DNA of 38,998 nucleotides from Rhodospirillaceae bacterium (GTDB taxonomy: Bacteria > Pseudomonadota > Alphaproteobacteria > MPNO01 > UBA2964), in NCBI GenBank assembly GCA_002719885.1, contig PBFH01000049.1, forward strand, positions 1 to 38,998, read 5' to 3'. The position numbers and the translations under genes were made by a program. Every line of letters starts with the position of its first letter. Positions within the stretch are counted from its first letter, which is position 1. Below the pieces are notes generated by a model. It searched no databases. It was not told where the DNA came from and saw only the letters and a list, made by a program, of their open reading frames with translations. Shown here in pieces: positions 1 to 38,998 of this stretch.

Positions 1-43
1 AAAACACTAAATAAAACTTAAAATTTACTTGAGGAGGAATATT

Positions 44-301
44 GTGGCGACGATTTTAGAAAGAGTACAACAACTTACAGCGGAACGTTTAGGAGTCGAT
101 GAAGCATCGGTTGTTCCTACAGCTTCCTTTATTGATGACCTAAATGCAGATTCACTAGACTTGGTAGAATTGATTATGGCACTTGAAGAAGAATTTTCAA
201 AAGACGGAGACCCATTAGAAATTCCTGATGAAGATGCTGAAAAAATTGTAACTGTACAAAGTGCTGTAGATTATATCCAATCTAAAGGGATTCAAGATTA
301 A
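44..301 (+). CDS. acpP: Acyl carrier protein
   Basis: Carries growing acyl chains on a phosphopantetheine arm during fatty acid synthesis in the cytoplasm. The 85-residue product has the classic ACP layout, with the modification site DSLDLVEL; the serine is residue 37. A region rich in Glu and Asp follows, as usual for helix II and III. I place the start at GTG 44 because GAGGAGG at 31-37 is an ideal ribosome binding site six bases upstream. A longer reading from TTG at 29 would translate through that site and add five residues not expected in the family. No partner gene of fatty acid synthesis lies in the window. A type 4 uracil-DNA glycosylase follows after 22 bases. Confidence 0.95.
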
Positions 302-323
302 ATAAACTCAATTTCTTAGTCTT

Positions 324-878
324 ATGAAAAATCTGACAGATATTTCAGAACTAATTAAAAATTGTACAAATTGTGAGTTATCACTAACAAGGACAAATGC
401 TGTACCTGGAGAAGGCTTTTTCCAATCTAAGATAATGCTTATTGGGGAAGCACCTGGTTCTTTTGAAGATAATAGCGGCAAACCATTTGTAGGTGCATCA
501 GGTAAACTACTAACAAAATTACTTAATTCAATTGGTTTATCAAGAGATGATGTGTTTATTACAAATATTGTAAAATGCCGACCACCAAATAATAGAGATC
601 CTTCCCCAAATGAAATAAATCAATGCTCACCATACCTTAGCAAACAAATTGAGCTTATTAATCCTACTCTTATCATAACTTTGGGGAGGCATTCTTTGTC
701 ATACTTTGCTCCCAAAACTCCTATTAGCAAAGCACATGGTACTATTATCAACCAAAGTGGCTATACAATTTACCCAACATATCATCCTGCCGCCGCTTTA
801 AGACAAATAAGATTCCATGAAACCCTTTCCGAAGAATTCCAACGTATTCCAAGCTTAATCAAATCTCTAAACAAATAG
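324..878 (+). CDS. Type 4 (Fe-S) uracil-DNA glycosylase
   Basis: Removes uracil from DNA as the first step of base excision repair. The 184-residue length and motifs fit the family 4 enzymes of bacteria and archaea. GEAPG (41-45) is the water-activating motif region, KPFVGASG (53-60) follows, and HPAA (154-157) is the C-terminal DNA-intercalating motif region. Four cysteines, C14, C17, C85 and C101, are spaced as expected for the 4Fe-4S cluster, in NCTNC, KCRPPNNRDP and NQC. The ATG at 324 has no clear Shine-Dalgarno sequence and probably depends on the ACP transcript just upstream. Nothing suggests truncation. Confidence 0.93.
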   Translation: MKNLTDISELIKNCTNCELSLTRTNAVPGEGFFQSKIMLIGEAPGSFEDNSGKPFVGASGKLLTKLLNSIGLSRDDVFITNIVKCRPPNNRDPSPNEINQCSPYLSKQIELINPTLIITLGRHSLSYFAPKTPISKAHGTIINQSGYTIYPTYHPAAALRQIRFHETLSEEFQRIPSLIKSLNK

Positions 879-993
879 ACAAAACCAAATATGTTAACGA
901 CCAGCTACAGTTATTGTAAACTTAGACTAATTAGACATATTTCACTTTATTGTCTAAAATTATCAAGAATTACATAAAAAATGAGAATGATAG
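879..993. other. Intergenic region with a short inverted repeat
   Basis: This 115-base gap between the glycosylase gene and ftsK has no credible gene. It holds a 7-bp inverted repeat, TTAGACA at 931-937 and TGTCTAA at 951-957. It could be a weak terminator or an operator, but there is no strong T-run after it, so I do not call a terminator. Confidence 0.35.
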
Positions 994-3216
994 ATGTTCA
1001 CCAGCATTCTAACAAATATAAAGAAGCTCATACGTGAACTTTCAGACAACCCGTCCGCGCAAGCTACAATTCTTTTTGCAGCTTCAGTTATAATTATTTA
1101 TCTCCAAAGAAACTATATTATTGAAACTTTCATACCAAATATCAATGACATCGTTCTTACATATGTAGGATACGGATTTGTAACTCTTTCGATATTTTTC
1201 ATTGGCGTAACAGCAACAGTAAACCATTTCAGAAAAGATTCATTAATATTTTGGCCACAATTAGTTTCCACACTATTAACAGTTATTTCTATTCAATTAA
1301 TAATGGGAGCTTTTAAAGGACCACAAGGAATTGTCTTTAAAGAAACCACAGGGGGGAAATTTGGAAAATACCTATGGGAGGATTTTTATATTCCAGGTCC
1401 ACTATTATTATTACTCTTACTTTTAATTGCATTTTACATTTCATGGCCAAAATTTTCTTTGGCTAAATTAAAATTATCTAAATTGTATTTTCTTTCTTTT
1501 TTATATTTTTTAAGGAAAATATTTAAATCAAAATCCAAAAAGCCAAGAATAATTGAAAAAAAACCCTATCAAGAAACTAAAGATACTATACAACAAAAAA
1601 TAGAAGAACCTAGAAAAAAACCCCTTCAGGATAATTACCAACCAATTAAAAATAAACTTCTTTTTGAACAAAAAATAAATAAAATTGAAGAAAAAATTGA
1701 TACACCTAAAAAACCAACAACAGCATTTACTTTTGGAAAACCATGGGCGATACCTGAAATGTCATTACTTGAATATGGACCCGAGGCTTCGATTTCATCT
1801 GACGAATCAAAATTGGTAGCTGAAAAAATTGAAGAAACTCTATTAAACCATGGTATTGAAGTTAGGGTTAATCAAATTAAACCTGGCCCAACAGTTACTA
1901 TGTATGGTCTCACACCTGGTTGGACAAGAAAATCCAGAAGACCTAAAAAAAATGATAGCGAAAACGATAATTTGGATGAAGAAAGTGACAAAGGCACACG
2001 TGTAAAAGTAGATAGTATTGTCGCAAGAGAAAAAGACTTAGCATTAGCTCTTGCAGCACCTAGTTTAAGAATAGAAGCACCTGTTCCTGGAGAATCTATA
2101 GTAGGTATAGAAGTTCCAAATAAAAAAGCTCTCATGGTAAGTCTAAGAAAAACATTAGAACATGAAAAAGTAAACTATATTAAACAAGAAATGGGTATCC
2201 CTCTAGCTTTAGGTCAAGGATCTAGTGGAGAGGCAACAATTACTGACTTAAGAAAGTTACCTCATCTATTAATTGCGGGTTCTACTGGTAGTGGTAAAAG
2301 TGTCTGCATTAATACTCTATTAGTTTCAATGATATCCAAAATGACTCCAGATAGACTACGACTTTTACTCATTGACCCTAAACGTGTAGAACTGACACCA
2401 TTTAACGGAATTCCTCATTTAATTTCTCCAGTAGTTGTTGAGCCTGAAGATGCGGTTAAATCATTAAAAGGACTTCTTGAAGAAATGATAAGAAGATATA
2501 AAATTCTTGAAGAAATTGGTGTAAGAAATATTGATAGTTATATAAATCATCCCAAAGCAATTGAACCTATGCCTTACTTAGTTATAGCAATAGATGAATT
2601 AGCAGACCTAATGATGACTGCTCCTTATGAGGTTGAACAAACCCTAACACGATTAGCTCAATTAGGACGTGCAACTGGAATACATTTACTGGTAGCAACC
2701 CAAAGACCATCAGTAGATGTAGTAACTGGTCTAATTAAAGCTAATTTCCCTAGTAGGATTAGCTTTGCTGTTGTATCTCAAGTAGATTCAAGAACCATTT
2801 TAGATTCTAGTGGCGCAGAAAGATTATTAGGAAAAGGCGATATGTTATTTCTCTCTTCAGATTTTCCTAAAGCTCAACGAGTTCAAGGCGCATATTTAAG
2901 TGATGACGAAATTAATAGACTTGTGAACTATTGGTCTACTCAAGAAGGCCCACCACTGCCTGAAGTATCATTAGAATTACCAGTAAATGATATAACTAAT
3001 CCAGATCTTAATTCAGGAGATTTTCCTCAAGATGAACTATTTAGTAAAGCTTCAGAATTAGCTGGAAGATACTCGCATATATCAACTTCACTCCTTCAAC
3101 GAAAGTTACGTATCGGATATCCAAGAGCTGCAAGATTGATTGATCAATTAGAAGATGCTGGAGTAATTGGACCAGAAGAGCCAGGAAAATCAAGAGAAGT
3201 TCTTATTCAGTCTTAG
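994..3216 (+). CDS. ftsK: FtsK/SpoIIIE DNA translocase
   Basis: Membrane-anchored hexameric DNA pump that moves chromosome ends through the closing division septum. The 740-residue protein has about four N-terminal hydrophobic segments (near 24-40, 53-75, 88-105 and 134-150). A lysine- and glutamate-rich linker follows to about 245, then the alpha/beta motor and a C-terminal gamma winged helix (about 677-738) of the KOPS-reading type. Walker A is GSTGSGKS (429-436) and Walker B is VIAIDELADL (530-539). The alpha domain carries a charged insert at about 311-336 (KKNDSENDNLDEESDKG), which I recall as common in Chloroflexota FtsK. The linker is short compared with proteobacterial FtsK. Its TAG overlaps the stop codon of the convergent MazG-like gene. 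Confidence 0.96.
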   Translation: MFTSILTNIKKLIRELSDNPSAQATILFAASVIIIYLQRNYIIETFIPNINDIVLTYVGYGFVTLSIFFIGVTATVNHFRKDSLIFWPQLVSTLLTVISIQLIMGAFKGPQGIVFKETTGGKFGKYLWEDFYIPGPLLLLLLLLIAFYISWPKFSLAKLKLSKLYFLSFLYFLRKIFKSKSKKPRIIEKKPYQETKDTIQQKIEEPRKKPLQDNYQPIKNKLLFEQKINKIEEKIDTPKKPTTAFTFGKPWAIPEMSLLEYGPEASISSDESKLVAEKIEETLLNHGIEVRVNQIKPGPTVTMYGLTPGWTRKSRRPKKNDSENDNLDEESDKGTRVKVDSIVAREKDLALALAAPSLRIEAPVPGESIVGIEVPNKKALMVSLRKTLEHEKVNYIKQEMGIPLALGQGSSGEATITDLRKLPHLLIAGSTGSGKSVCINTLLVSMISKMTPDRLRLLLIDPKRVELTPFNGIPHLISPVVVEPEDAVKSLKGLLEEMIRRYKILEEIGVRNIDSYINHPKAIEPMPYLVIAIDELADLMMTAPYEVEQTLTRLAQLGRATGIHLLVATQRPSVDVVTGLIKANFPSRISFAVVSQVDSRTILDSSGAERLLGKGDMLFLSSDFPKAQRVQGAYLSDDEINRLVNYWSTQEGPPLPEVSLELPVNDITNPDLNSGDFPQDELFSKASELAGRYSHISTSLLQRKLRIGYPRAARLIDQLEDAGVIGPEEPGKSREVLIQS

Positions 3217-3563
3217 TTAGGTAACTTTACTACTTTTCCTTCAGGGTTAAGATAATGCGTTCTACCAGTTTTATTATTATTTTTTTCTATCACTTCATTT
3301 AAAGCACTGACTGCTAATTCATTATCAATAGAAATTATCGTTCCTAAAGCTACATATAATACATCAACAGCTTCATTTGCAACATTATGCATAGATTCAG
3401 ATTCTAAAGCTACTTTAAGCTCATCAACTTCTTCACTTTGGATAGGAATTCTATCAAGAAGTTTTTCACGACTATAAGTATCTAATAAATCAAATCTATG
3501 GTGAAAATTATAAACTGATTGAAATAATTCCCCCACTTTTGCTTTCAATTCTTCAGTACCCAC
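3213..3563 (-). CDS. MazG-like nucleotide pyrophosphohydrolase domain protein
   Basis: A 116-residue, all-alpha protein with the metal-binding pattern of the MazG/PRA-PH superfamily: EEVDEL at 44-49, then EAVDVLY at 64-70, and later ExxEKNNNKTGR (about 90-101). Members hydrolyse nucleoside triphosphates or phosphoribosyl-ATP to the monophosphate plus pyrophosphate. The substrate cannot be told from sequence. It is not next to other histidine biosynthesis genes, so HisE is unlikely and a house-cleaning role is more probable. The start is GTG at 3563, preceded by TAGGAGT on the minus strand at a good distance. Its stop codon overlaps that of ftsK, so the two genes converge with no spacer. Confidence 0.8.
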   Translation of the reverse strand: MGTEELKAKVGELFQSVYNFHHRFDLLDTYSREKLLDRIPIQSEEVDELKVALESESMHNVANEAVDVLYVALGTIISIDNELAVSALNEVIEKNNNKTGRTHYLNPEGKVVKLPN

Positions 3564-3672
3564 AACTTACTCCTAAATATTTAATACTTTTATTTATCGA
3601 AAATTTTTATAATGAAATTAATAGTCAAGACACTACGATATTCATTACATTATAAATTATTAAGAGATCAAA

Positions 3673-4776
3673 TTGTACGTATCAGACATAGAATTAACAC
3701 AATATAGAAATTTTTCTAATATTCATCTAGAGCTTACTCCCGGACTCTCAATAATTTCTGGGAATAATGGAGAAGGTAAAACAAATTTACTTGAATCTCT
3801 TTATTTAATTTCTATAGGAAAATCATTTCGAGCAAGAAATGATTTTGAATTAATTCGTCACAGATCGTCTGACCAAGTAAATAAATTTGTACCGCAAACA
3901 ACTATTCATGGCGTCACTAAATTTGATGATGAAAAAAATAATATTGTCATAGCGCTTCCATTTGACAATAACCAATCAAAAGAAATTAAACTTAATGGAA
4001 TCCATATATCTGCTTCGCAATTAGTTGGCAAAACCCCAACTGTACTTTTTACTGCGCATGATATGGATATAGTTTTAGGTAGCCCTGGTAAAAGAAGGCA
4101 GTTTTTAGATATATTAATTTCTCAAGTAAATCAAGAATATTTAATCAAATTACAAAAATATCAACAAATATTAACTCAAAGAAATTCCTTATTAAAAGCA
4201 ATACGAGATCATCAATCATCAGAAGACGAATTAATATATTGGAACACTGAATTAATTGAATTAGGCAAATTTATCATTAATAAACGTGAAGATATTATCA
4301 AACTTATTCATAGAGAAGTACAAAAGATTCACTCTGAATTTTCTCCTACGGAAAAATTATCTTTCCAATATATTCCTTCAGTTAGTATTGAAAATTTTGA
4401 GGAAACCTTAAATTCTACTTTAAGGCAACAAATAGTAATGGGAATCACTGATATAGGACCTCATAGGGATAATGTTCTAATTCACATTAATGAAATATCA
4501 GCATATAGTTTTTCTTCTAGAGGTCAGGCAAAAAATATAGTACTTTCATTAAGATTATCTGAGGCAAAGATAATTCAATCAACAATAAATGTACAACCTA
4601 TACTACTCCTTGATGATATACTTTCAGAACTCGACGAATTTAGAAGAAAAAAAATTATTGAAAAAATGCATGTGTATAATCAATCAATAGTTACTACACC
4701 AGAGCCTGATTTAATAGATGCAACTTATGCAAACAATATTATCCATCTAAAGAATGGTGAAATAATAAAACAATAA
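3673..4776 (+). CDS. recF: DNA replication/repair ATPase RecF
   Basis: SMC-like ATPase that binds gapped DNA and, with RecO and RecR, loads RecA. The 367-residue protein has a Walker A at GNNGEGKT (30-37), the ABC signature region FSSRGQ (280-285) and Walker B ILLLDD (310-315) followed by the D-loop LSELD. This is the normal RecF order and length. The start is TTG at 3673, which gives the usual N-terminus (xVxxIxLxxYRNF); the ribosome binding site is weak. RecF often lies beside dnaN and gyrB, but here it stands alone, between a MazG-like gene and an amidase. Confidence 0.95.
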   Translation: MYVSDIELTQYRNFSNIHLELTPGLSIISGNNGEGKTNLLESLYLISIGKSFRARNDFELIRHRSSDQVNKFVPQTTIHGVTKFDDEKNNIVIALPFDNNQSKEIKLNGIHISASQLVGKTPTVLFTAHDMDIVLGSPGKRRQFLDILISQVNQEYLIKLQKYQQILTQRNSLLKAIRDHQSSEDELIYWNTELIELGKFIINKREDIIKLIHREVQKIHSEFSPTEKLSFQYIPSVSIENFEETLNSTLRQQIVMGITDIGPHRDNVLIHINEISAYSFSSRGQAKNIVLSLRLSEAKIIQSTINVQPILLLDDILSELDEFRRKKIIEKMHVYNQSIVTTPEPDLIDATYANNIIHLKNGEIIKQ

Positions 4777-4794
4777 ATAAAGGGGAGAATTGTT

Positions 4795-6207
4795 ATGTCG
4801 AATAATTCTATTAATTTTATGACAATTTCTGAATTATCAGAAAATATTCGTGAAAAAAAACTTTCACCAATTGAAATTGTACAAGAATTACTGAAAACAA
4901 TTAAAAAACTGAATCCCGCAAATAAGTCTTTTTTATATATAGCCGAAGAAGAGAGTATAAAAGAAGCCCTTAGAATCGAAAAAGAAATATCATTGGGGAA
5001 TTATAAAGGACCGTTACATGGTATACCCATTGGATTAAAGGACTTGTATGAAACTGACAATATGCCTACAACTTCAGGAAGTGTTATTTTCAAAGATTAT
5101 CAATCGAACAAGAATGCAACTAGTGTTCAAAAATTAATTGATGCAGGTTCAATTATTATTGGCAAACTAAATATGCATCCTTTTGCATTTGGTGCATTTG
5201 GAACCAATTCTGATTTTGGAACACCTCCAAATCCCTGGAATACATCTCATATTCCAGGAGGATCAAGTAGTGGTTCAGGAGTAGCTGTTGCATCTGGTAT
5301 GATCCCAGGTGCTACAGGATCAGATACAGGAGGATCAATCAGAATTCCATCTGCAGTATGTGGAATTGTTGGCATAAAACCAACGTATGGGAGAATTAGT
5401 AGATATGGATTAACTCCATTATCATGGTCTCTAGATACTGCAGGCCCAATGACAAGAAGTGTAAAAGATTGTGCTTATATGCTTGAAGTAATGTCCGGGT
5501 TTGATATTAATGATGATTCCTCTTCCACAAAAGATGTCCCTCAATTTTCTAAAGCTTTCGATGAAGAAACTCGAAAATTTACAATAGGTATTCCCAAAAA
5601 TCAATATTTTACTAATATTCACTCGGAGGTTGAAACAAAAGTAAATGAAGCAATAGAAACGCTGAAAAAGCTTGGTTTCACTGTAGTAGAAGTAGATATC
5701 CCTACTCCGGAAGAGGCAGGTAAAATTCAAACAAATATTATCAATCCTGAAGCAGTAGCTTTTCATCAAGACAGGTTACGAAATGATATTGATAGAATAG
5801 CACCTGATGTTAGAGCAAGACTCGAATCTGGTGTATTTATTCCAGCAGTAAATTATATTCAAGCACAACGGTTACGAAGACAATTTATTGGCCGCATGGT
5901 TGATTGTATGTCAACTGTAGATGCCTTAATAACACCTACTGAACCAATATGTTCACCAGAAATTGGTCAAACCACTACGACTATTAATAATGAGGAAGTT
6001 ACCATACAATCATTGTTAACAAAATTTACCTCACCATTTAACTTATCTGGATTGCCAGCTATAAGTGTTCCTTGTGGATTCGATACAAAAGGGTTACCAA
6101 TTGGACTTCAAATTGTTGGAAAACATTTTGATGAAATGACAATTTTACAGATAGCTCATATATTCGAATCCAACACTGAATGGAATAAGATGAAACCAAC
6201 TTTATAA
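4795..6207 (+). CDS. Amidase signature family hydrolase
   Basis: Hydrolyses a carboxamide or related C-N bond with the Ser-cisSer-Lys triad. The triad is visible as K82 (in GLKDLYE), S157 (in GGSSSGSG) and S181 (in GSDTGGSIR), with the normal 24-residue spacing between the serines. At 470 residues it is the usual length. It could be annotated as GatA, since the families are close, but no gatB or gatC is nearby. The neighbours are catabolic enzymes, so I favour a stand-alone amidase acting on an unknown small amide. A strong site AGGGGAG precedes ATG 4795. The stop codon abuts that of the convergent Ldh2-type gene. Confidence 0.85.
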   Translation: MSNNSINFMTISELSENIREKKLSPIEIVQELLKTIKKLNPANKSFLYIAEEESIKEALRIEKEISLGNYKGPLHGIPIGLKDLYETDNMPTTSGSVIFKDYQSNKNATSVQKLIDAGSIIIGKLNMHPFAFGAFGTNSDFGTPPNPWNTSHIPGGSSSGSGVAVASGMIPGATGSDTGGSIRIPSAVCGIVGIKPTYGRISRYGLTPLSWSLDTAGPMTRSVKDCAYMLEVMSGFDINDDSSSTKDVPQFSKAFDEETRKFTIGIPKNQYFTNIHSEVETKVNEAIETLKKLGFTVVEVDIPTPEEAGKIQTNIINPEAVAFHQDRLRNDIDRIAPDVRARLESGVFIPAVNYIQAQRLRRQFIGRMVDCMSTVDALITPTEPICSPEIGQTTTTINNEEVTIQSLLTKFTSPFNLSGLPAISVPCGFDTKGLPIGLQIVGKHFDEMTILQIAHIFESNTEWNKMKPTL

Positions 6208-7266
6208 TTAATGTAAAAAAGTATCTAAATTACCTTTAATATCAGATTCATCAGCAAATTTATTGATATTAGCAACTGTAGTATCTTCTACAAATATTCC
6301 GTTTTGTATACGATCTTGCTTAGTAATATGCTCAATTTCACCAGGATAATAAACCCGATCATAGCCCGAAGCTACTTCAGTGGAACTTAAATCCAAAGCA
6401 AAATCAGTGACTTCTTGTTTAAAAACTTCGAGATCTCTAAAAGCTTCAACATTCATTACAATCATTAAACAACCATCGTTATGAATTCCATCTTTTGAAA
6501 CCCCAAATCCTAAACCAGTGAGTATTCCAGAAAAAGTTTCAACAGCAGCAGAAAGACCATATCCTTTGTGACCTTGATCAGCTCCTAAGGGCAAAATTGC
6601 ACCACCCTGACTAAAATCATTTGGATCATTTGTTTGATTTCCGTCTTTATCCAATATCCAACCAAATGGAATATCTTTTCCTCTACTTCTAGCTAAATTG
6701 ATTTTACCTGCAGCAACTGATGATGTAGCCATATCTACAAACATGGTTCCTTCAAGATTACTTGGAAATGCAATACAGATAGGATTAGTGCCTAATTTTC
6801 TTTCTTTACCCCCAAATGGAACAACCATTTTAGGCCCTCTACCTGAATCTGCGGTCATAATAGCTATCATACCTTCTTTTGCAGCCATAAGTGGATAACT
6901 TGCTACTCTTCCTACATGACTTTGTTGTACTACAGTAATAGCAGCTATATTATCTTGACGAGCTTTCTTTATTGCCAATTTCATAGCAAAATCAGATACA
7001 TAATACCCAAATCCCCAATTCCCATTGATTCGTGCTGTTGTACGAGATTCATTATTTACTTCTATTTCTGCACCTGGCTTAATATGTCCACGTTGAATTC
7101 GATCTATATAAGTAGGAATTTGAATTACTCCATGAGAATCATGGCCAACCAGATTAGCTTCAACAGAGTGTTCTGAAATAAGTGTAGCCTCATCTTCACT
7201 TGCTCCATATGATTGCATTAATTGTGAAATAAAATTTCTTAAGTCATTATGGTTTATTAAAGGCAT
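6208..7266 (-). CDS. Ldh2/malate-L-lactate dehydrogenase family oxidoreductase
   Basis: NAD(P)-dependent oxidation or reduction of a 2-hydroxy/2-oxo acid in the cytoplasm. The 352-residue protein belongs to the Ldh2 family (relatives include YlbC, YbiC and ureidoglycolate dehydrogenase), not the classical Rossmann LDH/MDH. GHDSHG (41-46) holds the conserved histidine region. QSHVGRVASYP (about 115-125), KLGTNPICIAFP and GHKGYGLS are further family signatures. A good ribosome binding site AAGGAGAT precedes ATG 7266. It is divergent from the enolase-superfamily gene across 109 bases. Together they suggest acid-sugar or hydroxy-acid breakdown; the exact substrate is unknown. Confidence 0.88.
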   Translation of the reverse strand: MPLINHNDLRNFISQLMQSYGASEDEATLISEHSVEANLVGHDSHGVIQIPTYIDRIQRGHIKPGAEIEVNNESRTTARINGNWGFGYYVSDFAMKLAIKKARQDNIAAITVVQQSHVGRVASYPLMAAKEGMIAIMTADSGRGPKMVVPFGGKERKLGTNPICIAFPSNLEGTMFVDMATSSVAAGKINLARSRGKDIPFGWILDKDGNQTNDPNDFSQGGAILPLGADQGHKGYGLSAAVETFSGILTGLGFGVSKDGIHNDGCLMIVMNVEAFRDLEVFKQEVTDFALDLSSTEVASGYDRVYYPGEIEHITKQDRIQNGIFVEDTTVANINKFADESDIKGNLDTFLH

Positions 7267-7375
7267 TTCTATCTCCTTATCTCATATAATTAAGTATAAC
7301 TATATTCATCTTCCGGGTAAGTTTGTATATTATACTCATTATCATAAATTTTTATATAGGAAGAAAAGTACAAAT

Positions 7376-8548
7376 ATGAAAATCACAAATATAGAAACAT
7401 TTTTAGTCGATTCTGGATGGTGGCCATTTTTATTTGTAAAAATTGAAACTGATGAAGGAATAACTGGATACGGAGAATGTACTGAAACGAGACAGCCACA
7501 TGGAGTTGTAGGATCTATTGAAGATTTTTCAAAGCTATTAATTGGCAAAGATCCTCGATCATTTGAAATGCTTTTATTAGATCTAAAACGGATTTCTATA
7601 CAAAGTAGGGGTGGAATAGCATACAAAGCTATATCTGGAATTGAATTAGCCCTGCTAGATATTAAAGCTAAGGCTTTAAATATTTCTGTAGTTGAATTAT
7701 TTGGAGGACCAACTCGAGAAAATATACGACTATATTGGTCACATTGTGGAACATATCGTGCAAGAAATTACGAACTATGTAATACGCCACCGTTAGAATC
7801 ACTCAAGGATATTTATAACCTTGGAAAAGAAGTTATTGAAAAAGGATATACCGCCCTCAAAACAAATATCATTATACCTGGTAAACCTGCTCAAACTTGG
7901 GGAGGTGGATTTGCAGGTCCCATAGGCAGTACTGATGGTGTAATTCCAAAAGATATATTAACGCATCTTGATAATCAAATAGGAACATTCCGAGATGCAG
8001 TTGGAGAAGATATAGATATTAATTTAGATCTTAATTTTCATGTAAAACCCGAAAGCGCCAAACGTATTGCTGACGTGGTAGAAAAGTATAACCTTATGTG
8101 GCTTGAAATTGATATGTATCAACCTGACGCATTACGTGAATTAAAAGATTCCATTAATATACCTATTTGCTCAGGAGAAAATTTATTATTTATGCAGGAA
8201 TACCTCCCATATTTCCAAGCAAGATCAGCAGATATATTTATGATTGATGTACCATGGATGGGCTTTTCTCAAGGTAAGAAAGTAGGAGACTTAGCAGAAA
8301 CATTCCAGTTTAATGTTGCACCACATAATTATTACAGTCACCTTTCAAGCTTTATTAGCGCAAGTTTATGTGCTGTTTTACCAAACATAAAAATTATGGA
8401 AATTGATGTCGATCAAGTCTCATGGAAAGATGATTTGGTTACAAATGTTCCTGAAATTACTGATGGATATATGAAAACACCTTCTGGAATAGGATGGGGA
8501 ACAGACTTGAATGAAGATGCTTTGAAAGAGCACCTTTGGGATAAATAA
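7376..8548 (+). CDS. Enolase-superfamily (mandelate racemase/muconate-lactonizing) enzyme, acid-sugar dehydratase-like
   Basis: Predicted to abstract the alpha-proton of a carboxylate sugar at a Mg site, probably as a dehydratase. The 390-residue protein shows the capping domain, then the barrel. Metal ligands are D218 (NLDLN), E244 (LEIDM) and E268 (SGENL). The Asp-His dyad is D291 and H317 (VAPHN). The strand-2 motif is KTN (K162-N164), that is KxN instead of the KxK of mandelate racemase. As I recall it, this resembles D-galactonate dehydratase. The substrate is still open. AGGAAG precedes ATG 7376. Expansion of this superfamily is reported for marine SAR202 bacteria, which fits the inferred host. 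Confidence 0.88.
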   Translation: MKITNIETFLVDSGWWPFLFVKIETDEGITGYGECTETRQPHGVVGSIEDFSKLLIGKDPRSFEMLLLDLKRISIQSRGGIAYKAISGIELALLDIKAKALNISVVELFGGPTRENIRLYWSHCGTYRARNYELCNTPPLESLKDIYNLGKEVIEKGYTALKTNIIIPGKPAQTWGGGFAGPIGSTDGVIPKDILTHLDNQIGTFRDAVGEDIDINLDLNFHVKPESAKRIADVVEKYNLMWLEIDMYQPDALRELKDSINIPICSGENLLFMQEYLPYFQARSADIFMIDVPWMGFSQGKKVGDLAETFQFNVAPHNYYSHLSSFISASLCAVLPNIKIMEIDVDQVSWKDDLVTNVPEITDGYMKTPSGIGWGTDLNEDALKEHLWDK

Positions 8549-8556
8549 CAGACTAA

Positions 8557-8968
8557 TTATATTGAATCTGGAACTTGAGCTATCTCTACTCGAGACTTGT
8601 CATATGGTGTTTGTATAAAAGCCAAAAAGGCACCTTCAGGAGTTTCTATGGGTTGTTCTAAATACCGCACCTAATTTTTGTAATCTTTCAAGTTCTTCAT
8701 TGATGTTAGGAACTGTTATACCAAAATGTTCAAGCCCCTCATGTACACCAGAACCAATCTCTGGTAGTGTTTCATTTGATCTAGCACCTGATATATTAAC
8801 TCTAGTCCCATCCCTAGATTGAGTAACAATAAAATAATCCATTAATTTAGAGTTAAAATCCCTTACTCGTCTACTTATAATTTCAAAACCAAATGCTTCT
8901 GCATACCATTCTGCAACTTTATCTGGATCATCTGTTTTTATGTGTATATGATTAATCATATATGACAT
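8557..8968 (-). pseudogene. VOC (glyoxalase/dioxygenase-fold) family gene with a frameshift
   Basis: From ATG 8968 the gene reads a metal-binding VOC half (HIHIKTDDP, then AEWYAEAFGFEI) but terminates after 110 residues in an atypical tail (VFRTTHRNS). In another frame the family C-terminus continues perfectly: YLEQPIETPEGAFLAF, then RVEIAQVP, ending at 8557. The second half supplies the usual last metal ligand (E of VEIAQ). The shift lies near 8661-8668, at GGTGCGGTATTT on the minus strand; one extra base or two missing bases would explain it. There is no long homopolymer there. So it is either a real, recent pseudogene or an assembly error. The restored protein would be about 136 residues, normal for a VOC protein. 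Confidence 0.82.
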
Positions 8969-8995
8969 ATCAAACCCCTGACATTAAGTAAGTAA

Positions 8996-9337
8996 TTATT
9001 CTACTTCTAAGCTAACAATAACTGCTGCATTAGCAATGATTGTCACGTCACTTCCATCTGGACTAGGAACGTTTAATCCACCTTGTACTACATTAATTGA
9101 TTTCATTCCATATGGTAATACTGATAAAACTTCATCTCCATTGACCTGCTCTGGTTCAGGGACAGCAATTGTAACATCTACATACATTGAATTAGCACCA
9201 TCAGCAAAAATGCCTGGAAAAGAAACACTATTATGCCATAATGCATCTCGTACTGCTCTTTGTGCAGCTTTTGTATAGTCTTTACCATGTAGATCAGTGC
9301 CCATTCCCATTTCTAATAAACATCTTTTTTTTGCCAT
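8996..9337 (-). CDS. Lin0512 family protein
   Basis: A 113-residue protein that I recognise as the uncharacterised Lin0512 family. Landmarks are LLEMGMGTDLHGKDYTKAA near the N-terminus, AVRDALWHNS, and a C-terminal IIANAAVIVSLE. The function of the family is unknown. The invariant H17 and D20 region (DLHGKDYTKA) could be an active or binding site. It starts at ATG 9337 after GGAGAATATA on the minus strand, a good ribosome binding site. It lies 27 bases upstream of the frameshifted VOC gene in the same direction, so the two were probably cotranscribed. This links the family here to a small-molecule catabolic neighbourhood. Confidence 0.82.
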   Translation of the reverse strand: MAKKRCLLEMGMGTDLHGKDYTKAAQRAVRDALWHNSVSFPGIFADGANSMYVDVTIAVPEPEQVNGDEVLSVLPYGMKSINVVQGGLNVPSPDGSDVTIIANAAVIVSLEVE

Positions 9338-9355
9338 TATATTCTCCTTCGACTA

Positions 9356-9421
9356 AACCTATAACTTCTAATATAAGTTTGATAATCATAACAAAAATTA
9401 AATCTAACTTATATATAGGTT
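9356..9421. repeat. Imperfect dyad between Lin0512 gene and argF
   Basis: AACCTATA (9356-9363) pairs with TATAGGTT (9414-9421), and ATATAAGTT (9371-9379) pairs with AACTTATAT (9406-9414). The order is nested, so a bulged hairpin or a two-site operator is possible in this divergent promoter region. I cannot assign a regulator; I see no clear ArgR box. Confidence 0.4.
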
Positions 9422-9441
9422 CGCTATGATAAAGAGCACAT

Positions 9442-9470
9442 TTGACAAAAGAATTATTAAACTAAATACT
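9442..9470 (+). promoter_or_regulatory. Predicted sigma-70-type promoter of argF
   Basis: TTGACA (9442-9447) is a perfect -35 hexamer. A 17-base spacer leads to AATACT (9465-9470), a four-of-six match to TATAAT. It would start transcription near 9477, about 40 bases before argF. Confidence 0.5.
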
Positions 9471-9516
9471 TATTGTCTCATAGTTATAATTTCTATAACT
9501 TTATAAAGGTTAAAAA

Positions 9517-10404
9517 ATGTCAATAAAACATCTGCTCAGTATTAATGATTTAAATGATTCTGAAATATCATCGATAATTACTCGTGCCATTTCTAGCAAA
9601 CCTATGCCTTTCAACAATTTATTAGAAAATCAAACCATTGGAATCTGGTTTGAAAAACCCTCCTTGCGAACTCGACTAAGCTTTGAAATCGGGGTAGAAC
9701 AATTAGGCGGCACTACTGTTTATCTCGACAAGGATAACATTGGTGTCGGCTCAAGAGAACCAATTAGAGATGTTGCTAATGTGATATCACGATATATCTA
9801 CGCATTTATTGCACGTACTTTTGCACATAGTACACTCACTGAATTTGCTAAATATTCAACAATTCCTATTATTAATGCTTTGTCAGATGAAGAACACCCA
9901 TGTCAAACTCTTGCTGACTTAGTAACAATACAAGAAAAATTTGGCACATTGAAAGATATAACGATTGCCTATATTGGTGATGGTAATAACGTTGCTCGAA
10001 GTTTAGCTTGTGGTGCTTATCATATGGGAATGCCTTTTATTTCTTCATCTCCACTAGAATATAAATTAACAATTAGTGACGAATTGATTAATAAGTCTAT
10101 AATTCATGAAATAAACCCTCAAAAAGCTATGTTGGCTGCAGACGTTATATATACAGACGCATGGACAAGTATGGGACAAGAAGAAGAATCAGAAATCCGA
10201 AAAAATGCTTTTCAAAAATATCAAATAAGTGAAAAGGATTTAGACTCGGCAAAAGATACCACAATATTAATGCATCCACTACCAGCACATCATGGTGAAG
10301 AAATTTCCCAAGATCTGTTATATCACAAAAAATCAGTGGTTTTTGACCAAGCAGAAAACAGACTTCATGCTCAAAGAGCAGCAATGGAATATTTATTTAA
10401 ATAA
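9517..10404 (+). CDS. argF: Ornithine carbamoyltransferase
   Basis: Makes citrulline from ornithine and carbamoyl phosphate in arginine synthesis. At 295 residues it is slightly short but complete. The carbamoyl-phosphate loop is SLRTR (49-53), followed by HPCQTLADL (127-135). TDAWTSMGQEEE (213-224) is the OTC-type motif, in place of the aspartate-binding sequence of ATCase. The ornithine-loop motif is HPLPAHHGEE (253-262). Most OTCases have HCLP there, so the usual cysteine is replaced by P254. That proline is also seen in ATCase (HPLP), but the AHxGEE continuation is OTC-like. A preferred amino acceptor other than ornithine is therefore possible. AAAGG lies just before ATG 9517. No other arg gene is nearby. 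Confidence 0.87.
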   Translation: MSIKHLLSINDLNDSEISSIITRAISSKPMPFNNLLENQTIGIWFEKPSLRTRLSFEIGVEQLGGTTVYLDKDNIGVGSREPIRDVANVISRYIYAFIARTFAHSTLTEFAKYSTIPIINALSDEEHPCQTLADLVTIQEKFGTLKDITIAYIGDGNNVARSLACGAYHMGMPFISSSPLEYKLTISDELINKSIIHEINPQKAMLAADVIYTDAWTSMGQEEESEIRKNAFQKYQISEKDLDSAKDTTILMHPLPAHHGEEISQDLLYHKKSVVFDQAENRLHAQRAAMEYLFK

Positions 10405-10418
10405 TAGAGATTAATAAT

Positions 10419-11723
10419 ATGAACACTCCAATTGTAGCTATAGTAGGAAGGCCTAATGTAGGGAAATCTACACTCTTTAACCGTCTAGCTGGTAAAAAGG
10501 TTGCTGTTATAGCAGAAGAATCTGGAACTACAAGAGATCGTATAACTACACCGGTAACTATTGAAAATAAACGATTTTTACTAACAGATACTGGTGGAAT
10601 TGGCATTTCAGCCAATTCTGATGTATTACAATCAGAAATTCAATCACAAGCTGAATTTGCTATAGATATAGCCTCTGTAATTCTATTTGTGACTGATGTT
10701 AATGAAGGTCCTACACCAATTGATCAAGATTTAACTAATGTACTAAGAAAAACTAAAACACCAATAATCTTAATTACTAATAAAGCAGACACACCAAAAT
10801 CAGAATTATTATCAAATGAATTTTATTCTCTAGGAATTGGATCTCCTATATCTATAAGTGCTTATCATAACCACGGAATTAATGATTTAAAACAATCGAT
10901 TGCCGAATTAGTTCCGCAAAATGAAACCAACAATGATTTTAATCATTCATCTATATCACTTTCAATAATAGGGCGTCCAAACGTAGGAAAATCAACATTA
11001 GTTAATACCATAACACAAGAATCTCGATCAATTGTTTCTTCTATTCCCGGTACTACCCGTGACGCAATAGATACTTTATTTGAATACAAAAATACATCAA
11101 TAAACCTCATTGATACCGCTGGTATTAGAAGAAGAGGTAAAGTAGAACCTGGAATCGAACAATTTTCTGTTATTAGATCTGAGCAAGCAATAGAAAGATC
11201 CAATATAGTCTGTATACTTCTCGATGCTGAAGAACCTATTACCGCTCAAGATACTCATGTTGCTGGTCTTGCAATCGAATCATATAAAGGTGTAATCATT
11301 GCAGTAAATAAATCTGAATTACTTTCAGATGAAGAAAAAAATGAACTATCATATGCAGTAAATACCCATTTTGGTTTTGCACCCTATGCACCTATCTTTT
11401 TTATATCTGCTAAAGAAAATACTGGTATCGATGATATTTTAGATACTGTTTTAATAATTCATGAAGAAAGAATGAGAAGAATAGAGCCATCAATGTTATC
11501 TAATTTAATATGGGATATTGTTGGTTCTCATCAAATACCACATAAAGGTAAACGATCTTTAGTAATTAGAAGTGTTATCCAAGATAATATAAATCCACCA
11601 ACTTTCAAATTTAAGGTTAATGATACAAATCTGATACATTTTTCTTATAAACGGTATATTGAAAATCAAATGCGAAAAGAATTGGATTTTCAATGGACAC
11701 ACCTTAATTTAATTTTTTACTAA
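10419..11723 (+). CDS. der: Ribosome biogenesis GTPase Der (EngA)
   Basis: Tandem GTPase needed for 50S subunit maturation. The 434-residue protein has two G domains and a C-terminal KH-like domain (about 355-434). The first domain shows GRPNVGKST (10-18), DTGG (57-60) and NKAD (121-124). The second shows GRPNVGKST (185-193), DTAGIRRRGK (232-241) and a G4 motif NKSE (297-300). That last motif has Glu where Asp normally reads the guanine base, a small but notable change. The gene follows argF by 14 bases and precedes plsY by 9, so it is in a tight operon, argF-der-plsY-gpsA. The start ATG 10419 fits the family N-terminus exactly. Confidence 0.96.
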   Translation: MNTPIVAIVGRPNVGKSTLFNRLAGKKVAVIAEESGTTRDRITTPVTIENKRFLLTDTGGIGISANSDVLQSEIQSQAEFAIDIASVILFVTDVNEGPTPIDQDLTNVLRKTKTPIILITNKADTPKSELLSNEFYSLGIGSPISISAYHNHGINDLKQSIAELVPQNETNNDFNHSSISLSIIGRPNVGKSTLVNTITQESRSIVSSIPGTTRDAIDTLFEYKNTSINLIDTAGIRRRGKVEPGIEQFSVIRSEQAIERSNIVCILLDAEEPITAQDTHVAGLAIESYKGVIIAVNKSELLSDEEKNELSYAVNTHFGFAPYAPIFFISAKENTGIDDILDTVLIIHEERMRRIEPSMLSNLIWDIVGSHQIPHKGKRSLVIRSVIQDNINPPTFKFKVNDTNLIHFSYKRYIENQMRKELDFQWTHLNLIFY

Positions 11724-11732
11724 GGTTATAAA

Positions 11733-12353
11733 ATGAATCAACAAATACTATTACTTATAGTACCTGTTTCTTATCTCATAGGCAGTATTCCAGTCGGTTT
11801 GATCATTGGAAAACTAAAAGCAGGGATAGATATAAGAAAACATGGAAGCCAGTCAACTGGAGCTACTAATGCTTTAAGAATACTTGGTACAAAATCAGCA
11901 ATATTAGTACTAATATTAGACTTCCTAAAAGGAGCTATCCCAATTTTTTGCCTAATGCTCGTAAATGAAATTAACTCAAACAATGCAATTCTTATAGCCA
12001 TATGTGGAATCGCCATCATTTTTGGACATAATTGGCCTATTTTCGCTGGATTCAAAGGAGGTAAGGGTGTTGCATCTGCTGTAGGAATAGCTACAGTTTT
12101 AAATCCTCTTTCAGCATTAGCCGCTATTTTAACATTTTTACCAATTTTATTTATCACAAGATATGTGTCTCTGGGATCTATACTTGGAGCAATAACTGCA
12201 ATGATAATCCTTGTTGTTCAATCTATTTCAGTTATAAATGACTATAATTATCTTTACGCTTTAATTGTTGGTCCCTTATTAGTAGTTAAACATTATGAAA
12301 ATATCGGAAGATTACTAAAGGGTAATGAAAATAAATTTGGAGAAAAAGCGTGA
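11733..12353 (+). CDS. plsY: Glycerol-3-phosphate acyltransferase PlsY
   Basis: Membrane enzyme that transfers an acyl group from acyl phosphate to glycerol 3-phosphate, the first step of phospholipid synthesis. The 206-residue protein has five or so hydrophobic segments and the three PlsY motifs: SYLIGSIP (13-20), GSQSTGATN (38-46) and GHNWPIFAGFKGGKG (about 98-112). The second motif differs from the more common GSGNxGATN. Its TGA overlaps the GTG start of gpsA by four bases, so translation of the two is probably coupled. The pairing with gpsA makes sense, since GpsA makes the acceptor glycerol 3-phosphate. Confidence 0.95.
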   Translation: MNQQILLLIVPVSYLIGSIPVGLIIGKLKAGIDIRKHGSQSTGATNALRILGTKSAILVLILDFLKGAIPIFCLMLVNEINSNNAILIAICGIAIIFGHNWPIFAGFKGGKGVASAVGIATVLNPLSALAAILTFLPILFITRYVSLGSILGAITAMIILVVQSISVINDYNYLYALIVGPLLVVKHYENIGRLLKGNENKFGEKA

Positions 12354-13360
12354 CAAGTATACAAAATAAGGTAACAGTTATGGGTACAACAAGTTGGGGA
12401 ATAACACTTGCTTGCCTACTTGCCAATAATAATATACCTGTAGATATTTGGACCAGAACTGAAATTGAAGCTCAATCAATTCAAAACGATAGAGAAGATA
12501 AAAGACATCTACCAGGTATCACTTTACCCAAAAATATAACGATCAATCATGATTTAGAATCTTGTATGAAAAATTCTAAATATATTCTACTTGCTGTTCC
12601 ATCTCATAGTTTCAGAGATAACATGATTAATCTTATAAGTTATCTTAATGATAATCAGATTATTATTAGCGCAACAAAAGGTATAGAAATTAAAACTAAT
12701 AAACGTATGAGTGAAGTTGCAGCTGAATATATTAGCTATAAGCAAAATAACACGTTTTCAGTTTTATCTGGTCCTAATCTAGCAAAGGAAATTGCAAATG
12801 GCCTTCCTGCTTCTTCCGTAATAGCAAGCCTAAGTAATGAAACTGCACAAGATATACAAAATATACTCACTACTAAAACATTTCGCATTTATAGAAGTTC
12901 AGACGTTACAGGCATAGAATTATGTGGTTCACTTAAAAATATAATTGCCATAGGGGCAGGAATAGTAGATGGATTAAATTTTGGGAATAATGCTAAATCT
13001 GCTCTTGTTACAAGAGGTCTTGCAGAAATAAAACGCTTTGCAATGGCCTATAATGCCCAAGAAACAACGTTTTATGGTCTCGCAGGGATTGGGGACCTCA
13101 TGACTACTATATCAAGCGACTACAGTCGAAATAGGTATGTTGGAGAACAACTGGCAATGGGAAATAATATTGATTCCATAACCAACAATATGACAAACAT
13201 TGCAGAAGGTATAAACACTACAAAAGCAATATATTCAATATCTCAATCAAAAAATATAGAAATGCCAATCACTTCTATGGTCTACCAAATTATATTTGAA
13301 AACCTTCCCCCAATGGATGCATTTTCCGCATTAATGGATAGAGAACTCACCGCTGAATAA
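12350..13360 (+). CDS. gpsA: NAD(P)-dependent glycerol-3-phosphate dehydrogenase
   Basis: Reduces dihydroxyacetone phosphate to sn-glycerol 3-phosphate for lipid synthesis. The 336-residue protein has the nucleotide loop GTTSWG (12-17), where the middle glycine of the usual GAGSWG is threonine. LLAVPSH, LSGPNLAKEIANG (139-151) and the catalytic lysine in GSLKN (193-197, K196) are clear. AEGINTTKA near the C-terminus is also typical. The start is GTG 12350, inside the last codons of plsY (GTGA overlap). It is followed three bases later by a LysE-type exporter gene. Confidence 0.95.
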   Translation: MTSIQNKVTVMGTTSWGITLACLLANNNIPVDIWTRTEIEAQSIQNDREDKRHLPGITLPKNITINHDLESCMKNSKYILLAVPSHSFRDNMINLISYLNDNQIIISATKGIEIKTNKRMSEVAAEYISYKQNNTFSVLSGPNLAKEIANGLPASSVIASLSNETAQDIQNILTTKTFRIYRSSDVTGIELCGSLKNIIAIGAGIVDGLNFGNNAKSALVTRGLAEIKRFAMAYNAQETTFYGLAGIGDLMTTISSDYSRNRYVGEQLAMGNNIDSITNNMTNIAEGINTTKAIYSISQSKNIEMPITSMVYQIIFENLPPMDAFSALMDRELTAE

Positions 13361-13363
13361 GAT

Positions 13364-14005
13364 ATGGAAGATCAATTTGTAATAGTGACTATATTCTTTG
13401 GATCACTTCTAATCGGATTTTCAGGAGCAGCTTCACCAGGGCCTTTACTAGCACTGAGTATCAAAGAAACACTACAAAATGGTTGGAAAGCAGGTCCTCT
13501 GATTGCCATAGGCCATTCTATCCTAGAGTTATTTATTGTTATTGGTATATCTATAGGTATAAATCAATTATTAAATTCAGATTTTATAGCTAAAACTATT
13601 AGTTTATTTGGCGGTATAATGCTTATTATATTAGGTATACAAACAATAATTTCTAATAAAGAAGTCAATATAAACGATACAAAAGAACCATCAAATCTAA
13701 ATTCTAAAACTTTACTTCTTCAAGGTGCGTTAGTTAGTTTGAGTAATCCTTATTGGTTTATTTGGTGGGTGACTATAGGGGCTACCTTAATTATAAATTC
13801 CTCTGATCACGGTATTTTGGGTATTGCCAGTATGTATATTGGACATATATTAGCTGATATTGTTTGGTACACTGCTGTATCACTAATATTGGTGTCTGGG
13901 TTCAAATTCTTATCAAATAAAATTTATCATTACCTTTTGTTATCATGTGGAATATTTCTCTTCTTAATGGGAATATATTTTATATACTCGTTCTTTAGTA
14001 TCTAA
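13364..14005 (+). CDS. LysE/RhtB family exporter
   Basis: A 213-residue inner-membrane protein with about six hydrophobic segments. Near the N-terminus it has the LysE-family signature GAASPGPLLALSIKETLQNG, where the sequence SPGP is typical. Family members export amino acids and related compounds. The substrate here is unknown; lysine, threonine or homoserine cannot be assigned. It is the last gene of the argF-der-plsY-gpsA series, only three bases after gpsA, so it is probably cotranscribed. Its TAA overlaps the TAG of the convergent prmA gene (14002-14004). Confidence 0.83.
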   Translation: MEDQFVIVTIFFGSLLIGFSGAASPGPLLALSIKETLQNGWKAGPLIAIGHSILELFIVIGISIGINQLLNSDFIAKTISLFGGIMLIILGIQTIISNKEVNINDTKEPSNLNSKTLLLQGALVSLSNPYWFIWWVTIGATLIINSSDHGILGIASMYIGHILADIVWYTAVSLILVSGFKFLSNKIYHYLLLSCGIFLFLMGIYFIYSFFSI

Positions 14006-14910
14006 ATAAGTGAAAATAAACCGAGAGACCAATCTCCTGAATTTATTAAACTGCTACATTCAAATCCTAATTGATTAAATGTATTTTCAACTTCAGGAAA
14101 AAGTTCTGATAAAATACCCGATGTAATTACTATTCCATTAGGTTTTAAATACGAACTTATAGAAGGTACTAAATTAATAATTATTTGTGCTGTGATATTT
14201 GCAACAATTACGTCATATTTAAATGTACTATCGAGATCGTCTAAAACTCCAGTTTGTAGAGTTATATTTTCCGATACACCATTCATTTCTATATTGTTGA
14301 GTGCTGAATCGATTGCATTTTCATCAATATCTATACCAATACAAGATAAAGCACCCAATTTAACTGCTGCAATAGAAAGAATTCCAGAACCTGATCCTAT
14401 ATCAAGTATCGACTTCCCGGTTAATTCTTGTCTGGAAAGTTCTTCTAAGCACATCCTTGTTGTTGGATGATGACCTGTACCAAATGCCATACCAGGGTCT
14501 AAATTTATTACTATACGATCATCTTTATAATCTAATTCTTGCCAAACAGGTTTAATAACGAGTTTATCTAGTATCGGTAATATTGAAAAATGAGTTTTCC
14601 ATATCTGCTCCCAATAAGCTTGATTAACATGTTTTTCATCTATAATTATAGTTTCGTGAATTATACTGAGAACTTTTAAACCAACATCTACCATTTCGCG
14701 TATATTTTGAGACTTAGAATCAACAGGAATATATGCATAGACACGTATGAGATCAGAAACCTGAAAGATTTCTGAAATTCGTTCTCCTTTATCATATAAT
14801 ACGACAGCAAATGAAAGTGTATATTTTCGTAAAAGTTCGGTAAGAGGCTCTATGAGTTCATCTTTTGTCTGAATTGTTAACTCAATCCATTCTTTTGATA
14901 CTGATGCCAC
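14002..14910 (-). CDS. prmA: Ribosomal protein L11 methyltransferase
   Basis: S-adenosylmethionine-dependent enzyme that methylates lysines of L11. The 302-residue protein has an N-terminal substrate domain and a C-terminal methyltransferase domain. The domain is marked by GMAFGTGHHPTTR, ILDIGSGSGILSIAA (SAM loop) and VANITA (the NPPY-like site). The start is GTG 14910, with AGAAGG just upstream inside dnaJ. It begins two bases after the dnaJ stop, so the pair is an operon. A dnaJ-prmA pairing is well known in many bacteria. Here grpE and dnaK are not next to it. Confidence 0.93.
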   Translation of the reverse strand: MASVSKEWIELTIQTKDELIEPLTELLRKYTLSFAVVLYDKGERISEIFQVSDLIRVYAYIPVDSKSQNIREMVDVGLKVLSIIHETIIIDEKHVNQAYWEQIWKTHFSILPILDKLVIKPVWQELDYKDDRIVINLDPGMAFGTGHHPTTRMCLEELSRQELTGKSILDIGSGSGILSIAAVKLGALSCIGIDIDENAIDSALNNIEMNGVSENITLQTGVLDDLDSTFKYDVIVANITAQIIINLVPSISSYLKPNGIVITSGILSELFPEVENTFNQLGFECSSLINSGDWSLGLFSLI

Positions 14911-14912
14911 AT

Positions 14913-16001
14913 TTAGCCTTCTTTTGAATCGAGAGGTATATCAAGATGCTCAGCAAGTTGTTTAAATAATTCCTTTGCTTCCTTGTTTAGTTTTTTAGGT
15001 GTGCTTAAAACTATTTCAACAAGAAGGTCGCCTCGTCCTTTTCTATTCAACATTGGTACACCTTCCCCTCTAATGCGAAACAAACTACCAGTTTGGACAC
15101 CGGGATCTATTTTTAAATCTATAGTTTTCTCTAATGTTGGAATTTTAACCTTTGTCCCAAGTGCAGCCTGTGGAAAAGATAAATCTAATGTATAGAGTAA
15201 ATTAAAGTTTTCACGTTTGAATACTTTATGATTAGAAACTTGTAAAAGTATATATAAATCACCGGCAGGTTGACCCAGATCTCCAACATCGCCCTCACCA
15301 GTTAGACGAATTCTAGAACCATCATCGACACCAGCTGGAATTTTGATATTTAAATCGCGGATTTGTCGTTCATATCCTCGTCCTTTACAAGGTTTACAGG
15401 GTGTTTCGATCCATTCACCAGATCCATTACACTGAGAGCATTCAGCTACTTGCATAAATTGTCCAAAAAGACTAGATTGACTACGTTTTATTTGGCCTGT
15501 ACCACCGCAAGTACCGCATGAAGAAATATTAGTCCCAGGTTCCATTTTTTTACCTGAACATACTTGGCAAAATTCTCGGCGGTCAAGTTTAACAGGAATG
15601 TCAGCGCCTAGTGCTGCATCTTCAAAAGAAATATTCTTCGTGAGTTCAAGATCATCTCCGCGACGTTTTCTTGATCGCTGGCGACCGCCAAATCCACCAA
15701 AAAAAGTATCAAAAATATCACCAAAACCACCTATATCGCTAAAACCGCCAAAGCCAGATTGTCCAGCTGCATTACTCTCGAGCCCAGCGTGGCCATATTG
15801 ATCATATATAGAACGCTTATCAGAATCAGAAAGAACTTGATAAGCTTCATTAATTTCTTTGAACTTGTCAGCTGCATCCGGATTTTTGTTACGATCTGGA
15901 TGATATTCTAAAGCTAATTTTCTAAACGCTTTTTTTATATCTTCATCTGATGCACTGCGTGTGACATCGAGAAGTTCATAATAATCTTTCTTTTTAACCA
16001 T
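14913..16001 (-). CDS. dnaJ: Chaperone DnaJ
   Basis: Hsp40 co-chaperone that delivers unfolded proteins to DnaK and stimulates its ATPase. The 362-residue protein has a J domain with HPD at 34-36 and a Gly/Phe linker with [10 protein letters not shown]. Four cysteine repeats of the zinc region follow ([32 protein letters not shown]), then the C-terminal substrate domain. The first zinc repeat lacks the usual final glycine. The start ATG 15999-16001 is clear; the ribosome binding site is weak. Its promoter must lie in the short space next to the terminator of the upstream surface-protein gene. No HrcA operator (CIRCE) is visible in that space. Confidence 0.95.
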
Positions 16002-16063
16002 GTTACGTATTGTCTAAATTAAATTGGATAGTAGTAATTATAATATATTTTTCCAAAAGACCC

Positions 16064-16097
16064 AAATAAAAAGAGGGGACCAAATAGGTCCCCTCTT
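16064..16097 (-). terminator. Intrinsic terminator of the S-layer-like gene
   Basis: A perfect 11-bp stem, AAGAGGGGACC (16071-16081) and GGTCCCCTCTT (16087-16097), has a 5-base loop. On the minus strand it is followed by a T-rich run (TTTTTATTT). It lies 27 bases past the stop of the surface-protein gene. On the plus strand the stem is not followed by a T-run, so it acts leftwards. Confidence 0.9.
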
Positions 16098-16123
16098 AAT
16101 GATTTCACTTATATGTTTGTCAA

Positions 16124-19100
16124 TTAAGGAACAAGTGTACCAGCTGCATCGGCATATACCCAGTATCCTGTACCAACAGCAACTGTTGCAAAGGTGTTAG
16201 GAGTAATCTTACTCCATACATCTGTTACAGGACTGTAGCTGTAAGCAGTTACCCAGCTAATGCTACCGAAGTAAGTATCAGCAGTTAGGGTATTACCAAT
16301 TGAAGCATTGGTAGATGTGATATTGATCACTGGAAGTAGGTTCCAACCTTCTTCAACTGCAACAGTTGGAGGGGTATCGCCAGCATCCTGTGTTACAACT
16401 GCTGTCTTAATTGGTGTAAAGTCAGTTGTTGTTACCCAGTATGCTCTACCAGATTCAATTGTAGTTAATGCACCAGAAAGTGTATCACCACTTCTTGTTG
16501 CTGAAATCCAAGCACCATTATCATAGGTACTTACTGCGGAGACAGCACTTGATGTAATAACAGTGTTGATAGCTGTATCAGCTGGATCAACAGGAATTGA
16601 GATCAAGTTACTTCCTGGATTCAAAGGAATAGAAGTGTCACTAATAGCCTTGATTGTCAAGAGTGCATCAATGTTCTTATCCTCGTTACCAGCAGCGTCA
16701 GCATAAGTAATGTTGATTTTGTATTCAGAACCAACAGTCAAACCTTCTGCTTTATAAATCCACTTCTTACCATCAGAAGCTAAACTACCAGAGGCAAGAA
16801 CATCAGCAGGAGTAGTAGCTGACTTCAAGTCGAATGTAGCAGCAGTCACTGTGACAGCTTCATCAAATGTAGCTGTAACGTATGGAGCAGAGTTAGTTAC
16901 GTTTGCACCAGGAGAAGTATCACTTAATGAAACGTTTCCAGATGTAAATGTAGCATCATTCATAGTAGTATCTGATGTGAATGAGATATTCTTTGTGCTT
17001 GTAAATTTACAATCAGTACTGTAGTCATTGTGAGCTTTGTCACACTGGTTAGCTGTTAAAGTAGCAGCACCCATTGTGTTATTACCAGCTGTTCCAGAGT
17101 TTCCGTTCATATCATTACCAGCAACGGTAACACCAACTGTACCTTCGTAGTTAGCTGTAGCTGTATATTTACCAGTCCATGAAGTACTGGTTGCTACCTG
17201 TGAAGATAGAGGTGTTGAAGTTGAAGGTAAGCTAGAACCTGCACCACCTTTTAATGCACCAACAGTAATTGTTGGAGCACCAGAAATTGGCTCATCAGCA
17301 GATACCGTTACCACAACGTTCTTCTTAGTAAGTGTTGAGTCTAATGTAACTGTGAATGAAGGAGCAATCTTGTCTGAAGCAGTTACGGAACCGGTATTTG
17401 TTGTGTTACCAGCTTCGTCACTAACAGCACCTGCAGCACCCATTTTTACAACAGGTTTCTTATCAGATGCGATTGCTGTACCAAGTTCTAAGTAAACTTT
17501 GGTCTTAGCGCTTGATGTATGGAATGCAGTTACAGGTTGTACACCATCAACTAAGAAGTCACTTGCCTGAACTGTTGTTCCGTCAATGTTTTCGTTGAAT
17601 ATAAGTACAACACTTGTATTTTTATCAGAAGCTTCTGCTGGTGTTGAAAGGGATGAATCCCAGTATTTACCAGTTTCTGCAGAACTGAATGTTGCTGGTG
17701 TACTATCAATAGTGAATTGGTACCAGTCAGCAGTGTCATTAGGACCAACAGCTGCATTCTCGTTAGTAGCTGCAGGAGTAGCATCACTGTAAGTGAGGTT
17801 ACCAGACATGTCTGTTGCCTCAACATAGAAGTTATGACCTAGGTTTACAGCTAATGTTGCTGTATAAGTCCAGGTAACTGTGTTATCTCCATCAGCACCT
17901 GTAACAACAACAGCTTGATCTACTTCAGAACCACCAGCAATAGCTGAGTTACCATCTGCATCGATATTGATCATAACAGTTGAAACGTCTATACCAGATC
18001 CTCCAGTATCAGTTACTGTACCAGAAATTGTTGGTTGAGTTGACTGAGTAGAAGTGCCAGTAACAGGTAATATGTTACTAAAAGTAGCACCTGTTGTTTC
18101 AACACTTGCTGTGTCAGTCAATGTTACTGCGGCTCCACTAGTTGGAGTAGAGTCTTTATAACTTGCAGTAACTGTATTTAAGTTTAATGCTTTCAAACCA
18201 TTGTCATTAACGGTATTTGAAGCTGCAGTTGTACTAGATGTACCAGTAACTACGTCAATAGGAACGTTAACGTCAATGTTAGCATTTAATGCTCCAGTAG
18301 GTGTAATTTTGAATGATGGAGTATCAGTAGCAACACCTGTATTGGTTACCATAACCATGGTAGCAGCAATATAGGAGTTAGCAGCACCGTCAGCACAGTT
18401 ATGATCTGTGGAAGCAGCTGTTCTTACACACCAAGCTTTACCTTGTCCACCGACACTCAACAAAGCAGCTTCATCAACGTGATCTAAAGCTTCGTCGAAG
18501 CTTAATGTAGCTGATTGTGCACCTGCTGCGAGGTCACCGGATGCAGCGTTAGAGTATACAGTCTTCAATGTACCATAGTCAGTTGCTGTACTATCATTTG
18601 TTAAATCAACAATAGCTGTAAAGATACCGGTATCTTTACCAGTTTCTTTCAACCAAATTGTGTTACCGTTTGGTTCCTGAGTACTCTTTAATGTTGATTT
18701 TACATAGTCAACATCACTGTAATTCCAGAATAATGCAATGTCAGCTGCACCACCGACTGCGGCGTCCTGGTTAGTTAATCGAACGATACCAGCAGCAGCG
18801 TCTACCACTGTTACTGATATGGTTTTACTATCAACTTCACCATCACATGCTCCAATAGCATCACCTTTGTCACAGACTTTTGGTGTACCAACGATTGGTG
18901 TTTCTGCAGCATCAACAACAAGATTTATAGATGCATATTGAGCTAGATTTCTTGCACGTTGATCGCCGGCTCCGCTAGCTGCCAAAGCAGTACTTGCTTT
19001 TGTTACGTTAGCATCAGCGTCTGTAACCTTAATAAGTACGTCATCATTTGAGTTTGCATTAGTATCATTAGAATACCAATCCTTATCAACTGTGATTGTA

Positions 19101-19210
19101 CCGGTCACTGCACCTGATGGTGCTGCAAACGCACTGATGCTAGATAGCATAGCCACTAACATAATAGTGGTTACGCCAAATAGGCTTAAAATACGAAAGT
19201 TCTTTTTCAC
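16124..19210 (-). CDS. Secreted S-layer-like surface protein with Ig-like repeats
   Basis: A 1028-residue protein with a signal peptide: MKKNFRILSL, a hydrophobic core and a cleavage region SAFA near residue 29. The mature part is rich in Thr, Ser, Ala, Asp and Val, with beta-sandwich-like segments (for example about 380-480, 500-615 and 615-720). Three spaced cysteine pairs occur at C113/C122, C261/C272 and C723/C734, each near Asp residues. Two C-terminal repeats, about 866-927 (GSNLISIP to AYWVT) and 955-1020 (GWNLLPV to GYWVYADAAG), share a GxNL...YWV pattern. I infer an abundant cell-surface or S-layer protein. No SLH, LPXTG or hydrophobic C-terminal anchor is visible. The GTG start follows AAGGGGGT. 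The gene looks richer in G and C than its neighbours. Confidence 0.75.
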   Translation of the reverse strand: MKKNFRILSLFGVTTIMLVAMLSSISAFAAPSGAVTGTITVDKDWYSNDTNANSNDDVLIKVTDADANVTKASTALAASGAGDQRARNLAQYASINLVVDAAETPIVGTPKVCDKGDAIGACDGEVDSKTISVTVVDAAAGIVRLTNQDAAVGGAADIALFWNYSDVDYVKSTLKSTQEPNGNTIWLKETGKDTGIFTAIVDLTNDSTATDYGTLKTVYSNAASGDLAAGAQSATLSFDEALDHVDEAALLSVGGQGKAWCVRTAASTDHNCADGAANSYIAATMVMVTNTGVATDTPSFKITPTGALNANIDVNVPIDVVTGTSSTTAASNTVNDNGLKALNLNTVTASYKDSTPTSGAAVTLTDTASVETTGATFSNILPVTGTSTQSTQPTISGTVTDTGGSGIDVSTVMINIDADGNSAIAGGSEVDQAVVVTGADGDNTVTWTYTATLAVNLGHNFYVEATDMSGNLTYSDATPAATNENAAVGPNDTADWYQFTIDSTPATFSSAETGKYWDSSLSTPAEASDKNTSVVLIFNENIDGTTVQASDFLVDGVQPVTAFHTSSAKTKVYLELGTAIASDKKPVVKMGAAGAVSDEAGNTTNTGSVTASDKIAPSFTVTLDSTLTKKNVVVTVSADEPISGAPTITVGALKGGAGSSLPSTSTPLSSQVATSTSWTGKYTATANYEGTVGVTVAGNDMNGNSGTAGNNTMGAATLTANQCDKAHNDYSTDCKFTSTKNISFTSDTTMNDATFTSGNVSLSDTSPGANVTNSAPYVTATFDEAVTVTAATFDLKSATTPADVLASGSLASDGKKWIYKAEGLTVGSEYKINITYADAAGNEDKNIDALLTIKAISDTSIPLNPGSNLISIPVDPADTAINTVITSSAVSAVSTYDNGAWISATRSGDTLSGALTTIESGRAYWVTTTDFTPIKTAVVTQDAGDTPPTVAVEEGWNLLPVINITSTNASIGNTLTADTYFGSISWVTAYSYSPVTDVWSKITPNTFATVAVGTGYWVYADAAGTLVP

Positions 19211-19258
19211 TTGCTACCCCCTTAAAAAGAATAATGTACGGTATAAAGTTTTAAATTT

Positions 19259-19304
19259 GGTGGGGAAACCACCTTGGAAACGTCAGTAAATCTAACGTCC
19301 CCAC
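19259..19304 (-). promoter_or_regulatory. Structured leader element upstream of the S-layer-like gene
   Basis: On the minus strand, ACGTTAG and CTGACGT (19292-19298 and 19280-19286) form a 7-bp stem with an ATTTA loop. GTGGGGA (19298-19304) can pair with TCCCCAC (19260-19266) around it. Alternatively GGTGG (19269-19273) pairs with CCACC (19259-19263), using part of the same TCCCCAC. These two structures exclude each other, as in a switch. I do not recognise a known riboswitch class. Confidence 0.5.
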
Positions 19305-19343
19305 AGGAACTAATATTAAAAATAAAAAAAAATAGTCGAGTAC

Positions 19344-19372
19344 ATAATATACTCTCTTATTTAAAAGGTCAA
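19344..19372 (-). promoter_or_regulatory. Proximal promoter (P2) of the S-layer-like gene
   Basis: TTGACC (19367-19372), a 17-base spacer and TATTAT (19344-19349) on the minus strand. Each hexamer matches sigma-70 consensus in five of six positions. The start would be near 19337, giving a leader of about 127 bases. Confidence 0.6.
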
Positions 19373-19476
19373 ACCCACATGAATCAGTTCATCGACCAAA
19401 AACATGCGAAGACCCGAATACAGTCTAGCAATACCCTCATATCACCAAACTAATCGCGTCGTCGGTCAAATCCTCT

Positions 19477-19497
19477 GTCAGTTGCAATGCAACTAAC
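19477..19497 (-). repeat. Hairpin at the 5' end of the P1 transcript
   Basis: GTTAGTTGC-ATT-GCAACTGAC on the minus strand forms a 9-bp stem with one G-T pair and a 3-base loop. It lies within the first bases of a P1 transcript. It shares ACGTTAG and CTGAC with the leader hairpin at 19280-19298. It may protect the mRNA 5' end or be an operator. Confidence 0.55.
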
Positions 19498-19505
19498 GTT
19501 ATCGA

Positions 19506-19534
19506 AATATACATAATCTTGATGTAAGTGTCAA
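19506..19534 (-). promoter_or_regulatory. Distal promoter (P1) of the S-layer-like gene
   Basis: TTGACA (19529-19534) is a perfect -35. An ideal 17-base spacer leads to TATATT (19506-19511), a five-of-six -10. Predicted start is near 19499, giving a leader of about 290 bases. This is the strongest promoter match that I see in the window. Confidence 0.75.
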
Positions 19535-19577
19535 GTACTTTGTATGTACAAATTATCTGGAAAGTATAAATCAAAAA

Positions 19578-20909
19578 TTATTTTTTTGATGGACTGTTTA
19601 GATTATCTAAAAATTCAGTGTTTGCTTTTGTTTCAGACATGCGCTTTAGAATTTCGCCAGTGGCATCAATACTATCCTGAGCATTAGCTGTTATAAGACC
19701 AACCATTCGACGTAATAACCACACTTTTTTCAATGTCATTTCTTCAAGAATTAATTCTTCTCTCCTGGTACCACTTCTCTGAATATCTATAGCTGGGAAA
19801 ATTCTTCGTTCAGCTAATCGTCTATCTAAATGTAATTCCCAGTTACCAGTTCCTTTAAATTCCTCGTATATGACATCATCCATCCTACTACCAGTGTCTA
19901 TAAGACATGTAGCTATAATTGTTAAGCTACCACTATCTTCAGTATTTCTTGCAGCGCCAAAGAATCGTTTTGGCGGGTATAGAGCTACTGGATCAATACC
20001 ACCAGATAAAGTCCTTCCACTTGTAGGCAAAGATAAATTATAGGCTCTTGTTAAACGAGTAATACTATCCATCAAAATAGTAACATTAACTCCAAATTCA
20101 ACTAATCTTTTAGCACGTTCCAAGGCAAGTTCTGCAACACGACAATGATCCTCTACAGGTTCGTCAAATGTCGAAGCAAACACTTCGCCACTTACAGACC
20201 TTCTTACATCTGTTACTTCTTCAGGTCTTTCACCAATTAATGCTACAATCAAATGGATGTCTTTATGATTACTAGTAATACCGTTAGCAATATCTTTTAA
20301 CAACATTGTTTTTCCGGCTTTTGGTGGTGATACGATAAGTCCTCTCTGTCCCATACCAATAGGTGCTATCATATCTATAACTCTTGTAGATAGTTTTTTA
20401 GGTTCTGTTTCTAGAGTAATTTGTACATTAGGAAATACAGGTGTAAGTTTATCGTAACCTAATCTTTTTTTTGCCTTATCTGGATCTAGATTATTTACTG
20501 CCTCTACTCGAATTAGTCCAAAATATCTTTCTCCGTCTTTTGGTGGTCTAACCTTTCCAGAAACCAAATCACCTGTTCGTAGGCTAAATCTACGTATTTG
20601 GGATTGTGAAACATAAACATCTTTTTTACCTGGTGAGGCCATTCCATTTTGCCTCAAAAAACCATACCCATCTGACATTATGTCGAGTATTCCGCCTGCT
20701 TCTAACTCTTCAGGCTCTTGGTCTGATTCAGAAGCTTTAACAATTTTGTCTATTAAATCATCACGATCTACATCTGATTCAGAAATATCCTTAACTCCCA
20801 GCTTCTTTGCCATTCGAAAAAGCTGCTTATCTGTTTTTTCTTTTAGTGATTCTGATGTAATAATAGTTTCTGTTGTCAAAAAAACACCTGCCTCATGTGT
20901 ATCAGACAT
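19578..20909 (-). CDS. rho: Transcription termination factor Rho
   Basis: Hexameric RNA helicase that ends transcription. The 443-residue protein has an N-terminal Rho_N helix bundle (about 15-60), a cold-shock RNA-binding domain with DGYGFLR (80-86), and a RecA-type ATPase. Walker A is SPPKAGKT (194-201), Walker B is VTILMDS (276-282) and the Q/secondary RNA loops include SGRTLSGG (297-304). The protein ends normally. AAGGAT precedes ATG 20909. The stop at 19578 is 44 bases from the S-layer P1 -35, so the surface gene has its own promoter immediately downstream of rho. Confidence 0.97.
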
Positions 20910-21115
20910 AATTTATCCTTAATAATATTCATATGGATAAAAATATCTTGAATAATACCCCCAGTTAAAATCACCCTACATTTACGATAAAAAACCAAAT
21001 TGGATCTAGGAGTATATATTTTTTGTTGTGAAATCGTCGTAAATGAATGAGATAATTCCCGATCACTCTATCACATGTATTTTATTTAGTCTACTCTTAC
21101 AATAAGAGAAACGCT
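20910..21115. other. Intergenic region between pyrG and rho
   Basis: A 206-base gap between two minus-strand genes. It has no credible open reading frame. It holds an 8-bp inverted repeat, ATTTACGA (20980-20987) and TCGTAAAT (21037-21044), far apart. It probably carries the rho promoter and leader, but I see no convincing -35/-10 pair. Confidence 0.4.
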
Positions 21116-22723
21116 CTAATCCTTATGATTACCATTTTTGGTAATACCAATAAACTCTCTGAATAAAGGATGTGGTCTTTGAGGTCTAGATAAAAATTCC
21201 GGGTGGAACTGGACACCTATCATAAAGGGATGCTGATCTAGCTGACAAATTTCTACAAGATCACCATCTGGAGAAGTACCCTGAGCTATTAAGCCACCTT
21301 CTGCAAGGATATCTCTATATTGGTTATTAAATTCATACCTATGACGATGTCTCTCATTAATTGAACTTATGCCATAAATTTCATTGAGATAAGAATCAGG
21401 GTTTAATTCGCAAGGATAATTACCAAGCCTCATTGTCCCTCCCTTATTAACTACATCTTTCTGTTCTTCCATAAGACATATAACTGGATTCGTTGTGTCT
21501 TTTTCAAATTCTGTAGAATTAGCAGAAGCTAAACCAAGAACATTTCGAGCTACGTCAATAACCATCATTTGCATCCCTAGGCATAGCCCTAAATAAGGGA
21601 TATTATTTGTTCTAGCATATTGAGCAGTTTTGATCATTCCTTCTATACCGCGAGGGCCAAATCCACCAGGAACTACAATACCATCCAAATTTGAAAGAAG
21701 TGTTTCGCACCCTACCTCTTCAATATCTTCAGATTGAATCCATACAATTTCAATATTTGTATTGTTATAAACACCAGCATGAACTAATGCTTCTTTGACA
21801 GATATATAAGCATCGGGTAAATCTGTATACTTCCCAACAACACCTATAGTAAGTGTGGTTTTTAAGGCAGACATTCTAGACACCATATCGCCCCAGTCAT
21901 CCATTAATGATGGCTCTAACTCTAACTGTAAATGTTTTGTAAGCACTGAATCAATACCGCTGTTTTTTAATACTAAAGGAACCTCATAAATACTTTTAAC
22001 TGTAGGAAGCACTACAACTGAATCTTTTGGCACGTCACAAAATAAAGCTAATTTATCTAATATTCCATTTGAAACATCAAAATCACTGCGAGCAATTATT
22101 GCGTCAGGCTGTATACCAATGCTTCGCAACTCCTTTACACTGTGTTGTGTAGGTTTTGTTTTGATTTCGCCAGTAGCTTGTATAAACGGAAGAAGAGTAA
22201 CATGAATGTTATAGACGTTCTCCCTACCAACCTCATGCCTTATCTGCCTTATTGCCTCAAGAAAAGGTAACCCTTCTATATCGCCAACAGTACCACCAAC
22301 CTCTACTACTACTACGTCTGCCTTGCTCTCTTTCGCTAAAGTCTTAATATGGTTTTTTATTTCATCAGTAACTTGTGGAACTACCTGTATAGTACCACCA
22401 AGGTAATCTCCACGTCGTTCTTTTTGGATTACAGTGCTGTAAATTTGCCCAGCTGTTACATTAGATGATGCAGTCAGCTCTAAATCAATAAATCGTTCAT
22501 AATGTCCTAAGTCCAAATCAGTTTCACAACCATCTTTGGTAACAAAAACCTCTCCATGTTGATAAGGAGACATTGTACCTGGGTCAACATTAAGATAAGG
22601 GTCTAATTTCATAACAGAAACCGTGAGACCTTTATGTTTTAGTAAACGACCTAGCGATGCGACAGTAATACCTTTCCCAACGGAACTTACAACACCACCT
22701 GTTACAAAAACATATTTAGTCAT
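21116..22723 (-). CDS. pyrG: CTP synthase
   Basis: Makes CTP from UTP, ATP and glutamine. The 535-residue protein has an N-terminal amidoligase domain starting [16 protein letters not shown] (P-loop) and a C-terminal class I glutaminase domain. The nucleophile is in GLCLGMQ (near residue 380) and the His-Glu pair in FHPEFLSRP near the end. The N-terminal half also shows [12 protein letters not shown] and [11 protein letters not shown] 22723 has no Shine-Dalgarno sequence. Its promoter region contains one arm of a 15-bp inverted repeat shared with rsmD. Confidence 0.97.
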
Positions 22724-22758
22724 AGAGCATCAATAATCGAAAAGAAAATAGGTAAAAT

Positions 22759-22857
22759 GTATACTATTGATAAATGTTAAATAACTATTAATGATCATGT
22801 CAAGAATATATTTATTAAATTTAGAGATAGCTATTGAGAAAGTTTATCAATAGTATA
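22759..22857. promoter_or_regulatory. Divergent pyrG/rsmD control region with 15-bp inverted repeat
   Basis: TATACTATTGATAAA (22759-22773) and TTTATCAATAGTATA (22843-22857) are exact reverse complements 69 bases apart. Each arm, read towards its own gene, ends in a TATA-like -10. For rsmD, TTGAGA (22834-22839) lies about 16 bases before TATATA. A second pair, ATAACTAT (22781-22788) and ATAGTTAT (22859-22866), also occurs. The arms may be duplicated promoter or operator copies. Confidence 0.55.
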
Positions 22858-22895
22858 TATAGTTATTAAAATTAATACATTATTGAGGAGCTTCT

Positions 22896-23441
22896 TTGAG
22901 GATAACCAGTGGAATTTATAAAGGGATAAATATTATACTCCCTAAAAGTTCAACAATCCGACCAACATCTGAAAAAATCAGAATGGCATTATTTAATACA
23001 TTAGGTGATTTAATTATAAATACCACTCTGTTAGACATATTTGCAGGAAGTGGTGCAATAGGTATCGAAGCTCTCAGTAGAAAAGCGTCTTCAGTAGATT
23101 TTTTAGAAAAAGACCCTCAATTATGCAATATTATCAATAACAATTTAGAAAAGCTTAAACTACAAAATTCATGCAAAGTATTTCAAGGTAACGCAATCTC
23201 CATATTAAAACAATTGAACTCAAAATATGATTTTATATTTGCTGACCCACCTTATGAATATAAAAACAAAGAAGAAATATTATCCATAATTGAAAAATCG
23301 GAATTGCTAAATCCTGAAGGTATGATAATATTGGAACATCGATCAAATGAGAATATAAATGAAACATTGCTAAATATAGAAAAATTTGACGTAAGGAAAT
23401 ATGGGGATACCCAAATTTCTTTTTATAAAAACATAAAATAA
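22896..23441 (+). CDS. rsmD: 16S rRNA (guanine(966)-N2)-methyltransferase RsmD
   Basis: Methylates G966 of 16S rRNA during 30S assembly. The 181-residue protein starts with MRITSGIYKG, then IRPTSEKIR (21-29). The SAM loop is DIFAGSGAIG (47-56) and the catalytic motif is DPPY (117-120). The start is TTG 22896, supported by TGAGGAG at 22884-22890. It heads a small operon with coaD (14 bases later) and the coiled-coil gene, an arrangement that is common in bacteria for the first two genes. Confidence 0.95.
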   Translation: MRITSGIYKGINIILPKSSTIRPTSEKIRMALFNTLGDLIINTTLLDIFAGSGAIGIEALSRKASSVDFLEKDPQLCNIINNNLEKLKLQNSCKVFQGNAISILKQLNSKYDFIFADPPYEYKNKEEILSIIEKSELLNPEGMIILEHRSNENINETLLNIEKFDVRKYGDTQISFYKNIK

Positions 23442-23455
23442 TTTACTTCACTACT

Positions 23456-23941
23456 ATGGTAACAGTTTTATATAACGGAACATTTGATCCAGTAACAAAA
23501 GGTCATGAAGATTTAGTTTATAGAGCTTCTGAATTATTTGATAAGGTTGTCGTAGGAGTATTTGATACTCCAGCAAAATCACTATTGTTTAATACTGATG
23601 AAAGAGTTAAGTTGCTCTCAGAATCAATTAAAAATCTCAGTAACGTGGAAATTCAACCTTATACAGGACTATCTGTAGATTTCGCCGCATCGATAAATGC
23701 CAAAGCTATTATAAGAGGTGTCAGAAGTATAACCGACGCAGATTATGAAGCCACTATGGTAATGATGAATAGAAAACTACAACCAAATTTGGATACTGTG
23801 TTATTATATACTAGTTTAGAATATCAGTTTGTAAGTTCAACTCTTATTAAAGAAGTTGCAAAATACAAAGGTGATGTAAGCGAGTTTGTGTCTGAACACG
23901 TAGCAAATGCTATTAAAATGAAGTATGCTAATGGAAGTTAA
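23456..23941 (+). CDS. coaD: Phosphopantetheine adenylyltransferase
   Basis: Catalyses the fourth step of coenzyme A synthesis, transfer of AMP to 4'-phosphopantetheine. At 161 residues it is the usual length. It has the nucleotidyltransferase signature NGTFDPVTKGHEDL with TKGH at 14-17. AIIRGVR and VSSTLIKEVAKYKGDVSEFV are also typical. ATG 23456 starts the family N-terminus directly. It follows rsmD and precedes a coiled-coil gene with a strong AGGAGG site, so the three look cotranscribed. Confidence 0.96.
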   Translation: MVTVLYNGTFDPVTKGHEDLVYRASELFDKVVVGVFDTPAKSLLFNTDERVKLLSESIKNLSNVEIQPYTGLSVDFAASINAKAIIRGVRSITDADYEATMVMMNRKLQPNLDTVLLYTSLEYQFVSSTLIKEVAKYKGDVSEFVSEHVANAIKMKYANGS

Positions 23942-23961
23942 CTTCATGAAAGGAGGAAATC

Positions 23962-24513
23962 ATAGATATTCTACCGATCATAGATAAATTAGAAGAAATC
24001 ATTCTTGCTGGATCAAAGATGCCATTAACTAAAAAGAACCTAGTTGATGCACCTGAGGCTCTATTACTCATTGATCAACTGCGAATGGCTGTACCTGAAG
24101 ATGTTTCCAGGGCCACAGAAGTACTTGCAAGAAAAGATGACATACTTAATCAATCACTAGACGAAGCTAGGAAAATTCGTTCGTCCGCTGAAACTGAATT
24201 TCGCAATAAAGTAGAAGACAGCGAATTGACCAAAGAAGCTGAAAAAGAAGGTGAGCGAATTATTCAAGAAGCACAACAAAAAGTACAACGAATTATTGAA
24301 ACTGCGGACAAGAAAGCAGTCCAAATGCTAAAAGACGCTGATGCCTATTCTTATCAAGTTCTTTCTGAATTAGAAGCCAGCTTACAATCTATAATTACTA
24401 CTGTACAAAATGGTTTGGGAACACTCAAAAGAAGTGATGACATTGAATCTGAAAAGAGTAATGACGCGCCTAAAAAAAGAAAGTCGAAAACCACTTCCGA
24501 GGTTTCAAAATAA
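23962..24513 (+). CDS. Coiled-coil protein (DivIVA/ATP-synthase-b-like), probable AUA start
   Basis: A 183-residue, strongly charged helical protein, with a long coiled coil at about 60-150 and a Lys-rich tail. I recall related proteins downstream of coaD in other Chloroflexota; their function is unknown and a DivIVA-like or membrane-scaffold role is only a guess. Reading from ATG 24019 would give 164 residues. But the frame stays open and protein-like upstream (DILPIIDKLEEIILAGSK). AAAGGAGG (23949-23956) lies five bases before ATA 23962. The reading frame closes at TGA 23947. No ATG, GTG or TTG lies between. So the start is either an AUA codon or an ATG changed to ATA. Confidence 0.7.
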   Translation: MDILPIIDKLEEIILAGSKMPLTKKNLVDAPEALLLIDQLRMAVPEDVSRATEVLARKDDILNQSLDEARKIRSSAETEFRNKVEDSELTKEAEKEGERIIQEAQQKVQRIIETADKKAVQMLKDADAYSYQVLSELEASLQSIITTVQNGLGTLKRSDDIESEKSNDAPKKRKSKTTSEVSK

Positions 24514-24520
24514 ACTATAT

Positions 24521-25399
24521 TTAGAAACTAGTTTCCCTAATGATATTTCCGGATTTTCCGCCTTTTTTACTTACTAGCTGAATATCACTGATAAGTGAAT
24601 CGTGATCTATAGATTTGGTCATGTCGTATATTGTTAATGCGGTTATACTAACTGCAACCAAAGATTCCATTTCTACGCCTGTTTTGGAATTACTTTTTGC
24701 CATTGCTTCAATTACAAATCGATTATTATCCTCGTCAATTTCTATTGTAATATCTACATGGTTTAAATCAATTTGGTGACATAAAGGAATTAATTCAGGA
24801 GTTCTTTTTGCTGCCATAATTCCTGCAATTCGAGACACACTCAAAACGTCGCCTTTAGGGTTATTCGCATTAAGAACTTGCAAAATAATTTGTTGACTTA
24901 CTTTAACAAATCCTTTAGCAAAAGCTATACGTTCTGTGTCGCTTTTCTGACCTACGTCTACCATTTGCACTTTGCCTTCTTCACTAATGTGAGAAAGTTT
25001 ATTTTTTTTTACCATTTCAGCCTTTCCTTGAGCTAAATCATTAACTTTTTCATTATAAAAATCACCGCTATGCCCTTTAACCCAATTCCAAGAAATATTA
25101 CTGTGTTTTTGTATAACCTTTTCTAATTCATTCCAAAGCGATATATTAGCTTTTTTTTTCCACCCTTTTGTAATTGTATTTATTACATACAAACTATCAG
25201 AGAAAAGTTCAATAATTGAACTAGGTTCAATGAAATGTAAAGCTTCAATTACAGACCTTAATTCCATGCGATTATTAGTAGTATCTTCCTCTGATCCAGA
25301 CAACTCCATTTCTTCTCCATTAGGAAATATTATGACCGCGCCCCATCCGCCTGGACCGGGATTACCTAAACACGAACCATCTGTATATACTTTTATCAT
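24521..25399 (-). CDS. rnhA-moaC: RNase HI-MoaC fusion (ribonuclease HI + cyclic pyranopterin monophosphate synthase)
   Basis: A single 292-residue reading frame holds two complete enzymes. Residues 1-126 are RNase HI: D7 (YTDGS), E46 (NNRMEL), D68 (SDSLYV), H110 (VKGHSGD) and D121 form the active site. Residues 129-292 are MoaC, which makes cyclic pyranopterin monophosphate: LSHISEEGK at 135-143, H208 (LCHQID), D259 and K262 (YDMTK), then GGKSG near the end. They join at an AAGGAAAGG site, ATG (M129) and a run of nine A bases (25002-25010 on the plus strand as T). MoaC may therefore be made by re-initiation, or the run may slip. One extra A would stop RNase HI within a few codons. moaA lies just upstream. 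Confidence 0.85.
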   Translation of the reverse strand: MIKVYTDGSCLGNPGPGGWGAVIIFPNGEEMELSGSEEDTTNNRMELRSVIEALHFIEPSSIIELFSDSLYVINTITKGWKKKANISLWNELEKVIQKHSNISWNWVKGHSGDFYNEKVNDLAQGKAEMVKKNKLSHISEEGKVQMVDVGQKSDTERIAFAKGFVKVSQQIILQVLNANNPKGDVLSVSRIAGIMAAKRTPELIPLCHQIDLNHVDITIEIDEDNNRFVIEAMAKSNSKTGVEMESLVAVSITALTIYDMTKSIDHDSLISDIQLVSKKGGKSGNIIRETSF

Positions 25400-25408
25400 G
25401 ACCTATAT

Positions 25409-26416
25409 TTATCCACCAATCGCATACATTTCAATTTTTTTAGTTAGTTTCCTTCTTTTTGTATCAAATCGTTTTTGTGAGTATTGATCAGTTCTATTTC
25501 CCCATATTTGGACTATTTTATTTTTTAACTGTTCTTCATCATCAAAATCTAACGCTGGTTTAATATCAAAACCTAGATCAGAAAAAAGACACGTATACAA
25601 TTTCCCATCAGTTGATAATCTAATCCTCGAACAATTCCCACAAAACGGATCACTAACAGAAGATATAAACCCTACCTCTGCAGAATCATCATTATATTTC
25701 CACCTATTGGCTACCTCATTGATATATTGCTTTTCTAAAGGAGTAATCCCAAATTTTTCATCTAACATTTTAGCAACTGTTGCAGAGGGCACAACATGCG
25801 ACTTATCCCATCCATTTAAATTACCTACATCCATATATTCAATAAACCTCAATATATGGCCTTTAGCCTTAATATATTCTGCAAGATCTATCAGATTTTT
25901 ATCGTTCTTTCCTTTTTGAACAACTGTATTAATTTTTATTGGATTAAATCCTAGTTTTTCTACAAGATCCAATCCTTCAAGTACAGTTGTTAATTCAGCA
26001 TTAACACCATTCATTTCTTTAAACAAATCTTCATCAATTGTATCGATGCTAATTGTAATCCTTTTCAATCCAGCTTTATGGAGTTTTTCGGCATATCTAG
26101 ACAACAAATATCCATTAGTAGTAAGTGCCAAGTCTTCTATTCCTGGTATTTGAATCAGCTTCTTTACTAACAAATCAAGATCTTTTCTTAATAGAGGTTC
26201 TCCTCCAGTGAGTCTTATCTTAGAAACACCCAATTCGGCAAAAACTTTAGCAATTCTTTCTATTTGTTCAAAAGATAAAACTTGATCTTTCGGTAAAAAC
26301 TTATATCGTTCACCATATATCTCAGCTGGCATACAATATGGACATCGAAAATTACAACGATCTGTAACTGAAATTCTTAAATCCTTAATTGGTCTATTAA
26401 ATATGTCTTTTATCAT
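25409..26416 (-). CDS. moaA: GTP 3',8-cyclase MoaA
   Basis: Radical SAM enzyme that, with MoaC, converts GTP to cyclic pyranopterin monophosphate in molybdenum cofactor synthesis. The 335-residue protein has the N-terminal cluster CNFRCPYC (C21, C25, C28), GGEP (71-74) and the C-terminal cluster C259, C262 and C276. It ends in Gly-Gly, the catalytically important tail of MoaA. The start ATG 26416 has no clear ribosome binding site. The next gene begins 9 bases after the stop and contains MoaC, so the two act in sequence on the same pathway. moeA lies about 7 kb away. Confidence 0.96.
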   Translation of the reverse strand: MIKDIFNRPIKDLRISVTDRCNFRCPYCMPAEIYGERYKFLPKDQVLSFEQIERIAKVFAELGVSKIRLTGGEPLLRKDLDLLVKKLIQIPGIEDLALTTNGYLLSRYAEKLHKAGLKRITISIDTIDEDLFKEMNGVNAELTTVLEGLDLVEKLGFNPIKINTVVQKGKNDKNLIDLAEYIKAKGHILRFIEYMDVGNLNGWDKSHVVPSATVAKMLDEKFGITPLEKQYINEVANRWKYNDDSAEVGFISSVSDPFCGNCSRIRLSTDGKLYTCLFSDLGFDIKPALDFDDEEQLKNKIVQIWGNRTDQYSQKRFDTKRRKLTKKIEMYAIGG

Positions 26417-26606
26417 ACTGTTTTATGGACTGTTATTCTTATGAAATATTAAATTATATTTCCCAAAATTTTAGTAATAAACATAATAGCAGAAAATTAA
26501 ATAATAGTTTGAGTCAATTCAACAAGTATTACTTGAAACAAATAAGTAGCATTGTTAAACTTATCTCCAATATTATACCCGTATTCGATTTAGTATTCAA
26601 AATGAA
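26417..26606. other. Divergent moaA/fbp intergenic region
   Basis: 190 bases, very AT-rich. Contains a short open frame (26425-26631) that overlaps the fbp start and looks like chance. TTGTTA (26553-26558) and TATACC (26575-26580) spaced by 16 are a weak candidate promoter for fbp. Nothing else stands out. Confidence 0.35.
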
Positions 26607-27533
26607 TTGGAGCTTACCATTATATTTCTAAGAGAATACTTAGAATCAATAGATATAGACAATCATCTTAAATCCACATTGTATGCAATAGCAAATGGTG
26701 CAATTCTTGTTCAAGAAAAAGTTGATCGATTAAGCATTGATGGGCACACAGGAGCAACTGGTGACATCAATGTGCAAGGAGAAGTTGTTCAAAAACTTGA
26801 TGAACTCGGATCTCAAATTTTCCTTGACTGTTTTCGTACCTCACAAAGTGTTTCAATAGTTGGTTGTGAAGAACTAGAAAATCCTGAAATTATTTCACAG
26901 GATCCAAACCTATGCATAGTAAATATGGATCCTGTAGATGGGTCCAGCAATATTGATGTTTCTGTAAGCATTGGATCTATATTTGGAATATGGCCTAGCA
27001 CAAATCTTAACGAAATTACAAACAAATCTTTATTGCTTGCAGGAAAACAACAAATAGCAGCAGCATACGTAGTTTATGGTTCAAACACAATTATGGTAAT
27101 AGCTACAGAAAAAGGAGTGAGTGGCTTTACCTTGGATAACCAGTGCAATGAATTTATACTCACGCACCCAATCATATCTCTTCCTGACAGCTGCACATAT
27201 TACAGTGTAAATTATAGTAATTGGGATCAATTTTCTTCTAATACTAAATCTCAACTAGAAGAATTGCAAAAAACATCCTCATTGAGATATGTCGGCTCAC
27301 TGGTTGCTGATTTTCACAGAAATCTTCTCAAAGGGGGAGTATTTCTTTATCCAAGCGGCAAACTCCGCCTTATGTACGAAGCTAATCCATTAACTTTTGT
27401 TATGAAAAAAGCTGGTGGTAGTGCTACAAATGGGAATGAAAATATACTGGATATCGTACCTAAAGAATTACACGAACGAACACCTTTGTTCATAGGAAAC
27501 ACAAAAGAGGTAAATAAATTTACAATAGGATGA
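26607..27533 (+). CDS. fbp: Class I fructose-1,6-bisphosphatase
   Basis: Removes the 1-phosphate of fructose 1,6-bisphosphate in gluconeogenesis. The 308-residue protein has NVQGEVVQKLD (55-65), the metal motif DPVDGSSN (108-115) and the substrate-site motifs RYVGSLVADFHR and GGVFLYPSGKLRLMYEANP. It is shorter than many family members. The start is TTG 26607, giving MELTIIFLRE, which fits the family N-terminus. No Shine-Dalgarno sequence is visible and the frame is open upstream to 26559, so a different start is possible. It forms a gluconeogenesis pair with the following aldolase gene. Confidence 0.92.
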   Translation: MELTIIFLREYLESIDIDNHLKSTLYAIANGAILVQEKVDRLSIDGHTGATGDINVQGEVVQKLDELGSQIFLDCFRTSQSVSIVGCEELENPEIISQDPNLCIVNMDPVDGSSNIDVSVSIGSIFGIWPSTNLNEITNKSLLLAGKQQIAAAYVVYGSNTIMVIATEKGVSGFTLDNQCNEFILTHPIISLPDSCTYYSVNYSNWDQFSSNTKSQLEELQKTSSLRYVGSLVADFHRNLLKGGVFLYPSGKLRLMYEANPLTFVMKKAGGSATNGNENILDIVPKELHERTPLFIGNTKEVNKFTIG

Positions 27534-27551
27534 ATACGAGAGGGAAAATCA

Positions 27552-28556
27552 ATGAATACAAAACTACTTGCTGAAACAGCTAAAAAATTAGTGGCCCCTA
27601 AGAAAGGAATATTAGCAGCAGACGAAAGTTCTAATACAATTAAAAGTCGATTTGATTCTATCGGCGTAGAGTCAACTGAATTAAATCGTAGAGACTATCG
27701 AGAAATGCTGTTCACAACAAAAGACATATCACAGTTCATAAGCGGTGTCATTTTATTCGATGAAACAATGCGCCAAAACGATTTAAATGGAGCCTCACTC
27801 GTTTCCATTTTATCAGATCAAGATATTATTCCAGGTATAAAAGTTGATACTGGAGCTAAACCTTTAGCTGGATCTAAAGGTGAAACGATAACTGAAGGAT
27901 TAGATAATCTTCGAGAACGATTGAATGAATATCGAGAATTAGGTGCATTGTTCACAAAATGGAGAGGAGTAATAAATATAGCAGAATCTATACCCACGCC
28001 TTATGCCATAAACGTAAATGCACATGCTTTGGCAAGATTCGCTGCATTAAGCCAAGAAGCTGGCCTCGTACCAATTGTAGAACCAGAAGTACTAATGGAT
28101 GGTGAACACACAATTGAAAAATGTTTTGAAATAACCCAGCAAACTTTGCATCAAGTATATTCAGAACTTGAAATGCAAAATATCTTTTTAGAGGGCACCT
28201 TACTAAAACCTAACATGGTTTTATCTGGGAAAAGTGCAGTCTCAAGAGCAAATACAACAGAAGTTGCTCAAAAAACTGTTGAATGTTTATTGAGTTGTGT
28301 ACCTTCATCAGTGCCAGGGATTGTATTTTTATCAGGAGGGCAAAGTGATGAAGAGGCCACTATAAACCTCAATACTATAAACCAAGTTGCAAAAACACTT
28401 AATGCACCTTGGGAACTGAGTTTTTCATATGGACGAGGCCTTCAAGCTGCACCACTAAAAGCATGGCTTGGCAAAGATACAAATAAAACAACTGCTCAAT
28501 CAAGTTTTTTTGACAGAGCTCAATTAACAAGTAGCGCTCGCCAAGGTCTCCTTTAA
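27552..28556 (+). CDS. Class I fructose-bisphosphate aldolase
   Basis: Joins or splits fructose 1,6-bisphosphate via a Schiff-base lysine. The 334-residue protein is of the animal-type class I family. The lysine is K219 in EGTLLKPNM; K136 (FTKWRGV) and E177 (IVEPEV) are other catalytic residues. LAADESSNTIKSRF near the N-terminus is also typical. GAGGG precedes ATG 27552. It lies 18 bases after fbp. Its TAA shares one base with the ATG of rdgB (TAATG), so the three genes are probably cotranscribed. This type of aldolase needs no metal. Confidence 0.94.
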   Translation: MNTKLLAETAKKLVAPKKGILAADESSNTIKSRFDSIGVESTELNRRDYREMLFTTKDISQFISGVILFDETMRQNDLNGASLVSILSDQDIIPGIKVDTGAKPLAGSKGETITEGLDNLRERLNEYRELGALFTKWRGVINIAESIPTPYAINVNAHALARFAALSQEAGLVPIVEPEVLMDGEHTIEKCFEITQQTLHQVYSELEMQNIFLEGTLLKPNMVLSGKSAVSRANTTEVAQKTVECLLSCVPSSVPGIVFLSGGQSDEEATINLNTINQVAKTLNAPWELSFSYGRGLQAAPLKAWLGKDTNKTTAQSSFFDRAQLTSSARQGLL

Positions 28557-29140
28557 TGAATCATAAACTATTATTAGGTACCTCAAATCCAGGCAAAATA
28601 AAAGAGTTTAAACAAATACTACAAGATATACCTTATGAACTAACTACGTTGAAAGAAGCTTCATGCAATATTGAAGTTATTGAAACTGGTAAAACATTTT
28701 TAGAAAATGCCACATTAAAAGCTACTCAGTATGCTCACGCAACTAAATTACCATGTATATCTGATGACTCTGGAATAGAAATTGATGCATTAAATGGTAG
28801 ACCAGGAATATATTCTGCAAGATATGGCGGACCTGATTTAAGTGACTCAGAAAGGGTAGAATTAATTCTAGAAGAAATGAAAAACATCTCCATAGAAAAA
28901 AGACAAGCGAGATTTAAAGCAGCAATAGTAATAGCTTGGCCTAATGGTAAAATATTGAATAGTGAAGGCACAATGGAAGGGATAATAAACTTTTCACCCA
29001 CAGGGGAAAATGGATTTGGATACGATCCAATATTTTTACTTCCTGAATTTGGAAAAACCTCTGCAGAAATAAATCCTGATGAAAAAAATAAGCTTAGTCA
29101 TCGAGCCAAAGCTATCAGGAATATTATTCCTCTGTTATAA
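28556..29140 (+). CDS. rdgB: XTP/dITP diphosphatase (RdgB/HAM1)
   Basis: Hydrolyses non-canonical purine triphosphates (dITP, XTP) to monophosphates, keeping damaged bases out of DNA and RNA. The 194-residue protein has the N-terminal GTSNPGKIKEF, the metal and catalytic motif SDDSGIEIDALNG and GIYSARYGG. The C-terminal half includes GFGYDPIF and HRAKA. All are family hallmarks. It overlaps the aldolase gene by one base, so translation is likely coupled. Nothing is missing. Confidence 0.95.
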   Translation: MNHKLLLGTSNPGKIKEFKQILQDIPYELTTLKEASCNIEVIETGKTFLENATLKATQYAHATKLPCISDDSGIEIDALNGRPGIYSARYGGPDLSDSERVELILEEMKNISIEKRQARFKAAIVIAWPNGKILNSEGTMEGIINFSPTGENGFGYDPIFLLPEFGKTSAEINPDEKNKLSHRAKAIRNIIPLL

Positions 29141-29166
29141 AATTAATGTGATCTTATTTGTAAGAC

Positions 29167-29194
29167 TTGATTATATACAATTCAGTAGTACAAT
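29167..29194 (+). promoter_or_regulatory. Predicted promoter of pheST-moeA
   Basis: TTGATT (29167-29172), a 16-base spacer and TACAAT (29189-29194) give four-of-six and five-of-six matches. Start near 29201, about 35 bases before pheS. I see no phenylalanine attenuator or T-box in this short region. Confidence 0.5.
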
Positions 29195-29235
29195 TTCTTG
29201 GTACCCATTATTCAATATAAGAAGAGAAATAAACA

Positions 29236-30303
29236 ATGGATAGTATTCCAGATATTAATAATATAAACGATACTTATCAAAAAGCTCTTGGAGAGCTAAG
29301 CAATAATAAAAATGAACAAGATTTATCTCTTTGGAGAACCAAATACCTTGGGAGGAAGGGTATTTTAACAGGATTGTTACGTAACCTTAAAGAAACTCCT
29401 ATAGATTCCAGAAGAGAAATAGGACAACAGCTAAATAATATAAAAAATCTCTTAGAAAAAAATTATGAAGATGCAGTAAACGCTGCAGGAGAATTAGTAA
29501 ATAAAAATTCAAATGTACCTAATGTAGATATCACAATGCCCGGTCGCCCAATACAAAACGGACGACTTCATCCAACAACTCAAATGATTAGAGAAATATG
29601 TGAAGCATTTCTATCCATGGGTTTCGATATTGCTGAAGGCCCTGAAGTTGAATGGGAATATTATAATTTCGATGCCCTTAATATCCCCTCCGATCATCCT
29701 GCAAGAGATATGTGGGACACATTGTGGTTAGAAAGCGACAAACAAGAAAAAGGCAATATTCTATTACGAACTCACACCTCTCCTATGCAAGCAAGAATCA
29801 TGGAAAATCGAGAACCACCAGTACGTGTTGTCGTGCCTGGAAAAGTATTTAGGTACGAAGCTTCAGATGCTACCCACGAATGGCATTTTTATCAAGTAGA
29901 AGGTTTGGCAGTAGATCAAGGTTTAACTTTTGCTGATTTAAAAGGAACATTATTTGAATTTGCAAAAAGAATTTTTGGGGAAAATCGAAAAATTCGATTC
30001 AGATGTGATTACTTCCCATTTGTAGAACCCGGCGTTGATATGTCAATTGACTGTTTTGCTTGTAGTGACTCGGGATCTATATCAACTGAGAATTGTTCGA
30101 TATGTAAAAGAACTGGGTGGATAGAAATTATGGGAGCAGGTATGGTTCATCCAAGAGTACTAGAGCAAGCAGGATATGACCCAGAAAAATACACTGGATT
30201 TGCATTTGGTCTGGGGCCAGAGAGAATTGCCATGTTGAAATACGGGATTGATGATATTCGTCATTTTTATTCAAACGACATAAGATTTCTAAACCAATTC
30301 TAA
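29236..30303 (+). CDS. pheS: Phenylalanyl-tRNA synthetase alpha subunit
   Basis: Catalytic subunit of the alpha2-beta2 class II enzyme that charges tRNA-Phe. The 355-residue protein has an N-terminal coiled coil (about 5-80) and the class II core. The core includes RPIQNGRLHPTTQM (motif 1 region), RYEASDATHEWHFYQVEG (motif 2) and GFAFGLGPERIAMLKYG (motif 3). A CxxC-like region, CFACSDSGSISTENCSICK (about 275-293), lies before motif 3. ATG 29236 follows AAGAAGAGA. pheT starts 14 bases later. Confidence 0.96.
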   Translation: MDSIPDINNINDTYQKALGELSNNKNEQDLSLWRTKYLGRKGILTGLLRNLKETPIDSRREIGQQLNNIKNLLEKNYEDAVNAAGELVNKNSNVPNVDITMPGRPIQNGRLHPTTQMIREICEAFLSMGFDIAEGPEVEWEYYNFDALNIPSDHPARDMWDTLWLESDKQEKGNILLRTHTSPMQARIMENREPPVRVVVPGKVFRYEASDATHEWHFYQVEGLAVDQGLTFADLKGTLFEFAKRIFGENRKIRFRCDYFPFVEPGVDMSIDCFACSDSGSISTENCSICKRTGWIEIMGAGMVHPRVLEQAGYDPEKYTGFAFGLGPERIAMLKYGIDDIRHFYSNDIRFLNQF

Positions 30304-30317
30304 ACTAAGGAGTAGTT

Positions 30318-32768
30318 GTGAAAATACCAATTGTGTGGTTAGAAGAATATCTCAATGAAAATGTTTCACTGGATAATATAGCTCATAAATTAACCATGGC
30401 CGGATTAGAAAGTGAATTACAAACAATAAAGCAAGGAACATGGTCAGGTATTCTTGTTGGAGAAATTCTTAAAATAGAAAAACATCCAAATGCTGACAGA
30501 CTAAATTTAGTTACTGTAGATATAGACAATGAAGTTAAAAAAGTAGTTTGTGGGGCCCCCAATGTTGAAGTAAATCAAAAAATTGCTTTTGCTAAAATTG
30601 GATCTGAATTACTAGACCATGAATCTCAAAAATTAACACCATTACAAGCTGCTAAAATCAGAGGAGTTGTATCAGAGGGTATGATTTGTTCAGAAAAAGA
30701 ACTTGGAATTGGGGACAACCACGATGGAATACTTGTATTACCCCCAAAAGTACCAAAGGGTACTAAATTAGAATCTATATTAGGGCAAGTAATATTAGAA
30801 ACTGAACCTACCCCTAATAGACCAGATTGGCTTTCAGTACTTGGTGTAGCTAGAGAAATTGCTGCATTAAATGATTCAAATATAAAAGAACCTTCACTTC
30901 AATACATAGAATCGGGTGAAAACACAAATACAAAAGCATCTGTTGAAATAGAAGATCCTGATCTTTGCGGAAGATACACTGCTTCAATCATTTCTGGAAT
31001 ACAAATAGAAGAATCCCCAGAATGGCTAAAAGAAAAGCTTATCAATGCAGGTCAAAGACCTATAAACAATGTGGTAGATATAACAAATTACGTAATGTTA
31101 GAAATTGGACAACCATTACACGCTTTTGATCTTACAAAAATACAAAACTCTACTATAAAAATACGAAGAGCTAAAAATAAAGAAATTCTTGTAACTTTAG
31201 ACGAAGAAAAACGAACTTTAACGAACGATATGTTAGTAATTGCAGATGAAAACAAACCTATAGGACTAGCAGGTATTATGGGCGGATTAGACTCTGAAGT
31301 TACAGATAAAACTACAACCATTCTATTAGAGTCTGCTAGTTTTCTTCCGGCAAATATTCGAAAGACTCGAACAGAATTAAAAATGAGAACCGAAGCTTCT
31401 CATAGGTTTGAAAGACATCTTAATCCTGAATTAGCAATGATGGGACAAAAAAGAGCTATACATTTAATCCAGCAAATTACTAAAGGGTCAGTTTGTAAAA
31501 ACATCATTGATGTTTATCCAAACAAAAGTACTAGTCAATCTATAACAATAACTACAAAAAAAGTAGCTGAAGTGTTAGGGACAAAATTTACTTTAAACCA
31601 AATGAAGAAAATTTTCACCTCACTGGGTATTAAATCAAAAGAAATAAATAAAACAACTTTAGAAATTACCCAACCGTACTGGAGAAGTGATATTAACATT
31701 GTTGAAGATTTAATTGAGGAATTAGCAAGAATACAGGGCTATGAAATCATACCTACCAAATATATTTCCCAACCTATTCCACCGAGAGAAGAACAACCAG
31801 AACGCAATTTGTCCCTTAAATTACAAGATCTATTCGTATTATCAGGTATGCAAGAAATTATTACATACCCTTTAACAAGCAAAGAAGCATTGTCATTTGT
31901 TGAAAATAAAAAAGATATAGAGCCAATGAAACTTTCTAACCCGATGAGTCAAAAACCTGATGACTTTACTTATTCAAATATTTCTGACACATTAGGTTTT
32001 AGAGAGTACCTGCGTACAAACCTTAGAGTTGGAATGCTTGAGACTATAGCACACAATGTTAGATTTGGCGCCGATAACCTAAAATTATTTGAAGTCGGAA
32101 AACAATATATTCCAAAAGATAGCGATTTGCCTGAAGAAGTTCGGGTTGCTCTGGGCGGTTTTTGCGGCAACAGATCTCAAATTAATTGGACTAATAATCA
32201 GGACTCTATGAATTTTTTTGATGCCACAGGTGTCATCACCTCAGTTTTGAAAGAACTTAAACTTGAAAGTATATTTACACCAAAAACTGATATATTATTC
32301 GAAAATGACATATCTTCAGCCATCGTTGTTCAGGGTATAGAAATAGGTGTAGTAGGACAGGTAAAAAATGAAATTGCCAAAAACTTTGGAATAAATACTA
32401 AACCTGTAATAATGTTTGAATTAAATTTACATAAACTACTATCATTAACAAAAAATACATCTCGACTGTTTACTAAACTACCACGATTCCCAATTTCTTA
32501 CAGAGATATTGCACTTATCGTTAACAAAGAAATAACTGCTGCTAATTTATTAAAAATTATCAAAGATCATAAACTTGTTATAAACGCAGACTTATTTGAC
32601 GAATTTACAGGAAATTCTTTACCAGACGATCATAGGTCTCTTGCATTTAGAATTCATTTTTATGATCCAGATCATACCCTTACTTCTGATGAAATAAATG
32701 AAAGCGTTAATAAAATACTTAATAAATTGCGACATACTACGGGAGCAACAATTAGAGAATCAAGTTAA
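30318..32768 (+). CDS. pheT: Phenylalanyl-tRNA synthetase beta subunit
   Basis: Editing and tRNA-binding subunit of PheRS. The 816-residue protein starts with the usual KIPIVWLEEYL. An OB-fold tRNA-binding domain follows (about 42-150, ILVGEILKIEKHPNADRL). The B3/B4 editing domain, the B5 domain and the class II-like core come next. It ends with an FDX-ACB anticodon-binding domain (about 710-815, FPISYRDIALIV). GTG 30318 is preceded by AAGGAG. The stop lies two bases before the moeA start, which makes an unusual PheT-MoeA pairing in one operon. Confidence 0.96.
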   Translation: MKIPIVWLEEYLNENVSLDNIAHKLTMAGLESELQTIKQGTWSGILVGEILKIEKHPNADRLNLVTVDIDNEVKKVVCGAPNVEVNQKIAFAKIGSELLDHESQKLTPLQAAKIRGVVSEGMICSEKELGIGDNHDGILVLPPKVPKGTKLESILGQVILETEPTPNRPDWLSVLGVAREIAALNDSNIKEPSLQYIESGENTNTKASVEIEDPDLCGRYTASIISGIQIEESPEWLKEKLINAGQRPINNVVDITNYVMLEIGQPLHAFDLTKIQNSTIKIRRAKNKEILVTLDEEKRTLTNDMLVIADENKPIGLAGIMGGLDSEVTDKTTTILLESASFLPANIRKTRTELKMRTEASHRFERHLNPELAMMGQKRAIHLIQQITKGSVCKNIIDVYPNKSTSQSITITTKKVAEVLGTKFTLNQMKKIFTSLGIKSKEINKTTLEITQPYWRSDINIVEDLIEELARIQGYEIIPTKYISQPIPPREEQPERNLSLKLQDLFVLSGMQEIITYPLTSKEALSFVENKKDIEPMKLSNPMSQKPDDFTYSNISDTLGFREYLRTNLRVGMLETIAHNVRFGADNLKLFEVGKQYIPKDSDLPEEVRVALGGFCGNRSQINWTNNQDSMNFFDATGVITSVLKELKLESIFTPKTDILFENDISSAIVVQGIEIGVVGQVKNEIAKNFGINTKPVIMFELNLHKLLSLTKNTSRLFTKLPRFPISYRDIALIVNKEITAANLLKIIKDHKLVINADLFDEFTGNSLPDDHRSLAFRIHFYDPDHTLTSDEINESVNKILNKLRHTTGATIRESS

Positions 32769-32770
32769 CT

Positions 32771-34063
32771 ATGACTACTAATAATCCAAATTTTTCTGAA
32801 AATATGTTATCTGTTGAAGAAGCAAGAAACAATATACTTGAAATGATGTCTGTTTTAAATTCTGAGCATTTACCAATTTCAAAATCCTTGGGCCATGTAT
32901 TATCTGAGGATATTTCATCAATAATTAATGTACCTCCATGGAATAATTCTGCAATGGACGGGTTTGCAGTTATAGCCAGTGATACCAATGGTGCAAGCGA
33001 CGTTAATCCAGTAAACCTAAATGTTATTGATTCAGTATATGCAGGTGATATGCCTAACTCGAAAGTCTCTCCCAATACTGCAATAAGAATAATGACTGGA
33101 GCACCTATACCAGAGGGAGCCAATGCAGTTGTTCCATTTGAGCAGACAAACGAAACACAACAAAAAAACACTCATCAACAATTAAACACAATAAGTATTT
33201 TAAAACCTGTCAAAGAAAACGATTATATTCGATTTTGTGGTGAGGATATTAAATCAGGAGATAATATATTTACAAAAGGGACAATTCTCAGACCAAGTGA
33301 AATTGGAGTTTTGGCAACACTTGGATTTAAAGATATCCCAGTTATTCGAAAACCGAAAATTGCAATAATATCTACTGGTAATGAGCTAACAGATATTGGT
33401 GAACCTATAGAACTAGGTAAAATTTATGACGCCAATACATACAGTATAGCAACATCTGTCGAAAAATATGGAGGAATTCCGATTATTATTGGAATAGCTA
33501 GAGATAATGAAGAATCATTAAATGCACTCCTTGATAAGGCTTTAGAATACGATATTCTCGTCACATCTGCTGGTGTTTCAAAAGGTGACTACGATATTGT
33601 CAAAAACATATTAAGCCAAAGAGGAAATATCGAATTTTGGTCGGTCAATATGAAACCAGCAAAACCAATTGCGTTCGGCTGGATCAATAAATCGAAAACT
33701 ACAAAATTACCTTTGCTAGGACTACCTGGCAATCCAGTAAGTGCAATGGTGGCATTTGAACAATTTGTACGACCTTCAATATTGAAACTCAAAGGATATA
33801 CAAAATTAAATAAACCATCCATACAAGCAATTTTAAAAAACACAATAAAAAATGAAGATGGTAGAAGAATGTACATTAGGGTTCTTGTAAAAAAAGAAGG
33901 AGTCGATTATTATGCAGAGGCAACCGGAAACCAAGGATCTCATGTCCTTACTTCTATGGCAAAAGCCAATGGCTTAGCCATATGTCCTGAGAATATATTA
34001 GAAATTAAATCTGGACAAACAATTGAAGTACAAATGATAGATTGGCATGTTGATGACTTGTAG
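32771..34063 (+). CDS. moeA: Molybdopterin molybdenumtransferase MoeA
   Basis: Inserts molybdate into adenylylated molybdopterin to form the molybdenum cofactor. The 430-residue protein has NNSAMDGFAV near residue 60, MTGAPIPEGA, SAGVSKGDYD (MPT-binding loop) and GLPGNPVSAM. A beta-barrel C-terminal domain IV follows. ATG 32771 begins two bases after pheT, with no obvious ribosome binding site of its own, so it may depend on coupling with pheT. moaA and moaC in the same window show that the host makes the cofactor; the molybdoenzyme itself is not here. Confidence 0.95.
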   Translation: MTTNNPNFSENMLSVEEARNNILEMMSVLNSEHLPISKSLGHVLSEDISSIINVPPWNNSAMDGFAVIASDTNGASDVNPVNLNVIDSVYAGDMPNSKVSPNTAIRIMTGAPIPEGANAVVPFEQTNETQQKNTHQQLNTISILKPVKENDYIRFCGEDIKSGDNIFTKGTILRPSEIGVLATLGFKDIPVIRKPKIAIISTGNELTDIGEPIELGKIYDANTYSIATSVEKYGGIPIIIGIARDNEESLNALLDKALEYDILVTSAGVSKGDYDIVKNILSQRGNIEFWSVNMKPAKPIAFGWINKSKTTKLPLLGLPGNPVSAMVAFEQFVRPSILKLKGYTKLNKPSIQAILKNTIKNEDGRRMYIRVLVKKEGVDYYAEATGNQGSHVLTSMAKANGLAICPENILEIKSGQTIEVQMIDWHVDDL

Positions 34064-34089
34064 CAAATTTAAGATATGGGGGGACTGAA

Positions 34090-34545
34090 ATGGTTAGAAC
34101 AAGAGTTAAATACCAAGAAGAAACTGTATACGCAAAAATGAAATTTAAAATTTCAGATCAAGCATTAAATGAGTTAAATCGAGAACTCAACAGAATGGTT
34201 TCTCAAAGAGCTTGTGAAAAATGCACAAACAAAGATGATTCAAATGCTCTAGAACAAATAAATAATTGCTGTTCTTCTAGTGAAAATTTCATACAATCAC
34301 ATATGCCTACTATGGAAGCAATTTTCCGTATTATTATATGTAATGGCAATAAGCCTACTACTATCTCTCATATATATGAAACACTCCAAGATAGATGGGT
34401 CGATCCAAACAATATGTGGCTACCCACTCCTGCTAAACTCTACCGAATGTTGACTAATGACATGTATTATGGAATACGAGAGGTTATAAGAAACAGAACA
34501 AAAAAACACCAGGTTACCACTGAAACTACACTCTCATTGAATTAG
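34090..34545 (+). CDS. Hypothetical cysteine-containing protein, possible winged-helix fold
   Basis: A 151-residue protein that I do not recognise. It has a basic N-terminus, a CEKC pair (C42, C45), a CC pair (C60, C61) and one further Cys (C84). The second half (about 73-130) reads like a small helical DNA-binding or winged-helix domain, without a clear match. A strong GGGGGG-type ribosome binding site (34078-34083) precedes ATG 34090, so it is a real gene. The next gene, 13 bases later, encodes a metal-binding HMA domain on a membrane protein. A metal-sensing role is a guess from these two facts. Confidence 0.6.
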   Translation: MVRTRVKYQEETVYAKMKFKISDQALNELNRELNRMVSQRACEKCTNKDDSNALEQINNCCSSSENFIQSHMPTMEAIFRIIICNGNKPTTISHIYETLQDRWVDPNNMWLPTPAKLYRMLTNDMYYGIREVIRNRTKKHQVTTETTLSLN

Positions 34546-34558
34546 CTGTTGTAATCAA

Positions 34559-35296
34559 ATGAAGTCGCTATTAACTACATATGAAACTGTGTACAAAGTA
34601 GAAGGTATGACATGTCAGGCCTGTGCTGACACTATTGAGACTGGTATAAAAACAAATTTAGGTGTTTTGTTGGCTCATGTCTCGTTAGAGAAAAAAGAAT
34701 TGAGAATTCAATCGGACACAATTTTCGAAATAAACCATATAAACTCGGTAGTAACAAATCTAGGTGACTACAGAATTAGGGATAATAACCCCAGTTTAAT
34801 ATCTAACATTGTAGAATATTTTGTTTCTAAAAAACCCATTGTTATTGCACTATCTTTAGTCACTATATCATCACTGGCTTTACAAGTACCTACTAATACA
34901 TTTGATATAAATAAATGGTTTATGACATATATGGGTCTTTTTTTTATGCTCTTCTCATTTTTAAAGCTACTAAATGTAAGCGGTTTTAGTATGACGTTTA
35001 GAAAATATGACTTGATTTCCAAGAAAATCCCTGTATTCTCAACAATATATCCATATATTGAATTAGCCCTTGCAATAGCTTTCTTAACAGAATCATTATT
35101 AATGTATGCAATGATATTTACATTGATTTTTATGATATCCCAATCTATAGGAGTCTATAACTCACTGCGAAGTTCTGAACAAATTCAATGTGCATGTATG
35201 GGCTCTGCAATTAGTCTTCCACTCTCTTCATTGACTCTCATAGAAAACTTAATCATGATTAGCATGGCGACATATATGATACAGACCTATTTTTAA
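34559..35296 (+). CDS. HMA domain fused to MauE/DoxX-type membrane protein
   Basis: A 245-residue protein in two parts. Residues 10-73 are a heavy-metal-associated domain with GMTCQACA (16-23), whose C19 and C22 would bind Cu(I) or a similar soft metal. Residues 90-245 hold about five membrane segments of the MauE/DoxX type, with FSFLKLLNVSGF, KIPVF, YPYIELALA and a conserved CxC (C211, C213, in CACMGS). MauE-type proteins handle redox or disulfide chemistry; in this architecture, metal handling is likely. The start ATG 34559 has no clear Shine-Dalgarno sequence. It follows the unknown cysteine protein and converges with rplT, whose stop lies six bases away. Confidence 0.85.
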   Translation: MKSLLTTYETVYKVEGMTCQACADTIETGIKTNLGVLLAHVSLEKKELRIQSDTIFEINHINSVVTNLGDYRIRDNNPSLISNIVEYFVSKKPIVIALSLVTISSLALQVPTNTFDINKWFMTYMGLFFMLFSFLKLLNVSGFSMTFRKYDLISKKIPVFSTIYPYIELALAIAFLTESLLMYAMIFTLIFMISQSIGVYNSLRSSEQIQCACMGSAISLPLSSLTLIENLIMISMATYMIQTYF

Positions 35297-35302
35297 AAGG
35301 TT

Positions 35303-35668
35303 TTAGCTAGCTTTAGAAGATGTAGTACTTACGTGCTCCACGATCGATGCAAACGCTTGGGGATCGCTTACAGCTATTTCTGCTAGTATCTTTCTATCAA
35401 CATCAAAATCAGCAATTTTACACATATTAATGAATTTACTATAACTAATGCCATTCAACTTTGCTGCAGCATTAATCCTAGTGATCCATAAACGCCTAAA
35501 ATCACCCTTTCGCTCTCTTCTATGAGCATATGCATATGATAAGGCATGAACTAGGGATTCATGAGCTCTTTTATATAAGCGATGCCTTACACCTTTATGT
35601 CCTTTTGTTAAATTAAGCACTTTTGAGTGTCTTTTTTGTTTAGTTACGCCTCGTTTTACTCTGGCCAC
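35303..35668 (-). CDS. rplT: 50S ribosomal protein L20
   Basis: Assembly protein of the large ribosomal subunit, binding 23S rRNA. The 121-residue protein starts MARVKRGVTKQKRHSKVL and contains GHKGVRHRLYKRA and RRLWITRINAAAK, all typical. The start is GTG 35668 after GGAG on the minus strand. It is last in thrS-infC-rpmI-rplT, 17 bases after rpmI. In many bacteria L20 represses this operon; I cannot see the binding site here. Confidence 0.97.
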   Translation of the reverse strand: MARVKRGVTKQKRHSKVLNLTKGHKGVRHRLYKRAHESLVHALSYAYAHRRERKGDFRRLWITRINAAAKLNGISYSKFINMCKIADFDVDRKILAEIAVSDPQAFASIVEHVSTTSSKAS

Positions 35669-35685
35669 GATTTCTCCTTTTTAAC

Positions 35686-35883
35686 TTATCCGTATGGTAA
35701 TAAGCGTTTTAATTTAGGTGCGTCTGCTTTACTCACGGACAAAATATCATCATACATTCTTTTCGCACGCTTAGATTTTTTTCTTCTTAAATGACTACTA
35801 CCACCTTTCATTCTAAGTGGTTTTCCATTTGCAGAAAAACGAAATCTAGCTTTAGTTCCCTTATGGGTTTTCATTTTAGGCAT
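35686..35883 (-). CDS. rpmI: 50S ribosomal protein L35
   Basis: Small basic 65-residue ribosomal protein with the family N-terminus MPKMKTHKGTKARF and the middle SSHLRRKKSKRAKR. ATG 35883 follows GAGGAAGAGAA on the minus strand. It lies between infC and rplT, the classic order. Confidence 0.97.
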   Translation of the reverse strand: MPKMKTHKGTKARFRFSANGKPLRMKGGSSHLRRKKSKRAKRMYDDILSVSKADAPKLKRLLPYG

Positions 35884-35920
35884 TTCTCTTCCTCTTTCAG
35901 TCTAGTAAAAACAAAACTTA

Positions 35921-36472
35921 CTAAGTTTCCTGAACCACAGCAGTAGTTTCTTTTACTTCTTTTTTTGCACCAGGGGCTAAAATTATACTTAAATTTCTTC
36001 CCTCAAAAGCTGGAGCCTTATCTATTTTAGCAGTTTCTTGAGTTGCTTCAACTACTGTCTTTAATAAAGAGACCCCAATATCAGGATGAGCTATAGTTCT
36101 TCCTCTAAACATAACACTAACCTTAACCTTGTTGCCAGAATCAAGCAATTTACCTACAACTCGTATCTTTGCATCTAAATCATGTTTATCAATGCCTGAT
36201 TTGAACCTGACTTCTCTCAAACTAACTGTCTTTTGCGACTTTCTTGCTTCCTTCTCTTTTTTAGTTTGAACATACTTAAATTTACCATAATCAAGAATTC
36301 TACAAACTGGTGGTTCTGCTCCAGGAGCGACTTCAACTAAATCTAAATCGCGCTGATTAGCCAAATCTAATGCTTCCTGCAAACTAATTATTCCAACCTG
36401 TTCATCCTTATCAGATATAACTCTGACCGTCTGAGATCTTATTTGATTATTAATTCTGTAATCTTTAGCTAT
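35921..36472 (-). CDS. infC: Translation initiation factor IF-3, probable AUA start
   Basis: Keeps ribosomal subunits apart and checks the start codon. Reading only from TTG 36382 would give a truncated 153-residue protein that lacks most of the N-terminal domain. The frame continues upstream as AKDYRINNQIRSQTVRVI, which is the missing IF-3 N-terminus. The first possible codon that fits is ATA at 36470-36472, with AAGG eight or nine bases before it and a TAG stop at 36479-36481. No ATG, GTG or TTG lies between. ATT at 36452-36454 is an alternative. In E. coli, infC starts at AUU and IF-3 represses its own synthesis through that rare codon, so an AUA start here makes sense. Full length is about 183 residues. 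Confidence 0.85.
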   Translation of the reverse strand: MAKDYRINNQIRSQTVRVISDKDEQVGIISLQEALDLANQRDLDLVEVAPGAEPPVCRILDYGKFKYVQTKKEKEARKSQKTVSLREVRFKSGIDKHDLDAKIRVVGKLLDSGNKVKVSVMFRGRTIAHPDIGVSLLKTVVEATQETAKIDKAPAFEGRNLSIILAPGAKKEVKETTAVVQET

Positions 36473-36581
36473 ATTAAACTACCTTATAGAAACAACAAAA
36501 ATCATAGGATAAGAATATTAACATATACATTAATTGTGGTAAAGTGCATTCTGCAATTTAGAAAGAGAATTATTTTAAAGA

Positions 36582-38312
36582 TTACCAAAGTTCTATTGCA
36601 CGTTTATCAATTTTATCTTTAATTGTATTGATAAAGTCTTCAACTGATATTGATTGTAAATTTTCTCCAGTTCTTAGCCTTATAGAAACTCCACCTGATT
36701 CAATTTCTTTATCGCCCAAAATAACCATATATGGTGTTTTATTCATTTGACCTTCACGTATTTTTGAATTCATTCTTTCATTTCTTGAATCTATATCGAC
36801 TCGTACATTCAAATCTACCAACCTGGACTTTAATTCTAATGCTTTATCTTGATGTCTATCAGCAATAGGAATTATTAAAACTTGTAATGGAGAAAGCCAT
36901 GGCGGCATCGCTCCGGCAAAATGTTCAATTAAGACCCCCATAAATCTTTCCAAAGAACCTAACATGGCACGGTGAACCATAACAGGACGAGATCTTTGCC
37001 CATCTTCATTAACAAACTCTAAATCAAATCGTTCTGGTAAAGAAAAATCTAATTGAATTGTTCCTAATTGCCATTCTCTTCCTAAGGCATCAGGAACAAA
37101 AAAATCTACTTTGGGCCCATAAAAAGCACCCTCACCAGGAAACGCTTTAAAATTAATATTATTATCTTCTAGGCATTTTTGAAGTTTTAACTCAGCCCTA
37201 TCCCACATTTCTTCTTCGCCCACTCTTTTCTCTGGTCGTAATGACAAAGCTATCCTGACATCATTAAAATTGAATATATCATAAGTTTGTTTGAACATTG
37301 CAATTAGAGAATCAATTTCATGATCTACCTGGTCAATTGTGCAGAATATATGGGCATCATCTTGAGAAAAAGGTCTAACTCGAGTTAAACCCTGTACAAC
37401 TCCTGATCGTTCAAATCTATGTAATCGTCCAAAATCTGCAACTCTAAAAGGTAATTCTCTATATGATCTTAGGCCTGATTTATATAAAACTGCATGAGCA
37501 GGACAATTCATAGGTTTTATACCGAATTCTCTATCTTCTGCCATAACAAAATACATATTATCCTTGTAGTTATCATAATGGCCTGATTGTTTCCATAAAT
37601 CAGTAGAAAAAATTTGCGGGGTAATAACTTCCTGATATTCGTATTGATGATATAGTTCGCGAACATAATTAACTAATTCGTTATAAATTATTGTACCTTT
37701 AGGTAGAAAAAATGGACTAGCAGGCGCTATAGGGTCCATAAAAAACAAACCTAATTCTTTTCCTAAAACCCGATGGTCTCTTTTTTTAGCCTCTTCAATT
37801 AATTTTAAATGTTCATCTAGTAATTCATTAGAATCAAAAGCTGTACCATAAATTCTCTGCATCATTGGTCGATTTTCATCTCCCCGCCAATATGCTCCTG
37901 CAACTGATAGAAGTTTAAATGCCGTTACATCTTTACTTGATACAACATGAGGCCCTGCGCAAAGATCTTGAAAATCACCATGTTTATAAATAGATATATC
38001 TTCCTCTTTATCAATTTCATCTATTATCTCTAGCTTAAATGGTTGATCGGAGAACAGTTCTAAAGCTTCGAGTCTTGTAATAATTTGTTTTTCAAAAGAA
38101 AGATTCTTATTAATTTCTTGCTGCATTATCTTTTCAATTTCATCTAAATCCGATTCAGATAATCGTTTATCTAATACAAAATCATAGTAAAACCCATCAG
38201 TAATTACCGGTCCAATACCAAATTTTGTATCTGGATATAACTTACACACTGCAGATGCCATAATGTGTGCAGCTGAATGTCTTAATGCGTGATATTTATC
38301 GTTTTGTTCCAA
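36582..38312 (-). CDS. thrS: Threonyl-tRNA synthetase without TGS domain
   Basis: Charges tRNA-Thr with threonine and removes misacylated serine. The 576-residue protein starts directly at the editing domain (HALRHSAAHIMA), so the N-terminal TGS domain of the longer, about 640-residue forms is absent. The editing site is HSAAH plus CAGPHV. The catalytic core has the zinc ligand in MNCPAH and motif 3 VHRAMLGSLERF. The anticodon-binding domain at the end is complete. The start TTG 38312 has no Shine-Dalgarno sequence and lies in a 13-bp direct repeat. thrS heads thrS-infC-rpmI-rplT. Confidence 0.94.
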   Translation of the reverse strand: MEQNDKYHALRHSAAHIMASAVCKLYPDTKFGIGPVITDGFYYDFVLDKRLSESDLDEIEKIMQQEINKNLSFEKQIITRLEALELFSDQPFKLEIIDEIDKEEDISIYKHGDFQDLCAGPHVVSSKDVTAFKLLSVAGAYWRGDENRPMMQRIYGTAFDSNELLDEHLKLIEEAKKRDHRVLGKELGLFFMDPIAPASPFFLPKGTIIYNELVNYVRELYHQYEYQEVITPQIFSTDLWKQSGHYDNYKDNMYFVMAEDREFGIKPMNCPAHAVLYKSGLRSYRELPFRVADFGRLHRFERSGVVQGLTRVRPFSQDDAHIFCTIDQVDHEIDSLIAMFKQTYDIFNFNDVRIALSLRPEKRVGEEEMWDRAELKLQKCLEDNNINFKAFPGEGAFYGPKVDFFVPDALGREWQLGTIQLDFSLPERFDLEFVNEDGQRSRPVMVHRAMLGSLERFMGVLIEHFAGAMPPWLSPLQVLIIPIADRHQDKALELKSRLVDLNVRVDIDSRNERMNSKIREGQMNKTPYMVILGDKEIESGGVSIRLRTGENLQSISVEDFINTIKDKIDKRAIELW

Positions 38313-38336
38313 AATATTATCTATGTTCCAAAATAT
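38305..38336. repeat. 13-bp direct repeat at the thrS start
   Basis: TGTTCCAAAATAT occurs at 38305-38317 and again at 38324-38336, with a 19-base period. The first copy contains the thrS TTG start (on the minus strand, ATATTTTGGAACA). The second lies just upstream and repeats TTG-GAA-CA, then meets a stop. It could be a duplication or a regulatory decoy. Confidence 0.5.
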
Positions 38337-38495
38337 TTTTGATTTAATATTAGTTTCAATTATTTATATTAGATATAAAACAACTACACAATTCTATCAC
38401 ATTATACAAATTTAATTTTATCTTCATTGATTAAAAAAAACTAATAACTTAATATAAATTACCTAAAGCAATTTTACTTTATCTATTGGGCGATA

Positions 38496-38998
38496 ATGCG
38501 TTACAAAGAAGCACTTAAAGATTTAATGAGTCTTACCGATTTTGGAACTATTGCGAATAACAATATTACTAAAAAAAGACGTTATAATTTAAATAGGATT
38601 ATAAATTTTTCAACAATATTTGGAAATCCTGAAAACTCTTCCCCTAACATACATATTGCTGGAACGAAAGGCAAAGGAAGTACCGCAGTGTTTATATCCT
38701 CTATACTAAAAACTGCGGGTTATAAAACAGGATTATTTACATCTCCACATATCCATAAAATTACCGAGCGAATTCAAATTGGAAGTAAGGAAATATCCAA
38801 AAATAAATTTACAAACTCATTTTACAAAATGTGGCCTGAAGTCCAACAATACAATCAAAAAAATCCTGATAATCAAATAACATTATTTGAGTTTTTAACG
38901 GTTTTAGCCTTTTACATTTTTGATAAAGAAAATACAGATATCAATGTTATAGAAGTTGGCTTAGGTGGGAAATTAGATTCTACTAATATTCTTACCCC
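38496..38998 (+). CDS. folC: Folylpolyglutamate/dihydrofolate synthase, N-terminal part
   Basis: Adds glutamate to folate or dihydropteroate with ATP. Only the first 167 residues lie in the window; the gene runs off the end. AGTKGKGSTAVF is the P-loop, followed by GLFTSPHIHKITERI and EVGLGGKLDSTN, all FolC hallmarks. The start ATG 38496 gives MRYKEALKDLMSL, typical for the family. A 183-base divergent region separates it from thrS and holds a -10-like TATAAT for thrS (38401-38406), without a clear -35. Confidence 0.92.
   Translation, partial: MRYKEALKDLMSLTDFGTIANNNITKKRRYNLNRIINFSTIFGNPENSSPNIHIAGTKGKGSTAVFISSILKTAGYKTGLFTSPHIHKITERIQIGSKEISKNKFTNSFYKMWPEVQQYNQKNPDNQITLFEFLTVLAFYIFDKENTDINVIEVGLGGKLDSTNILT

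Follow-up and report, generated by a model that had tools for sequence, protein, structure and literature searches.

A single reading frame encodes RNase HI and MoaC

The DNA analysed here, called the window, is the whole stretch of 38,998 nucleotides (positions 1–38998; contig C49 of assembly G000). One open reading frame on its minus strand contains two full Pfam domains (Table 1): RNase_H at residues 3–126 (E = 1.5e-31; 109.9 bits against a PF00075 cut-off of 25.8), and MoaC, an enzyme of the molybdenum-cofactor pathway, at residues 146–281 (E = 2.4e-52), with the second half also recognised as MoaC by the NCBIfam equivalog TIGR00581 (178 bits; cut-off 141.5). This bears out an earlier note on the same DNA, which had proposed that two unrelated enzymes share one frame. 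The moaA gene, on the same strand, ends 9 nt before the fusion ORF starts, and moaA and the fusion presumably form one transcription unit. In an AlphaFold monomer model both domains are confident (mean pLDDT 89.7) and their relative placement is not (pTM 0.55), with pLDDT falling to 67–71 at residues 131–150.

Table 1. Features of the fusion locus, and other genes observed in the window
Feature	Positions	Strand	Basis or remarks
RNase HI–MoaC fusion ORF, 292 aa (292 codons)	24521..25399	−	Two Pfam domains in one ORF
RNase HI domain, residues 1–128	25016..25399	−	Pfam, residue columns, dN/dS
Second nine-A run, inside RNase H part	25151..25159	−	Eight A in L075
Shine-Dalgarno-like AAGGAAAGG	25021..25029	−	AAGGGAAGG in 99% identical relative
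In-frame ATG, M129	25013..25015	−	Candidate internal MoaC start
Linker M129-V-K-K-N133, five residues	25001..25015	−	Translation
Nine-A run at junction	25002..25010	−	Retained in L075, interrupted by G in L033
MoaC domain, residues 134–292	24524..25000	−	Pfam, active-site positions, dN/dS
moaA (GTP 3',8-cyclase)	25409..26416	−	TIGR02666, E = 3.9e-115; protein ends Gly-Gly
moeA	32771..34063		
Heavy-metal-associated (HMA) domain fused to MauE-like membrane domain	34559..35296	+	
ORF of 1028 aa	16124..19210	−	Adjoins dnaJ and prmA; no Pfam match

The earlier note had further claimed that both sets of catalytic residues are present, which holds for the MoaC half and for all but one position of the RNase HI half. 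Specifically, the seven MoaC active-site positions are all occupied (K182, K198, H208, E243, E245, D259 and K262, which we take to correspond to K51, K67, H77, E112, E114, D128 and K131 of the E. coli enzyme), and the RNase HI half carries D7, E46, D68 and H110 (D10, E48, D70 and H124). The fourth acidic residue (D134 in E. coli) is replaced by Asn120. E. coli RNase HI tolerates asparagine here, and the assignment of the domain to the RNase HI family therefore stands; the same substitution occurs in 21 fusions, including that of the window.

Host and distribution of the fusion

Assembly G000 has 7.1% contamination, and it contains a second rnhA, a second moaC and a second pyrG that is only 55% identical to pyrG of the window. 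The window matches other genomes far more closely: the Dehalococcoidia genome G064 carries its pyrG at 100% identity and 17.6 kb of it at 99.3% DNA identity, and the Station ALOHA Dehalococcoidia MAG G061 (locus L033) is 86% identical over 19 kb. These second-lineage genes and matches show that the contig is misbinned and derives from a marine-type Dehalococcoidia species. The same fusion is found in G064 (locus L075; 99% identity) and in L033 (85% identity). It is absent from the relatives of G000 itself, and in one of these, the one-contig genome G002, rnhA and moaC lie ~3.5 Mb apart by coordinate.

A search of related genomes for the RNase HI–MoaC architecture, as the earlier note had suggested, found it repeatedly. 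The 131 loci examined comprise 76 fusions (the window counted), 44 loci at which separate genes are adjacent, defined as rnhA immediately preceding moaC in the same orientation, and 11 with moaC and no adjacent rnhA. Directly upstream of the pair, moaA is found at 50 of 76 fused and 33 of 44 adjacent loci. Among 197 relatives of G061, many matches cover both halves. An even draw from within the class gave a match at 1e-55 or better in 26 of 293 other genomes, which is a lower bound because long linkers reduce the score; an even draw from within the phylum (n = 250) gave one match, G451, which was also present in the class draw. A profile search for a degenerate RNase H at the 11 moaC-only loci found none. 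The moaA–moaC interval at several of these loci (e.g. L149 and L156) is about 460–560 nt. MoaE was present in all ten genomes checked.

Origin of the fusion

The separate gene pairs present a graded series of arrangements. Intergenic gaps range from 230 nt down to 2 nt, other pairs overlap by 4 nt at ATGA, and at L130 and L132 the two genes share one frame with only TAA and then an in-frame ATG between them. These last two loci are one codon from fusion, and readthrough would yield the fused protein. The earlier note had held that relatives with a stop between separate rnhA and moaC would refute its reading; such relatives do exist, and they mark the origin of the fusion rather than disprove it. 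A one-base route is suggested by the fused locus L076 (G182), in which a run of ten A lies exactly at the site of the ATGA overlap of its separate sisters L154 (G139) and L160 (G206), such that removal of one A gives AAATGA and restores the ancestral ATGA pair.

On a tree of MoaA and MoaC, the fused label requires 18 changes, at least 8 of which are forced by well-supported (starred) branches; these counts are approximate because the tree was built quickly and has long branches, and it does not distinguish fusion from fission. Taken as a reading of this tree, joining of rnhA and moaC seems to have occurred several times. We propose that rnhA became lodged between moaA and moaC in Dehalococcoidia, and that the tightly packed, co-translated neighbours would then have merged repeatedly, through stop codon loss or a one-base insertion or deletion. 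Unlinked genes, neighbours, ATGA overlaps, a lone stop, fusions and fusions with a dead RNase H together provide many natural replicates, with which one can test directly whether drift, operon packing or functional tethering leads unrelated enzymes to fuse.

Loss of the RNase HI handle

The basic handle helix (protrusion) of E. coli RNase HI is missing from the window protein, which has a 14-residue deletion at this site relative to L035 and the E. coli type. This basic handle is not universal in the RNase HI family. Its loss, together with the substitution at D134, could mean that RNase H activity is weak. All or part of the handle is missing from 75 of 76 fused domains versus 21 of 44 separate ones (Fisher p = 1.4e-11), an association that would be expected if fusion served functional tethering: a handle-less RNase HI would bind hybrids poorly alone, and an oligomeric MoaC would multiply its binding sites or replace the handle. 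In the actinobacterial RNase HI–CobC protein Rv2228c, which has a 10-residue linker, the presence of CobC increased RNase activity in vitro, the full-length protein being more active than the handle-less N-terminal domain, and CobC has been proposed as a substitute for the protrusion (PMC7466739). However, no such effect was seen in SCO2299 (linker of about 120 residues), nor was the Rv2228c effect seen in vivo in M. smegmatis, where removal of CobC had hardly any effect and the authors favour drift (PMC7466739).

Strong as the raw association is, comparison of phylogenetically independent pairs leaves two to three informative cases and is not significant. We therefore rejected handle loss as the driver of fusion and put tethering forward only tentatively. 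Moreover, unfused genes lose the handle too, so that fusion is not the cause of its loss; handle-less RNase HI is also known without any fusion (PMC1950709), and the linkers of the fusions vary from 2 to 87 residues. Overall, we consider functional tethering unlikely. The same doubt attaches to its broader form, in which the MoaC oligomer would stand in for the lost handle as a multivalent scaffold, with handle-less RNase HI recruited repeatedly and Actinomycetales (CobC) and Dehalococcoidia (MoaC) arriving at similar solutions by convergence.

Selection on the RNase H domain

Both halves of the fusion are under purifying selection, with dN/dS values relative to L033 of 0.086 for RNase H and 0.121 for MoaC, compared with 0.067 for MoaA. 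Of the 74 fusions that could be scored, 72 retain the three acidic residues and the histidine (DED + His). When 48 genomes were searched with PF00075, the MoaC-fused domain was the only RNase HI in 37 of the 44 in which it is intact, a single-copy status that is provisional because the genomes are incomplete MAGs. This is a caution for annotators: in many Dehalococcoidia, a gene labelled moaC may conceal the sole RNase HI.

The exceptions follow a pattern. In L164 (G128) and L183 (G107), the MoaC-fused domain has lost D10, H124 and D134, and in L165 (G248) and L170 (G236) an unfused rnhA adjoining moaC has lost its catalytic residues. All four of these genomes carry a second, full-length RNase HI, intact in G128 and G107 (Fisher p = 0.0017 for the association, with G128 and G107 being sisters). 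This distribution is consistent with a functional RNase HI whose loss is tolerated solely in genomes that have another copy. It might be supposed instead that the domain is a non-catalytic passenger or regulatory module, retained for the folding or control of MoaC, since the G128 and G107 fusions persist without D10, H124 and D134, and Asn replaces D134 in the 21 fusions mentioned above. We consider this very unlikely, given the near-universal conservation of DED and His, the low dN/dS, and the second RNase HI that always accompanies a dead domain. RNase HII was present in nine of ten genomes checked and might carry the RNase H load instead of the fusion.

The A-rich junction

The junction reads CAAGGAAAGGCTGAA ATG GTAAAAAAAAATAAA, and the Shine-Dalgarno-like motif, the in-frame ATG (M129) and the nine A bases that the earlier note had pointed out are all found there. 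A frame check also confirmed that one extra A in the run gives GTA AAA AAA AAA TAA, an immediate stop. From these features, it had been proposed that the A run and the internal ATG form a device for two or three products: the fusion, RNase HI alone and MoaC alone. The earlier note had suggested counting the A bases in raw reads; nine are present in two independent assemblies (the window and the 99% identical L075), so that the number does not stem from faulty assembly. In bacteria, slippage increases with A/T run length (PMC5574713), which favours such a device, whereas slippage of E. coli RNA polymerase on poly(A) is weak, more A than T bases being required (PMC6260861), which speaks against it.

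Comparison across fusions does not sustain the proposal. Although the junction has a long A run with a stop after a slip, it lacks conservation beyond what coding would produce: the 85% identical sister L033 has no nine-A run at the junction (GTAAAGAAAAAT). Nor is the run unique in the window, which has three A/T runs of nine, one of them the second nine-A run inside the RNase H part. Among 20 AT-rich fusions, a junction A run of at least eight is seen in 7, compared with 5.2 expected from the linker amino acids and locus codon use under a synonymous-codon model (and 0.36 expected from other coding windows), indicating that A runs accompany lysine-rich linkers. We therefore rejected programmed slippage. 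An A run and a start codon are both missing from most fusions, notably from those rich in GC. No ATG, GTG or TTG lies between the domains in 24 of 76, no ATG in 44 of 76, and any inter-domain start codon with a Shine-Dalgarno-like motif is found in only 19 of 76. An internal MoaC start was accordingly rejected as a general feature; at M129 of the window it is a possibility. In addition, a +1 slip lies downstream of M129 and would also destroy a MoaC begun there.

In favour of the proposal, loss of one A from the ten-A run of the related L076 would restore the ancestral gene pair. A one-base length change would toggle this locus between fused and separate states, making it a better test case for slippage than the window. 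For the window, we regard a device for two or three products as highly improbable, and the nine-A run is probably an incidental result of a linker rich in lysine and a genome rich in A and T, as part of the overall explanation given below. Background truncation at the run is likely, at a low level at most; a regulated device is not supported.

Interpretation and comparison with known systems

The chance that an assembly or sequencing error joined two genes is practically nil: the sequence does come from a MAG and from a misbinned contig, but the fusion recurs in the 99.3% identical independent assembly, in the 85% identical L033 and in more than 70 other genomes, which refutes this reading.

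The explanation that we consider probable is that the locus encodes a real bifunctional RNase HI–MoaC protein of marine-type Dehalococcoidia, in which two independent enzymes were merged by operon packing. The N-terminal domain would be the cell's only RNase HI, cleaving RNA in RNA/DNA hybrids, and the C-terminal domain would convert the product of the adjacent MoaA into cyclic pyranopterin monophosphate; the RNase H domains would presumably sit on an oligomer of MoaC. Each domain most likely acts independently of the other. In the RNase HI–CobC proteins the domains separate in vivo (PMC7466739), in line with this explanation.

No paper on an RNase HI–MoaC pair was found in the open literature searched, in agreement with the earlier note, which knew of none; the fusion is apparently undescribed so far. 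Its closest precedent is the actinobacterial RNase HI–CobC family (Rv2228c, MSMEG_4305 and SCO2299; PMC7466739; NCBIfam NF005567). The two share a handle-less N-terminal RNase HI, a variable linker and a C-terminal cofactor-biosynthesis enzyme, and the CobC fusion, too, may be the sole RNase HI annotated in a genome (M. tuberculosis). However, the partner there is CobC (vitamin B12) rather than MoaC, and that family is confined to Actinomycetales. The window RNase HI also scores 136 bits to canonical RnhA versus 38.5 bits to NF005567 (cut-off 326), and its C-terminal domain is MoaC, not a CobC/acid phosphatase domain.

MoaC itself is known from other fused proteins, namely MoaC–MoaB (PRK03604), MoaC–MobA (PRK14500) and MoaC–MOSC (PRK14499) in NCBIfam, and the archaeal fusions MoaC–MoaE, MoaC–MoaB and MoaC–MoaC (PMC11237513), and frameshifts within syntenic blocks have been invoked for some of these fusions. 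MoaC is N-terminal in all three NCBIfam proteins and the partner is a cofactor-pathway protein or a MOSC domain, whereas in the window MoaC is C-terminal and the partner is a nucleic-acid enzyme. Relative to canonical RNase HI (RnhA, PF00075), the window domain is alike in fold, DED and His, and differs by the missing handle, Asn for the fourth Asp and the fusion to MoaC. Relative to canonical MoaC (TIGR00581), it is alike in full length, the seven active-site positions and the adjoining moaA, and differs by its N-terminal RNase HI. RNase HI is thus joined to an enzyme of cofactor biosynthesis in a second, apparently undescribed case, which comes from a phylum other than that of the CobC fusions.
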